From: Symbiobacterium thermophilum IAM 14863
GTDB lineage: Bacteria > Bacillota > Sulfobacillia > Symbiobacteriales > Symbiobacteriaceae
Assembly: GCF_000009905.1 (NCBI RefSeq)
Contig: NC_006177.1
Coordinates: 2,666,001-2,730,000 of the forward strand
DNA: 64,000 nucleotides
Direction of reading: 5' to 3'
Under the pieces are notes generated by a model. That model was not told the DNA's origin, did not search any database, and saw nothing but the letters and a program-made list of their open reading frames with translations. Position 1 is the stretch's first letter; each line of letters opens with the position of its first letter. This document shows positions 1 to 64,000 of the stretch, piece by piece. The position numbers and the translations under genes were made by a program.

Positions 1-384
1 GCGCACCTGGGCCGGCTCCGCCCCCTCGGTGCGCAGCAGCCCGCGGTAGGGCCTGGCGTCGTGGGTGTCCAGCTGCCAGGTCAGCTCCACCGGGCCGGAT
101 CCGACGGCCACCTCCTGCTGCCAGGGCTCCAGGCGGAGGGCGGTGATGCCGTCCACGACCCGGGTCAGCACGGGGGTCTGCCGGTAGACCAGCCGGTCGA
201 CCAGGCGCGGCGGCGCGCCCGCACGCTCCTCCGGGAGCGCGGGCGCGCCCGACTGACGCACATTGTCCGTGGCCGGTTCAGCCTCCTGCACGACCGGGGC
301 GGACAGCGGCAAGGTGCAGCCTGCCACAAGGAGCAGGCAGAGCCACGCACATACGAAGGCCCGCTTCGCGCTCTTCATCGCCAT
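1..384 (-). CDS. Putative lipoprotein, C-terminus cut by window edge
   Basis: The first 128 residues are visible; the gene runs off the left edge. The N-terminus has basic residues, a hydrophobic run and the lipobox LVAGC, so the product is probably exported and lipid-anchored on that Cys (about residue 22). The mature part starts Pro/Ala/Glu-rich, then becomes more globular (WQQEV, ELTWQLD). I do not recognise the family. ATG codons at 387, 384 and 378 are in frame; the Shine-Dalgarno GGAAGG is best spaced for 384 or 378. It lies 43 bp downstream of paaD on the same strand and could be the last gene of that transcript, but nothing in the visible part links it to phenylacetate metabolism. Confidence 0.7.
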   Translation of the reverse strand, partial: MAMKSAKRAFVCAWLCLLLVAGCTLPLSAPVVQEAEPATDNVRQSGAPALPEERAGAPPRLVDRLVYRQTPVLTRVVDGITALRLEPWQQEVAVGSGPVELTWQLDTHDARPYRGLLRTEGAEPAQVR

Positions 385-427
385 CATCCTTCCGTCACAA
401 GTCTGACGATGAAGAGCGGGCCGAGGT

Positions 428-916
428 TCACACCCGCTTCATCCGCTCGAAGGGCTGCCGGCAGCCGTCGCAGTAATAGATCGACCGGCAGGCCGTGGGC
501 CCGAACAGGTTCTCCAGGTGCGTATCGGTGGAGCCGCAGTAGGGGCAGGCGGGGACTTCCTCGGGCGCCGGCAGGAGCGGCGCGCCGGCAGAGCCCGGAG
601 GAGGCGGGGCGATGCCGAAGCTGCGCAGCCTCCGGCGCCCCTCGGCGGTGATGCGATCGCTGCTCCAGGGCGGGTCGAGGACGAACGCCACCTCCACCTC
701 CTCCACCCCCGGCACCGCCCGGAGCCGGTCCTCGGCGTCCCGCCGGATGATCTCCAGGGCCGGGCAGCCGACGAAGGTGGGCATGATCTCCACCCGCACC
801 CGCGGCCCGGCCACCGTCACCCTGTGGACCATCCCCATGTCGACGATGGAGACGGGCGGGATCTCGGGGTCCCGCACGTCCGCGAGCGCCGCCCAGATCG
901 CGCCCTCGGTCACCAT
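428..916 (-). CDS. paaD: Phenylacetyl-CoA epoxidase maturation subunit PaaD
   Basis: 162 residues. The N-terminal ~100 residues are a MIP18/DUF59 domain (VRDPEIPPVSIVDMG near residue 15, PTFVGCPA near 47), as in PaaD and SufT-like proteins. The C-terminal tail has a zinc-ribbon-like cysteine pattern (CPYCGS and YYCDGC near residues 124-153), which is characteristic of PaaD. In the paa system PaaD is thought to help metallocofactor assembly of the PaaABCE epoxidase rather than catalyse. The ATG overlaps the end of paaC by 7 bp, indicating translational coupling. It is the last recognisable paa gene; no reductase gene paaE follows. Confidence 0.93.
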   Translation of the reverse strand: MVTEGAIWAALADVRDPEIPPVSIVDMGMVHRVTVAGPRVRVEIMPTFVGCPALEIIRRDAEDRLRAVPGVEEVEVAFVLDPPWSSDRITAEGRRRLRSFGIAPPPPGSAGAPLLPAPEEVPACPYCGSTDTHLENLFGPTACRSIYYCDGCRQPFERMKRV

Positions 917-1692
917 GCCGCACCCGGGGCGGTCCGGTAGACCTCCCCCATCGTCGACAGCAGCCCTTCCAGATCCGGCGTGTGCTGGCCCAGCCGGCCG
1001 TCGGCCCCGGGCGCGGCAGCCGACTCCGGGCGACCGGGCCAGGTGAGCCCCACCTCGGCGAAGAGGGGCGCCATCCGCTCAGCCCAGCGCCCGGCCAGTT
1101 CGTCCGGGCGGACCGGGAAGTGCGGGCCCGGCGCCACCTCCCCCGGGGTGAACAGCCCTCCCACGTCGGGCCACACTGCCGCCACGGCCGCCTCCAGGCG
1201 CCGGCGCGACTCGTCCGTGCCGGTGGCCAGCCGCCGGAACCAGGTGGTGTGGTGCAGCAGGTGATACCGCTCCTCCCGCCGGACCTTGGCCGCCGCCTGC
1301 GCCAGCGGAGCGTAGGACGAGGAGCAGAGCACCTCCAGCCGGATCGCGTCGAAGAGGTCGTAGGCCAGGCGCCGGACGACCGTGTAGGCCCAGTCGAACC
1401 GGGGCTCGTCGAGGTAGGTCCCCGGCCCGTTGGGCCGCTCCAGGAGGACGGCGTTGCGCCGCCGCCCCGCAGGGCGCAGGAACGCCAGGTCGTCCGCCCG
1501 GCCCTGGCCCAGCTCCTCCAGCAGGCGGAAGAAGAGCGCCGCGTGCCCCACCTCGTCCTGGGCAATGGACGAAAAGGCCACGTCCTCCTCGATGTGCGGC
1601 GCCAGCCCCAGCCACTCCGAGTCCCGGTGGCCGATGACCAGTTCGTCGTCGGCCAGCTGATAGAGAAGCGCAATCACGCTCGCGGTGTCCAC
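910..1692 (-). CDS. paaC: Phenylacetyl-CoA epoxidase structural subunit PaaC
   Basis: 260 residues, ferritin-like. PaaC pairs with PaaA in the multicomponent oxygenase that converts phenylacetyl-CoA to its 1,2-epoxide; it is structural and lacks a complete di-iron site. Visible signatures are LADDELVIGHRDSEWLG near the N-terminus, the helix with IAQDEVGHA, and REERYHLLH. Start chosen at GTG 1692, preceded by GGAGGGG at good spacing; reading further upstream in the same frame would run into paaA on another frame and is an artefact. The gene lies 52 bp downstream of paaB and overlaps paaD by 7 bp. Confidence 0.93.
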   Translation of the reverse strand: MDTASVIALLYQLADDELVIGHRDSEWLGLAPHIEEDVAFSSIAQDEVGHAALFFRLLEELGQGRADDLAFLRPAGRRRNAVLLERPNGPGTYLDEPRFDWAYTVVRRLAYDLFDAIRLEVLCSSSYAPLAQAAAKVRREERYHLLHHTTWFRRLATGTDESRRRLEAAVAAVWPDVGGLFTPGEVAPGPHFPVRPDELAGRWAERMAPLFAEVGLTWPGRPESAAAPGADGRLGQHTPDLEGLLSTMGEVYRTAPGAAW

Positions 1693-1744
1693 CCAAACCC
1701 CTCCCCCCCGGCGGCAGCCCGCATGGCGCGGCGCCGGCCGGTGC

Positions 1745-2125
1745 TCAGTCGCGGACGAAATCCCGCTCCAGGTCCAGCAGCTCCCGGCGGTACTTGCGCC
1801 AGCGCTCAGCGTTGGATTCCCGGTAGCCCGCCAGGGTCCGGTACCGCTTGTCGGTCTCCCGGGCGAAGAAGTCCCGGTCGGCGTAATCGGTCCGGTGGAT
1901 CGCCGACTGCTCCACCGCCCAGATGGAGACGGCCGGATCCCGCCGCAGGAAGGACTCCCGCGCCAGCAGCAGGGCGTCCTCCGCGGACCCGGCGTCCACC
2001 GAGCCCACCCACACGTGCGGGCTCTGGTGGTCCTTCTGCACGAAGATCTCGTAGACCCGGAAGCGCCGGCCCCCCTCGCCGGGCGGCCGCGCCATCGCCT
2101 TCTCCGGAGGCTCCTGCAGCGCCAC
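1745..2125 (-). CDS. paaB: Phenylacetyl-CoA epoxidase subunit PaaB
   Basis: 126 residues, longer than the ~95-residue enteric PaaB mainly by an N-terminal tail. The core (FRVYEIFVQKDHQSPHVWVGSV, then SFLRRDPAVSIWAV) is diagnostic for PaaB, the small subunit that bridges PaaAC heterodimers. The C-terminal segment is rich in Arg/Asp/Tyr (FFARETDKRYR). It starts at GTG 2125 after AGGGGGTGG and lies 13 bp after the paaA stop, so the two are co-transcribed. Confidence 0.92.
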   Translation of the reverse strand: MALQEPPEKAMARPPGEGGRRFRVYEIFVQKDHQSPHVWVGSVDAGSAEDALLLARESFLRRDPAVSIWAVEQSAIHRTDYADRDFFARETDKRYRTLAGYRESNAERWRKYRRELLDLERDFVRD

Positions 2126-2138
2126 GGGACACCACCCC

Positions 2139-3077
2139 CTATACCGCCTGCGCCGCCGGGGTCAGCAGCGCCTCCCGCACCCAGCGTCCCTGCTCGTAGG
2201 AGAGCCGCCTGAGCCCCAACCGGTACTGCGACAGCGGCCCCTGGTTGCGGGCGATGGCCTTCAGCTTGGACCAGTCGGGCGGGGTGTAGATCCACCGGCC
2301 GGCCGCCTCGTCGTACCGCAGTTCCGGGTCCGGGATGGTCAGCCCCAGGGCCCGGATGCGGGGCACGTACTTGCTGAGGAACTTCTGCCGGAGCTCCTCG
2401 TTGGTCTTGGTGCGGAACCGGTACCGGAAGAGGACGGCCGACGCGGGCGAGTTCGATTCCGGGGGGCCGAAAAAGAGCAGCAACGGCTCCCACCAGCGCT
2501 CCAGGGCCTCCTGCAACATCCGGCGCTGGGCCGGGGTCCCCTCTGCCAGCGCCAGGCAGATGGACTCGCCGTGCTGGATGTGAAACCCCTCCTCGGCGCA
2601 GACTCGCTGCAGCACCCGGGCATAAGGCGCGTAGGAGGAGGTCAGCAGGGCCGCCTGCGTGACCACCGCGGCGCCGTCCACCAGCCAGCCGATGATGCCC
2701 GCGTCGGCCCACGTGGGCGCCGGCATGTGAAACACGTTGTGGAACTTGCACTCGCCGGTGAACAGCTCCTCCACCAGCTCCTCCCGGCCCTTGCCCAGCG
2801 GGGCCGCCAGGTCCTCGGCCACCCGCAGGATCAGCTGGGCGTGGCCCACCTCGTCCTGCACCTTCGCCATCAGGCTCAGCTTGCGCGCCAGCGTCGGCGC
2901 CCGGGGCACCCACTCCTTCTCGGGCAGGGCGCCCATCAACTCGGAAAGGGCGTGCATCTGCAGGAACTTGACCAGGGCCATGCGGCTCTCGTCGGGCATC
3001 CAGTCGGTCGCCTCGACCTTCTCCCCCCGGGTCACGCGGTCCAGGAACTCCGCGTGCCGTTCGTCAAGCGTGCGCAC
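2139..3077 (-). CDS. paaA: Phenylacetyl-CoA epoxidase catalytic subunit PaaA
   Basis: 312 residues, close to the usual ~310. PaaA is the di-iron oxygenase subunit that epoxidises the ring of phenylacetyl-CoA. Two ExxH iron-ligand motifs are visible: E76-V-G-H79 (in QDEVGHAQL) and E163-G-F-H166 (in AEEGFHIQHG). ECKFHNVFHMPAPTWAD lies between them. The start was set at GTG 3077, which has GGGGAGGGAG four bases upstream; the open frame extends further upstream but without a ribosome site and with unrelated composition. It is the first structural gene of paaABCD, 103 bp after the TetR gene. Confidence 0.95.
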   Translation of the reverse strand: MRTLDERHAEFLDRVTRGEKVEATDWMPDESRMALVKFLQMHALSELMGALPEKEWVPRAPTLARKLSLMAKVQDEVGHAQLILRVAEDLAAPLGKGREELVEELFTGECKFHNVFHMPAPTWADAGIIGWLVDGAAVVTQAALLTSSYAPYARVLQRVCAEEGFHIQHGESICLALAEGTPAQRRMLQEALERWWEPLLLFFGPPESNSPASAVLFRYRFRTKTNEELRQKFLSKYVPRIRALGLTIPDPELRYDEAAGRWIYTPPDWSKLKAIARNQGPLSQYRLGLRRLSYEQGRWVREALLTPAAQAV

Positions 3078-3180
3078 GGTTCTCCCTCCCCGTTGCGGCC
3101 GTGAAGATGACAATCGATGTGGGGCGATGGGCGGCGGGCTTGATCCGCAGCGGTTCAGGCGCCCACAGTTGGAGGGGGAC

Positions 3181-3852
3181 CTACCCGCTCTCCCCGCCCG
3201 CGGCCACGCGCGAAGGGCCCTGCGGCGCGGGCTCCCCATCGGCGCTCGCCGGCAGGGCCGCGCTCCCCGGATCCGCCGCGTTGCGCAGCAGCCCCCCGGC
3301 GATGATGGCGTAGAACTGGTCCGCGACCTGCTCGGGGCTGAGCGGGCCGTCGGCGCGGTACCACTGGTACGTCCAGTTCACCGCGCTCAGGACCAGCAGC
3401 CGGACAAACTTCTCGTCAACGGGCCGGAAGACGCCGGACTCGACCCCCTCGCGGATGATGCGGGCCAGGAGCTCCTCGTACGCCCGGCGGTGGGCCACCG
3501 CCATCGCCCGCCGCTGGGGAGACAGAGCCCGCCACTCGTGCAGGAAGACGGTGGCCGCGGCCGGCGACTCGGCGACGACCCGGATGTGCGCCGCCATCGC
3601 CTGCCGGAGCCGCTCTCCGGCGTGTCCGGGGGACTCCGCAATCGGCGCGACCGCCTCCTGGAAGCGTTCCGACGCCTGCACCACCGCCTCGTAGAGCAGG
3701 TCCTCCTTGGAGGCCATGTGCGCGTACAGCGACCCGGGGAGGATCCCCACCGCCTGGGCGATCTCCCGTACGGTGGTGGCGTGGTACCCCTTGTCGCTGA
3801 ACAGGCCGATGGCGGCCTGCAGCATGGCCTCCCTGCGCCGGTTTCGGCCCAT
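3181..3852 (-). CDS. TetR-family regulator of the paa operon
   Basis: 223 residues. N-terminal TetR helix-turn-helix: GLFSDKGYHATTVREIAQAVGI then PGSLYAHMASKEDLLYEAV (residues ~16-58). The larger C-terminal half is a ligand domain with the WRALSPQRR...YEELLARII pattern common to TetR regulators of fatty acid or phenylacetate catabolism. Being the first gene before paaABCD, it most likely senses an aryl- or acyl-CoA and controls the operon; the ligand is inferred. The ATG at 3852 follows GGAGGG by five bases. A promoter and a perfect 10-bp palindrome lie directly upstream, suggesting autoregulation. Confidence 0.85.
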   Translation of the reverse strand: MGRNRRREAMLQAAIGLFSDKGYHATTVREIAQAVGILPGSLYAHMASKEDLLYEAVVQASERFQEAVAPIAESPGHAGERLRQAMAAHIRVVAESPAAATVFLHEWRALSPQRRAMAVAHRRAYEELLARIIREGVESGVFRPVDEKFVRLLVLSAVNWTYQWYRADGPLSPEQVADQFYAIIAGGLLRNAADPGSAALPASADGEPAPQGPSRVAAGGESG

Positions 3853-3866
3853 TCCATCCCTCCTAG

Positions 3867-3876
3867 CAAGCGCTTG
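3867..3876. promoter_or_regulatory. Palindromic operator candidate for the TetR regulator
   Basis: Perfect 10-bp palindrome CAAGCGCTTG located between the -10 box and the ribosome site of the tetR-paa transcript. A repressor bound here would block transcription start or clearance. Palindromic operators overlapping the promoter are usual for TetR proteins; the assignment is by position only. Confidence 0.5.
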
Positions 3877-3886
3877 ATTGGTTATC

Positions 3887-3916
3887 AGTATATTCTCCCT
3901 CTTCGCAACCCGTCAA
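3887..3916 (-). promoter_or_regulatory. Promoter of the tetR-paaABCD operon
   Basis: On the minus strand TTGACG (3916-3911) and TATACT (3892-3887) are separated by 18 bp. The predicted start point falls just before the CAAGCGCTTG palindrome and about 25 bases before the tetR ribosome site. Confidence 0.65.
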
Positions 3917-4058
3917 GCGCCGGACCGCCCGGCATGCTGCGCCGGCGGGGAGGCAGGAAACCCCGGCGCGGGAAGAGAATCGTATGGAGACTTTCTCCCA
4001 GGCAAGTGTACCGCCAGCCAATTACGGGAAGTATTTCATAGACGGAGGGATATGCACC

Positions 4059-4457
4059 ATGGCCGACACGGAACCCAAGGCCCAGGGGAACGAGGCGTAT
4101 TACGCAACCGCCCGCACCCTCGGTACGGGCACCACCAGCTCGCCGACCATGAAGATCTGGCGGGTTATGGACGATTATCTGGCCAGGTTCGGCCGCGCGG
4201 TCAGCGCGTCGGAACTCGCGCAGGAGACGGGGCTTACCGTCGAGCAGATCGACGACATCTTCGCCCAGGAGTACTACCAGAAGCACTACGGGTTCCGGCG
4301 CTTCGACAGCCTCGAAGAATGGCGCGCCTGGGCAATGGAGACTGGCGTGCTGTACAACCCCGAGCTGCACCGTCCGGATCCCGAGGAGCCTGAGGAGGTC
4401 CCAGCGGAGCAGGGCGAGCCGTCTGAGGAGCCCTCCCCCGAGAGCCCGAACGGATAG
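4059..4457 (+). CDS. Hypothetical protein with a small HTH-like segment
   Basis: 132 residues from ATG 4059, which has GGAGG ten bases upstream; an in-frame ATG at 3984 has no ribosome site. Residues ~47-75 (FGRAVSASELAQETGLTVEQID) look like a DeoR/ArsR-type helix-turn-helix that has lost context, followed by a Tyr-rich region (EYYQKHYGFRRF) and an acidic Pro/Glu tail. I do not recognise a characterised family. It stands alone between the divergent paa operon and the convergent GntP permease and is followed by a strong GC-rich hairpin. Confidence 0.65.
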   Translation: MADTEPKAQGNEAYYATARTLGTGTTSSPTMKIWRVMDDYLARFGRAVSASELAQETGLTVEQIDDIFAQEYYQKHYGFRRFDSLEEWRAWAMETGVLYNPELHRPDPEEPEEVPAEQGEPSEEPSPESPNG

Positions 4458-4480
4458 AGGGCCGCTTTCGCCCGCGCACA

Positions 4481-4512
4481 GCCCCGGGCCCGCCGGAAGG
4501 CGGCCCCGGGGC
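4481..4512 (+). terminator. GC-rich hairpin after the 4059 gene
   Basis: GCCCCGGG.CCCGCC, GGAA loop, GGCGG.CCCCGGGGC: a very stable stem 23 bases after the stop codon. There is only a poor T tract (GCTCTTGT), so termination is inferred from stem strength and position. Confidence 0.5.
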
Positions 4513-4548
4513 GCTCTTGTGGGCGGTGGGCGGTGGACGATGAACGAA

Positions 4549-4573
4549 GACCGCAGGGAGAACCCCTGCGGTC
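4549..4573 (-). terminator. Intrinsic terminator of the GntP permease gene
   Basis: 10-bp perfect stem GACCGCAGGG/CCCTGCGGTC. Read on the minus strand it is followed by TCTTCGTT, and it lies 56 bases beyond the permease stop codon. Confidence 0.65.
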
Positions 4574-4628
4574 GAGGACTGTTTGCGGGAACGCGGCCCG
4601 GACAAAACGGGCCTGCAAGCGGCGCCGC

Positions 4629-5987
4629 TCAGAGCAGCACCAGCGACAGGAGGGCGGTGGTCACGATGGCAACCACACCGGTGACGGCCGTGCCGATGGT
4701 CTGAGCCCGGTAGGCGGTGGCGACGTCCATGTCGGAGAACTGGGAGACCACCCAGAAGAAGCTGTCGTTGGCGTGGGAGACCACCATCGAGCCGGCACCT
4801 ATGGCCATCACCATCAGCACGCGGCCCATTTCGCTGTCAAAGCCCAGGGCCGGCAGCATCGGGGCGATGATGGCGGAGGTGGTGACCAGGGCAACGGTGG
4901 AGGAGCCCTGGGCGGTCTTGAGCGCGGCGGCGATCACGAACGGCAGGAAGATGCCCAGGTTCCAGGTGGAGAGGGTCTCACCCAGGTAGGAGCCGATGGG
5001 AGTGGTCGAGAGGATCTTGCCCAGGGCGCCGCCGGCGCCGGTGACGATCAGAATCGTGGCGGCGTCCTTCAGCGAAGCGCCGATCCAGTCGTTGAGGACC
5101 TTCTCATCGATCTTCTCCACCAGGAACAGGCAGCAGAAGACGCCGATCAGCAGGGCGGTCACCGGGGTGCCCAGGAAGTTCAGGACGGTCTTCACGGCCC
5201 CTTCACCGAAGGGATGGCTGGGGAAGTCGGCCACCGAAGAGAGGGCGATCAGGGCGATGGGCACCACGATGGGGGCATAGGCGGCCCAGACGCCGGGCAG
5301 CCGGCCATACTGGGCCTTCATCTCCTCCCAGGCCCTGAGCGCCGCCTCCGGAGAGGACTTGTCGGTCTTGCCGTCCTTGGCGAACCGGTTGGCCCAGAAC
5401 AGACCGGCCAGCGACGTGGGGATGGCAACCAGGAGGCCGACCATGATCGCCAGCCCGAGGTTGGTCAGGCCCAGGTTGCCTGCGGCGGCCAGCGGGCCGG
5501 GGGTCGGCGGCACCAGCACGTGGGTGGCGTACAGGCCGGTGGAGAGCGCCACCGCCAGGGCGGTCAGCGAGACGCCGGTCCGCTTGGACAGCGCCTTGTT
5601 CAGGGAGGACAGGATGACGAAGCCGGAATCGCAGAAGACCGGGATGGAGACGATGTAGCCGATCAGGTTCATGGCCAGGGCGGGCCGCTTCTCACCCACC
5701 ACCTTCAGGATCGAATCGGCCATCACGATGGCGGCGCCGGACTTCTCCAGGAAGACGCCGATGATGGTGCCCAGGATGATCACGAGGCCGATGCTGGTCA
5801 TGAGGCCGCCGAATCCGTTGGTGATGGTGGAGACGATCTCGGTGGCCGGCATGCCGGCGGCGAAACCGACGCCGTAGGCGGTGAGGAGCAGGGCCAGGAA
5901 CGGGTTCAGCTTCAGCTTGGCGGTACTATAGATGATGAATGCGATCGCGGCCAACAGGATGACAAGAAGAATCGGGCCTGATGCCAT
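4629..5987 (-). CDS. GntP-family sugar-acid permease (probable glycerate/gluconate:H+ symporter)
   Basis: 452 residues, normal for the GntP family, with about a dozen hydrophobic segments. Recognisable family motifs are the IPVFCDSGFVIL stretch (~residue 116), HVLVPPTPGP (~155), KTAQGSSTVALVTTSA (~360) and SHANDSFFWVVSQF (~406). The protein sits in the inner membrane and imports hydroxy-acids by proton symport. Its position directly after glycerate kinase and CdaR points to glycerate or a diacid-derived compound as substrate rather than gluconate; this is inference. ATG 5987 is preceded by GGAGG; GTG 5990 just before it is an alternative. The gap to the kinase gene is 29 bp, consistent with one operon. 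Confidence 0.88.
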   Translation of the reverse strand: MASGPILLVILLAAIAFIIYSTAKLKLNPFLALLLTAYGVGFAAGMPATEIVSTITNGFGGLMTSIGLVIILGTIIGVFLEKSGAAIVMADSILKVVGEKRPALAMNLIGYIVSIPVFCDSGFVILSSLNKALSKRTGVSLTALAVALSTGLYATHVLVPPTPGPLAAAGNLGLTNLGLAIMVGLLVAIPTSLAGLFWANRFAKDGKTDKSSPEAALRAWEEMKAQYGRLPGVWAAYAPIVVPIALIALSSVADFPSHPFGEGAVKTVLNFLGTPVTALLIGVFCCLFLVEKIDEKVLNDWIGASLKDAATILIVTGAGGALGKILSTTPIGSYLGETLSTWNLGIFLPFVIAAALKTAQGSSTVALVTTSAIIAPMLPALGFDSEMGRVLMVMAIGAGSMVVSHANDSFFWVVSQFSDMDVATAYRAQTIGTAVTGVVAIVTTALLSLVLL

Positions 5988-6016
5988 CACTCATTCCTCC
6001 ATCTTTCTCCGAAGGT

Positions 6017-7162
6017 CTAACGGGGAACCTGTATGCCAACCCGGACCAGCCGCATAGCCTGGGCGGTTGCCCGCCGCAGCCACTGGTCGGCCCGAGCCAT
6101 GGCCTCATCCAGCGTCACCGGCCCCGGGGCAGTACTGAGCAGCGCCGCGACCCCCTGCTCCAGCAGGGCGTCGGCATCGTCGGTCACCGCGCCCGAGATC
6201 ACGACCACCGGCACGCCGCAGGGCGCCGCCGCCCGCGCCAGGCCCAGCGGCACCTTGCCCGCCAGGGTCTGGCCGTCGGTCCTGCCCTCGCCGGTGAGGA
6301 GCAGCGCCGCGCCCTGCAACTGTCGCCGAAGCCCGGTGACCTCCATCACCACATCAATTCCCGGACGGAGCCGTGCGCCCAGGAATCCCATGAGCCCGGC
6401 CCCGAGCCCACCGGCGGCTCCTGCGCCCGGCAGGTTCCGGACATCCCGGCCCAGGTCCCGGACCATCACGTCGGCCAGCCGGGTAAGCGCCCGGTCCAGC
6501 AGCGCCACGTCCTCCGCCGTGGCCCCCTTCTGCGGGCCGTAGACCGCCGCCGCGCCGCGCGGACCGGTCAGCGGATTGTCCACGTCACAGGCCACCATCA
6601 GCTCCACGCCCTTCAGCCGGGGGTCCAGGCCGCTCAGGTCGATCCGCTCCAACTCCAACAGGGCCGCGCCGCCCCGATCCACCGGGCTGCCGTCCGCCTT
6701 CAGGAAACGGCCGCCCAGGGCCTGGGCCATGCCTACGCCGCCGTCGTTGGTGGCGCTGCCGCCGATGCCGACCAGGATCCGGCGCACGCCCCGGTCCAGG
6801 GCCGCCCGGATCAGTTCACCGGTGCCATAGGTGGTGGTCACCTTGGGATCCCTGCGCTCCGGCGGCACCAACAGCAGCCCGGAAGCGGCCGCCATCTCGA
6901 TGACGGCGGTGTCGCCGTCGCCCAGCAGGCCAAAAGCGGCCCGTACCGGTTCGCCCAGCGGGCCTGTCACCTCCGCTTCCACCAGCTGACCGCCAGTGGC
7001 CGCCACCAGCGCCTGGGTGGTACCTTCCCCGCCATCGGCCATCGGCAGCGCCACCACCTCGGCGTCGGGCATGGCGTCCAGCACGCCCTGCCGCATGGCT
7101 TCCGCAGCCTTCAGGGCGGTCAGGCTTCCCTTGAAGGAGTCCGGCGCCACGATGATCTTCAT
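6017..7162 (-). CDS. glxK: Glycerate 2-kinase (GarK/GlxK type)
   Basis: 381 residues, the same length as Escherichia coli GarK/GlxK. It phosphorylates D-glycerate to 2-phosphoglycerate. Family signatures: MKIIVAPDSFKGSL at the N-terminus, MADGGEGT (~51), GIGGSATNDGGVGMAQALG (~145), ACDVDNPLTGP (~200) and LTGEGRTDGQTLAGK (~300). Start: ATG 7162 with GGAGG seven bases upstream; ATG 7168, two codons earlier, is only one base from the Shine-Dalgarno. It follows cdaR by 104 bp with an inverted repeat between them, and precedes the permease. Confidence 0.93.
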   Translation of the reverse strand: MKIIVAPDSFKGSLTALKAAEAMRQGVLDAMPDAEVVALPMADGGEGTTQALVAATGGQLVEAEVTGPLGEPVRAAFGLLGDGDTAVIEMAAASGLLLVPPERRDPKVTTTYGTGELIRAALDRGVRRILVGIGGSATNDGGVGMAQALGGRFLKADGSPVDRGGAALLELERIDLSGLDPRLKGVELMVACDVDNPLTGPRGAAAVYGPQKGATAEDVALLDRALTRLADVMVRDLGRDVRNLPGAGAAGGLGAGLMGFLGARLRPGIDVVMEVTGLRRQLQGAALLLTGEGRTDGQTLAGKVPLGLARAAAPCGVPVVVISGAVTDDADALLEQGVAALLSTAPGPVTLDEAMARADQWLRRATAQAMRLVRVGIQVPR

Positions 7163-7203
7163 CTTCATTCCTCCGATCGAAGCGGTATCGGTCGAAAGTA
7201 GGA

Positions 7204-7256
7204 TTCGAGCATCGCCGGAAAGCGGCCTGTGGCCACTTCGTCCAGCGATGCTCGAA
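7204..7256 (-). repeat. 12-bp perfect inverted repeat between cdaR and glxK
   Basis: TTCGAGCATCGC (7204-7215) and GCGATGCTCGAA (7245-7256) are perfect complements separated by 29 bases, starting 10 bases after the cdaR stop. It could be a partial terminator/attenuator or a mRNA-processing stem that sets the ratio of regulator to enzyme, or a CdaR operator. No T tract follows on the minus strand. Confidence 0.5.
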
Positions 7257-7266
7257 ATTCTACGCA

Positions 7267-8409
7267 TTATTGCAGCCCGTACTCGACACTTTGTCCAAAC
7301 AGCCGCTCCAACTGGATGGCCAGGTAGAGGGACAACAGCCCTTCCCAGGAGCGCGGGTCGGTTCCGCTGCGTTCAGCAATCGCCCCCAACCGGTGGACCA
7401 GGGTGTGCCGGTGGATGCCCAGCCGGTCGGCGGCGCCGGTGCTGTTCAACCCTTCCTCCGCGTAAGCCAGTACCGTCTCCCGCAGGAGGCGCCCCTCCCG
7501 GCTGTCGGCCGCCGGCAGCCCCCCCAGCATCCCGGCCACGAACTCGGCGACCTCGGACGGCGGGAGGGTGGTCAGCAACCGGGACAGCCGGAGCCGGTAG
7601 GCCGACAGGGCGACCGGGTTGCCGTGGAGCCGCCCGGCGGCAAAGCTCTGCAGTGCGGTCTCGTACGAGCGCCGGAGCCCCACCAGCCCCCGGCCGATCA
7701 GCCCGCCGGCCACGGCGAATCCCTTGGGCAGCGCCTCCAGCAGCACTGCGCTCAGGTCCCGGGGTGGGTCGGTCGCGATCACCACCCCCAGGCCGTTCCA
7801 GGGACCGGCGAAGGTGATCCGGTCGGTGCCCCCCCTCTGCAGCCGCTGCGCGAGCCATTCGGATTCCGCCCAGATACGGGAGAGCCCGTCGGTTCCCCGG
7901 GGGCCCTGGCAGAGCAGCACCTGGTAGGCGGAGTCCGGCGACAGGTCGTAAAGGGGGGCGTCCTGCACCATCCGCTCGCCGATCGGGCCCTTGCTGGTCA
8001 GCAGCGTCCGCAGAAACGACTCCCGGGCCATCAGCCGGACCCGCTCCAGCTCCTCCGCCCGCCGCTGCATCAGGGCCAGGCTGACCATCTCGCGGATCAG
8101 CTCGCCGAACGGGCCCACCTGATCGGGCGGACCCGTAATCCCCACCACCCCGACAGTGCGGCCGTCCACTTGAATGGGCAGGTTAACCCCGGGCCGGACC
8201 CCGACCCACCGCTCCTCGTCGCCAGGGTAGATGTCCAGGCGCCGGTTGGTCCGGATCACCTGCGCCGCCGCCTGGTGAAAGGAGCCGATCCGGGTCGGGT
8301 CGCCGCTGGCCACGATGACGCCGTCCTCGTCCATGATATTGACGTTCCGCTGCAGAATCGTAACCGCCCGGTCTGCGATGGGCTGCGCAAGTTCACTGGT
8401 AATCCGCAG
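7267..8409 (-). CDS. cdaR: CdaR-family sugar-diacid regulator
   Basis: About 380 residues. Domain order: diacid-sensing region (ITSELAQPIADRAVTILQRNVNIMDEDGVIVASGDPTRIG, then GVNLPIQVDGRTVGVVGITG), a GGDEF-like CdaR middle region, and a C-terminal PucR-type helix-turn-helix (NSTGAADRLGIHRHTLVHRLGAI). It should activate the adjacent glycerate kinase and permease genes in response to glycerate or a diacid. No ATG/GTG/TTG lies at the expected N-terminus: GGAGGGG stands six bases before a CTG (8409), giving a protein that begins exactly where family members do. The start is therefore an inference; an ATG further upstream would add a non-homologous Arg/Pro-rich leader. Confidence 0.85.
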   Translation of the reverse strand: MRITSELAQPIADRAVTILQRNVNIMDEDGVIVASGDPTRIGSFHQAAAQVIRTNRRLDIYPGDEERWVGVRPGVNLPIQVDGRTVGVVGITGPPDQVGPFGELIREMVSLALMQRRAEELERVRLMARESFLRTLLTSKGPIGERMVQDAPLYDLSPDSAYQVLLCQGPRGTDGLSRIWAESEWLAQRLQRGGTDRITFAGPWNGLGVVIATDPPRDLSAVLLEALPKGFAVAGGLIGRGLVGLRRSYETALQSFAAGRLHGNPVALSAYRLRLSRLLTTLPPSEVAEFVAGMLGGLPAADSREGRLLRETVLAYAEEGLNSTGAADRLGIHRHTLVHRLGAIAERSGTDPRSWEGLLSLYLAIQLERLFGQSVEYGLQ

Positions 8410-8488
8410 AGTTATCCCCTCCCACCATCGGGGCAGCGCACGCCGCCCGGCCTGGCTGCCGGCCGCCGGCAGGGCCACCGGCATGCGA

Positions 8489-8522
8489 CAGGCGCCGCGG
8501 GCCATGCTCCCCGCGGCGCCTG
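8489..8522. terminator. Strong 13-bp hairpin between the SLH-CAP gene and cdaR
   Basis: CAGGCGCCGCGGG (8489-8501) pairs perfectly with CCCGCGGCGCCTG (8510-8522). It sits 95 bases after the stop of the SLH-CAP gene and 80 bases upstream of cdaR. There is no T tract on either side, so it may be a GC-only terminator or a leader structure. Confidence 0.45.
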
Positions 8523-8617
8523 CTGTTCGGATCCCAACACGCCGACTGACTCCGCCGCCGGGGGTGAGCCAGGCCCGTAGCCCGATCCCAGCGCCGTGCC
8601 GCTGCCGCACCAACCCT

Positions 8618-9763
8618 TCACCGGCTCTGGATGAACATCTGCGTCCAGCCGTACTCGTAGTAGCCGACGCCGATGGTGTCGAAGTCCGGGTTCAGGATGT
8701 TGCTGCGGTGCCCCGGGCTGTTCATCCAGGCCTCGTGCACCTGCTCCGGGGTCCGGTGGCCCAGCGCGATGTTCTCCCCGGCCATCCGGTACGTGAACCC
8801 GAACTGTTTCATCATCTCGAAGGGGCTCCCGTAGGTGGGGCTCTCGTGGCCGAAGTACCCGCCGGTGACGAAGTCCCGGGACTTCAGCCGGGCGACCCGG
8901 CTCAGCCCGGGATCCAGACGGAGGGGCTGCAGTCCCGCCGCCAGGCGCTCGGCGTTAACCAGCTCCGCCACCCGCCGCTCGAACTCGTGAATCCCGTCCT
9001 CAGCCGAAGGTCCGCCGGCCGGCGCGGGTTCCGCCGGTTGTGGCGGGGCTGACCCTGCCTGCGTCAGGCGCAGCGCCCGGGCGATCATCACCGCGGCCTG
9101 CGCCCGGGTCGCCGTCTGGTCCGGTGCAAACGTGCCGTCCCCCATCCCCCGGATGATGCCACAGCCCGCCGCCCTGGCGATGTACGGCCCGAACGGAGCC
9201 TGGTTCGGATCCACGTCGGAGAACGCCACCGACGAGGGGCTGACGTGGCAGACCCCGATTGCACGGGCCAGCATCCGGGCCAGCTCGGCCCGCGTGATCG
9301 GCTGGTTCGGCCGGAACCAGGGGCCGAAGTCCCCGGCCTGGATCACGCCCGCCTGGACGGCCCGGGTGACCGGCTCCTCGTACCAGCCGCCATGGATGTC
9401 CACGAAGGGCGCCCGCACCGCGGGGTCGGCAGCCAGCGGGAAAGCGCGCAGGACGACAGCAGCCACCTCGGCCCGGGTGATCTGGTCGTGGGGCCGGAAG
9501 GCGCCGGTGTCCGCATCGCCCCGGAAGATGCCCAGCTCGGTGGTGAACTCGATGTCCGCCGCGGCCCAGGCGGGGATCTGCGCCTGATCGGTGTACGCGG
9601 CCGGAGCCGCCAGGGCTGGGGCGGCGCCGGGCAGGACCCGGCCCGGCGCAACGGCGCCCGGCAGGATGGCGCGCAGCCCGGAGGCGGAGACCGGCAGAAT
9701 CCCCAACAGTGTCGCGGCGATGGCGAGGGCGGCGAGATGGTGCGGAAACGGGCGCTGCGACAC
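8618..9763 (-). CDS. Secreted SLH-domain protein with C-terminal CAP domain
   Basis: 381 residues from GTG 9763 (GGAGGA six bases upstream). A signal peptide of about 30 residues is followed by three S-layer-homology repeats (each with a FRP/FAP...ITRAE or ATRAQ core, roughly residues 60-245) and a CAP/SCP (YkwD-type) domain (ELVNAERLAAGLQPL, GHESPTYGSPFEMM, MAGENIALGHRTPEQVHEAWMNSPGHRSNIL). SLH repeats anchor proteins to pyruvylated cell-wall polymer; the CAP domain function in bacteria is mostly unknown. The CAP His/Glu pocket residues (GHES, GENIA) are present. It appears monocistronic, with its own promoter. Confidence 0.9.
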   Translation of the reverse strand: MSQRPFPHHLAALAIAATLLGILPVSASGLRAILPGAVAPGRVLPGAAPALAAPAAYTDQAQIPAWAAADIEFTTELGIFRGDADTGAFRPHDQITRAEVAAVVLRAFPLAADPAVRAPFVDIHGGWYEEPVTRAVQAGVIQAGDFGPWFRPNQPITRAELARMLARAIGVCHVSPSSVAFSDVDPNQAPFGPYIARAAGCGIIRGMGDGTFAPDQTATRAQAAVMIARALRLTQAGSAPPQPAEPAPAGGPSAEDGIHEFERRVAELVNAERLAAGLQPLRLDPGLSRVARLKSRDFVTGGYFGHESPTYGSPFEMMKQFGFTYRMAGENIALGHRTPEQVHEAWMNSPGHRSNILNPDFDTIGVGYYEYGWTQMFIQSR

Positions 9764-9788
9764 GGGTGCTCCTCCTAGTCGATCGAAG

Positions 9789-9817
9789 TGTGTAAGTTTC
9801 TGGCTACACACCGTCAA
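9789..9817 (-). promoter_or_regulatory. Promoter with embedded inverted repeat for the SLH-CAP gene
   Basis: Minus strand: TTGACG (9817-9812), 17-bp spacer, TACACA (9794-9789). The spacer and -10 box are flanked by a perfect 7-bp inverted repeat, GTGTGTA (9788-9794) and TACACAC (9805-9811), which could be an operator. The ribosome site follows about 15 bases later. Confidence 0.5.
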
Positions 9818-9874
9818 GTTACCATAACTGCAGAGGCGGTCGCAACCCATGGGTCGGGTTTCCGGCGCCGCCCG

Positions 9875-10225
9875 CTACGCGTCCGTCCCCACCCGATCCA
9901 CCCGCCATGCCGCATCGCGCCTGGTCGCCCGGTAGACATCGGGCGTGGTCATCCGGACCCAGTCGCCGAAACCAAACGCAGGGTCCAGCTCCCGCAGCAT
10001 GAGCGTCACCAGGCATCCGTGCGAGACCAGGGCGACGGGTTGGCACCCTGCCGCCAGGGCTTCTTCCAGGACGGCCATCCCCCGCACCGCCGGATGCCGA
10101 GCCCCGCCAGCCGCTCGGCCAGCTCCGCCGCCTGCGCCCGGCCCCGTTCGGTCAGCGGCGCGTCTGCCGCCTGTCCGGATGCTTCACAGTACCGAATCAG
10201 GTAGAACTCCCCACGTCGCTCCCCC
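9875..10225 (-). pseudogene. Decayed histidine phosphatase (phosphoglycerate-mutase-like)
   Basis: Two fragments of one protein lie in different frames. The N-terminal piece reads FYLIRYCEASGQAADAPLTERG (about 10205-10140), a histidine-phosphatase start in which the catalytic RHG is replaced by RYC. It then loses frame near 10090, and the C-terminal piece (MAVLEEALAAG, then VALVSHGCLV, down to the stop at 9875) continues in another frame. The ~60 residues that normally connect the two, including the middle of the domain, are absent, and the N-terminal piece has no usable start codon. Together these indicate a pseudogene and not a frameshift sequencing error alone. It directly follows the amidoligase-like gene. 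Confidence 0.75.
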
Positions 10226-10243
10226 CTCGCGCAGGAGCGGGGC

Positions 10244-11218
10244 CTATCCCCGCTCCGACTCCAACGGTTCCAGCGACCACCCGTCCGGGCCGGGCCGCGT
10301 GAGAAAGGCCATGCGGCGGTCTCCGGGCTCCTCCGCCGTGACCCGGAAGCCCCCGGGGACCGGCCGGATGGCCAGGATTTCCGCCTCGGGCACCCGGGAC
10401 CGCACCAGCGGCTCCAGCACGGGGACCAGGGCGTCTTCCAGCCATGCCCGCTCCCGGTGCCACCGCGGCGCCGGCCGCGGCAGCGGGTAGCCGTCCGCCG
10501 GAGCGCCCAGCAAGGCGGCCAGCGCAGCCGCATCCGCCGCGGACGCAGCCGGACCCGACGCGGCCGCTCCCCCGCCCGTTGCGCCCGCCGCAGCCGGGGG
10601 CACCAACCGCCCCGCGCCCACAGCGGCCACGAACCGCAGGCAGAGCTCCACCGTGTTCACGACCTCGTCGTACTCCAGCGAGCCGTTGGGATAGCGGATC
10701 TCCACCGTTCCGAAGTCGAACCAGGCCGCCGCATTGATGCCGCAGCGGTGCGACTGCGGCCGTCCCCGGCGGACCAGGGAGGCCCGCTCCGGTTTCGCCA
10801 GGTAGCGGTCCCGCATAGCAGGCACCACGGGCGGGCAGTGAATCAGCCGGTCCTCGGCCGTCCGCAGGAGCCCGCGCAGGGCGTCCTGGTGCGCGAGGGC
10901 CTCGTCGACCAGCGGGAGCACGATGTCCTGCCCCCACGGCTCCAGCCCCACGTGCACGTGCAGCCCGCAGCTCCAGTTGGCCCGGGCACCCGTGGCCTTC
11001 AGCCGGTCCAGCATCACCCGCATCTGCTCCCGGTCGCGCCAGAGCAGGGGCGGCGGCTTCAGCTCCGCCCCCGAATCCTCGCCCGTATCGTCCACCTGCA
11101 GCTCATCGAAGGCCATCACCCAGCCCGGGAGGAGTTCCACGGCCGCCGGGTTGCCGCCCACGAACTCGATCTCGACCCCGAACCGGAGCTCTTCCCAGTC
11201 AACTGTCCTGGGCCACAT
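10244..11218 (-). CDS. Amidoligase-family protein (putative COOH-NH2 ligase)
   Basis: 324 residues from ATG 11218. The pattern FGVEIEFVGG (residues ~11), DSGAELKPPPL (~58), GLHVHVG (~97), QSHRCGINAAAW and FGTVEIRYPNGSLEYDEV (~175) matches the amidoligase_2 family, relatives of glutamine synthetase/GCS ligases that form peptide-like amide bonds; the two acidic/His motifs are the predicted metal-nucleotide site. The family is often found with gamma-glutamyl cyclotransferase-like or peptide-modification partners; here the only neighbour is a dead phosphatase. The C-terminal ~110 residues, including an Ala/Gly-rich linker (~215-250), are not recognisable. Substrate unknown. Confidence 0.75.
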   Translation of the reverse strand: MWPRTVDWEELRFGVEIEFVGGNPAAVELLPGWVMAFDELQVDDTGEDSGAELKPPPLLWRDREQMRVMLDRLKATGARANWSCGLHVHVGLEPWGQDIVLPLVDEALAHQDALRGLLRTAEDRLIHCPPVVPAMRDRYLAKPERASLVRRGRPQSHRCGINAAAWFDFGTVEIRYPNGSLEYDEVVNTVELCLRFVAAVGAGRLVPPAAAGATGGGAAASGPAASAADAAALAALLGAPADGYPLPRPAPRWHRERAWLEDALVPVLEPLVRSRVPEAEILAIRPVPGGFRVTAEEPGDRRMAFLTRPGPDGWSLEPLESERG

Positions 11219-11328
11219 GGGGGTCACCTCTCCTCTTCCCGTCTTACAGACGTCGCTACGAATCCGCGTGGTTTCCCCCGGTCGACACGTCCTGGCCGCC
11301 CCCGTGGACAGCACCGCCGCAGCGGCCT

Positions 11329-11372
11329 CAGAAAGAAAAGGGACCAGGACACAGAAAAGCCGCGTCCTGGTC
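11329..11372 (-). terminator. Intrinsic terminator of uppP
   Basis: On the minus strand GACCAGGAC (11372-11364) and GTCCTGGTC (11350-11342) form a perfect 9-bp stem, followed by CCTTTTCTTTCT. It begins 9 bases after the uppP stop codon. Confidence 0.8.
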
Positions 11373-11380
11373 TGCGCAGA

Positions 11381-12175
11381 TCACATCCCCCGCGCCAGCA
11401 GCAGCGCCACGGTGACCGCGGCCACGAGCCCCCGGTACCAGGCAAAGACCAGGTAGGACCCCCGCTGCAGGTACCGGAGCAGCGCGGCGATGACCGCGTA
11501 TCCGCTCACCGCCGCGGCCGCCACGCCGGCGAAGAAAGACGGCGTGAACATGGCGGGATCCGCGTCGGGGATTACCAGCACCGCCCCGCCCAGGATGATC
11601 GGCCAGCCCAGCAGGAACGAGACCTTCGCCGCGGTCTCCCGCTTCAGCCCCAGGGCCAGGCCGGCGGTGATGGTCGCGCCCGACCGGGAGACGCCGGGGA
11701 TCACGGCCAGCGCCTGCGCCAGCCCGATCCAGATCACGTCCGACACCCGGATCTCCTCCAGCGACCGCCGCTTGGGGCCGAACCGGTCGGCCAGGTACAG
11801 GATGACGCCCACCACCGCCAGCAGGAGGGCGATGGTGAGGATGGACTGGCGGAAGACCGCCTCCACCACGTCCTCCATCAGGAGGCCGAAGATCGCCCCG
11901 GGCACCGTCCCCAGCACGATCCCCCAGGCCAGCCTGCCGGTGGGGGTCTTCATCCCCTTCGTCAGCCCCTCCACCGCCAGATTCAGCAGGTCCCGCCAGA
12001 AGTAGATGGTGACGGCGATGAGGGTGCCCACGTGCAGGGCCAGATCGAAAGCCAGGCCCGAGGGCGACCAGCCCAGGAACCACGGGACCAGGATCAGGTG
12101 GGCGGAGCTGGAGATGGGCAGGAACTCGGCCAGCCCCTGCACGATGCCGAGGATGACGGCCTGAAGGACGGTCAC
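11381..12175 (-). CDS. uppP: Undecaprenyl-diphosphatase UppP (BacA)
   Basis: 264 residues, polytopic membrane protein. It dephosphorylates undecaprenyl pyrophosphate to recycle the lipid carrier for peptidoglycan and other envelope polymers, and overproduction confers bacitracin resistance. The two family motifs are present: [20 protein letters not shown] (residues ~9-28) and [17 protein letters not shown] (~155-171). GTG 12175 follows GGAGGG by seven bases. An extended -10 element (TGGTACACT) lies upstream near 12200. It is single-gene, with its own terminator. Confidence 0.95.
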
Positions 12176-12287
12176 GGGGAATCCCTCCGTTGTCTTGCCA
12201 ATAAACAGCAACAGTGTACCATACGGGCGGGCGCAGGGCCACCTCTGTCTGCCCTCCGTCGGCCCTCCGGTCGGCCCGGAGGAGCCG

Positions 12288-14303
12288 CTAGTCCGCGGAA
12301 GCGGGCACCCAGAGCGGCTGGGCCGGCCCCGGGCCCAGCGCCTCCGAAAGGAACTGCGACGGGGTGGTGAGCACCATCTCCCCCCGCTGCCAGCGCACCC
12401 GGGCGCCGGTCAGGTACAGCTCCTCCCTGGCCCGGGTGATGGCCACGTAGCAGAGCCGCCGCTCCTCCTCCAGGTTGCCCTCCTCCAGGGCCCGCTGGTA
12501 CGGCAGCAGCCCCTGCTCCATGCCCACGACGAAGACCACCGGGTACTCCAGCCCCTTGGCCGAGTGGATCGTCTGCAGCTTCACCACGTCGCCGCCGCTC
12601 TCGTCCTCCTGCCCTTCCAACAGGGCCAGGTGGTCCAGGTACGCCCCGAGCCCGCCATCCGGCGAGCGGCGCTCGAACTCGTGCATGGCGGCGATCAGGC
12701 TCTCCACCACCTCGGACCGGCGCTCTTCCTTGCGCCGGTCCTCCTCCTGCAGGTACGCCAGGTAGCCCGATTCCCGAAGCAGCCGCTCCATCGCCGCCGC
12801 GAACCGGCCTGGCTGCCGCTCCAGGGCTTCCCGGGCCCGGCGCAGGTGGTCGTGGAGCTGACGCGCGCCCGCGGCGGCCTCGTCCTGCAGGACCCCTTCG
12901 TCGGCTGCGACCCTCAGCGCCGCGATCAGGTCCACCCCCCGCTGCGCGGCGAGGGCCAGCAGCCGCTGCAGCCCCCGCTCCCCGATGCCCCGGCGCGGGG
13001 CGTTCAGCACCCGCTCCAGGCTGACCGAGTCCCGGGGGTTGTGCACCAGCCGCAGATAGGCCAGCGAGTCCTGCACCTCCCGCCGGTCGTAGAAGCGGGG
13101 GCCCCCCACCACCTGGTAGGGGATCGACGCCTCCCGCAGCTCCTCCTCGAAGGGGCGCCCCTGGGCGGTGGTGCGGTACAGGATGGCGAAGTCGCCCCAG
13201 CGCCGGCCGGCCTCCGCTCCCGCCCGGATGCGCTGCACGACCCACTTCGCCTCGTCCACCTCCGTCTCGGCCTCGTGGGCCACCACGGGCCGCCCCTCGG
13301 GCGCGGCGGTGAAGAGCCGCTTGGGCCTCTGGCCCGCGTTGTGCGCGATCAGCCGGTTGGCGGCGCGGATGATGGCCCCGGTGGAGCGGTAGTTCTGCTC
13401 CAGCAGGATCGTCCTCGCCCCCGGGAAGTGGCGCTCGAACTCCAGGATGCAGCGGATGTCGGCCGACCGCCAGGAGTAGATGGACTGCGCGTCGTCGCCC
13501 ACCGCCATCACGTTCTGCCGCTTACCGGCCAGCAGCTTCACCATGTGGAGCTGGGCGACGTTGGTGTCCTGGAACTCGTCCACCTGCAGGTAGGTGAAGC
13601 GGCGCTGCAGGTCCGCGCGAATGTCCGGCTTCTCCCGGAGCATCTGGACGAACAGGTTGATCAGGTCGTCGAAGTCGACCATGTCGTTGCGCCGGAGCTT
13701 CTCCTCGTAGCGCTTCCAGATCTCCGCCGTCAGCCGGTTCACGTACCGGTCGGTGCTGCGGATCATCTCCAGCACCCGGGACCAGTCCATGAGGTCGTGG
13801 GAGGGCTGCCGGGCGAGCAGCGACTCGGGGTCGGCCAGCTCGTTCTTGTAGCGGCCGATGCGCCAGAGGAACGACTCCGGCCGGTTGGCCTTCAGGTCGA
13901 AGTTGCGCTCGGCGATGGCCTCCTTCAGCAGCGCCAGCTGAATCGTGGGGTCCGCGACGGTGAAGGAAGGCGTCCGGCCGCTCTCCGGGAAGTCGCCGAT
14001 GTACTGCCGGAGGAGCACCATGGCGGCGGAGTGGAAGGTGCGGATCATCACCCGCCGGGCGTCCGCACCCACCAGGGCCACCGCCCGGTCCCGCATCTCC
14101 CGGGCCGCCTTGTTGGTGAATGTGATGCACATGACCGCCTCCGGCGGGACCCCCCTGGCCAGAAGACAGGCCAGCCGGTGGGTGGCCGTCCGGGTCTTGC
14201 CGGCCCCGGCGCCGGCGATAACAAGAAGGGGGCCGTCCTGGTGCAGGGCGGCCGCCCTCTGCGCTGGGTTCAAACCTTCAACGATCGCTTCGAGGTCGGA
14301 CAA
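12288..14303 (-). CDS. pcrA: UvrD/PcrA-family superfamily 1 DNA helicase
   Basis: 671 residues. SF1A helicase motifs in order: Q motif LNPAQRAAA, Walker A AGAGAGKT (residues 30-37), [12 protein letters not shown], Walker [45 protein letters not shown] and YVAITRARE. It acts in repair and replication-fork/RNA-polymerase clearance by 3'-5' unwinding. The C-terminus is shorter than in typical PcrA (~720-750) and lacks a clear RNAP-interaction Tudor domain, so it may be a paralogue. Start: TTG 14303 with GGGGGG ten bases upstream. The in-frame ATG at 14336 overlaps a TATAAT box and would lie upstream of the transcript. Confidence 0.88.
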
Positions 14304-14334
14304 GCTTCGTCTGCCCCCCTGTCTGCCAGGGGGC

Positions 14335-14340
14335 ATTATA
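14335..14340 (-). promoter_or_regulatory. -10 box of the helicase promoter
   Basis: Perfect TATAAT (14340-14335) 31 bases before the proposed TTG start; no good -35 box is found at 16-18 bp. It overlaps and argues against the ATG at 14336 being the translation start. Confidence 0.5.
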
Positions 14341-14376
14341 GCAAGTCCCGGCAGGCGAGGGGAGACTTGACATTTC

Positions 14377-14733
14377 TCAGTCGGGCACGTGGGTCAGCCA
14401 GCCATCGTACATCGCGTCGAAGCGGCGGGCCAGGGCGTCCAGCTCGTCCGAGACAGCCAGCAGCCGCCGCTCCTCCAGGAGCTCCAGCCGCACGGCGACC
14501 AGCCGCCAGGCCCGGTCGGCGTTGTCGGGGTCGTAGACCAGGCTTTCCACCTTGAACCCCCGCTCCTCCAGGGCCGCCGCCAGGCCGTCGACGTCGCCGC
14601 CCTCTGCCGCGTAGAAGTGCTGCTCGAGCACGAACGGCTCCCGGGGTGGATGGGCGGGGTCCACCAGCGCGCGGAAGGCCTGAATGGTCGCGGCGTGGCG
14701 CGCCGCCCGCTCGGCCTCGGTCTCAGGCCGCAC
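14377..14733 (-). CDS. RraB-domain (ribonuclease E inhibitor-like) small protein
   Basis: 118 residues, GTG 14733 after AAAGGAGG. The fold-defining pattern of the RraB/DUF1260 family is visible: EQHFYAAEGGDVDGLAAALEERGFKVESL, then RLVAVRLELLE and LDALARRFDAMYDGW. RraB binds and inhibits RNase E in Escherichia coli, but RNase E-type enzymes are not generally expected in this lineage, so the target here is unknown. It lies 28 bp downstream of the family 3 glycosidase gene and is likely in its transcript. Confidence 0.7.
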   Translation of the reverse strand: MRPETEAERAARHAATIQAFRALVDPAHPPREPFVLEQHFYAAEGGDVDGLAAALEERGFKVESLVYDPDNADRAWRLVAVRLELLEERRLLAVSDELDALARRFDAMYDGWLTHVPD

Positions 14734-14761
14734 GGCAACCGCCTCCTTTCGTGTGTGCGCC

Positions 14762-16618
14762 TTACGGCAGGTCCAGGCCGTGTCCCGCCGGGTAGAGTCC
14801 GGGGATGGACACCGGCAGCCGCCCCCGGGCCGGCGTCCGCCCGAACAGGAGCGGCCCGACCCCCTTCAGGTTGGCGTCCCGGAACCCGTAGGCGGCGATG
14901 TAGGTCTCGATCTCCGGCGCCGCCGTCAGTTCGTAGGGCATCCCCAGGCCGACCACGATGACCGGCTTGCCCGCGGCGATCAGCTCCCGGATCAGCGCCA
15001 GGTGCGCCGGGGCCTCGTGGCCGTCGGCCACCGCGTAGACCACCGCCGCGGCCCCCTCGGCCAGGGACCGGGCGTGCGCGATGGCATCCGGATCCGGGCG
15101 CCACTCCAGGGCCACCTCCACGGTGTTGGCGTGCATCGCCTTAATGCCGGCCCCCAGCGCCGTGACGACGCCGTCCGCGCCGTCCAGCCGCCGGGCATAG
15201 GCCGGGCCGATCACCACCACCTGCTCGCCGGGGGACAGCGCAAGCGGCAGATGGGCGTTGCGGACCAGGGTCAGGGCGTCGGCGCCGATCCGGTCCGCCA
15301 GCGCCTGATGCTCGGCCGCGCCGACGGCCTCCGCCGGGGCCCTGCGCCCCGCCCCTTCGGCCCCGGCTGCGCCGGAAAGCGGCGGAAGCAGGCCGCGCTT
15401 CTCCTTCAGCGCCAGCACCCTGCCCGCCGCGTCGTTGACCCGGCCCTCGGGGATGCGGCCCTCTTCCACCGCCTGGAGCAGCCGCCGGTACAGCGCCTGC
15501 TGCCGGCCGAAGGACTCGGTGACCAGGAGCACGTCCGCCCCGGCCTCCACGGCCAGCACCAACCCCTCCTCCACGCCGTAGGTGTCGGTGATGGCCGCCA
15601 TGCCGTCCAGGGCGTCGGTCATGGCCACCCCGGCAAACCCCAGTTCTCCTTTGAGCAAGCCGGTCACCACGTCCGGCGACAGGCTGGCCGGCCTGCCGTC
15701 CCCCGCCACCGCGGGGAAGACGACGTGGGCGACCATGACGGCGTCGATCCCGGCCCCGACGGCGGCCCGGAAGGGGACGAGCTCCACCCGGTCCAGCCGC
15801 TCCCGCGCGTGGTCGATCACCGGCAGGTCCAGGTGGCTGTCCACGGCGGTGTCCCCGTGGCCGGGGAAGTGCTTGGCCACCGCGCTGACCCCCTCCGCCT
15901 GCAGGCCCGCCGCCAGGGCCGCCGCCATCCGGGCCACGAGCTCCGGCTGCTCGCCGAAGGAGCGGGTGCCGATGACCGGATTCGCCGGATTGTTATTGAC
16001 GTCGGCCACCGGCGCCAGGTTCATGTTCACCCCCACGGCCAGCAGCTCCCGGGCCATCGCCCGGCCCATCGCCTCAGCGTGCGCCGAGGAGCCCGCGGCG
16101 CCCAGCGCCATGGCCCCGGGCCACTGGGTGAACGGGGGGCCGAAGCGCTGCACCAGGCCGCCCTCGTGATCCACTGCAATGACGAGTCCCGGCGTCGCCC
16201 GGTCGCGCGCGGCGGCCGCGGCCTGCAGTTCCCCGCTGAGGCGGCGCAGGACGTCGGGATCGCTTCCCTGCCGGCCGAAGAAGATGACGCCCCCGACCTT
16301 GCCCTCGGCGAGGAGCCCGCGGATTTCGTCGGTCAGCTCGGTGCCCGGCAGGCCCACCCAGAACAGCTGGCCGAGCTTCTCCTCCAGGGTCAGGTACGCC
16401 AGCCAGTCGGAAACGGCTGAATCCGGGGCCGGCGGTTCGCCAGGTTCGGCCCCGGGTTCGGCCCCCGGACCGGTCCCGACTCCCGGGGTGTCCCCGGGGG
16501 GCCGGCCGCGGTCGGGCGATCCGCCCCGGGCGCAGGCCGCCAGGGGACTCAGCGCGAGCGCAAGGACGAGCAGTCCGGCGAGCCGCCGGGCGGCCGCCGG
16601 AACCCTGGACGCAGGCAT
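14762..16618 (-). CDS. Lipoprotein beta-N-acetylhexosaminidase, glycoside hydrolase family 3
   Basis: 618 residues. An Arg-rich start, hydrophobic run and LAAC lipobox (~residue 29) make it a lipoprotein. A Pro/Gly/Glu linker follows and then a GH3 domain (LEEKLGQLFWVGLPG, LVIAVDHEGGLVQRF, GVNMNLAPVADVNNNP). The NagZ signature KHFPGHGDTAVDSHLDLP is intact, giving the His/Asp acid-base dyad, and VAMTDALDGMAAI supplies the nucleophile Asp. The ~270-residue C-terminal domain (from LVRNAHLPLALSPGEQVVVIG) resembles the second GH3 domain. It likely recycles cell-wall GlcNAc-anhMurNAc outside the membrane. ATG 16618 with GGGAGGG upstream. Confidence 0.9.
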   Translation of the reverse strand: MPASRVPAAARRLAGLLVLALALSPLAACARGGSPDRGRPPGDTPGVGTGPGAEPGAEPGEPPAPDSAVSDWLAYLTLEEKLGQLFWVGLPGTELTDEIRGLLAEGKVGGVIFFGRQGSDPDVLRRLSGELQAAAAARDRATPGLVIAVDHEGGLVQRFGPPFTQWPGAMALGAAGSSAHAEAMGRAMARELLAVGVNMNLAPVADVNNNPANPVIGTRSFGEQPELVARMAAALAAGLQAEGVSAVAKHFPGHGDTAVDSHLDLPVIDHARERLDRVELVPFRAAVGAGIDAVMVAHVVFPAVAGDGRPASLSPDVVTGLLKGELGFAGVAMTDALDGMAAITDTYGVEEGLVLAVEAGADVLLVTESFGRQQALYRRLLQAVEEGRIPEGRVNDAAGRVLALKEKRGLLPPLSGAAGAEGAGRRAPAEAVGAAEHQALADRIGADALTLVRNAHLPLALSPGEQVVVIGPAYARRLDGADGVVTALGAGIKAMHANTVEVALEWRPDPDAIAHARSLAEGAAAVVYAVADGHEAPAHLALIRELIAAGKPVIVVGLGMPYELTAAPEIETYIAAYGFRDANLKGVGPLLFGRTPARGRLPVSIPGLYPAGHGLDLP

Positions 16619-16683
16619 ATGGCCTTCCCTCCCGGACGAGGTCGATCTGCTGCAGGACTTGGTATGAGCCTGCACCCCGGGAC

Positions 16684-18300
16684 CTATGCGCCCGGGCGGA
16701 CACGCGGGAAGTTGAGCGCCTCCATGAAGACCTCCTCGAAGTCGGGATGGGTCGCCAGCTCCACGAAGCGGGCCCCGCGGGCCAGGGCCTCCGCGCGGTC
16801 GCGGGCCGAGCGGGAGAGCAGGGCCAGCTTCGCCCCCGCGATCGCAGCGTTCCCGATGGGCTGGATGCGCCCCGGGTCCACCGGGGGCAGGAGGCCGGTG
16901 GCGACCGCGCTCTCCCGCCGCAGGTAGTTGCCGAATGCGCCGGCCAGGAGCACCTTGTCCAGCCGGGCGGGGCCGATCCCCGCCACCCGCAGCAGCACCT
17001 CAATGCCCGACCGGATCGCTCCCTTGGCCAGCTGCAGGGACCGGAGGTCCTTCTGGGTGAGCTGCACCCCGGGAGCCAGGGCAACGGCCCGGCCGCCCTC
17101 CGCCAGCCGGTGCGCGGCGGGTCCGGCATGGGTGAGCCGCCCGGTCTCGTCCATCAGCCCGGCCTCCAGCAGGGCCGCCGCAGCGTCCAGCAGCCCCGAT
17201 CCGCAGATCCCCCTGGCCGCCTCGGTTCCGGAGCCGCCGCCGCCGCCGGCCGTAGACCGCGGGCCGCCCGGGATAACCGTCACCACCAGGTCCCGCCCGT
17301 CGAACCGCACCGCCTCAATGGCGCCGGGACCGGCCCGCATCCCCTGGCTGATCTCGCCCCCCTCGAAGGCCGGGCCGGCGGGCGCCGAGCACGCGTAGAG
17401 CCGCCCGGCGTGGCGCAGCAGGACCTCGCCGTTGGTGCCCACGTCCACCAGCAGGACGGTCTCCTCGCCCGCGTCCAGCCCGGCCGCCAGCGCCGCGGCC
17501 ACGGTGTCCGCCCCCACGAACCCGGCGATGACGGGCAGGGCGTAGAGCGCCGGGAAGCCCGGAACCTCGAAGACCCGTCCCTCCGTGACCGCGGGCGTGT
17601 ACGGGGCCACGGCCAGTTGCTCGACCGGCAGCCCCAGGAACAGGTGGTGCATCGCCGTGTTGCCCACCAGGGAGGCGGCCGTCACCTCCTCCGGCCGGGC
17701 GCCGGCCTTGCCCAGCAGCCGGCCGAGCAGCGCCTGCGCGGCATCCCGCACGAGCCGTGTCAGTTCGCCCTTCTGCTCCTCCCCCTGGATGGCGTGGGAC
17801 AGGCGGGTCATGAGGTCGGCCCCGTAGACCGCCTGGGGGTTCAGGGAGGCGTGCACCGCCAGCTCCTCGCCCGTGCGCAGGTCCAGGAGGGCGCCGGCGA
17901 TGCCGGTGGTGCCGACGTCCAGGGCGAAGCCCAGCGACCGGCCGGTGGGGTTGAGGGGCGCCCAGGGGTCCACCTCGGCCGGTCCTGCCAGGGCGCCCAG
18001 GCGCGCCTTCCGGGGATCCAGCGTGACGGCGGGCACCACGGCCACCTCCAGGTCGCGGTCCACCCGCAGCTGGCACGACAGCCGGAATCCCTGGGCCAGT
18101 TCGGCCGGGGTGAGCTGCTCCAGGTCGGCGGGCGTCGGCTCCGGGGCCTCCCCCAGCACCCGCACCAGGCACTTGCGGCACTGGCCCCGGGCGCCGCAGG
18201 GGGTCTCCACGAAGGGCTCGTGCTGGTTCAGCGCCCGCGCGAGCGGCATCCCCGAGGGGACCGAAAACGTCCGGCCCGCGGCCTTCACCTGGACGTTCAC
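16684..18300 (-). CDS. Corrinoid-protein reactivating ATPase (2Fe-2S + ASKHA, RACE/RamA-like)
   Basis: 538 residues. An N-terminal plant-type 2Fe-2S domain has ligands C35, C41, C44 and C75 (CGARGQCRKC...SCQL). The remaining part is an ASKHA ATPase of the DUF4445 type: GFALDVGTTGIAGALLDL (~135), SLVGNTAMHHLFLGL, FVGADTVAAALAAG, VLLVDVGTNGEVLL, ARGICGSGLLDAAA and LAGAFGNYL. Such proteins reduce inactive Co(II) cobalamin in corrinoid methyltransferases at the expense of ATP. The GTG start overlaps the metH stop by 4 bp (GTGA), so it is translationally coupled to the B12-dependent methionine synthase and is its most likely client. Confidence 0.88.
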   Translation of the reverse strand: MNVQVKAAGRTFSVPSGMPLARALNQHEPFVETPCGARGQCRKCLVRVLGEAPEPTPADLEQLTPAELAQGFRLSCQLRVDRDLEVAVVPAVTLDPRKARLGALAGPAEVDPWAPLNPTGRSLGFALDVGTTGIAGALLDLRTGEELAVHASLNPQAVYGADLMTRLSHAIQGEEQKGELTRLVRDAAQALLGRLLGKAGARPEEVTAASLVGNTAMHHLFLGLPVEQLAVAPYTPAVTEGRVFEVPGFPALYALPVIAGFVGADTVAAALAAGLDAGEETVLLVDVGTNGEVLLRHAGRLYACSAPAGPAFEGGEISQGMRAGPGAIEAVRFDGRDLVVTVIPGGPRSTAGGGGGSGTEAARGICGSGLLDAAAALLEAGLMDETGRLTHAGPAAHRLAEGGRAVALAPGVQLTQKDLRSLQLAKGAIRSGIEVLLRVAGIGPARLDKVLLAGAFGNYLRRESAVATGLLPPVDPGRIQPIGNAAIAGAKLALLSRSARDRAEALARGARFVELATHPDFEEVFMEALNFPRVRPGA

Positions 18301-20876
18301 CCTGCGTCCCCCTTCCGCCCCGCCCGGCGCTCCTTCAGCACCTCCAGCGCCAGGGCCACCGCCTCCTGCGCGTCCCGCCCGTGTCCCCGGGCGCCGATCT
18401 GCTCGGCGAACGCCTTCGTCGTGGCCGCCCCACCCACGATGACCGGGCAGTCGAAGCCCTCCCGGGCGAACAGCTCGATCACCCGCTTCATCTGGGGCAT
18501 GGTGGTGGTCATCAGCGCGGAGAGGCCCACCATGTCGGCCCCCACCTTCCGGGCCTCCTCCAGGACCACCTCGTTCTTCACGTCCCGCCCCAGGTCCACC
18601 ACCCGGAACCCGTAGTTCTCCAGCAGGACCGCGACGATGTTCTTCCCGATGTCGTGGATGTCGCCCTGCACCGTGGCCAGGACCACCGTCCCGATCTCGG
18701 TCTGGCCCACCTTGGCCTTCTGGATCTCCGGCTTCAGCCGGGCAAACGCCTTCTTCATGGCCTGGGCGGAGAGCATGAGCTGGGGCAGGAAGTAGATGCC
18801 CTCGCCGAAGAGGCGCCCCACCTCCTCGATGGCGGGGATCAGATGTCGGTTGAGCATGTCCATCGGATCCCGGCCCTCGGCCAGCCCCTGCTCCACCAGG
18901 GGCACGATGGCCTCCCGGTCGCCCTCGAGGATGGCGTCGTGGAGCCGCCGGCCGAGCTCGTCGGCGAGGTCCGCCGGCGCAGGTGTCGCAGGCTCGGCCG
19001 GGGTCGCCGCCCCGTCCCGGCCCCCGGCGGGGGCAGGGCCCGACGCGGCGCCGGACGAGGGCGTTACGGCAGCGGGGGCGATCTCCCCCGCCTTCGCGGC
19101 CGCCTTCAGCGCCTCCTCCACCGTGTGCACCAGCCGCTTCGGCCCCACCGCCTGCATGTAGACGGCGGCGTTGCGGTCCCGGTTGAGGAAGAGCCGCAGG
19201 GCCCGGACGGTGTCCATCATCCGCTCGTCCAGGGGGTTCATGATCGCCATCGCGAGCCCCTCCGTCACCGCCATGCTCAGGTACACGGCGTTGAGGAAGT
19301 GCCGGTTGGGCAGTCCGAAGGAGATGTTGGAGACGCCCAGGGAGGCCAGGACCCCCAGCTCGTCGGTGATCCAGCGGATGGCCTTCAGCGTCTCCTTCGC
19401 CTCCGCCTGCTGGGCGCCGGCGGTGAGGGCCAGCGGGTCGATGACCACGTCGTGCCGGGGGATGCCGTGCGCCTCCGCCGCGGCCACCAGCCGCCGGGCG
19501 ATCGCCAGCCGCTGCTCGGCGGAGGCGGGGATCCCCTTCTCGTCGATGGTGAGCCCCAGCACCGCCGCGCCGTAGCGCCTGGCCAGCGGCAGCACCGCCT
19601 CGGCCCGCCCTTCCTCCAGGCTGAAGGAGTTGAGCAGCGGCTTGCCCACGCAGGCCTTCAGCCCCGCCTCCAGGGCCGCCGGGTCCGGGGAGTCCAGGCA
19701 GAGGGGCACGTCCACCGCGTCCTGGATCACCCGCACGGCCCGGGCCATGGCCGCAGGCTCGTCGATGAGGGGCACGCCCACGTTCACGTCCAGCACCGCG
19801 GCCCCGGCCTCCACCTGCTGCTTCGCCTCGGCCCGTACCCGCTGGAAGGCGCCTTCGCGGATGTCCCTGGTCAGCAGCTTCCGGCCCGTGGGGTTGATGC
19901 GCTCGCCGATCACCACCGGCAGGTTCTGCTCCACGAAGAACAGCGAACGGGTGCGGGAGGCGAGGCCCAGCGTGTGGGCCAGGGGGCCGGGCCGGGCCGG
20001 GGGCTTCAGCCCCTCCACCGCCGCCCGCAGCCGCCGGATATGCTCCGGCGTCGTGCCGCAGCAGCCCCCCACCAGCGCCGCCCCGGCCTCCACCAGCTTC
20101 GGCCCGTAGGCCGCGAACTCCTCAGGTCCCATGGGGAACCGGGTCGCGCCGTCGGGCTGCAGCAGCGGCAGCCCGGCGTTGGGCTGCACCGAGATGGGCA
20201 CCCGGGCGACCCGGGCCATGCGGGCGACCGCCTCCACCAGCAGGTCGGGGCCCACCGAGCAGTTGAAGCCGATCACGTCGGCGCCCAGCGACTGCAGCAC
20301 CAGCGCCGCGGTCTCGGGGTCGGTGCCGGTGAACGCCCGGCCGCTGGGATCCAGGGTGATCTGGGCGATGATCCGGATGCCCGGGGCGTGGTCCCTGCAC
20401 GCCAGCACCGCCGCCCGCAGCTCGTTCAGGTCGGCGATGGTCTCGATGATGATGAAGTCCGGCTGCGCCTCGGCAAACGCCCGGGCCTGGACGGCGAACT
20501 GTGCGTAGGCCTCATCGAAGGGGAGCTCCCCCAGAGGCTCCACCAGCGCCCCCAGCGGCCCCATCGAGCCCGCGACCCAGGCCCGGCCCGCGGCGGCCTC
20601 CCGGGCGCAGCGCACCCCGGCGACGACGATGTCGCGGCACCGGTCCTGCAGGCCGTAGTGGCCGAGCCGGATCGGGGTGGAGCCGAACGTGTTGGTCTCC
20701 AGGATCTGCGCCCCGGCCTCCACGTACGCCCGGTGGACGGCGATCACGTCCTCCGGCCGCTCCAGGTTCCACACGTCCGGGCACGCCCCCGGCGCCAGCC
20801 CCTGGGCCTGGAGCATGGTGCCCATGGCGCCGTCGAAGACCAGGACCTCGCGTCCCAGCATGTCCTCCAGCTTCAT
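18297..20876 (-). CDS. metH: Cobalamin-dependent methionine synthase lacking the activation domain
   Basis: 859 residues versus ~1,230 in the full enzyme. Domains: homocysteine methyltransferase (1-300, zinc ligands in GFNCSVGP and GGCCGTTP), methyltetrahydrofolate/pterin-binding domain (~330-590, VIGERINPTGRK, VLDVNVG), an Ala/Pro-rich linker (~600-640), B12 cap helices and the B12-binding domain with D739-x-H741-x-x-G (DIHDIG). It transfers methyl from CH3-folate to homocysteine through cob(I)alamin. The C-terminal AdoMet-binding reactivation domain is absent; a separate gene upstream supplies a homologue and an ASKHA reactivase follows. ATG 20876 after GGAGGAG. Confidence 0.94.
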   Translation of the reverse strand: MKLEDMLGREVLVFDGAMGTMLQAQGLAPGACPDVWNLERPEDVIAVHRAYVEAGAQILETNTFGSTPIRLGHYGLQDRCRDIVVAGVRCAREAAAGRAWVAGSMGPLGALVEPLGELPFDEAYAQFAVQARAFAEAQPDFIIIETIADLNELRAAVLACRDHAPGIRIIAQITLDPSGRAFTGTDPETAALVLQSLGADVIGFNCSVGPDLLVEAVARMARVARVPISVQPNAGLPLLQPDGATRFPMGPEEFAAYGPKLVEAGAALVGGCCGTTPEHIRRLRAAVEGLKPPARPGPLAHTLGLASRTRSLFFVEQNLPVVIGERINPTGRKLLTRDIREGAFQRVRAEAKQQVEAGAAVLDVNVGVPLIDEPAAMARAVRVIQDAVDVPLCLDSPDPAALEAGLKACVGKPLLNSFSLEEGRAEAVLPLARRYGAAVLGLTIDEKGIPASAEQRLAIARRLVAAAEAHGIPRHDVVIDPLALTAGAQQAEAKETLKAIRWITDELGVLASLGVSNISFGLPNRHFLNAVYLSMAVTEGLAMAIMNPLDERMMDTVRALRLFLNRDRNAAVYMQAVGPKRLVHTVEEALKAAAKAGEIAPAAVTPSSGAASGPAPAGGRDGAATPAEPATPAPADLADELGRRLHDAILEGDREAIVPLVEQGLAEGRDPMDMLNRHLIPAIEEVGRLFGEGIYFLPQLMLSAQAMKKAFARLKPEIQKAKVGQTEIGTVVLATVQGDIHDIGKNIVAVLLENYGFRVVDLGRDVKNEVVLEEARKVGADMVGLSALMTTTMPQMKRVIELFAREGFDCPVIVGGAATTKAFAEQIGARGHGRDAQEAVALALEVLKERRAGRKGDAG

Positions 20877-20948
20877 CGTCTGCTCCTCCTTCCGGCCGTT
20901 CCCGCCTCCGGCGGCGGCCCCACCGCCTGAACCTCACACAGCGGCCGC

Positions 20949-21662
20949 TCACCGCCGGCTGGTCCGCACCCGGTAGGCGCAGTCCGCCAGGGTGCAGCGG
21001 GTGCAGCCCACCGCCGGCCAGTCCCGTCCCCCGGATGGCAGCCACCCGATCAGCCCCACCAGGGACTTCTGCGGCACCAGGTAGCAGGTGGGCGTGCACC
21101 GAAGCCCGATCGCCTCTCCCCCGGCCAGGGCCACCAGTCCGGGCTGCTCCTCCACCTTCCAGTCGCCGTAGCCCGGGCCGTACAGCGGGGTGAGCGTCAC
21201 ACCGGCGGCCGCCCCCGCCTCCGCCTCCTGCAGCAGCGCCCCGCGCACCCACTCCGCCAGTCCGTGCACGAGGGCCGAACCCGCAGCGTCGACGATGGTG
21301 GCCAGGGCGAACTCCTCCCGCGCGAACAGATCCCGGATCAGCTCGTCCACGCCGGCCCCCAGGGTAACCGCCACCAGCGAGGCCGCGTCGGCCCCCGCCA
21401 GCAGCCTGGCCAGGCTCCGGGACTGCCACGCCACCCCCGGCACCGCGGCGCTCACCCGGTCCTCCGCCACGGTGACGGCGCAGTAGGCCGCGCTGGCGGC
21501 AGGGGCCGCCGCCTCCCGGGTCAGCGCGATGCCCCGCTCCACCAGGGCCAGGTCGCGCGCGCCGAGCCGCGTGCGCCCTTCCCGGTAGCCCAGCAGCCGC
21601 AGGACCTCGGGGAGCGGCGCCGGAAGCTCCGCCGCGGCCGGGCGCAGAATCGTCCGCTGCAG
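20949..21662 (-). CDS. Stand-alone MetH activation-domain protein
   Basis: About 237 residues. It matches the AdoMet-dependent reactivation domain of cobalamin methionine synthase as found in split systems: EVLRLLGYREGRT at the N-terminus, VTLGAGVDELIRDLF, DAAGSALVHGLAEWV, then LTPLYGPGYGDWKVEEQPGLV and a Cys-containing tail (GCTRCTLADC). It probably donates methyl from AdoMet to rescue oxidised MetH. The frame has no ATG, GTG or TTG near the proper N-terminus; CTG 21662 is the nearest candidate after GGTGGGGGTG. It starts within a few bases of the metF stop, so coupling by re-initiation, or a -1 frameshift from metF, is possible. It precedes metH by 72 bp. Confidence 0.82.
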   Translation of the reverse strand: MQRTILRPAAAELPAPLPEVLRLLGYREGRTRLGARDLALVERGIALTREAAAPAASAAYCAVTVAEDRVSAAVPGVAWQSRSLARLLAGADAASLVAVTLGAGVDELIRDLFAREEFALATIVDAAGSALVHGLAEWVRGALLQEAEAGAAAGVTLTPLYGPGYGDWKVEEQPGLVALAGGEAIGLRCTPTCYLVPQKSLVGLIGWLPSGGRDWPAVGCTRCTLADCAYRVRTSRR

Positions 21663-21667
21663 CTTGC

Positions 21668-22570
21668 CTACACCCCCACCCGGACCGAGTGCCGCAGCCC
21701 CAGCTCGTCGATGAGGTCCAGCACCGCCACGACCCGCCGGGCGCTGTTCATCGGGAAGATGTGCACGCCGTGGACGTGGGGCCCGATCTCCCGCAGGAGT
21801 TCGGCGGTGAGCCGCAGCCCTTCCTCCTCGTCCCGGCCCCGCATGCGGTCCAGGACCCAGCCGGGGATGACGATGCCGGGGACGGTCCGGTTCAGCCGGT
21901 CGGCAAACTCGTAGCTCTTCAGGGGCAGGACGCCATACAGGATCGGGATCTTCACCCTCCCCGCCAGCTTCGCCTGGAAGCGCTCCACCTGGCGCGGGTC
22001 GTAGACGGGCTGGGTTTGGGCGAAGTGTGCCCCGGCCTCCACCTTCTCCTCCAGCCGGGAGACCTCCGCCTCCAGGTCCGCCGCCGCCGGGTTGCAGGCG
22101 CAGCCGATGGCGAAGTCGGTGCCCTGCTCCAGCGGGGTCCCCGAGACCGTCTGCCCCCGGTTGAGCGCGGCCGCCAGCCGGATCAGCCCGATGGTGTCCA
22201 CCTCGAAGACGCCCCGGGCGTCGGGATGGTCGCCCCGCGACGGGTCGTCGCCGCGCAGGGCCAGGATGTTGCGCACCCCCAGCCCCGCCGCGCCCAGCAG
22301 CTCCGCCTGCAGGCCGATGATGTTGCGGTCCCGGGTGGTCAGGTGGAAGATCGCCTCCACCTGGCCGTCCCGCTGCAGGAGGTGGGCCAGGGTGATCGGG
22401 CTCATCCGCACGTTGGCCATCGGGCAGTCGGCCACGTTCACCGCGTCCACCCGGTCGCCGAAGCGCCGCACCCGCTCCAGCGTCCCGGCGACGCCGGCTC
22501 CCCTGGGCGGGTCGATCTCCACCGTGACGCAGAACGCGCCCTGCTGCAGCCTGTGCATCAAGCGGGCCAT
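21668..22570 (-). CDS. metF: Methylenetetrahydrofolate reductase
   Basis: 300 residues. The TIM-barrel flavoprotein reduces 5,10-methylene- to 5-methyl-tetrahydrofolate, the methyl donor for the neighbouring methionine synthase. Motifs: TVEIDPPRGAG (~18), VADCPMANVRMSPI, HLTTRDRNIIGLQAELLGA (folate/FAD region), ALRGDDPSRGDHPDA, and FAIGCACNPAA followed by KVEAGAHFAQTQPVYD. ATG 22570 is preceded by GAGGAGGGAG. It is the first gene of the metF-metH operon and sits directly downstream of a SAM-I riboswitch terminator. Confidence 0.94.
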   Translation of the reverse strand: MARLMHRLQQGAFCVTVEIDPPRGAGVAGTLERVRRFGDRVDAVNVADCPMANVRMSPITLAHLLQRDGQVEAIFHLTTRDRNIIGLQAELLGAAGLGVRNILALRGDDPSRGDHPDARGVFEVDTIGLIRLAAALNRGQTVSGTPLEQGTDFAIGCACNPAAADLEAEVSRLEEKVEAGAHFAQTQPVYDPRQVERFQAKLAGRVKIPILYGVLPLKSYEFADRLNRTVPGIVIPGWVLDRMRGRDEEEGLRLTAELLREIGPHVHGVHIFPMNSARRVVAVLDLIDELGLRHSVRVGV

Positions 22571-22595
22571 GGCGCTCCCTCCTCGTCCCTCCATA

Positions 22596-22625
22596 CGCAA
22601 AGAACCCTTCGAGAACGAAGGGTTC
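22596..22625 (-). terminator. Riboswitch-controlled terminator before metF
   Basis: On the minus strand GAACCCTTCG/CGAAGGGTTC form a perfect stem with a four-base TTCT loop (22625-22602), followed by TTTGCG. It lies between the S-box aptamer and the metF ribosome site, as expected for the expression platform. Confidence 0.8.
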
Positions 22626-22650
22626 GCAGACAGTCCACTGCTGCGCACGC

Positions 22651-22752
22651 TTCATCTCTCGGACCGAGTGTCCGCTGGATTTGGCACCGTTCTCCCCGCG
22701 GGAGAGGTTGCCGTGGCATCATGGGGCCAGTCCCTCCGCCACTCTCGATGAA
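22651..22752 (-). promoter_or_regulatory. SAM-I (S-box) riboswitch
   Basis: The minus-strand leader has the S-box landmarks in order: closing helix P1 (TTCATC at 22752-22747 pairing GATGAA at 22656-22651), CGAGAG, GGCGGAGGGACTGGCCC with GATG, the conserved CCACGGCAACC, then GGTGCCAAATCCAGC. High S-adenosylmethionine should stabilise P1 and allow the downstream terminator to form, shutting off metF, the activation protein, metH and the reactivase. Confidence 0.93.
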
Positions 22753-22780
22753 CCGGGCGGGTATTCAGTTGTTTGGGGAC

Positions 22781-22809
22781 AGTATAGCAACCTGCGTTCA
22801 GTAGGACAA
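22781..22809 (-). promoter_or_regulatory. Promoter of the S-box/metF operon
   Basis: Minus strand: TTGTCC (22809-22804), 17-bp spacer, TATACT (22786-22781). The start point falls about 25 bases before the aptamer. The -35 box lies within the last codons of the upstream M23 peptidase gene. Confidence 0.7.
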
Positions 22810-23367
22810 GCCTGCCATGTCCGCAAACCGGAGGGGATCCACCGGGCGGCCGTCCAGCCACACCTCGAAGTGCAAGTGCGGGCCCGTGACCTGCCCGGTC
22901 ACGCCAACCCATCCGACCTCGTCGCCTTGCGGTACCCGGTCGCCCTCGCTGACCCGAACGGCCGACAGGTGCGCGTAGACGGTGGCCAGCCCGCCGCCGT
23001 GGTCCAGCACAACGACCCGGCCGTAGGCCGGCAGCTCGGCGACGGCGATGACGACGCCGTCCCAGCACGCAGCCGCGGCCGCACCCTCAGGCGCGCCGAT
23101 GTCCAGGCCCGCATGCAGCCGGAACCGCTTCAGGACCGGGTGGAGCCGGTACCCGAAGGGGGAGGTGACCTCGGCGTGGCCCGGGGCCGGCCAGGCGCAG
23201 GGAAGGAGCGGAGCGGGTGCCGCCCCGTCCTGCCGCTCCCGGATCCAGCGGGCAATTTCCTCCACGTCCTGCGCGGGGTCCGCCGCCCCGGCCGGCAGGG
23301 CGGCCCATACGGCCACCGGAAAGGTCAGAACCATGACCAGCGCGAGCAACCATCTGCGTCTGTGCAC
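22798..23367 (-). CDS. Secreted M23-family peptidase (cell-wall endopeptidase)
   Basis: 189 residues. A signal peptide (RRRWLLALVMVLTFPVAVWAALPAGAA) is followed by a short helical linker and an M23 lysostaphin-like domain: TSPFGYRLHPV, LHAGLDIGAPEG (zinc HxxxD), VVVLDHGGGLATVYAHLS and HLHFEVW (zinc HxH). It should cleave peptidoglycan cross-links outside the membrane, or act in sporulation/germination. The in-frame ATG at 23376 abuts the GGAGG; GTG 23367 is nine bases from it and is preferred. Confidence 0.88.
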   Translation of the reverse strand: MHRRRWLLALVMVLTFPVAVWAALPAGAADPAQDVEEIARWIRERQDGAAPAPLLPCAWPAPGHAEVTSPFGYRLHPVLKRFRLHAGLDIGAPEGAAAAACWDGVVIAVAELPAYGRVVVLDHGGGLATVYAHLSAVRVSEGDRVPQGDEVGWVGVTGQVTGPHLHFEVWLDGRPVDPLRFADMAGLSY

Positions 23368-23657
23368 CAGGGGCATCCTCCAACCATCGTGATACCCCTA
23401 CGGTAGCGCACAGATGTTGCTGCCCGCTCACCGGCCGCTTACGGATTTCTTAAGAACCACCTGCGCGGGCCGGGAGGCTGCCGGGCCGGTCACCGGTTAA
23501 CATAATATGCACCGGCCGTCGATGGGTGACAGGGCCGGTGCTCCAACAGGCGCCCGCTCGGGAAAGGTGTGGCAGGCTCCTTATTCTCGTAATATTATGT
23601 TCTTAGAAATCGTCGTACGCTAACGGTGCCGCTGAGAAAGACTCCGGGGGGATGGCC
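23368..23657. other. Divergent intergenic region
   Basis: No gene. It separates the M23 peptidase (minus) from the CPBP protease (plus). It contains a perfect 9-bp inverted repeat GCACCGGCC/GGCCGGTGC (23509-23517, 23533-23541) with AACATAATATGC just before it, and an AT-rich stretch TTATTCTCGTAATATTATG around 23581-23600 that could hold the promoter of the plus-strand gene. I could not match a known riboswitch. Confidence 0.5.
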
Positions 23658-24293
23658 GTGAACCGCCGGTACCTGATCCTCTCCCCTCTCGTGATCATCG
23701 CCGTCTGCCACGTCGCCGCCCGGATCGCGCGCCAGGCGCTGGGACCCTGGGGCTGGGCGCCGGCGGTCGTGCTCTACTGGGGGCTGCTGGGGGCGACCAT
23801 CGCAATGAGCGGGAGAACCGGGGCCCTGCGGCGGTGGACCGCGCCGGCCCGGAGCGCCCGGGGCTGGACGGCGCTGGCCCTCCTCGTCGGGCTGATCCCG
23901 CTGCCGATCCTGGCGCAGAACCTGCACCTCCTGGCGGACCCGGTCATCCTCGCCGCCTGGTTGCTGTTCGCGCTGATCAACCCGTGGTTCGAGGAGTTCT
24001 ACTGGCGCGGGCTCCTCCTGGACGCGACCGCCCGCTGGCCCGCCTGGGCCGGAACGGCCTACTCCACGGCGCTCTTCGTCGCCTTTCACCCGGCGGTGGC
24101 GGGCGTCTTCTCCGCCGCCAACCGGGACCCGGTGGCCCTCGCCGCCCTCGGGCTGATGGGCCTGGCCTGGGCGGCCGCCTACCGCCGGACGGGAACGCTC
24201 CGGTGGGCTGTGGCCTCCCACGTCCTCGTCGACCTGGGCAACCTGGCCGTCCCTGTGTTCCTCAATCTGTACGTACCGCCGCACCTGGGCTGA
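23658..24293 (+). CDS. CPBP-family intramembrane metalloprotease (Abi/CAAX type)
   Basis: 211 residues with about six hydrophobic helices. The CPBP motifs are intact: FEEFYWRG (EExxxR, ~residue 115), FHPAV (~144) and the C-terminal HVLVDLGN (~198), forming the glutamate/histidine membrane active site of Rce1-like proteases. Substrates are unknown; some family members process small peptides or provide self-immunity. GTG 23658 is six bases after GGGGGG, whereas ATG 23652 touches it. The last 32 bp overlap the 3' end of the convergent sensor-kinase gene. Confidence 0.85.
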   Translation: MNRRYLILSPLVIIAVCHVAARIARQALGPWGWAPAVVLYWGLLGATIAMSGRTGALRRWTAPARSARGWTALALLVGLIPLPILAQNLHLLADPVILAAWLLFALINPWFEEFYWRGLLLDATARWPAWAGTAYSTALFVAFHPAVAGVFSAANRDPVALAALGLMGLAWAAAYRRTGTLRWAVASHVLVDLGNLAVPVFLNLYVPPHLG

Positions 24294-25413
24294 GGCCGGC
24301 TCCGGCGGCTTCGGCGCCCCCCGCCGCCGGCAGCCTCACCTCGAACACGGTGCGATCCGTCTCGTTGATGGCCCGGACCGTGCCGCCGTGGAGCGTGACG
24401 ATGTTCCGGACGATGGCCAGCCCCAGCCCCGCGCCGCCGGTGCGGCCCGACCGGGAGACCTCGCCCCGGTAGAAGGAGTCGAAGATCCGGTCCAGCTGGT
24501 GAGACGGGATGGGGTTGCCCCGGTTGGCGACGCGCAGCAGCACCGCCCGCTCCACCCGCCGCACCTCCAGCTCCAGCTCCACCACCTTGCCCTCCCGGCC
24601 GTAGCGGATCGCGTTGGAGATCAGGTTCTCCAGCACCCGCACCAGCAGGTCGGGGTCGGCCAGGACCGTCGCCCGCTCGTCGGGCAGCCGCAGCCGGTAC
24701 TCCATGCCCGCCTCCTGTAGGGCGGGCACAAACGCCTCCGCCACCTGCTCCAGCAGCTCCGCCGGGTTGATGGGCACCGGCCGCAGGACGATGCCCCCGT
24801 GGCTGGTGCGGGTGAACTCGAAGAGCTGGTCGATGAGCCGCTTCAGCTGCTTCGCCTTCTCGTAGGCCATGTCCACGTAGTAGCGAAGCTCCACCTCGTC
24901 CCGGTACCGGTCCTCGTCAATCAGCTGCAGGTACCCCAGCACGGAGGTGAGCGGGGTCCGGAGGTCGTGGGAGACGGCCGTGATCAGCTCGTACCGGGCC
25001 TGGTTGGCTTGCCGCTCCCGCTGCAGGGAGGCCTTGATCTGCCGGCTCATGGACACCAGGTTCTCCCCCAGCAGCCCCAGCTCATCGCGCCCGCGGGGCG
25101 GGACGGTGACGTCGTAGTTGCCCCGGGCCACCTCGTCCATCGCCCGGCTCAGGGCCTCGAGGTAGCGGATCATCGGCTGGCTGAGCAGGATGTACCAGGT
25201 GAACGAGAGCACGACGGCGACCGCGAACACGATCGGCCAGACGCCGACCGTGTCGGCCAGGAAGTTCAGGAGCCAGTTGAACGGCGGAATCGAGCCGGCC
25301 AGGTTGGCGGCCACCGCCAGCATCAGCGCCGTCGACACCGCCGCCAGGAAACCGCTCGCCATGAACGTCAGGATCATCCGCCAGCGGAGGCTGAACGCCA
25401 GGTTACTTCTCAA
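24262..25413 (-). CDS. Two-component sensor histidine kinase
   Basis: 383 residues. Two membrane helices (~15-37 and ~58-78) enclose a very short extracytoplasmic loop, so it probably senses in or at the membrane. Then come HAMP (RYLEALSRAMDEVARGNYDV), HisKA with the phospho-His in AVSHDLRTPLTSVLGYL (~150), and HATPase with the N box ENLISNAIRYG and G box GRTGGAGLGLAIV. TTG 25413 overlaps the response-regulator stop by 11 bp; other start codons are not obvious, so the exact start is uncertain. The architecture resembles small-loop envelope-stress and antibiotic-sensing kinases. The signal is unknown. Confidence 0.9.
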   Translation of the reverse strand: MRSNLAFSLRWRMILTFMASGFLAAVSTALMLAVAANLAGSIPPFNWLLNFLADTVGVWPIVFAVAVVLSFTWYILLSQPMIRYLEALSRAMDEVARGNYDVTVPPRGRDELGLLGENLVSMSRQIKASLQRERQANQARYELITAVSHDLRTPLTSVLGYLQLIDEDRYRDEVELRYYVDMAYEKAKQLKRLIDQLFEFTRTSHGGIVLRPVPINPAELLEQVAEAFVPALQEAGMEYRLRLPDERATVLADPDLLVRVLENLISNAIRYGREGKVVELELEVRRVERAVLLRVANRGNPIPSHQLDRIFDSFYRGEVSRSGRTGGAGLGLAIVRNIVTLHGGTVRAINETDRTVFEVRLPAAGGAEAAGAGLSPGAAVRTD

Positions 25414-26104
25414 TCTTGTAGCCGACCCCCCAGACGGTCCGGATGAGCGTGGGATGGCTGGGGTCGTCCTCCACCTTCTCCCGCAGCCGGCGGATGTGGA
25501 CCATCACCGTGTTGTTGGACTGGAAGTAGTGCTCCTTCCAGACCCGCTCGAAGATCTCCTCCGAGCTGAAGACCCGCCCCGGGTGCGATGCCAGCAGCAG
25601 CAGGATGTCGAACTCCGTCGGCGTGAGGGCAATCTCGCGCCCGTCCTTGAACACCGACCGGCCTAGCGGGTCGATCCGGAGCCCGCCCACGGCGAGAACC
25701 CCCGGCTCCCGGGCCGCCGCCGACGCCGGGTTCAGGGAAAGGTAGCGCCGCAATTGCGCCTTCACCCGGGCCACCAGCTCCAGCGGGTTGAAGGGCTTGG
25801 TGAGGTAGTCGTCGGCCCCGGTCTTCAGGCCAAGGATCTTATCCACGTCCTCCGACTTGGCGCTGAGCATGAGGATCGGCACGTTGCGCTCGCGCCGGAT
25901 CGCCCGGCAGACCTCCAGGCCGTCCATGCCGGGCATCATGATGTCGAGCACCACCAGGTCGGGATCCTCCTCGGCCACGATGCGCAGGGCATCGGCACCG
26001 TTGTCCGCCTTGCGCACCCGGTAGCCCTCCGCCAACAGGTGGATCTCGATCAGGTCGGCAATCGCCTGCTCGTCGTCCACGACCAGGATCAGCGGCTCCG
26101 CCAT
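25403..26104 (-). CDS. OmpR-family response regulator
   Basis: 233 residues. Receiver domain with acidic pocket VVDDE (9-13), phospho-acceptor Asp in VVLDIMMPGMDG (~54), Thr/Ser in MLSAKSED (~81) and Lys in LTKPFNP (~103), followed by a winged-helix domain (LTPTEFDILLLLASHPGRVFSSEEIFERVW, VMVHIRRLREK, IRTVWGVGYKIE). It is the cognate partner of the kinase it overlaps. Target genes are not identifiable here; the GTPase gene lies 65 bp upstream on the same strand. Confidence 0.93.
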   Translation of the reverse strand: MAEPLILVVDDEQAIADLIEIHLLAEGYRVRKADNGADALRIVAEEDPDLVVLDIMMPGMDGLEVCRAIRRERNVPILMLSAKSEDVDKILGLKTGADDYLTKPFNPLELVARVKAQLRRYLSLNPASAAAREPGVLAVGGLRIDPLGRSVFKDGREIALTPTEFDILLLLASHPGRVFSSEEIFERVWKEHYFQSNNTVMVHIRRLREKVEDDPSHPTLIRTVWGVGYKIEK

Positions 26105-26169
26105 CCACCGTCACCTCGTCCTGTACGCCAGCCTACCGCGCGGTTCTTACGGCAGGCGGAACGCAAACC

Positions 26170-27387
26170 TTACGGCTTCTTTACGATTCTGTCCCGGCTC
26201 TGCTCCAGCAGCTTCCGGGCCGCCTCGATGGGCTGGTTCTCGATGTAGTACGCCACCGCGGCCTGGCCGAGGCCGTAGGTGCCCCAGTACGCGACGCCGG
26301 CCGAGACCAGCGACCCGCCGCCGGGCAGCAACCACTTGGAGAGCCCCCGGGCCAGCTCCCGCAGGGCGAAGCCCGCGCCCACGTTCACCCCCAGGGCGCC
26401 GATGAACTCCAGGGCCGCCTCCCGGGACAGCCGCCGGCCCGCCAGGTAGGCGATGCCGGTGACCATGAGCACCTGCATGCCGGTGAGGATCGGCATGTCC
26501 GCGAGCGGGATCGGCGTCGCGGCCACCGCCGCGGCCGCGGAGGCGGTGGACTGGATGAGGGCGCCGGCGATCTTGGTCTGGGCCGCCTTGACGCCGGCCA
26601 CCCGGCCCATGGTGAGCTGCGCCTCGCCGGGCAGCGTCTCCACCAGGTAGGAGACCAGCTCATCGATCCCCCACCGGCGGTCCACCACCCGCACGCCGTC
26701 CCGGTAGCGCATGTAGGCGGAGGTGGCGAAGACCCGGACCGGCCGGTCCAGCAGCCGCTCCATCCGCTCCGCCAGCTTCTCCAGGGCCAGCCGGATGTTG
26801 GCCCGCTTCTCCGGGTCGTCGTAGGGCGGCTCGGCCACGTCGGCCGGGGCAAGCTGGTCCACCTGGGTGAGCACGCCGATCACCGGCGGCTCAAACCCGT
26901 GCCGCCGGGAGATGGCCCCGCGCAGCGCCGCGACCTGCTCCAAGTCGTTCTGGATCCACGCGTCCACGTCGACGGCCTTGACCAGGAAGAGGATCGCATC
27001 GGGGCAGCGGTCCCGCACCGCCTTCAGGTTCTCGGCCACCGCGTCCTCCTCCGTCGCCCCCGCAGGCCGCTCCCCCTCGCCCAGGCCGCGGGTGTCCAGC
27101 ACCTCCAGCGACCCGTTGGGCCCCTCGTACTGGTACCAGGTGCCCGCGGCCGTGGTGGAGAGCACCGCACCGGTCTCGGCCAGGGGCGCGCCGAAGATGG
27201 CGTTGACCAGGCTGGACTTGCCCGACCCCCGCCTGCCCACCAGGGCGATCCGGGGGGCCCTGGCGTTGACGATGTACTGCTCGATGACCGCCAGCTCCGC
27301 CTCCAGGCTGCTCAGCACCGGGCGCGGCGCGTGGCTACGGATGAACTCCAGCACCTCTTTCAGTCGTTCGCGGTCGATCTGGTCCAT
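26170..27387 (-). CDS. Era-like GTPase with C-terminal membrane domain (DUF697-like)
   Basis: 405 residues. G domain: P-loop GRRGSGKS (~50), switch region with TTAAGTW, DTRGLGEG (G3) and TQVD (G4, LTQVDQL). The C-terminal ~130 residues are hydrophobic and Ala/Gly-rich (ASAAAAVAATPIPLADMPILTGMQVLMVTGIAYLAGRRLS), the pattern of DUF697/YcjF-type GTPases that associate with the membrane. Cellular role unknown; relatives have been linked to envelope stress. ATG 27387 has GGAGGAGG six bases upstream. It may be co-transcribed with the two-component genes that follow. Confidence 0.82.
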   Translation of the reverse strand: MDQIDRERLKEVLEFIRSHAPRPVLSSLEAELAVIEQYIVNARAPRIALVGRRGSGKSSLVNAIFGAPLAETGAVLSTTAAGTWYQYEGPNGSLEVLDTRGLGEGERPAGATEEDAVAENLKAVRDRCPDAILFLVKAVDVDAWIQNDLEQVAALRGAISRRHGFEPPVIGVLTQVDQLAPADVAEPPYDDPEKRANIRLALEKLAERMERLLDRPVRVFATSAYMRYRDGVRVVDRRWGIDELVSYLVETLPGEAQLTMGRVAGVKAAQTKIAGALIQSTASAAAAVAATPIPLADMPILTGMQVLMVTGIAYLAGRRLSREAALEFIGALGVNVGAGFALRELARGLSKWLLPGGGSLVSAGVAYWGTYGLGQAAVAYYIENQPIEAARKLLEQSRDRIVKKP

Positions 27388-27469
27388 CGGGGGCCTCCTC
27401 CGCGTCAGGATCTGTGTCGTCCCCGAAATTTCTTGGTGAGAACCGATGATCCCTGCCCGGAGACGGAAC

Positions 27470-27499
27470 GCCCGGCCCGCGGCGGTGCGCGGACCGGGC
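27470..27499 (-). terminator. GC-rich hairpin after the aldo/keto reductase gene
   Basis: On the minus strand GCCCGGTCCGC pairs with GCGGGCCGGGC (one mismatch) around a short loop, 20 bases after the reductase stop. The T content after it (GTTCCGTCT) is low. Confidence 0.45.
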
Positions 27500-27518
27500 C
27501 GTCTGCCGGACTTCGTCC

Positions 27519-28484
27519 CTACTCGGCGTACCCCAGGATCCGGTCGATCTCCTTCAGGTCCTCCTCCGACAGCTTGACGCCGGAGGCCTTGACGTTCTCG
27601 ACCACCTGCTCGGGCCGGGTGGCGCCGATGATCGCCGAGGTCACCTCGGGCCGGCGCAGGACCCAGGCCAGGGCCAGCTGGGCCATCGTCAGCCCGTTGC
27701 GCTCGGCGATGGGCTGCAGCTGCTGGATGCGGCGCAGCATCTCCTCGTCGGAGAGGTAGCGCTGCACGAACTTGCCGTACTTGGGGTCGGCGCCGCGGGA
27801 ACCCTCGGGGATGGGCATCCCGGGCTTGTACTTGCCGGTGAGGACCCCCTGGGCCAGCGGCGAGTAGACCACCTGCCCGATGCCCTCCCGGGCGCAGATC
27901 GGCATGACCTCCTGCTCGATGCCCCGGTCGATCATGTTGTACACCGGCTGGCTGACGACCGGCCGGCGCAGGTTCCGCTTGTCCACGATGGCCGCGGCCC
28001 GCTCGATCTGGGCCGGCGTCCACTGGGAGAAGCCCCAGTACAGGATCTTGCCCTGGGCCACCAGGTCGTCGAAGGCCCGCAGGGTCTCCTCCAGATCCGT
28101 CTCGGGATCGAACCGGTGGGCGTAGTAGATGTCGATGTAATCCAGCTTCATCGCCTTCAGGCTCATCTCGACCCGTTCGATGAGGTGCTTGCGCGAGAGC
28201 CCCTGGTCGTAGGTGGACGGGCCGACCTTCCAGAACACCTTCGAGGTCACGGTGTAGGTGTGCCGCGGAAACTCCCGGAGGGCCTCACCCACCACCTCCT
28301 CCGCCTGGTGCGGCTGGGCGCCGTACACCACGGCGCAGTCGAAGTGGTTGATGCCGTGCTCGTAGGCGGTCCGGATGCAGGCCTTGGCAGCCTCCGCCTC
28401 CACCCGGGAGCCGTAGGTCAGCCAGCTGCCCAGGGAGATCTCGCTCAGCTTCAGGCCACTCGATCCCAGTCGCCGGTACTCCAT
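27519..28484 (-). CDS. Aldo/keto reductase (potassium-channel beta subunit-like)
   Basis: 321 residues, TIM-barrel NADPH oxidoreductase. The catalytic tetrad is visible: Asp and Tyr in FDCAVVYGA (~48-54), Lys in VTSKVFWK (~82) and His in YYAHRFDP (~113). The C-terminal cofactor-binding region (YSPLAQGVLTGKY, SAIIGATRPEQVVEN) is typical of the YghZ/Kv-beta AKR subgroup, which reduces methylglyoxal and other aldehydes. ATG 28484 is preceded by GAAGG; GTG codons slightly upstream are alternatives. It is monocistronic. Confidence 0.9.
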   Translation of the reverse strand: MEYRRLGSSGLKLSEISLGSWLTYGSRVEAEAAKACIRTAYEHGINHFDCAVVYGAQPHQAEEVVGEALREFPRHTYTVTSKVFWKVGPSTYDQGLSRKHLIERVEMSLKAMKLDYIDIYYAHRFDPETDLEETLRAFDDLVAQGKILYWGFSQWTPAQIERAAAIVDKRNLRRPVVSQPVYNMIDRGIEQEVMPICAREGIGQVVYSPLAQGVLTGKYKPGMPIPEGSRGADPKYGKFVQRYLSDEEMLRRIQQLQPIAERNGLTMAQLALAWVLRRPEVTSAIIGATRPEQVVENVKASGVKLSEEDLKEIDRILGYAE

Positions 28485-28532
28485 CCTTCGCACCACACCT
28501 TTCCGTGGGACTTCATGACAGGACCATGGACA

Positions 28533-28541
28533 AGTATACCA
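28533..28541 (-). promoter_or_regulatory. Extended -10 promoter of the aldo/keto reductase gene
   Basis: Minus strand TGGTATACT, an extended -10 element (TGN plus TATACT, 28538-28533), 49 bases upstream of the ATG; no -35 match. Confidence 0.5.
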
Positions 28542-28594
28542 CAAAGCCGCGCCTGCCGATCGCCGGCGTCACGGGGCAATTGGCGCGACGCGGC

Positions 28595-28624
28595 TTGACG
28601 ATTTTCTGTCAATACCAATATCGT
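28595..28624 (+). promoter_or_regulatory. Promoter of the XRE regulator gene
   Basis: TTGACG (28595-28600), 18-bp AT-rich spacer, TATCGT (28619-28624), about 60 bases before the start codon. The AT-rich patch stands out in this GC-rich sequence. Confidence 0.6.
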
Positions 28625-28685
28625 TTAGAGTGGTGAACACTTCGCGGCGCACGGGGGACCGCGCATCGGGGAGGGTGGGTGATCC

Positions 28686-29378
28686 ATGAACAAGAGCAAC
28701 CCGTGGCATATCGGTCGGCGCATCGCCGCCCTGCGGGCCGCGCACGGCGATTCCCTGCGGCAGGCAGCGGCGCGGACGGGCGTAAGCCACACGACCATCG
28801 GCCGGCTGGAGGCCGGGCAGGCCAGCGCCAGCCTCAACTCGACCCTGCGCAAGATCGCGGAGGGGTACGGCGTCACGGTGGAGTACCTGCTCACGGGCCG
28901 CGACCCGCAACGGGATTTCGAGGGGGCCCTGCGCAGGCTCCCGCCGGAGGACCGCGCCCGGCTCTACTTTGCCTCACCCCTTACCCGGCTCCGGCTCGTC
29001 CTCCGGTTCCTCATGTCCGAGTACCCCGCGGAGTTCCCCGAGGAGACCCTGGCCGAGCGGCTCTGCCTGTCCGTCGAGGAGCTGCGGCGGCTGGCGGGAA
29101 CGGGCGAGCTGACGCTGTCCGACGATCATGTAGCCGCCATGGCCGAGCGGCTGGAGCAGCTCACGGCCATTCCGGTGCACTGGTTCATGGCGGGTTTCAA
29201 CGGCGAGCTGTCACCCTGCATCCCCCCGGAGCGGCTGGCCGCCTACGCCCGCATCGTGGAAAAAGCCGCCGTCGCCGGCATCCGGCCCGACGTCCTGGAC
29301 ATGGCCATCGACCTCCTGATCCTGCAGCACAACGAGCTGGCGGCGGACCACCAGGCCGCCGCCAGGCGCAACGGGTGA
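28686..29378 (+). CDS. XRE-family transcriptional regulator
   Basis: 230 residues. N-terminal lambda-repressor-type helix-turn-helix: IGRRIAALRAAHGDSLRQAAARTGVSHTTIGRLEAG then STLRKIAEGYGVTVEYLLTG (residues ~9-67). The rest (~70-230) contains a second helix-turn-helix-like part (ETLAERLCLSVEELRRLAGTGELTL) and a conserved-looking acidic/hydrophobic tail; its ligand, if any, is unknown. The ATG follows GGGGAGGG. It has its own promoter and converges on the O-antigen-ligase-like gene, with a shared hairpin between them. Confidence 0.85.
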   Translation: MNKSNPWHIGRRIAALRAAHGDSLRQAAARTGVSHTTIGRLEAGQASASLNSTLRKIAEGYGVTVEYLLTGRDPQRDFEGALRRLPPEDRARLYFASPLTRLRLVLRFLMSEYPAEFPEETLAERLCLSVEELRRLAGTGELTLSDDHVAAMAERLEQLTAIPVHWFMAGFNGELSPCIPPERLAAYARIVEKAAVAGIRPDVLDMAIDLLILQHNELAADHQAAARRNG

Positions 29379-29389
29379 TTCCCACGCGA

Positions 29390-29414
29390 GATGCGCCGCC
29401 CCCGGCGGCGCATC
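29390..29414. terminator. Bidirectional hairpin between convergent genes
   Basis: GATGCGCCGC (29390-29399) and GCGGCGCATC (29405-29414), a 10-bp perfect stem with a five-base loop. It starts 12 bases after the regulator stop, and its right arm includes the stop codon of the minus-strand gene. Confidence 0.5.
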
Positions 29415-31326
29415 AGCGCGTCAGGACGGCGGCAAACCGTTCGCGGGCCTCGGCAAAGACCGGCCGTTCCACGTCCATCCCCCTGCGGGGCGCATCGGCG
29501 GGTTCCCGGGCCTTCTGCTCCGCAAGGGCCGCCAGCAGCCGCTGCCCGCTCTCGGCCAGCAGGGCCGCCGCCCCCCGATCGCCGGACGCCTGCGCCCGGT
29601 CCAGGTACCGGAGGTGGGCCGCGACCGCCTCGGCGTAGGCCTCCGTCTCCCACGGCCACAGTCGCACGTAATCGGTCCACGCGGCGGCGGCCTCCAGCCA
29701 CCGCCCCTGCCGGCCCAGCTCCGTCGCGGCCATCTGCGCGTACCAGGGTTCGTACGGCCCCAGCTGTCGCGCCCGGGCCAGCGCGGCCAGCGCCTCCTCC
29801 CCCCGGCCCAGCTGCGCGAGTGCGGCGCCGCGGTAGGCTTGCGTCAGGTCGTTCCACGGCGTCAGCGCCGCGGCGGCCCCCGCGTGGCGCAGAGCCGCCT
29901 CCGGCGCGCCGCGGCCCAGGCTCCGGGCCGCCAGCTCGGTCAGGCCGTCGCCGGCCCCGAGCAGGACCGCCCCGGCCAGGGCGACGCCGGCCAGGAGCGC
30001 CGTCAGGGCCCGTGGCCAGGGAAGTGCCCGGCCGGCCGACCGCGGGCCCGCCTCCGCCGCAGGTCCGCCAACGAGGCCGAACCCGAACCAGAGCGGAAAC
30101 GCGAAGAGCGCGTAGCTCAGCTCCCAGTCCACCAGCGCGTGCAGCAGCAGGGCGCCGAGCCCCCCCAACGCGACGGTGCGGGACCAGCCCCACCCCCTGG
30201 CACGCCGCAGCCGCAGGAGGAAGCCCGCCGCGAGCAGCGCAAACCCGGCCGCGCCCGCCCAGCCGAAGGCCAGGGCGATGTCCAGGGGCGCCGAGTGGAC
30301 CTCCGCCGAGTAGTAGCCGTAGCTGGCCGCCTGCAGGTGCAGGGCCGTCCAGGCCCGGTAGCCCGCTCCCAGGGGCAGGTCCGCCGCCAGGGCGAGGCCG
30401 TCCCGGAGGAAGGCCAGCCGCTCCGCGGATGAGGTGTCGGTCAGGGGGAGGGTCGCGGCGCGGCCCAGGAACCAGCCCCATCCCGGGGCGGTGAGCAACG
30501 CCAGCCCGGTCGCGGCGGCGAATGCGGCGCGCACCGCGCGCACATGTTGGAACTGTTCGGTGAAAACCAGCGTCAATAGGGCGAGCGCCACGATCGGCCA
30601 CAGGCGGGGCGCGTCGTGCTGCTGCACCGCGGGTGCCGCCCAGACTGCGGCGGCCAGGGCAGCGGCGAGCGCCCGGCCTGTCCGGGGCAGGCAGGCGCGC
30701 ACGAGGGCCGGCGCCGCCCAGCAGAGGAACCCGGCCAGCAGCAGCCCGACCAGCCACACGCCCCGGGATCCGGACAGCAGAAACCCGAGGGCGCCGCCCA
30801 TGGCCAGCGGCGCGGCCCAGATGCGCCCGGCGGCCAGGTCCGGCAGCGACCCCGCCAGCCCCAGGAGCCCGATCATGCCCACGGCGATGGGATAGCCCAG
30901 GAAAGAAGCCAGCCGGCCCGAATGGTGCGGCGGGGTGAAGGAGATGAACAGGAGCCCGCCGAAAGCCATGAGGGCGCCTGTCACGGCCCAGAAGCGGGCC
31001 AGGGCGCCCGCGGCCTGCTCCGGCCGGTGTGCGCCCCATGCCCGGCCGGCGATCAGCGCGAGGATCCATCCGGCGACCAGGACGGGCCCGTGTGCGGCGG
31101 CCCCGGCGGCCGCGGGGCGCGCGAGCGAGGCTGCGGTCCCGGACACCATCAGCAGCAGGGCGGCGCCCTCCGCGCGGCCGAGTTGGATGGACGGCGCGGC
31201 AAGGGACAGCAGAGCAGACAAGGCGACGGCGACCATCTGCTGCCCGGGCGCGTAGAAGCCGTCCCAGAACGCGCCGATCCCCGTCCCGATGATCACGGTC
31301 CAGGTAAGAACATCCTTTGTCCTCAT
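29413..31326 (-). CDS. O-antigen ligase/polymerase-like membrane protein with TPR tail
   Basis: 637 residues. About twelve hydrophobic segments cover residues ~1-475. The Wzy_C/O-antigen ligase core is visible as GSRGVWLVGLLLAG and, in the large loop, DGLALAADLPLGAGYRAWTAL...SAEVHSAPLDIALAFGWAG, including the His of the conserved loop. The C-terminal ~150 residues are tetratricopeptide-like (AALRHAGAAAALTPWNDLTQAYRGAALAQLGRGEEALAALARARQLGPYEPWY). Members polymerise or attach envelope glycans. The ATG at 31326 lacks a good Shine-Dalgarno; TTG 31356 is an alternative. Divergent from the anchored protein at 31390. Confidence 0.8.
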   Translation of the reverse strand: MRTKDVLTWTVIIGTGIGAFWDGFYAPGQQMVAVALSALLSLAAPSIQLGRAEGAALLLMVSGTAASLARPAAAGAAAHGPVLVAGWILALIAGRAWGAHRPEQAAGALARFWAVTGALMAFGGLLFISFTPPHHSGRLASFLGYPIAVGMIGLLGLAGSLPDLAAGRIWAAPLAMGGALGFLLSGSRGVWLVGLLLAGFLCWAAPALVRACLPRTGRALAAALAAAVWAAPAVQQHDAPRLWPIVALALLTLVFTEQFQHVRAVRAAFAAATGLALLTAPGWGWFLGRAATLPLTDTSSAERLAFLRDGLALAADLPLGAGYRAWTALHLQAASYGYYSAEVHSAPLDIALAFGWAGAAGFALLAAGFLLRLRRARGWGWSRTVALGGLGALLLHALVDWELSYALFAFPLWFGFGLVGGPAAEAGPRSAGRALPWPRALTALLAGVALAGAVLLGAGDGLTELAARSLGRGAPEAALRHAGAAAALTPWNDLTQAYRGAALAQLGRGEEALAALARARQLGPYEPWYAQMAATELGRQGRWLEAAAAWTDYVRLWPWETEAYAEAVAAHLRYLDRAQASGDRGAAALLAESGQRLLAALAEQKAREPADAPRRGMDVERPVFAEARERFAAVLTR

Positions 31327-31389
31327 ACGGTCTTCATTCGCCGCGGCGGGACCCAACGCCTACGGCTTCTGTGAAACGGAGGGAGCGGC

Positions 31390-32274
31390 TTGTACCAGCA
31401 CATCCACTACCCCGATGCGCCCGCGCCCCGGAGCCTGCCCCGGTGGACGGTCTGGGCCTTCGCTCCGGTCGCCCTGGCGCTCGGGCTGATCGTCGGGGTC
31501 GCTGCCTCCGCCTACGGCCCCTGGTCGGCCCCCGCCGGAGAACCCGCCGTTCAGGCGCCGCCCGAACAGGAGACGCCGGCGCCTGCGGACAGCACGGCGC
31601 TCCCGCTGCCGGCCACCGGGAACGTTCCGACCCAGACCCCGGGTCCGGAGGCACCGTCCGCGGTGGGGACGGCTCCGCTGCTGCCCCCCGCGGTGGACGA
31701 CTCCACCTACGTCACGCCGGTGCCGGTGACGGCTGGCCCCTCGCTGGCGGAGGTCAGGACCCTGGTCGACGCCCGCACGGTGCTGGCCAGCGAGTTCGGC
31801 ACCTTTACGGCCGGCGGCCGCCAGTGGTTCCAGGTGGACTACCAGATGGCCCGGGACATCAACTACGACACGATGCTGGTGGGCATCGTCAAGATTGCCG
31901 ACTACAACAACTGGCTCACCGCGGTGCGGGATTACCGGGACGAGCTGACCCGCTGGCTCACGGCGGCGGCCCGGCGCGTGCGCGACGCCGCGCAGAACGA
32001 GGGATTCAAGCTGAGCTGGGCCCTGTTCGAGGTCGTCCCGGAGCCGCCGTACGGCTTCCTGGCCAGCGAGGTGACGCAGATGCCCCGGGGCCAGGGTTAC
32101 CTGGTCACCCGGCCGCTGGCGGCGGTCTCGGACTTCTCCGGGCCCACCGTCACCCTCGCGGCGGTCGCGGGCACGGGCGGCGGCCCGGTGACCGACCCGA
32201 GCCCCGCCTCGGTGTACGCCCCCGTCCTGCGCTTTGACCCCACCGACCTGTACCGGCCGCCGACCGCGCCGTGA
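31390..32274 (+). CDS. Membrane-anchored secreted protein of unknown function
   Basis: 294 residues from TTG 31390, supported by GGAGGG five bases upstream. A short cytoplasmic tail (PRSLPRW) is followed by one membrane helix (~21-42), a Pro/Ala/Thr/Glu-rich linker (~45-115), and an extracellular domain of ~140 residues (VDARTVLASEFGTF, WFQVDYQMARDINYDTMLVGIVKIADYNNWL, WALFEVVPEPPYGF). The extracellular part does not match a family I know. It is encoded divergently from the glycan polymerase-like gene with only 63 bp between them, so the two may share regulation. Confidence 0.7.
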   Translation: MYQHIHYPDAPAPRSLPRWTVWAFAPVALALGLIVGVAASAYGPWSAPAGEPAVQAPPEQETPAPADSTALPLPATGNVPTQTPGPEAPSAVGTAPLLPPAVDDSTYVTPVPVTAGPSLAEVRTLVDARTVLASEFGTFTAGGRQWFQVDYQMARDINYDTMLVGIVKIADYNNWLTAVRDYRDELTRWLTAAARRVRDAAQNEGFKLSWALFEVVPEPPYGFLASEVTQMPRGQGYLVTRPLAAVSDFSGPTVTLAAVAGTGGGPVTDPSPASVYAPVLRFDPTDLYRPPTAP

Positions 32275-32428
32275 GCCGCGGCGCGGGCACCGGTCGCACA
32301 GACAGCCACGGACCGCCGTCTTCGGACGTCTAAACTGCGACAGCCTCTTTCGGCTGCCGGCCGGGCCGTTGCGGCGCGCTCCCGCTGCGCCCTGCCGGCA
32401 ATCTCGCGGCGAGGTGAGAGTAACGGTC

Positions 32429-32689
32429 ATGACCGGGAACCGGAAAGACGCACAGCCGTCCGCGAGGGAGCGGGCGCGCCGCTACCGCGTGCGGCGGGTG
32501 CGGCGGCGCATCGAGCCCGGCGAGGAGCGGGACGTTCGGGGTCCGGCGGAGGCGGCCGACGACGCCGATCCCGGCACGCCGGAGCAGGACCGGGCGCTGC
32601 AGTCGGGCTGCATGTCCATGGTGCGGGTGGTCGGCCTCTTCTTCGTGGTGATGATCCTGTCCATCATCGCCACCTGGTTCTTCCGCTGA
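32429..32689 (+). CDS. Small basic protein with C-terminal membrane anchor
   Basis: 86 residues. The N-terminal half is highly basic (ARERARRYRVRRVRRRIE), the middle acidic (EAADDADPGTPEQD), and the last ~22 residues (MVRVVGLFFVVMILSIIATWFF) form a single membrane helix, so the protein is probably tail-anchored with a nucleic-acid- or lipid-binding cytoplasmic part. No known family recognised. ATG 32429 with GAGGTGA ~12 bases upstream; GTG 32414 in frame is an alternative start. Confidence 0.6.
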   Translation: MTGNRKDAQPSARERARRYRVRRVRRRIEPGEERDVRGPAEAADDADPGTPEQDRALQSGCMSMVRVVGLFFVVMILSIIATWFFR

Positions 32690-32770
32690 CGGGCGGGGCC
32701 GTGCACGGACCCCCGCACCGCCGCCCATCGCGGGGCGGGGTTGGAGCCCTGGCCCGCACTGACGCAAACA

Positions 32771-32808
32771 GCGGGCGGCTCCTCCCGGGTTGGGAAGGAG
32801 CCGCCCGC
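32771..32808. terminator. Shared terminator hairpin between convergent genes
   Basis: 13-bp perfect stem GCGGGCGGCTCCT (32771-32783)/AGGAGCCGCCCGC (32796-32808). On the minus strand it is followed by TGTTTGCG, serving the flavoprotein gene whose stop is 14 bases away; it can also stop the plus-strand small membrane protein transcript. Confidence 0.7.
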
Positions 32809-32821
32809 CGTACGCGTTCGG

Positions 32822-33397
32822 CTACTTGCTGGCCGGCATGACCTCGTGGTCCACGTGCCGGGCGCCCTTAACGGCGCTGATCAGGTTGATGGCCACCCGC
32901 GCCCCGTCGCCGGCGGTGATGATGGTGTGCACGCTGGTGCCGGCGCACGTCCCCGCGGCCCACAGGCCCTCGACCCGGGTCCGGCCCTCCCGGTCCACGG
33001 CAACGACCTCCTTGATCCGGGGTTCGGGCCCCTCGACGATCTCCGCGCCGGCCTGGCGGGCCAGCTCGCAGTTGGCGCCCAGGCAGAGGATGACCTGGCG
33101 GGCCTCGTAGGCCTCGCCGCCCTCCGTCTCCAGGCGGAACCCCTCACCCTCGCGGCGCACCGCCGTCACCTTGGCCTTCACCAGGTTGGCCCCGGCGGTC
33201 TGCGCCTGCTTCTTGCCCAGGTCCACCAGGTCGTTGCCGGTCACCCCGTCGGGGAAGCCGAGATGGTTCGGAATCCAGGCACGGCGGGTCATGGACTGGT
33301 CGGCGTCCAGCAGCAGCGTCTTCAGCCCGGCCCGGGCGGTGAACGTTGCGGCACTCGCACCGGCGGGCCCGGCGCCCACGATCGCGACGTCGTACAT
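32822..33397 (-). CDS. Small thioredoxin-reductase-like FAD protein
   Basis: 191 residues, much shorter than thioredoxin reductase (~310). The FAD dinucleotide fold is intact: VAIVGAGPAGASAATFTARAG (3-23) with LLLDAD, the intermediate ARQVILCLGANC, and the C-terminal FAD motif VEGLWAAGTCAGTSVHTIITAGDGARVAINLI. The NADPH-binding domain and the redox CxxC are missing, so it cannot act like TrxB alone. It belongs to a group of mini-flavoproteins of unknown partner. AAGGAGG precedes ATG 33397. No obvious operon partners. Confidence 0.8.
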   Translation of the reverse strand: MYDVAIVGAGPAGASAATFTARAGLKTLLLDADQSMTRRAWIPNHLGFPDGVTGNDLVDLGKKQAQTAGANLVKAKVTAVRREGEGFRLETEGGEAYEARQVILCLGANCELARQAGAEIVEGPEPRIKEVVAVDREGRTRVEGLWAAGTCAGTSVHTIITAGDGARVAINLISAVKGARHVDHEVMPASK

Positions 33398-33592
33398 TCC
33401 TGCTTCCTCCTTTACATTCTTATTCCGTTAGTTAGACGACGTTTCCTCCCCGAAGGGAGCGGTGTAACCGACCGTAGGTTCGGGCACCCCCGGGGCAAGG
33501 CTGGCAGGGCCGTTCCCCCGGCCGCGGCTCGGGGCGGCCGCGGCTGGGGTTGGCCGTATCCAGCCGCTGCTGGAGGTGGCCCTGGATAGGGA

Positions 33593-34066
33593 TCAGCGTC
33601 CGCCGCGCGGCAGCCGCTTCTCCATCTGGTGCCGGGTGATCTCGTAGCCCAGCGACTCGTAGAGCCCCAGCGCCACCTGGTTGGCGGCGGTCACCATGAG
33701 CATCACGGAGTGGCACCCGCTGGACCGCAGGTACTCCTCACCGGCCTCCATGAGCCGCCGGCCGACGCCCCGGCCCCGCATGCGCGGGTGCACGTAGATG
33801 GCGCTCACCTCGCCCCGCCGCCGGTGGCGGTAGTCCTGCTCGACCACGAGCCAGATAAAGCCGCACAGGCCGAGGGGGTCCTCGGCCACCAGCACCATCT
33901 GCGACGGGTCGCGGGCCGCGGCCCGCAGCTGGTTCCGCCTGCGGGCCATGAAGTCCACGTCCACGACAAACCCGGGGAAGTTCGACTCGTACAGTTCGGG
34001 CATGAAGGAGAGGATCTCTGCGGTGTCGGTGACGTAGTCGAAGGGGCGGATGCGGACCTCGGCCAC
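33593..34066 (-). CDS. GNAT-family N-acetyltransferase (RimI-like)
   Basis: 157 residues. The acetyl-CoA-binding motif is clear: GEVSAIYVHPRMRGRGVGRRLMEAGEEYL (Q/RxxGxG/A), followed by VMLMVTAANQVALGLYESLGYEI. Substrate not predictable; RimI-like enzymes acetylate protein N-termini or small molecules. Start chosen at GTG 34066, with AAGGA seven bases upstream; ATG 34099 would overlap the methyltransferase gene by 29 bp. Either way the gene is immediately downstream of menG. Confidence 0.82.
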   Translation of the reverse strand: MAEVRIRPFDYVTDTAEILSFMPELYESNFPGFVVDVDFMARRRNQLRAAARDPSQMVLVAEDPLGLCGFIWLVVEQDYRHRRRGEVSAIYVHPRMRGRGVGRRLMEAGEEYLRSSGCHSVMLMVTAANQVALGLYESLGYEITRHQMEKRLPRGGR

Positions 34067-34070
34067 CTCC

Positions 34071-34826
34071 CTATCCTTCTCGGCGCTTGGTTCCCACATG
34101 AATCGCCACCGTCCCCAGCATCAGCAGCTGGTAATCCGTCTCCACGAACCCGGCCTCCCGGAAGAGCTCCTCCAGCTGGTCCGGGAAGGGGTAGTTGTCC
34201 AGTGAGCGGGAGAGGTACGTGTACGGGCGCACCTTGGCCTGGCGGCCGGCCTTCACCACGAACCAGTCGATGAGCGGCAGGAAGGTCTTCCAGTACACGA
34301 AGAAGCCGAAGCGGATGAAACGGCTGAAGGGCTTGGAGGCCTCCAGGCAGATGAAGCGGCCGCCGGGCTTCAGGACCCGGTAGATCTCGGACAGGGTCCG
34401 GGGGATCGACGCGACGTTGCGCATCGCCCACCCCATGGTCACGCCATCGAACGTGTTGTCCGGGAAGGGCAGGTCCATGGCGTTGCCGAGCTGCAGGGTG
34501 ATCAGGTCCTTGTACGGCGAAGCGGCGACGCGGCGCCGGCCCACCTCCAGCATGCCTTCGGAGATGTCCACCCCGATGACCTTGCCGTCCGGCGCGACCT
34601 GCGCGGCGTCCAGCAGCGTGAGGTCGCCGGTGCCGCAGGCCACGTCCAGGATGTGGTCACCGGGCCGGAAATGGGTCTGGGCGACGAACTCCCGGTGCCA
34701 CTTCTCCCACTGGCCGGCCGACATGACCTGGTTCATCGCGTCGTAGTTCTCGGCGATCTTGTCGAAGAGCTCGCGGACGTACTGCTCCTTCTCCTCCGGC
34801 GACGGAGGCTGGTAGCCAGGGGCCAT
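34071..34826 (-). CDS. menG: Demethylmenaquinone methyltransferase (MenG/UbiE)
   Basis: 251 residues. Class I methyltransferase motif I ILDVACGTGDLTLL (~59), acidic VIGVDISEGML (~84), GNAMDLPFPDNTFDGVTMGWAMRNV (~113) and YRVLKPGGRFICLE (~148) are the UbiE/MenG signatures; VRELFDKIAENYDAMNQVMSAG at the N-terminus is typical. It makes the last methylation of menaquinone for the respiratory chain. ATG 34826 is preceded by GAGGAGG. Other men genes are not in the window. Confidence 0.9.
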   Translation of the reverse strand: MAPGYQPPSPEEKEQYVRELFDKIAENYDAMNQVMSAGQWEKWHREFVAQTHFRPGDHILDVACGTGDLTLLDAAQVAPDGKVIGVDISEGMLEVGRRRVAASPYKDLITLQLGNAMDLPFPDNTFDGVTMGWAMRNVASIPRTLSEIYRVLKPGGRFICLEASKPFSRFIRFGFFVYWKTFLPLIDWFVVKAGRQAKVRPYTYLSRSLDNYPFPDQLEELFREAGFVETDYQLLMLGTVAIHVGTKRREG

Positions 34827-34902
34827 CAGAACGCCTCCTCAGTTCATCTGCATTCGCACGGCCGTGCCGCCGCCCATCGCCCCGCGCGACCCGACCGGCC
34901 GT

Positions 34903-35664
34903 TCACCGCTGCTTCTCGGCCCAGGGGCACAGGTACCGCTCGGCGATGTCCAGCACCACGTAGAAGCCGAATCCCATCAGCGCCATCGCCATGACCCCGG
35001 CGAACATCTTGCTGTACGCGTGCATCGACCAGGCGTCCCACACGTACGACCCCAACCCCCGGCGGGTGGCGTAGGTCTCGGCAAAGAACAGGACGGCCAC
35101 GGCGGTGCCCGTGCTCAGCCGCAGCGCCGTGAAGATGGCGGGCAGCGCCGCCGGCAGGATGACATGGCGGTAGATCTGCGCCTCCCCGCCGCCGAGGGAC
35201 TGGACCGACCGGATCAGCCCGCGGGGGACGTTCGCAGCGGCGTCCTTCACGGTGACGAGGATCTGGAAGAAGATGACCAGCGTGATCAGGAAGATCTTGG
35301 ACTCGTCGCCGATCCCCAGCACGACCATGATCACCGGCAGGAAGACCACCTTGGGCACCGGGTAGGTCAGGTAGACCAGCACCGATCCCACCGGGCCTCC
35401 CGAGCGGCCCAGGTAGAGCCCGAGAGGTACCCCGAGGGCCAGGGAGATCAGGGTCGAGGCGATGACCCGGTAAGCGGAGGCGAGGAAGTGCTCCACCAGC
35501 GGCCCGCCGGGCTTCACCCCTTCGAGGAAGGCGGCCACGGCCGGGCCCAGCCGGGGGAAGGCGGCGACGCCCCGCCAGATGTTGAGCCAGATGGCCAGCC
35601 CTTCCCAAGCCAGGGCGAGGATGGCCAGGGCGACGGCGTAATGATACCAGCGGTACCTAGGCAC
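34903..35664 (-). CDS. ABC transporter permease, NitT/TauT type
   Basis: 253 residues with six hydrophobic segments and the permease-ATPase contact loop (QSLGGGEAQIYRHVILPAALPAIFTALRLSTG, ~residues 156-187). It forms the membrane channel of an importer with the ATPase whose gene overlaps its start by 8 bp and the lipoprotein receptor further upstream. Substrates of this family include nitrate, sulfonates and thiamine precursors; nothing here decides. GTG 35664 start with GGGGGTG upstream. Confidence 0.9.
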   Translation of the reverse strand: MPRYRWYHYAVALAILALAWEGLAIWLNIWRGVAAFPRLGPAVAAFLEGVKPGGPLVEHFLASAYRVIASTLISLALGVPLGLYLGRSGGPVGSVLVYLTYPVPKVVFLPVIMVVLGIGDESKIFLITLVIFFQILVTVKDAAANVPRGLIRSVQSLGGGEAQIYRHVILPAALPAIFTALRLSTGTAVAVLFFAETYATRRGLGSYVWDAWSMHAYSKMFAGVMAMALMGFGFYVVLDIAERYLCPWAEKQR

Positions 35665-36382
35665 CGCCGTTCACCCCCTTCTCCAGGGCGTCGCGCACGC
35701 GGTTGACCATGCTGTGGAACGCGTCGGCCCGCCGGTCACCCACGGCGGGGTTTGCGAACAGGTCCACCACGCGACCGGGACGCCGCGAGAGCACCAGGAT
35801 CTGCTGGCCCAGGTAGACCGCCTCGGTGATGGAGTGGGTCACGAGCACCAGACTGGTCTGGCGCTTGCGCCAGATCGCCAGCAGCAGGTCCTGCATCTCC
35901 TCCCGCGTGAGGGCGTCCAGAGCGGAGAAAGGCTCGTCCATGAGCAGGAGGTCCGGCCCCAGGGCGAGCGCGCGGGCGATCGCCACCCGCTGCTGCTGGC
36001 CGCCCGAGAGCTGGTGCGGCCAGCGCCTGGCCAGGTCGGCGATGCCCACCTCGCGCAGGGCCTGGTCGGCCGCGTCCACCGGAAGCCGGCGGATGCGCAG
36101 GCCGAGGGCAGCATTCTCACGAACGGTTTTCCAGGGAAGCAGGCCGTAATCCTGCAAGATCAGCGCGGTTCCCGGCCTCCGGGGCTGCACCGGCGCGCCG
36201 TCGACCAGCAGCTCGCCGGCGGTGATGGGCAGCAGTCCGGCGATCAGGCCGAGGAGGGTGGTCTTGCCGCAGCCGGACGGCCCCACCACCGCCAGCGTTT
36301 GGCCCCGAGGCAGGTCAAAGGAGACGTCGCGTAGCGCGACCGTCTCCCCATAAGCATAACTCACTTTCCGTGCTTTGATCAT
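35657..36382 (-). CDS. ABC transporter ATP-binding protein, NitT/TauT type
   Basis: 241 residues. Walker A GPSGCGKTT (~34), Q-loop ILQDYGLLPWKTV (~75), signature LSGGQQQRVAIARAL (~123), Walker B LLLMDEPFSALD (~145) and switch His in VTHSITEA. It powers the importer formed with the adjacent permease. The gene begins 33 bp after the substrate-binding protein stop and overlaps the permease gene, so all three are one operon. Confidence 0.93.
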   Translation of the reverse strand: MIKARKVSYAYGETVALRDVSFDLPRGQTLAVVGPSGCGKTTLLGLIAGLLPITAGELLVDGAPVQPRRPGTALILQDYGLLPWKTVRENAALGLRIRRLPVDAADQALREVGIADLARRWPHQLSGGQQQRVAIARALALGPDLLLMDEPFSALDALTREEMQDLLLAIWRKRQTSLVLVTHSITEAVYLGQQILVLSRRPGRVVDLFANPAVGDRRADAFHSMVNRVRDALEKGVNGGA

Positions 36383-36415
36383 GTTCCGCTCCTCCGCCCG
36401 GATCTCGGGGGAACC

Positions 36416-37420
36416 CTACTCGCCCTGCGGGTAGAGCGTCGTGTTCACGATCTCGTCGTAGGAGACCCGCTTGGAGATGTACCCCTTCTCCAGCAGCCAC
36501 TCCACGACGTCCTCCACCTCGGTGCGACCGGGCGCCTGCGCGGGGGAGAAGGTGATCACCTTCCAGGAGTCCTTGATCTCGGGCGGCAGGTTGGCCTCGG
36601 TGGCCAGCAGCTCCTTGTACGCCTCGGGATCGCGGTCGATGTCGATGACGGCCATGTTGTAGGCGACGAAGAACCGCTTGATGGCCTCCGCCTTCTCCTT
36701 CACCGCGTCCTCCCGGAACACGATGACCGACTGCGAGTAGTTGCGCTTGGCCTCGGCGTCGTTCAGCACCACGGTGCCGCCCTTGTGAACCGCCAGGGAA
36801 AGCAGCGGCTCGGGCAGGGTGGCGGCCTTCACGTTGCCGCTCATCAGGTTTTCGAACCGCAGCGGGATCTGCGGGATGGAGACAAGCTCCACCTCGTCGA
36901 GGGCAATCCCGTTCTCCAGCAGCAGCTTTTCGGTGACGTAGTGGATGATCGTGTTGGTGGCGATCGCAATGTCGGCGCCCTTCAACTGCTCGGGCTTGGT
37001 GATGCCCGATCCGGGCGCGGACACGATGGCGAACGGCCCCTCCTCGATGGTGGCGCCCAGGTTAATGGAAGTGATCTGCAACGGCGTGCCGTTGTCGTGC
37101 AGCGACACCGCGCCCATGATGTCCGTGAGCGTCCCGTCGATCTGCCCGCTGGCCAGCGCGGCGTCACGCTCGGCCGCTGAGTTGAACCTGACCAGCTCGA
37201 CCTCCACGCCCTGCTGGCGGTAGTAGTCCTTGCTCGCGGCCACCCAGAAAGGCAGGCCGTCGATGGTCGGAATCTGCCCGATCTTCAGTTGTCCCACAGT
37301 CTCCGGCGCGGCCGGAGTCGCCGGCTCCTTCTGATACGCGTTCTGCGGTTTCCCGCCGCAGCCTGCCAAAAGCCCGATTGCCAGTACAGCGGCCAGAATC
37401 CGCACGAGCTTCGTCTTCAT
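36416..37420 (-). CDS. ABC transporter substrate-binding lipoprotein, NMT1/SsuA-like
   Basis: 334 residues. Lipoprotein signal MKTKLVRILAAVLAIGLLAGCGG with LAGC lipobox at ~residue 21. The mature part is a periplasmic-binding-protein type 2 fold of the NMT1/TauA class (GQLKIGQIPTIDGLPFWVAASKDYYRQQGVEVELV, SGQIDGTLTDIMGAVSL, ADIAIATNTIIHYVTEKLL). It captures a small organic substrate outside the membrane for the permease and ATPase encoded next. ATG 37420 with GGAGG ten bases upstream. No riboswitch is recognisable in the leader, which has a strong promoter and a palindrome. Confidence 0.9.
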   Translation of the reverse strand: MKTKLVRILAAVLAIGLLAGCGGKPQNAYQKEPATPAAPETVGQLKIGQIPTIDGLPFWVAASKDYYRQQGVEVELVRFNSAAERDAALASGQIDGTLTDIMGAVSLHDNGTPLQITSINLGATIEEGPFAIVSAPGSGITKPEQLKGADIAIATNTIIHYVTEKLLLENGIALDEVELVSIPQIPLRFENLMSGNVKAATLPEPLLSLAVHKGGTVVLNDAEAKRNYSQSVIVFREDAVKEKAEAIKRFFVAYNMAVIDIDRDPEAYKELLATEANLPPEIKDSWKVITFSPAQAPGRTEVEDVVEWLLEKGYISKRVSYDEIVNTTLYPQGE

Positions 37421-37476
37421 CAGGTGTCGTCCTCCATTCACCGCCGCACGCGGTCTATGTTGGGATCCCTCAATAT

Positions 37477-37528
37477 GGCTATAGCCGAAATCCTAACCCA
37501 ATGTAGCAATGGCCTATACCCGTGTCAA
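37477..37528 (-). promoter_or_regulatory. Promoter and palindrome of the ABC importer operon
   Basis: Minus strand: TTGACA (37528-37523), 17-bp spacer, TACATT (37505-37500). Shortly downstream of the predicted start is the perfect 10-bp palindrome GGCTATAGCC (37477-37486), a possible operator. Confidence 0.65.
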
Positions 37529-37624
37529 CAAAGGGTCATGAGGCTGTCCAATTCCGGACAGCCCTTTTCCGGGACGACGTCCGGGCCGGTCCCTGCCACT
37601 GCGGATAGCAGGCCAGGACTGTCC

Positions 37625-38656
37625 CTATCCACTGGAGAGCCGCCGTTCGAGCCGCTGCGCCCACCGACGGTAGTTCGCCGCCTCTGCCTCGATCGCATCG
37701 CACAGATGCCGCTGGTCATCCAGGCTGTGTCTGATCGGAACGTTGTGCCGCCGCAGCAGGCTGCTGATGGTCCCGAAGCTCAGGTCATCCGCTCTGACTT
37801 CGATGAGGGTGATCCCGTGGGTCTCGCTGAACCTGCGTTTGATGTCATCGCGCATCCTCTGCTCCTGCAGTTGCGTGTCTGAAGGATAACGCTGCGTGGT
37901 TCGGTAATGCTGGGGCCCCTGAAACTCCAGGGCAACCCGGGACACAGGGAGGAGCAGGTCGTAGTGCAGCTGCCCTCCGGTGAACGGGTTGACCAGCCGC
38001 AACACCTCGCCGTTCTCAATGAGGAGCTGGTCGACGACCAACACCGCGACGATGCACTTCAGCAAGTATTGGCCTACGGAGTACCGCTCCTTCAACCTGG
38101 CGAGGCGCAGCCCTTCGTAGAAATCCTGCACGTCCGCATGCCGGTTTTCGTCGATGATGTTCACCGTCTCGAAGCGGTAGACCTTGCACCGCCCTGCGCG
38201 GACCACCTCACCAACAAGCCAGCCGTAATGGCTGAGGATCCGCACGTACTTCCTCAGGCTGATCCGGGAGCACCGCATCACGTGCTGGAGTTGGGCGTAA
38301 TCGAACTCACCCACCCCCCGGATGTGCGCCCACAGCCACTTTGCCCCGTGGGGGATGCGCCGGTCCAGCACGAGGTCCACGGGGATGGTAAACGCGCGCG
38401 TGCCGCGCCACAGGGCGCAGCACTCGAACTCGCGCGTGCCCAAGGAGTCCAGCTGAATCCACCGAAGGGCATCCAGCGCGCGCATGTGCTGCTTCAGACG
38501 GTACTGCGACAGCCCCGTAACGCGCCGCAGTTCGGCCCATGTCAGGCGCGTCTTCTGCTTTCGGATCGCCCGCAGGTAGCACCAGAGCACCCGGGCACTG
38601 TCCGTCAGCTCCCCGTCATCCAGGAGTTGGTGCGGGACGGCGACCTCCGTGAGCAT
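37625..38656 (-). CDS. Double helix-turn-helix protein with Vsr/DUF559-like nuclease domain
   Basis: 343 residues. Two winged-helix-like segments are visible (LTWAELRRVTGLSQYRLKQHMRAL at ~38-61; FDYAQLQHVMRCSRISLRKYVRIL at ~118-141). The C-terminal third (~228-300) has the pattern of PD-(D/E)XK endonucleases of the Vsr/DUF559 group: HYDLLLP (D233), VALEFQGPQHY (E244, Q246, H250), RMRDDIKRRF (D270, K273) and HGITLIEV. Combined DNA-binding and nuclease folds suggest a sequence-directed DNA-cutting or -binding protein; function unknown. ATG 38656 has GAGGTG nine bases upstream. It abuts the 250-bp repeat array and lacks other partners. Confidence 0.65.
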   Translation of the reverse strand: MLTEVAVPHQLLDDGELTDSARVLWCYLRAIRKQKTRLTWAELRRVTGLSQYRLKQHMRALDALRWIQLDSLGTREFECCALWRGTRAFTIPVDLVLDRRIPHGAKWLWAHIRGVGEFDYAQLQHVMRCSRISLRKYVRILSHYGWLVGEVVRAGRCKVYRFETVNIIDENRHADVQDFYEGLRLARLKERYSVGQYLLKCIVAVLVVDQLLIENGEVLRLVNPFTGGQLHYDLLLPVSRVALEFQGPQHYRTTQRYPSDTQLQEQRMRDDIKRRFSETHGITLIEVRADDLSFGTISSLLRRHNVPIRHSLDDQRHLCDAIEAEAANYRRWAQRLERRLSSG

Positions 38657-38754
38657 GGCAGGCATCACCTCGGGAAAGCGCGGTTCACTCTATGATCAGA
38701 TTCTTGCAACTTCCAATAATTTCCTTCTCCCCGAAGCCGGCCAGGACCACGAAT

Positions 38755-40126
38755 GTGTACTTCCCCCAAACCCGCATGCCACAAGCCTTCCCCCGTCTGC
38801 GAGCCCCGTATGCCGGCTACCGCCCGGGTCAGTGAAACGAGTGTGCACTCTCCCGAAGCCCGCATCCCACAAGCCCTTCCCGGCTCGCAGGCCCCAAAAT
38901 CTCGCATGGTGCCGGGCTTCCGCGGAAGTGCACGTTCATGTCAACGTCAGCGTCACTGGCTCGCACTTCACCTGCAGACGATCTCACCACCGATCCCCGC
39001 CGGCGCCATCGCCCTTCCACAGCACCTCCGACGTCCTCCACCGCTCCCGCTGTTGCGGCCACCACGTACCGCCAACCGTCAGTGAAACGAATGTGCACTT
39101 TCCTGAAGCCCGCATCCCACACGCCTTTCCGGATCTGCAGACCCCAGACCCTGCATGGTGCCGGGCTTCCGCGAAAGTGCACATTCATGTCAACGTCAGC
39201 GTCACTGGCTCGCACTTCACCTGCAGACGATCTCACCACCGATCCCCGTCGGCGCCATCGCCCTCCCCGAGCGCCTCCGACGTCCTCCACCGCTCCTGCT
39301 GTTGCGGCCACCACGTACCGCCAACCACCGGTGTAACGAGTGTGCACTTTCCTGAAGCCCGCATCCCACAAGCCCTTCCCGGCTCGCAGGCCCCAAAATC
39401 TCGCATGGTGCCGGGCTTCCGCGGAAGTGCACGTTCATGTCAACGTCAGCGTCACTGGCTCGCACTTCACCTGCAGACGATCTCACCACCGATCCCCGCC
39501 GGCGCCATCGCCCTTCCACAGCACCTCCGACGTCCTCCACCGCTCCCGCGGGTCAAGCTCACCACGTGCCGCAGACCGCCAGTGAAACGAATGTGCACAT
39601 TCCTGAAACCCGCATCCCACAAGCCGTTCCCGGCTCGCCGACCCCCGATCCCGCATGGCGCCGGGCTTCCGCGGAAGTGCACATTCATGTCAACGTCAGC
39701 GTCACTGGCTCGCACTTCACCTGCAGACGATCTCACCACCGATCCCCGCCGGCGCCACCACCCTTCCACAGCGCCTCCCACATCCTCCACCACTCCCGCG
39801 GGTCAAGCTCACCACGTGCCGCAGACCGCCAGTGAAACGAATGTGCACATTCCTGAAACCCGCATCCCACAAGCCGTTTCCGGCTCGCCGACCCCAGATC
39901 CCGCATGGCGCCTGGCTTTCGCCCAAGTGCACGTTCGTGACAGCATCGACGTCACTTGGTCCCTCCAAGTACCCGAAAGACTTCCTCCACCGTCCCCTGA
40001 TCGCAGCTACCTCGTGCCGCCAACCGCCCGCGTCACGAATCTGCACTTCTCCCAAGCCCGCAACCCCAAACACGCCACGAATCGCCAGCCCTGCGGCCCG
40101 CATCCCCGGCGTTCACGAAAGTGCAC
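38755..40126. repeat. Array of 250-bp tandem repeats, each with an inverted GTGCAC pair
   Basis: The 1.6-kb stretch 38657-40277 has no credible gene. A motif like GAATGTGCACTTTC..GAAGCCCG (A) has its GTGCAC at 38843, 39093, 39342, 39593 and 39843, with a degenerate CTGCAC copy at 40041 and a GTGTAC copy at 38755. Its inverted partner CGGGCTTCCGCGGAAGTGCAC (B) has GTGCAC at 38928, 39177, 39427, 39677, 39927 and 40121. Spacing A-A and B-B is 249-251 bp in the core; A to B is 80-85 bp, so each unit can form a ~100-base hairpin. The ~165 bp between pairs are also highly conserved. The period is mostly not a multiple of three and open frames exist in every phase, so coding is unlikely. The last unit is shortened and diverged. 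Confidence 0.9.
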
Positions 40127-40228
40127 ATCGACCCCCAACGCCAACCTCGCCCGGTGGTTCGGGCCCGCGGGCCAGTGCCAGAGCCCCAAGAAGGAGAAAG
40201 GCCCGCCCGGGATCCCTTCTCCGGCACA

Positions 40229-40267
40229 AGATAAGAAACCCCCGCCGTCCGGGAGGGACGGCGGGGG
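40229..40267 (-). terminator. Intrinsic terminator of the YbjN-like gene
   Basis: On the minus strand CCCCCGCCGTCC (40267-40256) pairs with GGACGGCGGGGG (40250-40239), followed by TTTCTTATCTT. It starts 11 bases after the stop codon of the 40278 gene. Confidence 0.85.
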
Positions 40268-40277
40268 AAGATGCGAC

Positions 40278-40670
40278 TCACTGCACCGGCGTGTTCATGT
40301 ACGACACGAAACGTTCCGCACCCAGGCGGACAATTTTCAGCGCCCGGTCAAACACGGGCTTGAACCCTTCGGGGGGATCGATGAGCATTTCCACCGAAGC
40401 CCATACGTTGTCCTCCACCAGGTGAAGCTTCACCACTTTGATCTCCGCATTCACCCGACAGGCGGCTGCCAGGGCCCGCTCACGCTCAGCCGCGCTCTCG
40501 ACCTTCCAGATGTTCGGCAGACACAGCCGGAAAAACGGTTCATCATCCTCAGAAGCGAAGAGCAGGTAGGTCAGCCCCTCGACCTTGAACACGATGTCGC
40601 CGTCGCTGTCGTAACGCGGCACGTACCCCTCTTCCTTCAGGTACTCGTAGTACATCTCCGCTTTGTTCAC
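40278..40670 (-). CDS. YbjN-domain protein
   Basis: 130 residues. The pattern MYYEYLKEEGYVPRYDSDGDIVFKVEGLTYLLFASEDDEPFFRLCLPNIW followed by RERALAAACRVNAEIKVVKLHL and VWASVEMLIDP matches the YbjN / type III secretion-chaperone-like fold (two-layer alpha/beta, protein-protein interaction). The function is unknown in bacteria of this kind. GTG 40670 with GAGGAGG six bases upstream. It lies 84 bp downstream of the NifX-like gene and between the repeat array and that gene. Confidence 0.78.
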   Translation of the reverse strand: MNKAEMYYEYLKEEGYVPRYDSDGDIVFKVEGLTYLLFASEDDEPFFRLCLPNIWKVESAAERERALAAACRVNAEIKVVKLHLVEDNVWASVEMLIDPPEGFKPVFDRALKIVRLGAERFVSYMNTPVQ

Positions 40671-40754
40671 AAGATACCTCCTCGGTCTTACTGGGGCTGG
40701 GCTCTTTCCGACTCAGCCCTTCGACTTCCGAAGAGGAATCTCCTGCCAGGGTCG

Positions 40755-41108
40755 TCAGTGGCAGCTGCAGCCGTCCCCCTCCAGCCCCTGATCCGTCAGC
40801 TTCAGTGTGCCCGCGAGATAATCCTGCAGGACCCGCCGGGCCTCGCCGTGGCAGCCGACGATGTACTCGACGCCGTGGCGGCGGAACAGTTCCCGGGCGT
40901 GCTGGGGAATGCCCCACGCCAGGACCAGGTTCACCCCCTGGTTGGCGAGAAAGACCGGCGGCGGGCCGCCCGGGCCGTGGCCAGGGTTCGCCACTTCTTC
41001 CGTGTGCACAACCTTTCCGTCCTCGACGTCCGCAATGAGATAGCTCCTGCAGTGGCCCACGTGCGGCGCCACGTCTCCGTCAGCGAGCGGTATGGCAATG
41101 CGCATCAT
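40755..41108 (-). CDS. NifX/NifB C-terminal-like (dinitrogenase cofactor) domain protein
   Basis: 117 residues. The RNase-H-like NifX/NafY fold is recognisable: MRIAIPLADGDVAPHVGHCRSYLIADVEDGKVVHTEEV, GVNLVLAWGIPQHARELFRRHGVEYIVG, and the tail with CSCH. Outside nitrogen fixation, such single-domain proteins are thought to bind iron-sulfur or metal clusters; no nif genes are visible here. ATG 41108 (or 41105) with GGAGG five bases upstream. Cys residues at positions ~20, 85 and the C-terminal CSC could bind metal. Confidence 0.82.
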   Translation of the reverse strand: MMRIAIPLADGDVAPHVGHCRSYLIADVEDGKVVHTEEVANPGHGPGGPPPVFLANQGVNLVLAWGIPQHARELFRRHGVEYIVGCHGEARRVLQDYLAGTLKLTDQGLEGDGCSCH

Positions 41109-41338
41109 GTTGTCCTCCTCATCCTTTGTCTGGCGGATACGGCCTCATTCCCACCCCGCATGGGCTGGGACCCCAGGCAATCTTACCCGATAGTGTCTCC
41201 CCCCGACGGTGACGCAGGTCACCATGCGGAGCCTCACCACCGTCCCGCCCCGCCGGCCACCCCAGCGCCGCCGCAAGCCCTCACGCTGAACCGGTCGCGG
41301 GGCTCGGGACGGCGTGTGCGGCGTCTTCCCTGCTCCAC

Positions 41339-41612
41339 CCCTGCTCCACCCCTGCTCCCGCCCGGCTCCCACTCGGCTCCTGCACGGCTCATCCCCAGCT
41401 CCTGCCTGGCTCCTGCACGGCTCATCCCCGGCTCCTACTCGGCTCCCACTCGGCTCCTGCTCGGTTCCTGCACGGCTCATCCCCAGCCCCTGCCTGGCTC
41501 CTGCACGGCTCATCCCCAGCTCCTGCCTGGCTCCTGCACGGCTCATCCCCGGCTCCTGCTCGGCTCCTGCACGGCTCATCCCCCGGTCATCCCCGGCTCC
41601 TGCTACGCTCGT
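41339..41612. repeat. Minisatellite of 11-bp units in 33-bp higher order
   Basis: The gene-free stretch 41109-41711 contains TGCACGGCTCATCCCC at 41381, 41414, 41469, 41502, 41535 and 41568: intervals of 33, 55, 33, 33 and 33 bp, all multiples of 11. The filler is made of related 11-mers (GGCTCCTGCNC). Apparent proteins over it (on either strand) consist only of the 11-residue repeat and have no supported start. I see no other feature in this gap. Confidence 0.88.
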
Positions 41613-41711
41613 CGCACGCTTCTCCCCACTACGGCGGTGCGGCGCACCGGTCACGCCTCCGAGAGCCATGCTGCTGCGCGAAAGGGCGCCTGTTCCGCCG
41701 AAATCGCCGCC

Positions 41712-42497
41712 TCAGTCCGCTCCAGGCGCACCCACGGAGACGCCCGCCGCCTCCAGCTCCGACCGGATGCGCCGCAGCACCTGGATCACGCTGGGGTGGT
41801 CCCCGTGCACGCAGAGCGTCTCCGCCGGCACCGCCACCTCCTCGCCCGTGTCCGCCGTGACCGTGCCCGAACACACCATCCCGCGAGCCTGAGCCGCGGC
41901 CCGCTCAGGCTCGTGCAGCACCGCCCCTGGGTGCGTCCGGGGTAACAAGGTCCCGTCCGCGGCGTAACCCCGATCCGCGAATCCCTCCCGGATCACCCGG
42001 AGCCCGGCGGCAAGGCCGGCCTGCTCCAGGGCCGACCCGGGCGGGGCGTAGAGCATCAGCGACCGGTCGAAGTCCGCCACAGCGCGGGCGACGGCCCCCG
42101 CGATGGCCGCGTCCGCGGCTGCGGTGTTGTACAGCGCCCCGTGCGGCTTCACGTGGCGTAGGGCCACCCCTTCCGCCCGGCAGAAGGCGGCGAGGGCCCC
42201 GATCTGGTAGAGCACATCCGCGTACACCTCGTCCGGACTGCACCTCACGGGTCGTCGCCAGAAGCCGACCAGATCCCGATAGCCGGGGTGAGCCCCCACG
42301 GCCACCCCGTGTTCCCGGGCCAGCCGTACGGTCCGGCGCATGACCTGCGGATCGCCTCCGTGGAAGCCGCAGGCGATGTTGGCCGAGGTGATCAGGGGCA
42401 TGATCTCCTCGTCCGCCCCGATTCGGTACACCCCAAACGATTCGCCCATGTCGCAGTTCAGGTCGATCTTCCTGACCGGGCCCCGGATCGCGCCCAC
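41712..42497 (-). CDS. pxpA: 5-oxoprolinase subunit A (PxpA/LamB-YcsF family)
   Basis: 261 residues. The family hallmark KIDLNCDMGESFG (~9-21) is followed by SANIACGFHGGDPQVMRRTV, GVAVGAHPGYRDLVGFWRR, HVKPHGALYN and VHGDHPSVIQVL near the end. PxpA works with PxpB and PxpC in ATP-dependent opening of 5-oxoproline to glutamate; no pxpBC genes are next to it, so the partners must be elsewhere. GTG 42497 chosen because it gives the usual length and has GAGGGG upstream; the open frame extends further but without homology. Metal-binding His/Asp (CDMGE, GFHGGD, KPHG) are present. Confidence 0.9.
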   Translation of the reverse strand: MGAIRGPVRKIDLNCDMGESFGVYRIGADEEIMPLITSANIACGFHGGDPQVMRRTVRLAREHGVAVGAHPGYRDLVGFWRRPVRCSPDEVYADVLYQIGALAAFCRAEGVALRHVKPHGALYNTAAADAAIAGAVARAVADFDRSLMLYAPPGSALEQAGLAAGLRVIREGFADRGYAADGTLLPRTHPGAVLHEPERAAAQARGMVCSGTVTADTGEEVAVPAETLCVHGDHPSVIQVLRRIRSELEAAGVSVGAPGAD

Positions 42498-42684
42498 GCT
42501 GTTTCCCTCCCCGTGCGACTGATCCTCCCGAATCCGCTCCGTTCCCCGCAACGCCGGGTCTCGCCGCTGCGCCGGCCCCTCTGCGGTGGAGAACAGATCC
42601 CCCAGCCACAGAGCCACGGCCCAACCGGGGAGGCCCCCGGACCATCAACGGCGCCCCGGGAAACCGCTTCCCGGGGCGCCCCCG

Positions 42685-43071
42685 CTAATCCCGGTAGAAC
42701 CCCTTGAACCAGGTTCCCTGTGACTGCAGCGTGCCCTCGTCGCCCTCGACGAGGAGCCCGTACTGGTCGCCCCGCACCGAGAACTCCTCCCGGCGGCCGT
42801 CCTCGAACTCGAAAGTAACGTAATAGGCGGTGTGGTGCGAGTGGTGGTGATGGTCGCCGTGGTGATGGTGGTGTGTCGAATGGCGCACGCGCTTCGCCAC
42901 GACGCGCGCCCGCCGGGTGAGGAGGGGCTTCTGGATGTTGCTCACCGCCGTGTAGATCATGGACCCAAAGACGAACACAAAGCCGCCGATGACGAGGATC
43001 GGCACCAGTACGAACATGATGTCGAACAGCCGAAAGGCCCCGCCGCCGAAGAACGGATCGGACATGTACAC
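42685..43071 (-). CDS. DUF2500 membrane protein with a histidine-rich insert
   Basis: 128 residues. One membrane helix (~18-37, IMFVLVPILVIGGFVFVFG), then SNIQKPLLTRRARVVAKR and a small beta domain (YYVTFEFEDGRREEFSVRGDQYGLLVEGDEGTLQSQGTWFKGFYRD), the pattern of DUF2500 proteins. Between them is an unusual run with 12 histidines in residues 64-80 (HSTHHHHHGDHHHHSHH), a likely metal-binding loop. Function unknown. GTG 43071 with GGGAGGG nine bases upstream; ATG 43065 is also possible. It stands alone between pxpA and the minisatellite region. Confidence 0.8.
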   Translation of the reverse strand: MYMSDPFFGGGAFRLFDIMFVLVPILVIGGFVFVFGSMIYTAVSNIQKPLLTRRARVVAKRVRHSTHHHHHGDHHHHSHHTAYYVTFEFEDGRREEFSVRGDQYGLLVEGDEGTLQSQGTWFKGFYRD

Positions 43072-43170
43072 CTGCAGAAGCCCTCCCCTCCGTCGTGTCT
43101 CCGACCATGAGACGCGTGCGGGTCGGCCGCAGGTTCACGCAGCCCGGCCTGCGCCGAGGGCCGGGCAGGA

Positions 43171-43268
43171 GGGTGCAACAGCGTGGGTGCCACAGAGCGG
43201 GTGCAACAGCGCAGGTACAACAGCGCGGGTGCAACAGCGCAGGTACAACAGCGCGGGTGCACCAGCGT
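43171..43268. repeat. 14-bp tandem repeats
   Basis: Seven units with starts at 43171, 43185, 43199, 43213, 43227, 43241 and 43255, alternating GGGTGCAACAGCGC and AGGTACAACAGCGC types. They lie in the 740-bp gene-free gap 43072-43813. Confidence 0.85.
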
Positions 43269-43592
43269 TGCTGCCGAACGAGGTCGCGCGCTCCGGCCCT
43301 GCGCCACCCGGATGCCGCCTCTTCCGTACGCACCGCACGCACGGGCTGATCCGGGGCTCCCGCTAGGCTCGGGGGGCCCCGACATCAACCCGGGGACCGG
43401 GCGAAACCGACGGCCGGCGGCCCCGCCCAATTGCTCAGCGACAGTTCCGACGTAAAGCTACGTTTCCGCGCGAGGGCCCCGGGCACCTCCCGTCCTGGAA
43501 GGTCGCATTCCCGTCACCATGCGCGCCGGCAGCTCGCCTACGCCCGGGCCCAGGCTGCAGCCACAGCCGCACGTTTATCCCCAGACGGCCCT

Positions 43593-43673
43593 GGGAACGG
43601 GGCGACTCCTGATGGTCCCGGGAACGGGGCGACGCCCGATGGCCCCGGGAACGGGGCGACGCCCGACAGCCGT
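43593..43673. repeat. 27-bp tandem repeats
   Basis: Three units starting at 43593, 43620 and 43647 with the core GGGAACGGGGCGACGCCCGA, the second and third nearly identical. They are in the same gap as the 14-bp array; the rest of that gap shows no gene. Confidence 0.8.
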
Positions 43674-43708
43674 TTCACGTGCGCTGATCTCCGCGGCAGG
43701 CTCCTGGA

Positions 43709-43740
43709 CGAAGAACAACCCTGCGGCCGAAGCCGCAGGG
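43709..43740 (-). terminator. Intrinsic terminator of the methyltransferase/PLD-like operon
   Basis: On the minus strand CCCTGCGGC pairs with GCCGCAGGG around a TTCG tetraloop (43740-43719), followed by TTGTTCTTCG. It starts about 74 bases after the PLD-like gene stop. Confidence 0.75.
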
Positions 43741-43813
43741 TGGCTGTCGCTGGGGTGGGATGTGCCCGATCCGCGGGCGCCGGTTGTCCGGTCCCGCGGT
43801 CGCACCCGCCGGG

Positions 43814-44908
43814 TCAGATGGGCAGCGTCAGCTGGACCGACCGGAGGCGCGGGTCCCGGAGCAACTCGTCCATCTCGGCGATGGAGCGGGCGTCCTCGGG
43901 AAGGATGGTCAGCACCCGGTACTCCACCCCCGCCTCCGCACAGACGGCAGCGGCCAGTCCCTCCGGCACCAGCCGTTCCAGCTGCTCCGCGACCCACTGG
44001 TCCGCGGGCCGGCCGTCGGCGTCCACAAAGGGGTAGAGATCCCCCAGGAACCCGGCGATGGCGCTCCGCGCCTGCGCCAGCTGTGCGGCGACCGCCGCCT
44101 GCTGCTCCGGCGAGCGCAGGTCCTCCGCCAGCTGCTTCTCCCGGGCCGCGAAGATCCCCGGCCACTCCTGCTCCAGGAAGTGGCGGGGCACCAGATACTG
44201 GCCGTTCCACTCCAGCCCCCGTTCGGCCAGGATCGCGTCCAGCTCGTCCTTGGCCCGGCTCACCAGGTCCAGCCGGCAGAGCGTGACGTCCATCGGGCGG
44301 AGGCGGACGTTGCCCAGGGCCAGCACCCCGAAGTCCCGGGGGTCCAGCCTGCGGGTGCGCCGGGTGCCGTGGGCGCTCACCCGCACGAACGCGCCGAGCC
44401 GGGTGATCTCCGCTCCGATGCGCAGCGCGTTCCGCCGAAGCCCCACCCGCTCCTCCAACGCCGCCCACTCCTGCGGCGAGAGCCGGCGCGCCGACTCCCA
44501 CCACTGCTCCAGGTCGGACAGCACCGGGCCCGCCTCTGCAAGATGTACACCGTACTGGCGGGGGCCGTCCAGGCCATCCAGGGTCAGGGGGCCGCTGCCC
44601 ACCAGGGCGCCGCCCTCGTCGGACGCGTAGATGCACGCGCCGAGGTCGGGCTGCCACCGCACCTCGCAGCCCTCCAGGCGACGCAGCCGCTGCAGGGCCG
44701 CCAACTCGACCCGGCCGTCGCCGATCGCCTGGTACGACAGGTCGGTCAGCACCCGGATCTCCGCCCCGGCCCGCTCCAGCTCAGGCAGCAGCCCCTGCAG
44801 GGCCGCCAGATGCAGGCTGGGGGAGACGATCCAGAGCGTCCGCCACGGCCCGCGCACCAGCGCATGCAAGGCCGGCCGCAGAAACGGGATCGGTTGGCCT
44901 GCCATCAT
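43814..44908 (-). CDS. Phospholipase-D-like protein with degenerate active site, next to a DNA methyltransferase
   Basis: 364 residues. Residues ~15-135 follow the PLD half-domain pattern (LWIVSPSLHLAALQGLLPELERAGAEIRVLTDLSY, then ALVGSGPLTLDGL), but where the HxK(x)4D motif should be the sequence reads ACIYASDEGG, so the catalytic His and Lys are absent. The central and C-terminal parts (RTRRLDPRDFGVLALGNVRLRP; long charged helix EKQLAEDLRSPEQQAAVAAQLAQARS) match nothing I know. It lies 17 bp downstream of an m4C methyltransferase on the same transcript, so it may be a restriction or accessory component. ATG 44908 after GGGAGGGG. Confidence 0.6.
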   Translation of the reverse strand: MMAGQPIPFLRPALHALVRGPWRTLWIVSPSLHLAALQGLLPELERAGAEIRVLTDLSYQAIGDGRVELAALQRLRRLEGCEVRWQPDLGACIYASDEGGALVGSGPLTLDGLDGPRQYGVHLAEAGPVLSDLEQWWESARRLSPQEWAALEERVGLRRNALRIGAEITRLGAFVRVSAHGTRRTRRLDPRDFGVLALGNVRLRPMDVTLCRLDLVSRAKDELDAILAERGLEWNGQYLVPRHFLEQEWPGIFAAREKQLAEDLRSPEQQAAVAAQLAQARSAIAGFLGDLYPFVDADGRPADQWVAEQLERLVPEGLAAAVCAEAGVEYRVLTILPEDARSIAEMDELLRDPRLRSVQLTLPI

Positions 44909-44925
44909 CCCCACCCCTCCCGACG

Positions 44926-45711
44926 TCAGGCCCCGGCCACGCCCGAGGCGGCGCCGAGCCCGGCTCCGCCTGCGCCGTCCACCAGGGTGCGCATGTTCTT
45001 CTCCGCCAGGGCGCAGTAGCCGGGGTCGATGTCAACGCCGATCCAGCGGCGCCCGAGCAACGCCGCGGCCTGGCAGGTGGTGCCGCTGCCGTTGAAGGGA
45101 TCCAGCACCAGGTCGCCTTTATAAGTGTAGAGTTTGATCAGCCGGCTGGGCAACTCCAGCGGGAAGGGGGCGGGGTGGCCGACCTTCTTGGCCGATACCG
45201 TCGGAAACTCCCAGATCGATTTCGTGTACGTCACGAACTCCTCGGGCGTCAGGTCGGTCTCGCCCCGGTGCCCCATGCGCCAGTCTTCCTTGGAGAAGAC
45301 CAGGATGTACTCGTGCAGGTCACGCAGGGTCGGGTTGGACGGACTGCACCAGGACCCCCAGGCGGTGGAGACGCCCACGGACGCGCCCTTGTTCCAGATG
45401 ATCTCGCCCCGCATCTGGAAGCCCAGCCGGATCATCTGAAGCGTGATGTACGCGTGCAGGGGCAGGTAGGGCTTCCGGTCGACCCCGGCCACGTTGATCG
45501 CGATGCGGCCGCCCGGCGCCAGGACGCGGTAGCACTCCCGCCACACCTGCTCCAGCAGGTCCAGGTACTCCTCCATCGAGAGGCAGTCGTCGTGGGTGGC
45601 GTAGTTCTTGCCGACGTTATAAGGCGGTGAGGTGACGACCAGGTCCACCACCCCGTCGGGGATGAAGCTCATGTTGCGGGCATCAGCGTTGTAGATCCGA
45701 TTGGCGAACAT
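44926..45711 (-). CDS. Type II DNA N4-cytosine methyltransferase (beta class)
   Basis: 261 residues. The catalytic motif IV is TSPPY (27-31), followed much later by motif I DPFNGSGTTCQAAALLGRRWIGVDID (from ~204), the beta-class order; S-P-P-Y is typical of N4-cytosine enzymes. EIIWNKG and EYILVFSKEDW are also family features. It modifies DNA at an unknown site, either as part of a restriction-modification system or as an orphan. Start: ATG 45711 with GGGAGG seven bases upstream; upstream in-frame codons lack a ribosome site. A 20-bp perfect palindrome lies ~80 bp upstream. Confidence 0.88.
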   Translation of the reverse strand: MFANRIYNADARNMSFIPDGVVDLVVTSPPYNVGKNYATHDDCLSMEEYLDLLEQVWRECYRVLAPGGRIAINVAGVDRKPYLPLHAYITLQMIRLGFQMRGEIIWNKGASVGVSTAWGSWCSPSNPTLRDLHEYILVFSKEDWRMGHRGETDLTPEEFVTYTKSIWEFPTVSAKKVGHPAPFPLELPSRLIKLYTYKGDLVLDPFNGSGTTCQAAALLGRRWIGVDIDPGYCALAEKNMRTLVDGAGGAGLGAASGVAGA

Positions 45712-45791
45712 GCACCGGCCTCCCGTCATCCTCCGACCGGCGGGTCGGGGCGATCGAATACGAACGTCTGCAATGGTTCTGCCTGGTATTA

Positions 45792-45811
45792 TTTCGCGCC
45801 GCGGCGCGAAA
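45792..45811. promoter_or_regulatory. 20-bp perfect palindrome upstream of the m4C methyltransferase
   Basis: TTTCGCGCCG/CGGCGCGAAA, perfect over 20 bp, about 80 bp before the methyltransferase start and next to AATAATACC. It may be an operator, or a hairpin in the leader. It contains several CG-rich tetramers that could be methylation targets. Confidence 0.55.
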
Positions 45812-45885
45812 CTCCTCCTAATCATTGGCGCGCATTGCAAAGGATATGCAGACGCCCGTCGCCCGAAGCCCGCAGGGCAGCAAAA

Positions 45886-45909
45886 GACCGGGGGATCGCT
45901 CCCCCGGTC
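45886..45909 (-). terminator. Intrinsic terminator of pduL
   Basis: 10-bp stem GACCGGGGGA/TCCCCCGGTC with a four-base loop, followed on the minus strand by TTTTGCTG; it begins 18 bases after the pduL stop. Confidence 0.85.
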
Positions 45910-45927
45910 GGATGCCCCGTGCAGCCC

Positions 45928-46506
45928 TTACAACAAGATCTCGCCGATGTCGCCGTCCTTGATGCCGGCGGCATTGGCTTCGTCGGTGTCGATGTGCATC
46001 TCCAGCGCCATGTCCTCCCGCGCCCGGATGACGACGTCGTCAAACGTGAGCGGGCGGGTGCCGCGGGTCTTCACCCGGACGACCTGGCCGTCGGTCACGC
46101 CGTACCTCTCGGCGTCAGCAGGCGTCATGTGGATGTGCCGCTGGGCGACGATCACGCCCTCGGTCAGCTCGACACGGCCCTTCGGCCCCTCGAGCACGAT
46201 CCCCGGCGTGCCGGCGATGTTCCCGCTGAGCCGCACCACCGCAGGCACCCCGAGGGTGCGCGCGTCGGTGGCCGAAATCTCCAGCTGAGACTTGCCCCGC
46301 ACGGGGCCCAGAACCCGGACGCGCGGGAAGGAGCCCTTGGGCCCGATCACCGCGACGGTCTCCTCCGCCGCGAACTGCCCGGGCTGTACCAGATGCTTCT
46401 TCACGGTCAGCTGATAGCCCGGCCCGAACAGCACTTCCAGGTGTTCGGGGCTGAGGTGTACGTGCCGGGCGCTGACGTTGATGACCACTGTGCGTGCTTC
46501 AGCCAT
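45928..46506 (-). CDS. pduL: PduL-type phosphate acyltransferase (phosphotransacetylase)
   Basis: 192 residues. The two PduL beta-barrel signatures, with the zinc-binding His residues, are SARHVHLSPEHLEVLFG (~12-28) and AQRHIHMTPADAERYGV (~128-144). PduL interconverts acyl-CoA and acyl-phosphate; without the N-terminal encapsulation peptide and without microcompartment genes nearby, it is more likely a soluble acetate/propionate-forming enzyme. ATG 46506 is weakly supported (AAGGTAGGG upstream). It is monocistronic with its own terminator. Confidence 0.9.
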   Translation of the reverse strand: MAEARTVVINVSARHVHLSPEHLEVLFGPGYQLTVKKHLVQPGQFAAEETVAVIGPKGSFPRVRVLGPVRGKSQLEISATDARTLGVPAVVRLSGNIAGTPGIVLEGPKGRVELTEGVIVAQRHIHMTPADAERYGVTDGQVVRVKTRGTRPLTFDDVVIRAREDMALEMHIDTDEANAAGIKDGDIGEILL

Positions 46507-46677
46507 GACGAAATCCCTACCTTCTGCGTTACCTCGATCCGTGCGCGGAGTCGGATGCCATTGGTTTCGCCACTCTCCCCGACTCTCCTGCCCCCAACAG
46601 GTTTCCCGGAAGGGCGCCCTTTCACCCGGGAGCTCGCGCCGCAGCCGCTCGCCCGCCCCAGGCCCGGTCACGCCTGG

Positions 46678-46712
46678 GGGCGGCGCCCCCGCACCCGGCG
46701 GAGGCGCCGCCC
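46678..46712 (-). terminator. GC-rich hairpin after the anti-sigma gene
   Basis: 10-bp perfect stem GGGCGGCGCC/GGCGCCGCCC with a 15-base loop, 17 bases after the stop codon of the 46730 gene; no T tract follows. Confidence 0.45.
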
Positions 46713-46729
46713 TGCAAAGCCGGGTCCGG

Positions 46730-47872
46730 TCACTCCCCGGCCCCGTCCTGCTGCGTCAGGGCGGCCACGTACCGGGCGACCGGCGTGCCCTGGGCGTTGG
46801 TGCCCAACACCCGCCAGGCCGGCTGCAGGTAGACCGTCCCGTCGCCCACGCTGCGGACCCAGACCAGCTCCGCCCGCCGGAAGCTGCCGCCACGGCTCTC
46901 GGCCATCTCCACGGCCTGGCGCTCGCTCACGAACTCCGTGTAGGTCGCGTGAATGGTCACGCCCGACGGCACGTACGCCTTCGCCCGGACCACCGTGCCG
47001 GCCTGGTTCACGGCGATCTCCGTGCGGGCGTTGACCACCGGCCGCCCCTCCACGTGCTCGGTGTAGACCACCATGAACCCGTCTTCCCGGGCCGTGATGT
47101 CCGGCTGGCTGTGCACCGGCAGCGCGGCCTGATCCAGGAACCGCTGCGCGGCCTGCCCGGCCGCCTGCTCATCCACCCTGGGCGCGTCCGCGTCCGGCTC
47201 CGTCAGATCGGCATACTGGACCGTCCCGTCCATCGTCATGGTCAGGGTCCGGTCCTCGTCGGCCACCACCCAGCCCCGGTCCGTGCGGCGGCTCTCGCCG
47301 CGGAAGCCCAGCCGGGCGGCCATCGTCCGGAACTCAGCCTCCCCCGGGCGGGCGGTCAGCCGCATCAGCTGCACGCTGGCGATAACCGGACTGGCCGCGG
47401 GCGCCAGCAGGCTCTCCTCGGTGGTCCGCTCATCCGCCAGGCGCACCTCCGGCAGGTCCGCGGGCAGCGCCACCAGGTACGGCGTGTCCGCCCCGCCCTG
47501 CGCCCCCGGCGGCGCGGGGTCGGTGGAGAGGGGGGGCGCCACCGAAGGCGCCGGCTCGTGCTGTGCGACCTGCCCGGGCCCCTGCCCGGCGGGCGGCTGG
47601 GCCAGTTGCAGGCCGACCGCCAGCGCCACGGTGGCCGCGACCGCCGCAAGGCCCGGCCCCACCACGGCCGGTCGGCGGTACCAGGGGCGCAGCCGTCGGC
47701 GGGCAGTGCGCATCAACTCCTCCCGCAGGGCGTCCCTGAACTCGGGTCGGTAGGGCACCGGGCGCTCGAGTTCGCGCGCGACCTTGCGGGCCACCGCCTC
47801 CAGGGCCTTCTGCTCGGTGGGATCGGCAGCCTGCTCTGCAATCAGCTCCGTGATGTCGGCGTAGCGGCTCAC
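46730..47872 (-). CDS. Probable membrane anti-sigma factor with large extracytoplasmic domain
   Basis: 380 residues. The cytoplasmic N-terminus (~1-65) is charged and helical, followed by one membrane helix (~73-92, VVGPGLAAVAATVALAVGLQLA), a Pro/Ala/Gln linker, and an extracytoplasmic domain of ~240 residues (MRLTARPGEAEFRTMAARLGF, VEGRPVVNARTEIAVNQAGTVVRAKAYVP) reminiscent of YcdB/PepSY-type repeats. The GTG start overlaps the stop of the ECF sigma gene by 4 bp, the usual arrangement for sigma/anti-sigma pairs. No zinc-type HxxxCxxC motif is visible, so it is not a ZAS-type anti-sigma. The signal is unknown. Confidence 0.7.
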   Translation of the reverse strand: MSRYADITELIAEQAADPTEQKALEAVARKVARELERPVPYRPEFRDALREELMRTARRRLRPWYRRPAVVGPGLAAVAATVALAVGLQLAQPPAGQGPGQVAQHEPAPSVAPPLSTDPAPPGAQGGADTPYLVALPADLPEVRLADERTTEESLLAPAASPVIASVQLMRLTARPGEAEFRTMAARLGFRGESRRTDRGWVVADEDRTLTMTMDGTVQYADLTEPDADAPRVDEQAAGQAAQRFLDQAALPVHSQPDITAREDGFMVVYTEHVEGRPVVNARTEIAVNQAGTVVRAKAYVPSGVTIHATYTEFVSERQAVEMAESRGGSFRRAELVWVRSVGDGTVYLQPAWRVLGTNAQGTPVARYVAALTQQDGAGE

Positions 47873-48465
47873 GGCTGCACCCCGCTTTCGCTCAGCTTCC
47901 TCCGCAGCGTGTTCAGGGCCCGGAACAGGAGCGCCTTGACGGCCCCCTCGGTCTTGCCCATGGCCGCTGCGATGTCCTTCAACTTCATATCCCCGGCAAA
48001 CCGCATCAGGACCACGTCCTGCTGGTCGGGGGAGAGCGCCTGCAGCGCCCGGCTCACCGCCTGCCGGTCGTCCAGGGCCAGCGCGGCCTCCTCGGGTTCC
48101 GGGCCGACCCCCGCCGCCGACAGCCCCTCATCCAGTTGCACGGTGGGCCGGTGGACCCGGTAGTAGTCGATGACCACGTTGGCGGCGATGCGGTAGAGCC
48201 AGGCCGCAAACGGCTGCCCTGTGTACCGGTAGTGCTGAATATGGGCGAGCGCTTTGAGGAAGGTATCGGCGGTCAGGTCCTCCGCCACCTGCCGATCCCC
48301 GGTTTTCCGATGTATATATGCATAGATACGATCGAAATGCATATCGTACAGCTCCCCGAAGGCTTCGGGATCGCGCTGGGCCCGCAGGACCAGGCGTTGC
48401 TCGTCGCTGTACGCCTCCAATACCTCTGGGCGATGCGTAGGCGGTCCCTCCCGTCGGTACCGCAC
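47869..48465 (-). CDS. ECF-family RNA polymerase sigma factor
   Basis: 198 residues. Region 2 (EAFGELYDMHFDRIYAYIHRKTGDRQVAEDLTADTFLKALAHIQHYRY, ending FAAWLYRIAANVVIDYYR) and region 4 (ALQALSPDQQDVVLMRFAGDMKLKDIAAAMGKTEGAVKALLFRALNTLRRKL) are complete. It directs transcription in response to a signal relayed by the membrane protein that its stop overlaps. GTG 48465 abuts a GGGAG; a more internal start cannot be ruled out. An ECF-type promoter lies directly upstream, suggesting self-activation. Confidence 0.92.
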   Translation of the reverse strand: MRYRREGPPTHRPEVLEAYSDEQRLVLRAQRDPEAFGELYDMHFDRIYAYIHRKTGDRQVAEDLTADTFLKALAHIQHYRYTGQPFAAWLYRIAANVVIDYYRVHRPTVQLDEGLSAAGVGPEPEEAALALDDRQAVSRALQALSPDQQDVVLMRFAGDMKLKDIAAAMGKTEGAVKALLFRALNTLRRKLSESGVQP

Positions 48466-48491
48466 CTCCCGGTACTCGCTCCACTGCGATT

Positions 48492-48517
48492 AACGGAGCG
48501 GGCGCGCAAAAGGTTAC
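48492..48517 (-). promoter_or_regulatory. ECF-type promoter (probable autoregulation)
   Basis: Minus strand GTAACCTTTT with GTAAC at 48517-48513, 17-bp spacer, CGTTAA with CGTT at 48495-48492. This is the AAC...CGT architecture of ECF-dependent promoters and lies 27 bases before the sigma gene. Confidence 0.55.
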
Positions 48518-48537
48518 GCGGTGCTGGCAATGGGGAA

Positions 48538-49494
48538 TCAGGTCTGACCCCGGAAGCCGGTGCAGTCGAACGCCACTCCGGGGCCGAAGAGCCGACGGAA
48601 CCGGTCCAGCAGCTGCTCGGACGGGCTCCTGGTGATCACCTCCACGGCCGGAGGCTCGGGGTGGGCCCGGGTCAGCAGACCCCGCCGGAGCAGGTGGTGC
48701 ACCGCGACGTCCGCCGGCGGCAGCGAGTAGCCGATGATGACGATGCGCCGGGCCCGCCGCACCGCCTCCAGGGCCTGCTCGAACACCCGGGTGAGCCGGC
48801 CGGGGGAATAGCGCTTCAACCATGTGGGCGAGATCACCACCCCGGCCAGGCGGCGGCTGCCGCACCGGCCGCAGGCAAGGCCGGCGGCACGGGTGAGCTG
48901 GTGGGCCACCGGCTCCCGGAGCACGGCGATCTGATCGCAGGCGGGGCAGTGGACCCAGTTGAGCGACCCGTGCAGTTTCAAGAGCAGCGGACCTCCGCTC
49001 TTCCCGGGATCCAGGGCGTAGTCGGGCGTCAGCCCCGCCGCCCGGAGCGCGTCGTCCAGCAGCGTGTCGTAGTTGAGCGACACCAGGGCGTAGCTGTCCG
49101 GGGCCCGGGACGCCAGGGCCCGGGCGAACCGGGCGTGCGGCCCGTCGTCCGGCCGCTGCCGGCCGCGCGCTCGCTCCAGCACGCTGCAGACCAGGTGCTC
49201 CAGGGCCTGGCGGATGCGGTAGAGCCGCGGCGGGTCGTAGTCCGGCCCCAGCCCCTGGTCCACGTGCAGCGACCAGTCGACCAGGCTGATCACCTCGTCC
49301 AGCGCGGGCAGGTACCGAAACGTATCCGGTCCGGTCACCGGGCGCTGGAACACCGCCCCGAGGAACTCCCAGACCTCTTCCACCTGCGGGTCGAACCGGG
49401 GGCCCAGCGCCCGATAGGCCATCGGAAACAGGTCGCGCGTGGCCGGCGCGCCCTCGGCCGCGGAGGCGCCGGCGCCGAACAGATAGAGATCCAT
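48538..49494 (-). CDS. Orphan SIR2-like domain protein
   Basis: 318 residues. SIR2 signatures: FGAGAS (6-11, NAD pyrophosphate loop), SLNYDTLLDDAL (~140, Asn/Asp of the NAD site), LKLHGSLNWVHC (~171, catalytic-type His) and IIGYSLPPADV (~245). A CPAC...CGRCG pair may form a zinc ribbon. Stand-alone SIR2-like proteins act as NAD hydrolases in phage-defence systems or as deacylases; no obvious defence partner (TIR, Argonaute, HerA) is adjacent. It ends 72 bp upstream of the sigma gene on the same strand and is divergent from a membrane protein. The start codon ATG 49494 has weak ribosome-site support. Confidence 0.82.
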   Translation of the reverse strand: MDLYLFGAGASAAEGAPATRDLFPMAYRALGPRFDPQVEEVWEFLGAVFQRPVTGPDTFRYLPALDEVISLVDWSLHVDQGLGPDYDPPRLYRIRQALEHLVCSVLERARGRQRPDDGPHARFARALASRAPDSYALVSLNYDTLLDDALRAAGLTPDYALDPGKSGGPLLLKLHGSLNWVHCPACDQIAVLREPVAHQLTRAAGLACGRCGSRRLAGVVISPTWLKRYSPGRLTRVFEQALEAVRRARRIVIIGYSLPPADVAVHHLLRRGLLTRAHPEPPAVEVITRSPSEQLLDRFRRLFGPGVAFDCTGFRGQT

Positions 49495-49546
49495 GAGGCA
49501 TAGTCTGCCCCGCCACCGGGCAATCCTGCCAGTGGAGGTGCGAACG

Positions 49547-50017
49547 ATGCCGCGTTCCTACGAGCGCGTCCTGGCGGTCCTGCCGTATATCGGGGCGATC
49601 CGGCTGCCGGTTCGGCCGTGGGTGATCCCGGAGTGGCTTTACACGGTGCCGGCGGGGCTGGTCATGGCCGGCCTGCTCTGGCTCGGCGCCCGGGGCCGTT
49701 CGCCGTTCGTGTCGTACCACGCCCGGACCGGCCTCCTGTGGGCCCTTCAGGCCAACGGCCTGCTCACGGCCCTGTCCCTGCTGGCCGAGCTCTGGTACCG
49801 GGCCTGGTACCACACCGGCGTTCCCCTGTGGAACCAGGTCTGGCACCTGAACGCCGAGCTGTTCCGGTGGGCGGCCGTGCTCACCACCCTCCTCACCGGC
49901 CTGGCCATGTGGCGGGCGGCCAAAGGGCAGACCGGCGATCCGCTCGGCCTGCCCAGTCCGTCATTCTTCCGCGGGCACGATGTGCATCTGGAAGGCTCGG
50001 AAGAAGGCCGGTACTGA
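49547..50017 (+). CDS. Small membrane protein (DUF4870-like)
   Basis: 156 residues. ATG 49547 with GGAGG eight bases upstream; an in-frame ATG at 49493 overlaps the SIR2 gene and lacks a ribosome site. Hydrophobic segments at ~38-54 (TVPAGLVMAGLLWLG), ~75-95 and ~117-135 flank a FVSYHARTGLLWALQ motif resembling DUF4870/Tic20-like small membrane proteins (SFHARQALLW-type). Function unknown. The last 57 bp overlap the convergent 71-residue protein gene. It is divergent from the SIR2 gene with ~50 bp between. Confidence 0.7.
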   Translation: MPRSYERVLAVLPYIGAIRLPVRPWVIPEWLYTVPAGLVMAGLLWLGARGRSPFVSYHARTGLLWALQANGLLTALSLLAELWYRAWYHTGVPLWNQVWHLNAELFRWAAVLTTLLTGLAMWRAAKGQTGDPLGLPSPSFFRGHDVHLEGSEEGRY

Positions 50018-50176
50018 AATCCCTTCCAGATAGATAAGGTCCTTCTCCTCCTCGATCTTCCGGACCTTCACGACCTCCCCCTTGCGGATCAGGTGCTTCA
50101 GCGTCCCCGTGTCGGGATCGTGGATCTCAAAATCGCGCACGAGCTTGTAGTGACGGCCGACCTCGGGTCTGTGCAT
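49961..50176 (-). CDS. Small conserved-looking protein of unknown function
   Basis: 71 residues: RHYKLVRDFEIHDPDTGTLKHLIRKGEVVKVRKIEEEKDLIYLEGISVPAFFRAFQMHIVPAEE. It reads like a compact beta-barrel (SH3/KOW-like alternation of charged and hydrophobic residues). GAGGAGGG lies ~12 bases before ATG 50176. It overlaps the end of the plus-strand membrane protein gene. No family recognised. Confidence 0.6.
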   Translation of the reverse strand: MHRPEVGRHYKLVRDFEIHDPDTGTLKHLIRKGEVVKVRKIEEEKDLIYLEGISVPAFFRAFQMHIVPAEE

Positions 50177-50323
50177 CTGGCAGTGGTCCCTCCTCGTCGT
50201 ACGCAGCCGTACCCATCATTTCACGTGATCAATTCGACCGCAACGGGCGGAACTCCTCGCTCGCCGGCCCGACCCGGTTGGCGGTCGGGGCCGCTCCGCT
50301 GCGCGGGCCGGGGCAACAGCAAC

Positions 50324-50351
50324 GGGGCAGCAGCCGATGCGCTGCTGCCCC
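50324..50351 (-). terminator. Terminator of the sucCD operon
   Basis: 10-bp stem GGGGCAGCAG/CTGCTGCCCC (minus strand), followed by GTTGCTGTTG, 53 bases after the sucD stop codon. Confidence 0.6.
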
Positions 50352-50404
50352 CGAACGGCCATCGCCCTTATTGTCCCCGCGGCTCTTGCCCGCCGCGTGC
50401 GCCC

Positions 50405-51277
50405 CTACTTCAGCGCCTCGCGCACCAGGTCGACGATCTCCCACGGCAGGGCGGCAACCTTGACGCCCGCGGCGGTGAGGGCCTCCACCTTGGACTGGTA
50501 CGTGCCCCGGTTGCCCTCGATGATGGCGCCCGCGTGACCCATGCGCTTCCCGGGGGGCGCCGACTTGCCGGCCAGGTAGGCCACCACCGGCTTGCGCACG
50601 TGCTGCTTGATGTACTCCGCGGCCAGCTCCTCCTGGATGCCGCCGATCTCGCCGACCATGACGATCGCCTCGGTGGCGGGGTCGGCGTTGAACAGCTCCA
50701 GGGCGTCGACGAAGTTGGTGCCGATCACCCGGTCGCCGCCCATGCCGATGACCGTGGTCTGGCCCAGACCGGCGTTGGAGAGGTTGAAGGCAATCTCATA
50801 GGACAGGGTTCCCGAGCGGGCCACGATGCCCACGGGACCGGGCTTGTAGATGTGGTTCGGCATGATCCCCAGCTTGCACTTCTCGCCGGGCGAGATGATG
50901 CCGAAGGTATTGGGGCCGATGACGCGCACGCCGTGCCGCTTGGCGTAGGCCATGATCTCCATGGTCTCCTGCGTCGGCACGTGCTCGGGGATGAGCACCA
51001 GCACCTTGATGCCCGCGTGGATGGCCTCGAAAGCGGCGTCCTTCACGCCGGGCGCGGGCACGAACATCACCGAAGCGTTGGCCCCGGTCTTCTCCACGGC
51101 CTCGTGGACCGTGGCGAACACCGGCACGCCCTGGACCTGCTGGCCCGCCTTCTTGAAGTTCACGCCGCCGACGATGTTGGTGCCGAAGGCCAGCATCTGG
51201 CCGGTGTGGAACTGGCCCTGCGAACCTGTGATGCCCTGAACGATTGCACGCGTGTTCCTGTCGATGATGACCGCCAT
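50405..51277 (-). CDS. sucD: Succinate-CoA ligase alpha subunit
   Basis: 290 residues. The CoA-binding N-terminal part (VQGITGSQGQFHTGQMLAFGTNIVGGV), the phospho-histidine loop (GHAGAIIEGNRGT, His near residue 248) and GEIGGIQEELAAEYI are all present. With SucC it converts succinyl-CoA to succinate with nucleotide triphosphate formation in the TCA cycle. It begins 6 bp after the sucC stop and closes the operon. Confidence 0.96.
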   Translation of the reverse strand: MAVIIDRNTRAIVQGITGSQGQFHTGQMLAFGTNIVGGVNFKKAGQQVQGVPVFATVHEAVEKTGANASVMFVPAPGVKDAAFEAIHAGIKVLVLIPEHVPTQETMEIMAYAKRHGVRVIGPNTFGIISPGEKCKLGIMPNHIYKPGPVGIVARSGTLSYEIAFNLSNAGLGQTTVIGMGGDRVIGTNFVDALELFNADPATEAIVMVGEIGGIQEELAAEYIKQHVRKPVVAYLAGKSAPPGKRMGHAGAIIEGNRGTYQSKVEALTAAGVKVAALPWEIVDLVREALK

Positions 51278-51283
51278 GCTCTG

Positions 51284-52405
51284 CTACGCCCCCTTGCCGT
51301 AGGCAGCCTCGACCGCGGCCTTCGCGGCCTCGCCCATGTCGGTGTACGCCTGGATGCCCGCCTCCGCCAGGATCTCCCGGCCGCGGACGTCGTTGGTGCC
51401 CACCATGCGGACGACCAGCGGCACGTCGATGCCCTTCGCCTTCTTCACCTGCACGATGGCCTCCGCCACCAGGTCGCAGCGGGTGATACCGCCGAAGATG
51501 TTGACGAAGATGGCCTTGGGCTTGGTCCCCAGGAGCGCGTCGAAGGCCTGGGCCGTGGGCTCCACGCCGGAGCCGCCGCCGGCATCCAGGAAGTTGGCCG
51601 GCCGGCCGCCGTAGTACGCCAGGGTATCGAGGGTGCCCATCGCCATGCCGGCGCCGTTGGCCATCACCGCGATGTCGCCGTCCAGCTGCACGAAGGCGAG
51701 GCCGATGGCGCGCACCTTCTTCTCCAGCTCGGTGCCCTCCTCCACCCGCGGGAACTCGGGGTGACGGAAGAGGGCGTCGTCCTCCACGTTGAAGCGGCCG
51801 TCGGCGGCGATGAGCCGCGTGCCGCCGTCGGTCAGCGCGAGCGGGTTGATCTCCACCAGCTCGGCATCGTACTTGCGGAAGGCCTGGTAGAGGCCGGTCA
51901 GGATCCGCACGAACTGATCGGCGAGGTCGCCAGTGAGGTTGATCTTCCGGGCGATCTCCCGGGCCTGGAACGGCAGGAGCCCCGTCTCGATATCGATGTG
52001 CTCGAAGACGATCTTGTCGTGCGGGACCGACTCGATCTCCACGCCGCCGTACTCGGAAGCCATGACCAGCGGCTTCTTGGCCATGCCGTCCAGGGTAATC
52101 GAGACGTAGTACTCCTTCTCGATCTTAATCTGGGGATCGACCAGGACCTTGTCCACGATGTACCCCTTCAGGTTCATGCCCAGGATCTCCCGGGCCCGCT
52201 CCCGTGCTTCCTCCGGCGTATTGGCCAGCTTGATGCCGCCGGCCTTGCCCCGGCCGCCGACGAGGACCTGCGCCTTGATGGCGCACGGACCGATCTTGCG
52301 CGCGGCCTCCTCCGCCTCCTCAGGCGTGGTGCAGAGAATGCCGTTCCCCGTGGGGACGCCGTGCTCAGCAAACATCTGCTTGGCCAGGTACTCGTACAGC
52401 TTCAT
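51284..52405 (-). CDS. sucC: Succinate-CoA ligase beta subunit
   Basis: 373 residues, ATP-grasp fold: MKLYEYLAKQMFAEHGVPTGNG, AIKAQVLVGGRGKAGGIKLA, VEINPLALTDGG, EFPRVEEGTE and FVNIFGGITRCDLVAEAIVQ. It binds nucleotide and succinate and partners with SucD. ATG 52405 follows GGAGGTGGGCGG; an upstream extension (to 52528) has no ribosome site. Promoter: extended -10 at 52470-52478. Confidence 0.95.
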   Translation of the reverse strand: MKLYEYLAKQMFAEHGVPTGNGILCTTPEEAEEAARKIGPCAIKAQVLVGGRGKAGGIKLANTPEEARERAREILGMNLKGYIVDKVLVDPQIKIEKEYYVSITLDGMAKKPLVMASEYGGVEIESVPHDKIVFEHIDIETGLLPFQAREIARKINLTGDLADQFVRILTGLYQAFRKYDAELVEINPLALTDGGTRLIAADGRFNVEDDALFRHPEFPRVEEGTELEKKVRAIGLAFVQLDGDIAVMANGAGMAMGTLDTLAYYGGRPANFLDAGGGSGVEPTAQAFDALLGTKPKAIFVNIFGGITRCDLVAEAIVQVKKAKGIDVPLVVRMVGTNDVRGREILAEAGIQAYTDMGEAAKAAVEAAYGKGA

Positions 52406-52469
52406 CCGCCCACCTCCAGGTGAATGCGATGCTTGGTGATGGTGCGCCGAATCCAATACGCTCCAACGA

Positions 52470-52478
52470 ATTCTACCA
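52470..52478 (-). promoter_or_regulatory. Extended -10 promoter of sucCD
   Basis: Minus strand TGGTAGAAT, an extended -10 box (TAGAAT at 52475-52470) 64 bases before the sucC start; a similar TGGTAGAAT is found upstream of the IclR gene. Confidence 0.5.
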
Positions 52479-52511
52479 CAGATAAACTCCTGTTGGAAAT
52501 CGCATGGAGCG

Positions 52512-53765
52512 TCAAATATATGGGTCAAATGAGTCGAAACCCGGGCTGCGGGCCACGCCGCTGCGGACCGCGGCCTCGGCCACCGCGGCCGCGACCGCCG
52601 GGGCGACGCGGCGGTCCAGCGGTGCGGGGATGATGTAGTCGGCGGACAGTTCCTCGGGGGCCACCAGGTCGGCGATCGCCCGGACGGCGGCCCGCTTCAT
52701 CGCCTCGTTGATCTCCCGGGCCCGCACGTCCAGGGCACCGCGGAAGATGCCGGGAAAGGCCAGGACGTTGTTCAACTGGTTGGGGTAATCCGAGCGGCCC
52801 GTGGCGACCACCGCCGCGCCGGCCGCCTTCGCCTCCTCGGGCCAGATCGCCGGCTCCGGGTTGGCCAGCGCGAAGACGATCGGGTCCGGCGCCATGGCCC
52901 GCACCATCTCCCGCGTCATGCTGCCGCCCCGGGCCAGGCCCACGGCCACGTCGGCCCCGGCCAGGGCCTCCGCCAGCCCGCCCCGCACCCGGCGCGGGTT
53001 GGTCCGCTGAGCCAGCTCCTCCTTGAACGGGTTCATCCCGTCGGGCCGGCCGGGGTAGATCGTCCCCCGGGAGTCCACCAGGGTCAGGTCGCTGACGCCC
53101 AGGTCCAGGAGCAGCGCCGCCGTGGCCAGGCCGCTGGCCCCCGCCCCCTCGATCACCACCCGGACCTCCTCCAGCCGCTTGCCGACCAGCTTCAGGGCAT
53201 TCTGCAGCCCCGCCGCCACCACGATGGCAGTGCCGTGCTGGTCGTCGTGGAAGACCGGGATGTCGACGGCCGCCTGCAGCTTCCGCTCGACGGCGAAGCA
53301 GCGGGGCGCGGCGATGTCCTCCAGGTTGATCCCCCCGAACGTGGGGGAAAGGCGGGTCACGGTGCGCACGATCTCGTCCACGTCCCGCTCCGCCAGCACC
53401 AGCGGCACCGCGTCGATGTCCGCGAAGGCCTTGAACAGCAGGGCCTTCCCCTCCATGACCGGCAGCGCCGCCTCCGGCCCGATGTCGCCCAGGCCCAGTA
53501 CCGCGCTGCCGTCGGAGACCACCGCCACCAGATTGCCCCGGGCAGTGTACCGGAAGACCGCCTCGGGGTCGGCAGCAATCGCCCGGCAGGGCTCCGCGAC
53601 CCCGGGGGAGTACGCCAGGGCCAGGTCCTCCTGCGTCTGCAGCGGCACCTTGGAAGCCGTCGTCCACTTCCCCCGGTTCTGCACGTGCAACCGCAGGGCC
53701 GCTTCCTTCAGGTCGGCTTCGTTTCGGGCCGGATTCTGCCGCCCGTCGCCAGTCCGGTTCTCCAT
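52512..53765 (-). CDS. NAD(P)-dependent malic enzyme
   Basis: 417 residues, the short bacterial form. Motifs: [10 protein letters not shown] (~52), [31 protein letters not shown] (~84), [14 protein letters not shown] (~146), [12 protein letters not shown] (metal/substrate site, ~170), the dinucleotide fold [16 protein letters not shown], and [22 protein letters not shown]. It decarboxylates malate to pyruvate, draining TCA intermediates. ATG 53765; the Shine-Dalgarno is GGAGG upstream. It ends 106 bp before sucC. Confidence 0.94.
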
Positions 53766-53834
53766 CGCATCAGACCTCCTCCGGTTCGCTCCTTCCCGGT
53801 AGGATGCCCGTGCGATCCGCCGCCCGCACGCGAA

Positions 53835-53865
53835 GGCCCCGGCGTCCGCCGATGCTGCCGGGGCC
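53835..53865 (-). terminator. Hairpin after the fumarase genes
   Basis: 9-bp perfect stem GGCCCCGGC/GCCGGGGCC between the fumarase beta stop and the malic enzyme start; on the minus strand it is followed by TTCGCG only. Confidence 0.5.
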
Positions 53866-53916
53866 TGTGCGCCGGTCGTCCGCCGCCCCCCTGCCCCGGG
53901 GGTTCCCGCGCCGCGG

Positions 53917-54510
53917 CTACTCGCTGGCCACGGGCGGCTTGGGCTTCACCATGGCGTCCGGCTTCACCCACTGGGACTGCCCGGTGAAGTACTGATCGCC
54001 GCCGTACACGTCGTTGATGCAGATGGTGGGGAACTCCCGCACCCGCAGACGGCGAACCGCCTCGGGGCCCAGATCCTCGTACGCGACCACCTCGGCCTCC
54101 TCGATCCGCTTGGCCAGGAGCGCGCCCGCACCGCCGGTGGCGACCAGGTAAGCGGCGCCATACTCCTGCAGGGCGGCCTTGACCTCGTCACCCCGGTACC
54201 CCTTGCCGATGACCAGCCGCACGCCGTGCCGGAGAATCTCCGGCGTGTACTTGTCCATGCGGTAGGAGGTGGTGGGGCCGGCCGAGCCGATCGCCTGTCC
54301 GGGCTTGGGCGGCGTCGGCCCGACGTAGTAGATGACCGCGCCCTCCGGGTCGAAGGGCAGCGGCCGCCCGGCCGCCAGGTCCTCCACCATGCGCTTGTGG
54401 GCGGCGTCCCGGGCCGTGTAGATCTCGCCGGTGATGATCACCTCGTCGCCGGCCCGGATCTGGCGCACCTGCTCCGGGGTGACGGGCGTGGTGATGTGGA
54501 CGCGGGCCAT
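53917..54510 (-). CDS. Class I fumarate hydratase, beta subunit
   Basis: 197 residues, the C-terminal (beta) part of the iron-sulfur fumarase/tartrate dehydratase family: ITTPVTPEQVRQIRAGDEVIITGEIYTARDAAHKRM, YYVGPTPPKPGQAIGSAGPTTSYRMDKYTP, VIGKGYRG and FPTICINDVYGGDQYF. It forms the active site together with the alpha subunit. Start ATG 54510 shares its A with the alpha-subunit stop (TGATG), i.e. tight translational coupling. Fumarase rather than tartrate dehydratase is inferred from the TCA context. Confidence 0.9.
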   Translation of the reverse strand: MARVHITTPVTPEQVRQIRAGDEVIITGEIYTARDAAHKRMVEDLAAGRPLPFDPEGAVIYYVGPTPPKPGQAIGSAGPTTSYRMDKYTPEILRHGVRLVIGKGYRGDEVKAALQEYGAAYLVATGGAGALLAKRIEEAEVVAYEDLGPEAVRRLRVREFPTICINDVYGGDQYFTGQSQWVKPDAMVKPKPPVASE

Positions 54511-55352
54511 CAGAGCGTCACCTCCTTGTGCCGGTGGCTGTGGCACTCGATGTTCACGGCCACGGGCAGGGCGGTGATGTGGCAGCCCATGACCTCAATG
54601 TGCACGGCCAGGGCGGTCACGGTACCGCCGAGCCCCATCGGGCCGACGCCCAGCTTGTTGATCTCCGTGAGCAGCTCCTGCTCCCGGGCGGCCCACTCGG
54701 GATCGGGATTCGGCGCGCCCACCTCACGCAGCAGCGCCTTCTTGGCCAGCAGGGCGCACTTGTCGAAGTTGCCGCCGATGCCCACGCCGACCACCAGCGG
54801 CGGGCAGGCATTGGGGCCGGCTGCGGCCACGGTCTCCACGATGAACCGCTTCGCGCCCTCCCATCCGGCGGAAGGCGGCAGCATCTTCAGCTGGCTCATG
54901 TTCTCGGACCCGCCGCCCTTGGTGTCGACCTTGATTCTGAGCTGGTCGCCGGGCACGATGTCGACGTAGATCATCGCCGGGGTATTGTCCCGGGTGTTGA
55001 CCCGCTTGATCGGGTCGTTCAGCATCGACATGCGGAGCCTGCCCTCGGTGTAGCCCCGGGCGACGCCCCGGTTGATCGCCTCGTACAGGTCCCCGCCCAC
55101 CAGGTGCACGTCCTGCCCGATCTCCAGGAAGACCAGGGCCACGCCGGTGTCCTGGCACATCGGCACCTGCTCGGTCTCGGCGATGGTGTAGTTCTCGACG
55201 ATCTGCAGGAGCACCGTCTGGCCCACGGGGGCCTCCTCCAGCGACTGCGCCTGCGAGAGGGCCCGGACCACGTCATCCGAAAGCTTGAAATTCGCCTCCT
55301 GCACCAGGCGGGCGACGGCGTCGGCCACCTGGTCCACGTGAATCTCCCGCAC
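54510..55352 (-). CDS. Class I fumarate hydratase, alpha subunit
   Basis: 280 residues. Three cysteines expected to hold the 4Fe-4S cluster are in VPMCQDTGVALVF (~68), GPNACPPLVVGVGIGGNFDKCALLAKKALLRE (~185-205) and NIECHSHRH (~271). LGVGPMGLGGTVTALAVHIE is also typical. It hydrates fumarate to malate with the beta subunit. GTG 55352 is preceded by GGAGGAAGCT; the longer open frame to 55439 has no ribosome site. A weak promoter (CTGACT, 17 bp, TACAGT) lies ~60-90 bp upstream. Confidence 0.9.
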   Translation of the reverse strand: MREIHVDQVADAVARLVQEANFKLSDDVVRALSQAQSLEEAPVGQTVLLQIVENYTIAETEQVPMCQDTGVALVFLEIGQDVHLVGGDLYEAINRGVARGYTEGRLRMSMLNDPIKRVNTRDNTPAMIYVDIVPGDQLRIKVDTKGGGSENMSQLKMLPPSAGWEGAKRFIVETVAAAGPNACPPLVVGVGIGGNFDKCALLAKKALLREVGAPNPDPEWAAREQELLTEINKLGVGPMGLGGTVTALAVHIEVMGCHITALPVAVNIECHSHRHKEVTL

Positions 55353-55561
55353 AGCTTCCTCCTCCTCATGCGCCCGGTCTACCCCAGGATATACAGAGGG
55401 GCGAATTCTACCTACCCCCACTGTAGCAAATCGGGTCACACAAGTCAGCCCTGAAGTGTGTCATGTCTAGTTATTTTGGATCACCAAACTATCCTGCCCC
55501 CCGCCGCGGGTGCCGGCGGAGGAGGAGCGCAGGCTGGCGGTGCGCCCGCCCGCTGCGCGCG

Positions 55562-56035
55562 TCAGAAGGTCTCGTAGTCGTGGCGGAGCATGGGCTTCAG
55601 CTGCTGCGGAGGCTCCACCTCCATGGTGCCGTGCTGCAGTTCACGCCCGTCCTGGTCCCGGATCACGTACTGGATCGTGACCCGCTGCGACTCCGGGTGA
55701 AGCTCCACGATCTCCATCTCGGCGGTGACCTCATCGCCGATGCGGGGCGGGTGCAGGAGCCGGTAGCTGTGCGCGTGGGTGATGGACCCCAGCCCCGGCA
55801 GCACGGCGGCCACGGCGCCCATGGCGAAGCCGGCGAGCATGTTGGCGGGGACGATGGGATGGCCGTACGTGGTGCGGCCGGCGTAGGTAGCGTCTCCGTA
55901 GAGCGGGTTCAGGTCGCCCGAGAGGCTCATGTACTGCAGCACGTCCTGCTTGCTCACCTTGCGGCTGTAGGTGGCCTTCTGCCCCACGTAGAGCTGGTCG
56001 AAGCTCATCCCCAGGTTGTCCCAGAACAGGCCCAT
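55562..56035 (-). CDS. MaoC-like hydratase/dehydratase
   Basis: 157 residues, single hot-dog domain with the hydratase motif SGDLNPLYGDATYAGRTTYGHPIVPANML (residues ~39-67), including the Asp and His used by (R)-specific enoyl-CoA hydratases. SYRLLHPPRIGDEVTAEMEIVELH is also typical. It probably hydrates a 2-enoyl-CoA or acts in hydroxyacyl-thioester metabolism. It is 138 bp downstream of the IclR regulator on the same strand and may be its target. AAAGGGG lies seven bases before ATG 56035. Confidence 0.88.
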   Translation of the reverse strand: MGLFWDNLGMSFDQLYVGQKATYSRKVSKQDVLQYMSLSGDLNPLYGDATYAGRTTYGHPIVPANMLAGFAMGAVAAVLPGLGSITHAHSYRLLHPPRIGDEVTAEMEIVELHPESQRVTIQYVIRDQDGRELQHGTMEVEPPQQLKPMLRHDYETF

Positions 56036-56173
56036 GCGATCACCCCTTTGCCAACTTCAAGACTAATAATAACACGCTGAATTGCCCCATGCAGCAGGGG
56101 TGATCGCACTGCCCGCTCAACGGACAGGGCCATGCCCGTACGGCATGGCCCCGCGCTGCGCCAACAGCTTCCG

Positions 56174-56914
56174 CTACAGCTTCATCCCGATGGACCGGGC
56201 CGTCGCCTGCACGGCCCGGCTGAACATGGCCACGCGGTCGTCGGTGAACCGGCTCACCGGACCCGAGATGGCCAGGGCCGCGACGCAGCGGCCCGCCCGG
56301 TCGATGACCGGCGCCGCCACCGACGCCACGCCCTCCTCCCGCTCCTCCAGGCTCAGGGCCCAGCCCTGCTCCCGGGCCTCCGCCAGCCGGGCCTCCAGGG
56401 CGGTCCGGTCGAACCCGGCGGGCAGCTGCGCGTCCAGGATGCGCGCCCGCTCCTCCGGCGGGCACCAGGCCAGCAGGACCTTGCCCGACGCGCCCAGGTA
56501 CAGGGGCAGCCGCTCGCCCAGCCCCACCACGCGGCGTACCGTCAGCGGGCCTTCCGCCCGCTGCACCCGGACGCGCTCGGCGCCGTCGCGGACGTAGAGG
56601 CTCACGGTCTCCTGTGCCAGGTCCCGCAGCTGTAGCATCTCGCCCAGGGCGATGGTCGGCAGGTCGCCGGAGGACAGGTACACCTGGGCCAGCTCCAGCG
56701 CCCTCAGCCCCAGGTGGTACCGGCCGGTCGCCGGGTCGCGGCGCACGAAGCCGCGGGACTCCAGCGCCGCCAGGATCCTGTGCACGGTGGATTTGTACAG
56801 GCCCAGTTTCTCCGCGATTTGGGTCACGCCCAGGCCGCCCCGCTCGCCGGCGAAGCAGAGCAGGACGTCCAGGGCGCGCTCCACGGACCGGATCGTTTGT
56901 CCTTCCTCCTTCAG
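56174..56914 (-). CDS. IclR-family transcriptional regulator
   Basis: 246 residues if started at CTG 56914. N-terminal winged helix (SVERALDVLLCF, GVTQIAEKLGLYKSTVHRILAALESRGFVRRDPATGRYHLGLRALEL) and the C-terminal IclR effector domain (LPLYLGASGKVLLAW, REQGWALSLEEREEGVASVAAPVIDRAGRCVAALAISGP). Family members start a few residues before SVERAL; GTG 56884 would cut that off and has no close ribosome site, while CTG 56914 has GGGAGGG six bases upstream and gives LKEEGQTIRSVERAL. The start is inference. It probably controls itself and the downstream hydratase; GGAACG boxes lie upstream. Confidence 0.85.
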   Translation of the reverse strand: MKEEGQTIRSVERALDVLLCFAGERGGLGVTQIAEKLGLYKSTVHRILAALESRGFVRRDPATGRYHLGLRALELAQVYLSSGDLPTIALGEMLQLRDLAQETVSLYVRDGAERVRVQRAEGPLTVRRVVGLGERLPLYLGASGKVLLAWCPPEERARILDAQLPAGFDRTALEARLAEAREQGWALSLEEREEGVASVAAPVIDRAGRCVAALAISGPVSRFTDDRVAMFSRAVQATARSIGMKL

Positions 56915-57036
56915 CCATCTCCCTCCCTTCTGAGGGAGTCGCCCCGGCAGCGGACCGGTCAGCCCAACCCGGCCACAACCGGAACCGACTGACTGCGCCC
57001 GGCGGATGCGGGTCTCCAGCTCCCCGTTTCCGCCCT

Positions 57037-57098
57037 GTGGAACGGTTGCCTCGCCCCCATTCTACCACAGGCCGTTCCACCAGCGGGAACGTCGTTCC
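57037..57098. promoter_or_regulatory. IclR operator candidate with extended -10 promoter
   Basis: GTGGAACGG (57037-57045) and its inverse CCGTTCCAC (57072-57080), plus the perfect palindrome GGAACG-T-CGTTCC (57086-57098), surround the minus-strand extended -10 TGGTAGAAT (-10 box 57064-57059). Repeated GGAAC/GTTCC half-sites around a promoter are typical of IclR-family operators. Confidence 0.6.
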
Positions 57099-57148
57099 AC
57101 ACAAGCTGATTGAATTCTCTCAGGGTCATGATCGCGGTTCGCGATCGA

Positions 57149-58426
57149 TCACCGCACCTGGCCGTTGCCGAGCACCACGTACTTGTACGTCGTCAGTTCG
57201 GCGAGCCCCATCGGCCCCCGGGCGTGCAGCTTCTGGGTGGAGATCCCGATCTCGGCGCCGAAGCCGAACTCCCCCCCGTCGGTGAACCGGGTCGAGGCGT
57301 TGTGGTACACGGCCGCCGCGTCCACGGACCGCAGGAAGCGGTCGGCCGCCCCGGCGTCGCCGGTGACGATGGCCTCGGAGTGGCCGGTGCCGTACCGGGC
57401 GATGTGCGCCAGCGCCTCGTCCAGACCCGAGACGACCTTCACGGCCAGACAGAGGTCCAGGTACTCGGCCGCCCAGTCCTCCTCGGTGGCGGGTTCCACG
57501 GCCGCCGGGCCGGCCCCGGCGAGGTCCGGGCGGGCCGTCTCCTGCAGGATCGCCAGAGCCTCCGGGCAGGCCCGCAGCCGCACCCCGGCGGCCAGCAGCG
57601 CCGGGCCGGCCTCGGCCAGGAAAGGCGCGGCCACCTCCCGATCCACCAGCAGGGTCTCGGCTGCGTTGCACACCGCAGGGTTGGAGCACTTGGCGTTGAG
57701 GACGATCTCCCGGGCCATCGCGAGGTCGGCCGCCCTATGGACGTACACGTGGCAGACGCCGGTGCCCGTCTCGATCACCGGCACCTGCGACTGCTCCACC
57801 GTCGCGCGGATCAGGCCGGCGCCGCCCCGGGGGATCAGCACGTCCACCAGGCTCCGGGCCGCCATCAGCTCCTGCGCCGCCTCCCGGGTCGAGGGCAGCA
57901 CCTGCGCCAGCTCCACCGGAAGCCCCACCTCCTGCAGGCCGGCTGCCATCGCCTCGCCCAGGGCCGCGTTGGACCGGGCCGCCTCCTTGCCGCCCTTCAG
58001 CAGCACGGCGTTGCCCGCCTTCAGGCAGAGGACGGCCGCGTCCACCGTCACACCGGGGCGGGACTCGTAGATGATGCCGACGACCCCCAGGGGCACCCGC
58101 ACCCGCTGGATGCGCAGCCCGTTGGGCCGGATCCACGCCTGGGGCTCCACCGCCAGCGGGTCCGGCAGCTCGGCCACCGCCCGCACGCCGCGGATCACCC
58201 CCGCCAGCTTCCCCTCGTCCAGGCGCAGCCGGGCGATCATGGGACCGGGCAGGCCGGCCTCCTCCGCGGCGGCCAGGTCCGCGCGGTTGGCCGCCACAAT
58301 CTGCCCGGCCCGCGCCTCCAGGGCCCGTGCGATCGCCTCCAGGGCCGCGTTGCGCTCCTCCGGCGACGTCAGCTCCAGTTGCCGCTGGGCCGCCCGGGCC
58401 TGCCGGGCCATGCTCCGCACATCCAC
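57149..58426 (-). CDS. proA: Glutamate-5-semialdehyde dehydrogenase
   Basis: 425 residues. Aldehyde-dehydrogenase-like fold with ProA signatures: RPNGLRIQRVRVPLGVVGIIYESRPGVTVDAA (~100), LKGGKEAARSN, the catalytic Cys in LNAKCSNPAVCNAAETLLV (~245), and HNASTRFTDGGEFGFGAEIGISTQKLHARGPMGL near the end. It reduces gamma-glutamyl phosphate in proline synthesis. It follows proB by 3 bp, under the same T-box leader. Confidence 0.96.
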   Translation of the reverse strand: MDVRSMARQARAAQRQLELTSPEERNAALEAIARALEARAGQIVAANRADLAAAEEAGLPGPMIARLRLDEGKLAGVIRGVRAVAELPDPLAVEPQAWIRPNGLRIQRVRVPLGVVGIIYESRPGVTVDAAVLCLKAGNAVLLKGGKEAARSNAALGEAMAAGLQEVGLPVELAQVLPSTREAAQELMAARSLVDVLIPRGGAGLIRATVEQSQVPVIETGTGVCHVYVHRAADLAMAREIVLNAKCSNPAVCNAAETLLVDREVAAPFLAEAGPALLAAGVRLRACPEALAILQETARPDLAGAGPAAVEPATEEDWAAEYLDLCLAVKVVSGLDEALAHIARYGTGHSEAIVTGDAGAADRFLRSVDAAAVYHNASTRFTDGGEFGFGAEIGISTQKLHARGPMGLAELTTYKYVVLGNGQVR

Positions 58427-58429
58427 CGT

Positions 58430-59218
58430 CTACCCCTCCCGACTGAAGAGTGTGCCGATCTCCTCACCGGCCAGGATCTGCCTGAGGACGTCGGGCCGCT
58501 CGCCGCAGGCCAGCACCATCGGGATCCCGTGTTCGGCGCAGATGCGGGCGGCCGCGACCTTGGTCACCATGCCCCCCGTGCCGTTGGCGCTGCCGGGCCC
58601 GCCGGCGAAACGGTCCAGGTCGTCGTCCGGCGAGACCCACGGGATCGGCGAAAGCCCCGGGTGCAGATGGGGATCCGCCGGGTACAGCCCGTCCACATCG
58701 GAGAGCAGGATCAGCAGATCCGCACGGACCAGCGCAGCCACCCGCGCGGACAGCGTGTCGTTGTCGCCCACCCGGATCTCCTCGCTGGTCACGGTGTCGT
58801 TCTCGTTGACGATGGGGATCACCCCCCAGGCGAGGAGCCGCTCCATCACCTGGGCGGAGGAGGCGCGACGGTCCGGATCCTCCAGGTCCTCCCGGGTGAG
58901 CAGCACCTGGCCGACCACCAGGCCGTACTCGCTGAAGAGCCCCTCGTACCGCTGCATCAGGAGCCCCTGTCCCACCGCCGCGAGGGCCTGTTTCGCCGCC
59001 ACCTCCGCGGGCCGCTCGGCAAGGCCCAGCCGGCCCAGCCCCGCACCCACCGCCCCCGAGGTCACGAGGATCACCTGCCGCCCCTCGAAGTGCAGGTCGG
59101 CGATCTGGCGCACCAGCGCCTCCATGCGGCCCAGGTGCAGATGGCCGCCGGGATGGGTCAGCGTCGATGTCCCTACCTTGATAATTACCCGCTTGCAGTG
59201 CCTCAGCCGTTCACGCAA
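58430..59218 (-). CDS. proB: Glutamate 5-kinase, short form without PUA domain
   Basis: 262 residues; the C-terminal PUA domain of long ProB (~370 residues) is absent. Amino-acid kinase motifs: RVIIKVGTSTLTHP (~10), VTSGAVGAGLGRLG, IPIVNENDTVTSEE, LLILLSDVDGLYPADP and GTGGMVTKVAAA. It phosphorylates glutamate, the first proline-synthesis step, usually feedback-inhibited by proline. Start: TTG 59218 with GGGAGG eight bases upstream; the longer frame runs into the T-box terminator. It is the first gene after the leader. Confidence 0.95.
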   Translation of the reverse strand: MRERLRHCKRVIIKVGTSTLTHPGGHLHLGRMEALVRQIADLHFEGRQVILVTSGAVGAGLGRLGLAERPAEVAAKQALAAVGQGLLMQRYEGLFSEYGLVVGQVLLTREDLEDPDRRASSAQVMERLLAWGVIPIVNENDTVTSEEIRVGDNDTLSARVAALVRADLLILLSDVDGLYPADPHLHPGLSPIPWVSPDDDLDRFAGGPGSANGTGGMVTKVAAARICAEHGIPMVLACGERPDVLRQILAGEEIGTLFSREG

Positions 59219-59485
59219 ACCCGCCGCCTCCCTACGGGTCGTCCAAAAAGAATAACCCCGTCCATGCCGGACGGGGTGTTCTCCCGTGGTACCACCAGCC
59301 TGAGCGGCGGCTGCCTCGCCGCGCGCCCACTCATTCCGCAGCGCCCGCATCAGGCGCCCCCGGGGGTAACGGGCCGGGCTTCCCGGGACGGCTCGTCGCC
59401 GCCGGCTCCGGGATGGGTTCGAAGGCCAGCGCCTAACCGGGCTTTCACCACACGGCCCGGCTCTCTGCATAGGGCTGGTGCCCTT

Positions 59486-61282
<1,797 letters not shown>

Positions 61283-61517
61283 CGACACACCCCCTGAACG
61301 GCTCCACGCCCACCCATACACATATACACGAACGGCGCCGCCATCCGGTTCGATCCCCGGCCGATCTGCTCTCCGAATCCTATTCCTTCGGCCCGTCCAG
61401 GGTGCCTGCGGGCGACGCCGCGCGCCGGGGGCGGGCCTTACGGTCCGGCGACGCGGACAGAAGCGGGAGGAGATGCCCCTCGCATCTCCTCCCGCAGCTT
61501 CGGCAGACGACGCCGGA

Positions 61518-62837
61518 TCACTTGCGGCCGCCGGCCGCGGCCCACTGCTCCAGCATCTCGGTGGTCACCGACTTGGGCCGCTCGATCGGATATCCCAGGG
61601 CCCGGTCCCAGACGATGTTGGCCATGACGCCCAGCGCCCGGCCGACACCGAACAGGACCGTGTAGAAGTCCCACTCGCGCACGCCGTAGTGCCACTGGAT
61701 GACACCGGACTGGGCATCGACGTTCGGCCACGGGTTCTTGGCCTTGCCGTGCTGCATCAGCACGCCCGGGGCGACCTCGTAGATCATGCTGACCAGCTTG
61801 AACAGCGGATCGTCGGGCATGTGCTTCAGGCAGAACTCCCGCTGCGCGGTGTAGCGCGGGTCGGTCTTGCGCAGCACCGCATGGCCGTAGCCCGGGATCA
61901 CCTGGCCGGCGTTGAGCGTGTCCCAGAGCGCCTGGGTGACGTTCTCCCGGGTGGGCTCTACGCCCTCGCCCAGCTTCGCCTGGAAGTCCATGATCCAGCG
62001 CAGGACCTCCTGGTTGGCCAGCCCGTGCAGCGGGCCCGCCAGGCCGTTCAGGGCCGCCGAGTACGCGAGGTAGGCGTCCGACAGAGCCGAGGCCACCAGG
62101 TGGCCGGTGTGGGCGGAGACGTTGCCCGACTCGTGGTCGGAATGCAGGATGAAGTACATGCGGGAGACATCATCGTAAGGCTTCGGCACGCCCATCATGT
62201 GGGCGAAGTTCGCGCCCATGTCCAGGTTGGGATCGGGCGGAATATGGACGTCGTCCTTGTACTTGTAGCGGTAGATGTAGGCGGCGATCATCGGGATGCG
62301 GGCCACCAGATCGCTCGCGTCCTCGTACATGTACTCCCAGGCGCGCTGCTTGTTGTACTCGCCCGAGTGGTAGTACCGGGCGAACTTTGACTCCCGCTGC
62401 ATCGCCAGGATGCCCGCGGACAGCATGGTCATCGGGTGGCTGTCCTTGGGCAGCGCCCGGATCACGTCGTACACGTACTGCGGCACGTTCCGCCGCTCTT
62501 TCCACTCGGCGATGACCTCGTCCACCTGCTCCTGGGTCGGCACCTCGCCGGTGAGCAGGAAGAACCAGAACGCCTCCACCGTCGGGTACTCCCCGCCCGG
62601 CGCCTTGGGCAGGGCGGCGAAGGTCTCCTCGATGGTCTTGCCGCGGAAGCGGATCCCCTCCATCGGGTCCAGGTAGGAGATGTCGGTGACCAGGCAGCGG
62701 ACGTCCCGCGCGCCGCCGATGGCCTTCTCGATGGTCACCTCGTCGATGACCACGTGCCCGAACTCCTTCAGCAGCCGCTGGGTCCGCGGGCGATGCTCCT
62801 CGATCTTCCGAACCAGGGTGGCTTTCAGCTGTGACAC
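61518..62837 (-). CDS. gltA: Citrate synthase of the eukaryotic (mitochondrial-like) type
   Basis: 439 residues. The sequence follows the mitochondrial-type pattern rather than the usual bacterial type II: GGARDVRCLVTDISYLDPMEGIRFRG, ILHSDHESGNVSAHTGHLVASALSDAYLAYSAALNGLAGPLHGLANQEVLRW, PGYGHAVLRKTDPRYTAQREF and KNPWPNVDAQSGVIQWHYG. Catalytic residues are the His in PLHGLANQ and GYGHAVLR and the Asp in NVDAQSG. It condenses acetyl-CoA with oxaloacetate. GTG 62837 with GGAGGAAGGGGACT upstream. It follows mdh by 34 bp in an icd-mdh-citrate synthase order. Confidence 0.93.
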   Translation of the reverse strand: MSQLKATLVRKIEEHRPRTQRLLKEFGHVVIDEVTIEKAIGGARDVRCLVTDISYLDPMEGIRFRGKTIEETFAALPKAPGGEYPTVEAFWFFLLTGEVPTQEQVDEVIAEWKERRNVPQYVYDVIRALPKDSHPMTMLSAGILAMQRESKFARYYHSGEYNKQRAWEYMYEDASDLVARIPMIAAYIYRYKYKDDVHIPPDPNLDMGANFAHMMGVPKPYDDVSRMYFILHSDHESGNVSAHTGHLVASALSDAYLAYSAALNGLAGPLHGLANQEVLRWIMDFQAKLGEGVEPTRENVTQALWDTLNAGQVIPGYGHAVLRKTDPRYTAQREFCLKHMPDDPLFKLVSMIYEVAPGVLMQHGKAKNPWPNVDAQSGVIQWHYGVREWDFYTVLFGVGRALGVMANIVWDRALGYPIERPKSVTTEMLEQWAAAGGRK

Positions 62838-62871
62838 AGTCCCCTTCCTCCCCCTGTTGGATGCGATCGAC

Positions 62872-63819
62872 CTACTGCGCCAGGATGCCGGCCTTCAGCA
62901 TCTCGATCAGGTTCCTGACGCCCTGGGCGCCCTTGTCCAGCGCCACCTTCTCCTCGTCGGTGAGGTCGAGCTCGATGACCTTCTCGAGGCCGCCCCCGCC
63001 CAGGACGGTCATCACGCCCAGGCACATGTCGGTGTACCCGTACTCGCCCTCCAGGTAGGCGATCGAGGGCAGGATGCGCTTGCGGTCGTTCAGAATGGCG
63101 TCGATCATCTCCACCAGGGCCATGCCCGGGGCGTAGCCGGCCGAGGTGCCCATGAGGTTGACGATCTCGCCGCCGCCCTTGCGGGTCCGTTCGACGATGG
63201 CGTCGATGGTCTCCTTGGGCAGCAGCTTCTCCACGGGGATGCCGCCGGCAGAGGTGTACCGAACCAGCGGCACCATGTCATCGCCGTGGCCGCCGAGCAC
63301 GCAGCCGACGACGTCCTGGAACGAGCAGCCGATCGCATTGGCCAGGAAGGTGCGGAAGCGGGCGGTGTCCAGCACGCCGGACTGGCCGATCACCCGGTTC
63401 TTGGGGAAGCCCGAGGCCTTCAGGGCCACGTAGGTCATGGAGTCGACGGGGTTGGTCAGGACGATGATCACCGAGTCGGGGGCGTACCGGGCCACCTTCT
63501 CCGCGACATCCTTGACGATGCCGGCGTTGGTGTTGACCAGGTCCTCCCGGCTCATGCCGGGCTTGCGGGGGACGCCGGCGGTGATCACGACCACGTCAGC
63601 GCCGGCGATCTCGGCGTAGTCCGAGGTGCCGACCAGGCGGGTGTCACTGCCGTAGACGGGCATGGCCTCCATCATGTCCAGGGCCACGCCCTTGGCGTAG
63701 TTCTCCCGGGCGGGCAGGTCGACGAGCACGATGTCGCCCAGGTCGCGGGCGGCCGCAAACAGGGCGGTTCCCTGGCCGGTGAACCCGGAGCCCACAATCG
63801 CGATCTTCTTGCGCTTCAT
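62872..63819 (-). CDS. mdh: Malate dehydrogenase (LDH-like type)
   Basis: 315 residues. NAD-binding [13 protein letters not shown] (~10-22), the substrate Arg loop [14 protein letters not shown] (~80, R for malate), [37 protein letters not shown] and the catalytic His in [11 protein letters not shown] (~174). This is the tetrameric LDH-like MDH group common in Firmicutes. ATG 63819, Shine-Dalgarno AAAGGGG. Second gene of an icd-mdh-citrate synthase run. Confidence 0.95.
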
Positions 63820-63852
63820 CCGGTCTCTGCCCCTTTCCTTGCCGCAGTCGGT

Positions 63853-64000
63853 CTACATGTTCGCGATGATGAGCCGGCCGAACTCGGAGCACTTCACCTC
63901 GGTCGCGCCCTCGGTGAGCCGGGCGAAGTCGTAGGTGACCGTCTTCTGGGCGATGGTGGCGGAAAGGCCCTTGATGATCAGGTCCGCCGCCTCGTGCCAG
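63853..64000 (-). CDS. icd: Isocitrate dehydrogenase, C-terminal end only
   Basis: The last 48 residues are visible: [18 protein letters not shown], then [30 protein letters not shown] before a TAG stop. This ending is characteristic of NADP-type isocitrate dehydrogenase. The gene enters from the right edge and its stop is 33 bp upstream of mdh, so it heads the TCA gene run. The catalytic part lies outside the window. Confidence 0.85.

Follow-up and report, generated by a model that had tools for sequence, protein, structure and literature searches.

The methionine synthase operon of Symbiobacterium thermophilum IAM 14863 probably encodes a single ATP-driven system in two parts for reactivating MetH, rather than an AdoMet-based and an ATP-based system standing side by side. 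In the textbook scheme, MetH is repaired with AdoMet and flavodoxin, and the corrinoid proteins of methylotrophy are repaired with ATP through RACo. In the operon, a relative from the first type of repair, a stand-alone homologue of the MetH activation domain (Act), is combined with an activator of the second type. Our reading draws on the residues at the AdoMet site of Act, on the recurrence of the operon in related genomes and, across a wider survey, on the pairing of Act with RACo, at times in one chain.

Operon architecture and SAM control

The window analyzed here is the whole stretch of 64,000 nucleotides (contig NC_006177.1, positions 2,666,001 to 2,730,000), and all of its features described below lie on the minus strand. 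A SAM riboswitch is followed by metF, act, metH and the gene for a RACo-like protein, all of them present and intact. Upstream is a promoter-like site with an extended -10 element (TTGTCC-17-TATACT; 22781..22809), which scored 9 of 12 matches in a consensus scan, with 0.1 such sites expected in shuffled sequence; the match alone does not establish a working promoter. The aptamer of the riboswitch (SAM or S-box, RF00162; 22649..22754) was recovered by cmscan at 95 bits (E = 1.4e-21), so that the initial annotation was right to describe the operon as SAM controlled. RNA folding places a 10-bp hairpin 3' of the aptamer (22602..22625) as a possible terminator or sequestering stem; although this hairpin is strong, a terminator scan of the riboswitch leader called no T-rich (T-run) terminator, which leaves the mode of control uncertain. 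The first gene, metF (21668..22570), encodes methylenetetrahydrofolate reductase (PF02219, E = 3.1e-39). At the distal end, metH and the RACo gene share the 4-bp overlap noticed in the initial annotation, a GTGA that supplies both the metH stop and the RACo start (18297..18300). Elsewhere in the window, positions 14377-14733 encode an RraB-family protein (regulator of ribonuclease activity B; E = 2.3e-18), flanked by a GH3 glycosidase and a UvrD-like helicase.

The arrangement is not peculiar to this strain. The order metF-act-metH-RACo recurs in four more Symbiobacteriales genomes (L184-L187), each with a SAM riboswitch, and the same four genes occur in a Bacillota MAG (L191). In another Bacillota genus, three genomes (L072-L074) carry riboswitch, act, metH and RACo together.

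MetH as the probable client of RACo

The metH product (18297..20876; 859 aa) is a cobalamin-dependent methionine synthase that, as the initial annotation had it, ends after the B12 domain. Pfam assigns it the homocysteine, folate, cap and B12 domains (PF02574, PF00809, PF02607 and PF02310) and finds no activation domain (PF02965) in the chain, which stops about 20 aa past the B12 domain. The zinc-site cysteines are present in NCSVG and GGCCGT, and the cobalt-ligand motif reads DIHDIGK. Lack of a C-terminal activation domain does not disqualify the protein as MetH, because such chains are common in Bacillota. Genome searches found no MetE in S. thermophilum and left MetH as the only methionine synthase.

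The last gene (16684..18300; 538 aa) encodes a predicted RACo-type ATP-dependent corrinoid activator, in keeping with its first description as an ASKHA/2Fe-2S protein. It contains Fer2 (E = 8e-9), Raco_middle (7.4e-41) and RACo_C_ter, the ASKHA ATPase (5.3e-71), and has the [2Fe-2S] cysteines 35, 41, 44 and 76 together with the ASKHA motifs. It matches solved RACo structures of Carboxydothermus hydrogenoformans (3zyy, at 2.4e-71, and 4c1n), which combine the same [2Fe-2S] and ASKHA ATPase domains. The C. hydrogenoformans protein performs the ATP-dependent reduction of Co(II) to Co(I) that is predicted here, but its client is CoFeSP, and the window RACo has no Pfam match to RACo_linker (PF17650). 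Since this linker varies within the RACo/RamA-type family, we did not treat it as family-defining. The resulting short form, with some 70 residues fewer between the ferredoxin and ASKHA parts, is found in 12 of the 13 distinct RACo proteins that adjoin MetH versus roughly 22 of 115 others; the missing segment is RACo_linker itself.

The genome encodes one RACo, that of the operon, and one protein with PF02607, the cap domain of corrinoid methyltransferases, namely MetH. With MetE also missing from the search results, MetH is the only evident client, and RACo probably serves it in this organism. The clients of RACo relatives are for the most part CoFeSP and methylotrophic corrinoid proteins (PMC6739815), a record that would suit a RACo working on another corrinoid enzyme and lying behind metH by accident. 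We consider this highly improbable: no PF02607 candidate besides MetH came to light in S. thermophilum, the adjacency of metH and RACo is kept throughout Symbiobacteriales and appears in other lineages, and the short form is the rule beside metH.

Precedent for an activator of this kind comes from Desulfovibrio and Phaeobacter, in which genetic evidence connects DUF4445/RamA-like proteins with methionine synthesis (Price et al. 2018, PMC5764234). In the Desulfovibrio MetH and the split MetH of Phaeobacter, as in the window, an ATP-type activator is proposed to reactivate a methionine synthase that has no activation domain. In those systems a PF02965-type protein is absent (Phaeobacter) or not described, whereas in the window operon an Act-fold protein accompanies RACo. 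An arrangement resembling the split enzyme of Phaeobacter was also seen in three surveyed loci, where RACo adjoins separate homocysteine-domain and B12-domain proteins (L246:4274-7613 and L223) or a homocysteine-domain protein (L267).

Act keeps the activation-domain fold with an altered AdoMet site

The protein between MetF and MetH (P0003; 20949..21662) has an uncertain start. There is no ATG, GTG or TTG near the homologous position (21640-21668), and the window reads AAG-CTG where the relative in L186 has ATG-CTC. Comparison of start codons suggests a CTG start at 21662, shared with the relative in L184. The protein has no Pfam match at 1e-3, PF02965 included, and 31 of 40 relatives do match PF02965. 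Against Thermotoga maritima TM0269 (1j6r) it scores 1.3e-4 as a single sequence and 5.5e-35 as a 40-sequence profile. Its AlphaFold2 model (pLDDT 91.9) aligns with 1j6r in Foldseek at a TM score of 0.89 and also matches the AdoMet-bound reactivation domain 6bm5. The profile and model matches together assign Act the fold of the activation domain, bearing out its first description as a stand-alone homologue, and the same fold is found in the MetH reactivation domains of E. coli (1msk) and Thermus (8ssc). In E. coli and Thermus this domain forms part of the MetH chain and works with AdoMet and an external flavodoxin-type reductant; the window Act stands alone.

To map its residues, the Act profile was aligned with E. 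coli MetH (1msk), whose numbering was verified against the letters of the chain. The RxxxGY motif and Glu1097 reportedly contact AdoMet in E. coli MetH (Dixon 1996). In the window Act, the place of Glu1097 is taken by His135 (21264..21266), a position that holds Glu or Asp in all 65 AdoMet-type Act proteins of our survey. The motif itself has degenerated to LYGPGY (21168..21185), in which Arg1134 is replaced by Leu162 and Tyr1139 is kept as Tyr167. Two of the three conserved contacts (Glu1097, Arg1134, Tyr1139) are therefore replaced. On the basis of an AlphaFold model, the human equivalent of Arg1134, Arg-1172, is described as contacting AdoMet (PMC12272874). Judged from the alignment, Act is related to the MetH activation domain by its predicted fold and not by its ligand site.

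The substitutions extend to relatives. Among the five Symbiobacteriales genomes, window included, four have Leu and the fifth has Pro at the Arg1134 place, and the Glu1097 place reads H, Q, K, Q and E; the Bacillota MAG has Pro and Ser at the two places. A sequencing error at the Arg1134 place was ruled out, as Arg occurs in none of the five. One of the three Act proteins in the other Bacillota genus, that of L072, keeps a full motif (RLGPGY).

Act also has a C-terminal CxxC-x4-C tail (C222, C225, C230; 20979..21005), invariant in the 40-sequence alignment, whose cysteines could be metal or Fe-S ligands. This tail is not specific to RACo partners, because it is present in 55 of the 65 AdoMet-type Act proteins as well.

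The closest known counterpart is the T. maritima pair TM0268/TM0269, described as a MetH that lacks the activation domain together with a separate activation protein (Huang et al. 2007, as cited in PMC7857596). The genes are adjacent, the MetH is split in the same way and the Act fold is the same. TM0269, however, keeps RISPGY, in agreement with RxxxGY, where the window Act has LYGPGY and the His for Glu1097; its solved chain, in the present alignment, shows no Cys tail; and it has no neighboring RACo (a control search with PF14574 gave no match in T. maritima), whereas the window Act shares an operon with RACo.

Loss of the AdoMet motif goes with linkage to RACo

The survey covered 299 Bacillota genomes, among which 108 have a relative of Act, 163 have RACo and 241 have a MetH match. 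The set of Act proteins comprised those of the survey with their neighborhoods and additions from a scan of genome contigs, and classes were assigned from neighboring genes alone. The RxxxGY motif is intact in 65 of 65 Act proteins beside metH without RACo (that is, with no RACo within 10 kb; part of this class is seen with short flanks, and RACo positions in those genomes are known and not nearby) versus 1 of 50 linked or fused to RACo, for 115 classified Act proteins in all. Within the second class it is intact in 1 of 9 in metH-RACo operons, 0 of 35 next to RACo without metH and 0 of 6 fused to RACo; in other contexts the count is 5 of 20. An alignment-free recount gave the same numbers, its Fisher value carrying no correction for kinship. 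Eight of the 65 Act proteins beside metH come from genomes (G023, G043, G050, G065, G101, G201, G274 and G298) that carry RACo elsewhere, so motif loss goes with linkage to RACo and not with its mere presence.

Co-occurrence at the level of genomes was rejected as evidence of partnership, and gene linkage alone is informative: Act and RACo are found together in 47 of the 108 Act genomes, fewer than the 59 expected from 163/299. The initial annotation had proposed a genome survey for co-occurrence of the three genes and had called the presence of both kinds of rescue in one SAM-controlled operon unusual. Operon linkage does recur (L184-L187, L191 and L072-L074), and sharing one operon with metH is a restricted feature; possession of both proteins by one genome is not unusual, and RACo in such genomes often stands with other corrinoid proteins.

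In the best tree, the window Act groups with other Act proteins of the Symbiobacteria type (support 96), outside a large clade of RACo partners (support 98) and nearer to AdoMet-type Act (support 85). An approximately unbiased (AU) test does not reject a single clade of all RACo-linked Act proteins (p = 0.586), so the contrast between the 65 and the 50 may reflect as few as one ancient split. Given this result and the small number of independent pairs on the starred branches of the tree, which is one, we make no claim that the motif was lost several times over.

These data bear on the division of labor put forward in the initial annotation, whereby Act would be a working AdoMet-dependent module like TM0269 and RACo a separate ATP-dependent one, with the choice between them depending on conditions, for instance oxygen or a shortage of AdoMet. 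Act indeed has the TM0269 fold and the GY of the motif (Tyr1139), the window Act lies near AdoMet-type Act in the tree, and the whole operon is governed by a SAM riboswitch. The retained tyrosine and the complete motif of the L072 operon Act also mean that some residual binding of AdoMet by RACo-linked Act is possible. Yet two of three contacts are replaced, loss of the Arg is fixed across Symbiobacteriales, RACo-linked Act proteins as a class are without RxxxGY, and the fusions described below imply joint action. On balance we regard an independent AdoMet module as unlikely; the RACo half of the proposal, with MetH as its probable client across an order-wide operon, fares better.

Act-RACo pairs and fusions

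Act and RACo are fused in six genomes, four in family f72 and two in genus g75. The f72 proteins are single chains of Act, ferredoxin and RACo of 823-835 aa (L075:4045-6552, L076:3796-6276, L077:3848-6319 and L078:3592-6075). The RACo_linker segment missing from the MetH-adjacent short form was seen in the f72 fusion. Both halves were confirmed by Pfam and Foldseek, and the model of the L075 protein matches 3zyy as well as 1j6r; packing between the domains was not read from it, the pTM being 0.72 and the linker disordered. Three of the four f72 fusion genes lie upstream of four others, three with products of about 265-300 aa and the fourth with a product of 209 aa. In g75, part of Act is fused to RACo in a chain of 706-708 aa encoded directly beside metH (L092:7619-9745 and L093:3869-5989). 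The genus has a second, separate Act elsewhere in the genome, with AMSPGT in place of RxxxGY (L094:4247-4912 and L095:4289-4951). Unfused Act-RACo pairs share clusters with methyltransferases and stand-alone corrinoid proteins, both in Bacillota and in MAGs of Dehalococcoidia, Anaerolineae, Actinomycetota and Desulfobacteraceae. From sequence, the fusions point to one shared job.

Act is not found wherever RACo neighbors metH. In two genomes with adjacent metH and RACo (L194 and L195), a whole-genome search found no Act, so that MetH can apparently be served by RACo without it. Further genomes, eight of which belong to family f22, likewise encode RACo and a MetH of about 845-880 aa but no Act. 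That Act can be missing while MetH and RACo stay, and that it accompanies many corrinoid-protein clusters besides those of MetH, would fit a chaperone that loads cobalamin or opens the cap in MetH and other corrinoid proteins, leaving the redox work to RACo. Fusion to the reductant itself suggests a redox-linked job over loading; this is not decisive, and we think a pure chaperone quite unlikely.

Proposed mechanism and implications

We therefore return to a single ATP-driven system. When the cob(I)alamin of MetH is oxidized to cob(II)alamin, the RACo-like protein would use its 2Fe-2S cluster and ASKHA ATPase to reduce Co(II) to Co(I), which would be remethylated by methyl-tetrahydrofolate. 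Co(I) produced by RACo rescue can be methylated by methyl-tetrahydrofolate, and AdoMet would thus not be needed. Act, having lost AdoMet-contact residues and presumably the use of AdoMet, would most likely be an accessory of RACo, which either docks on the B12 domain and keeps that domain in the open, His-off reactivation state or transfers electrons through its Cys tail.

Stand-alone Act (TM0269) and RACo-type reactivation of MetH (Price 2018) are each already known. The open-access literature, which misses most subscription papers, yielded no description of an Act-RACo association; within that literature, the loss of the AdoMet site in RACo-linked Act looks new, as does the repeated occurrence of Act and RACo as a pair or a fusion. 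The pair MecG/MecH of the dichloromethane cassette has been called likely corrinoid reactivation proteins (PMC9768040) and might be an earlier-described but unrecognized example.

The genome survey suggests that the activation-domain fold has been adapted to assist ATP-driven repair. The broader proposition, for which we put the chances at about even, is that this fold has a second, AdoMet-independent life in many phyla as dedicated partner of RACo-type ATPases, enabling ATP-driven reduction by docking on the corrinoid domain or by electrons passed through its three-Cys tail, and that the Symbiobacteriales pair serves methionine synthase. If so, annotations of a "methionine synthase activation domain" in corrinoid clusters would be misleading when read as AdoMet enzymes, a missing component of RACo systems would be named for reconstitution, and the residues that decide between AdoMet- and ATP-dependent repair would become directly testable.

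What the first reader, a model, noticed from the sequence alone, without database searches (positions are those of the whole stretch)
38755..40126. Array of precise 250-bp tandem repeats carrying alternating inverted GTGCAC motifs
Seen directly: A motif (GAATGTGCACTTTC..GAAGCCCG) at GTGCAC positions 38843, 39093, 39342, 39593, 39843 and its inverted partner at 38928, 39177, 39427, 39677, 39927, 40121. The period is 249-251 bp and the A-B distance 80-85 bp, so every unit can fold a ~100-base imperfect hairpin. The whole 250-bp unit is conserved, not only the motif, and frames shift between units, arguing against coding. Degenerate copies flank the core (38755, 40041). This is not CRISPR, rRNA spacer or a known IS. 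It could be an ncRNA array, a protein-binding locus, a plasmid/phage partition-like site, or an amplified mobile unit. Function is not known.
Basis: partly seen in the sequence, partly recalled or inferred. Interest (0 to 1): 0.8.

Follow-up and report, generated by a model that had tools for sequence, protein, structure and literature searches.

The report
Nuclease gene with private repeat arrays
The repeat array is one of a scattered family of rigidly built DNA elements that goes with the nuclease-like gene beside it, and related Symbiobacterium genes each carry their own differently worded array, which suggests a previously undescribed kind of repeat-and-nuclease system.

Summary
The array is real: five full units, period 249-251 bp, two inverted GTGCAC motifs 84-85 bp apart, with a degenerate half-unit and unit at the ends. 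It is not a lone curiosity. The same ~116-bp dyad element occurs at 7 loci in this 3.57-Mb genome and at about 12 in a second Symbiobacterium, with the 84-bp spacing almost invariant although spacers and interiors diverge. It is absent from a third species. Symmetric positions show no compensatory covariation, so a protein-binding DNA element fits better than an RNA hairpin.

The neighbouring 347-aa gene supplies the likely partner. It encodes two winged-helix domains plus a Vsr/I-Bth0305I-type (EDxHD) nuclease domain. Twelve of 18 Symbiobacterium paralogs examined have a long-period tandem array 98-363 bp upstream, mostly with clear inverted arms. Each ortholog group has its own motif and fixed arm gap; three ortholog pairs share motif and gap. 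Two other motifs were predicted to be dispersed, and both were, only in the genome holding their gene. Where the window gene is missing, its arrays are missing too.

Best reading: a repeat-nuclease module, working like REP/RAYT but built from unrelated parts. Association is shown; binding, cleavage and array spread are inferred.

The parts
37625..38668 (-). 347-aa protein: two tandem winged-helix domains (about residues 10-75 and 95-160) and a C-terminal Vsr/I-Bth0305I-like (EDxHD) nuclease domain (about 195-311); proposed partner of the array
38743..38768 (+). orphan degenerate motif (GTGTAC at 38755), gene-proximal edge of the array
38830..38945 (.). element 1: motif A (38843) and inverted motif B (38928), 85 bp
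39080..39194 (.). element 2 (39093/39177, 84 bp)
39329..39444 (.). element 3 (39342/39427, 85 bp)
39580..39694 (.). element 4 (39593/39677, 84 bp)
39830..39944 (.). element 5 (39843/39927, 84 bp)
40028..40138 (.). degenerate element 6 (40041/40121, 80 bp)

Best explanation
The array and the 347-aa gene next to it form one repeat-nuclease module. The protein's two winged-helix domains, probably as a dimer or pair of dimers, recognise the two-fold symmetric element (two GAANGTGCACNTTC palindromes 84 bp, about eight helical turns, apart). The Vsr/I-Bth0305I-type nuclease domain then nicks or cuts at or near such elements, and repair amplifies units in tandem and seeds new arrays elsewhere. The other GTGCAC arrays in the genome are non-autonomous daughters of this gene-linked array. 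Each paralog runs the same scheme with its own motif. Shown here: the gene-array linkage, private motifs, rigid geometry, dispersal, and joint absence. Inferred: binding, cleavage, and cleavage-driven spread. Sub-confidences: module real and protein recognises its own element about 0.8; nuclease-driven amplification and dispersal about 0.45.
For: 12 of 18 Symbiobacterium paralogs have a tandem array of period 75-250 bp whose near edge lies 98-363 bp upstream of the start. Background is one such array in 156 kb of the same genomes, binomial p about 6e-24 (background sample small and chosen by me). Three ortholog pairs keep motif and arm gap while the period changes: window/L078 (74 bp; 250 vs 241), L147/L170 (19 bp; 86 vs 126), L157/L169 (12 bp; 116 vs 115, L157's array lying 1.3 kb upstream). 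Predicted dispersal was confirmed twice: the L161 motif at 4 loci of G001 only, all pairs 28 bp apart; the L158 motif 94 times in G000 (11 clusters plus 3 single sites), reversed-pattern control 0, near chance elsewhere. GTGCAC arrays occur in G000 and G002, which have the window gene, and are absent from G001, whose locus lacks both gene and array. Nuclease: phage homing endonucleases by sequence, model matches Vsr Z 9.1 and I-Bth0305I Z 8.4 over 92 of its 97 residues. D237, E248, G251, Q253, H254, K277 invariant in 24 homologs.
Against: No binding or cutting was measured. Loci without arrays contain no leftover motif, so simple homing into pre-existing sites is not seen, and no clean target duplication was evident by eye. 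In the window's protein clade the 'GE' of the other clade and phage relatives reads 'GQ', possibly altering catalysis. Six of the 18 paralogs lack an immediately upstream array (one is 1.3 kb away, one has only a 37-bp repeat, two have under 1 kb of upstream sequence). Homologs in the related genus and families (G003, G004, G007 and others) have none by TRF. Inverted arms were not resolved in every array (L156, L164).
Confidence: 0.58

Rival explanations
1. The protein is essentially a winged-helix regulator: arrays are operator clusters that autoregulate its gene and control a dispersed regulon; the nuclease fold is inert or incidental.
For: Arrays sit just upstream of the genes; wHTH domains are the clearest known DNA-binding part; GQ in place of GE in the window clade.
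Against: By a GC-frame gene call, at least two arrays (L038, L077) lie between convergent genes rather than in promoters, and no gene type recurs beside daughter arrays. Putative active-site residues D237, H254 and K277 are invariant across paralogs. A regulator does not by itself explain tandem growth and copy-number change.
Confidence: 0.2
2. The elements are MITE-like or satellite repeats moved by an unrelated transposase or grown by replication slippage; the nuclease genes merely sit near them.
For: Array copy number varies (window 6 vs G002 2; L038 4 full vs 1) and orthologous loci can be empty.
Against: Linkage to 12 of 18 paralogs, private motifs shared by orthologs, joint absence in G001. 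No IS carrying the motif turned up among the genome-wide motif hits, which all fall in arrays.
Confidence: 0.08
3. A self-marking or addiction/defence system in which the nuclease attacks DNA bearing or lacking the element.
For: Nuclease with private sites; Vsr/EDxHD fold.
Against: No convincing PADLOC match (only weak HTH hits) and no partner gene seen in the window neighbourhood.
Confidence: 0.07
4. Structured ncRNA array or chromosome-organising (centromere-like) sites.
For: Single units fold well (z -4.8 to -5.5); rigid spacing suits a large nucleoprotein complex.
Against: Within-element pairing equals cross-array pairing (motif 0.872 vs 0.866; inner 0.447 vs 0.456; centre 0.501 vs 0.472; a few single positions are higher); patchy species distribution; no Rfam match.
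Confidence: 0.07

Closest known systems
REP/BIME repeats with REP-associated tyrosine transposases (RAYTs), REPINs (PMC2817692, PMC3116915)
   Same: An enzyme gene sits beside its own repeat; alternating inverted repeats dispersed in intergenic DNA; different paralogs own different repeats; orthologs stay in place with their repeats.
   Different: Enzyme is wHTH plus Vsr/EDxHD nuclease, not a Y1 HUH transposase; repeats have no GTAG tag, form tandem arrays of 75-250 bp period on the upstream side, and the window element is a ~116-bp dyad with strict spacing.
EDxHD homing endonucleases (I-Bth0305I, phage Twort-type intron endonucleases)
   Same: Homologous nuclease domain. I-Bth0305I is described as dimerising on a target of nearly 60 bp (PMC3943268), about one half of the window element (my comparison).
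   Different: Free-standing gene with tandem repeat array; no intron or intein seen; homing not demonstrated; two tandem wHTH domains for binding.
Vsr mismatch endonuclease
   Same: Nuclease fold (1cw0, Z 9.1).
   Different: Has N-terminal wHTH domains and arrays; association with a cytosine methylase was not looked for.
MITEs such as Correia or RUP elements (from memory)
   Same: ~100-bp elements with inverted repeats, non-autonomous.
   Different: Organised in homogenised tandem arrays, with exact internal length kept across diverged copies; no TSD seen.

Membership tests
REP/RAYT | Y1 (HUH) transposase gene associated with the repeat | tested here: not met
   Pfam scan of the window protein and 24 homologs: only HTH families plus single weak hits, no transposase; nuclease domain is Vsr/EDxHD
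REP/RAYT | 20-40 bp palindromic repeat with GTAG-type tag | tested here: not met
   116-bp dyad; conserved positions show no such tag
REP/RAYT | Repeat of the gene dispersed through the genome in alternating orientation | tested here: met
EDxHD homing endonuclease | EDxHD/Vsr-type catalytic domain | tested here: met
   phrog_9084 E 9e-14; invariant D237/E248/G251/Q253/H254/D274 with 37 viral relatives; 3r3p Z 8.4. First E is Q in the window protein
EDxHD homing endonuclease | Cleaves an empty allele and copies itself in | tested here: inconclusive
   Empty loci in G001 and G000 hold no motif; cleavage not testable
CRISPR array | Short direct repeats with unique spacers, cas genes | tested here: not met
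   250-bp units with conserved spacers; no cas-type domain in the flanking genes scanned
Structured ncRNA | Compensatory base changes or a known family | tested here: not met
MITE | Terminal inverted repeats plus target-site duplication | tested here: inconclusive
   Inverted motifs present; no clean TSD in empty-site comparison by eye

The most novel reading that the evidence does not exclude
A new class of bacterial repeat-nuclease system: winged-helix/EDxHD nucleases that each own, amplify and spread a private satellite-like tandem array, with specificity diverging from paralog to paralog.
Probability: 0.5. Interest if true: 0.85.

Novelty: categorically new. Interest (0 to 1): 0.75.

Why it matters
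It would show that bacteria have satellite-like arrays driven by dedicated nucleases unrelated to RAYT transposases. It gives a ready set of paralogous DNA-binding nucleases whose targets can be read from the genome, so how such proteins change specificity becomes testable. It also explains a set of intergenic repeats that break short-read assemblies of these genomes.

Tried and rejected
RNA hairpin reading: single units fold well, but the cross-array control removes the signal. Rfam: only a SAM riboswitch elsewhere. Plasmid, phage and viral collections for the element: nothing convincing. Common neighbour genes of daughter arrays: none. Literature: nothing found linking EDxHD/Vsr-like nucleases with tandem arrays in the held library; the S. 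thermophilum genome paper is not held. Sequence search of PDB for the nuclease domain gave no useful hit; the fold comparison did. Foldseek alone gave no match at E below 0.001.

Full report
What is there. The array has five full units of 249-251 bp and degenerate ends. Each unit holds two copies of one motif, consensus RTTGGNACGAATGTGCACTTTCNNNAAGYCC, facing each other, 84-85 bp centre to centre.

It is a family. Motif searches found the same paired element in this genome at about 132, 497, 640-643, 1911, 2294, 2647 and 2705 kb, and in one of two other genomes of the genus (G002), not in G001 or 38 further relatives. In 48 elements the centre distance is 84 bp in nearly all, while spacers run from 91 to 170 bp. 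In the genome-contig scan all matches to a pattern that allowed 81-101 bp were exactly 96 bp long.

DNA element rather than RNA. The element is two-fold symmetric over about 116 bp with discontinuous conserved bases. Pairing between arms of one element equals pairing between arms taken from different arrays (0.872 vs 0.866 in the motif, 0.447 vs 0.456 inside, 0.501 vs 0.472 near the centre), so the symmetry is in the sequence consensus and not kept by compensatory change. A few single positions do pair better within elements. 84 bp is 8.0 turns at 10.5 bp per turn (inference).

History. Four arrays sit at orthologous loci in G000 and G002 with flanks mostly 77-91% identical but spacers not alignable; two further G000 arrays correspond to a single element (L038) or a half element (L039) in G002. 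Within one array low-information positions are 0.81 identical, between arrays about 0.46, high-information positions 0.85-0.92: homogenisation within arrays plus constraint on the element. In G001 three of these loci have no array, and at the window locus the 347-aa gene is missing too.

The gene. The 347-aa protein has 7 copies here, 6 in G001 and 7 in G002. Alignment shows two tandem winged-helix units and a C-terminal domain with invariant N227, D237, E248, G251, Q253, H254, K277. That domain resembles phage homing endonucleases. The AlphaFold2 model is confident there (pLDDT above 90 over most of 230-310) and weak over the wHTH part; its best structural matches are Vsr (Z 9.1) and I-Bth0305I (Z 8.4, 92 residues). 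The next unrelated chain also scores 8.4 at a much worse rmsd (5.1), so the assignment rests on fold and sequence together.

Gene and array go together. In Symbiobacterium 12 of 18 paralogs have a long-period tandem array with its near edge 98-363 bp upstream, against one such array in 156 kb of comparison sequence. Orthologs share motif and arm gap, other paralogs differ: window and L078, gap 74; L147 and L170, gap 19; L157 and L169, gap 12 (L157's array is 1.3 kb upstream and is not among the twelve). Inverted arms with fixed gap were verified in L017, L078, L147, L170, L158, L161, L159, L166 and L157/L169; in L156 and L164 they were not resolved, and in L162 only short arms were seen.

Predictions tested. 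If a paralog spreads its own repeat, its motif should be dispersed only in its own genome. The L161 motif is at four loci of G001, every pair 28 bp start to start, and at chance level in G000, G002 and G004. The L158 motif has 94 sites in G000, with no match to the reversed control there, and near-chance counts in the other three genomes. Both predictions held.

Mechanism. Recognition of the element by its own protein is the simplest reading. Cutting followed by repair would explain tandem growth, homogenisation and spread, but empty loci contain no motif and show no clean duplication, so how new arrays are seeded is open. A pure regulator is the main rival. The system works like REP/RAYT repeats in logic (PMC2817692) but fails that family's defining tests.

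Limits. The 84-bp pattern and the paralog counts come from three related genomes, one of them an incomplete MAG. The background sample for the linkage statistic is small and chosen by me. Expected database coverage is partial: the original genome paper could not be read. Novelty is rated on the absence of a described nuclease-plus-private-array system in what could be searched, and on failed membership tests.

Noticed in passing
window 22649-22754 (-): SAM riboswitch (RF00162, 95 bits).
   Followed up: no
window 41328-41603, 43171-43267, 43587-43666: Short-period GC-rich tandem repeats (11/33/66/88, 14/28 and 27 bp) close to the array; a different kind of repeat.
   Followed up: no
L016:4560-6280: An insertion-sequence-like element (ends near AGCTCAAGTTTC, long transposase-like frame, not classified) interrupts the GTGCAC array at 640-643 kb.
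   Followed up: no
upstream leaders of L147, L156, L158, L161: GGAA-rich, partly palindromic stretches (GGAAATTCC, GGAATTACCTTCC, GGAATCAATTCC) between array and start codon; possibly a shared promoter or control site.
   Followed up: no
protein alignment A1, about residue 200 of the window protein: One clade (with the window protein) reads SxGQ where the other clade and phage relatives read GE, a possible change in the nuclease active site.
   Followed up: partly
L154:2766-3058: A 37-bp tandem repeat (7.9 copies), without clear inverted arms, upstream of another paralog.
   Followed up: no
L039: In the array at 132 kb successive elements appear to alternate in orientation, unlike the other arrays (weak orientation scores).
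   Followed up: no
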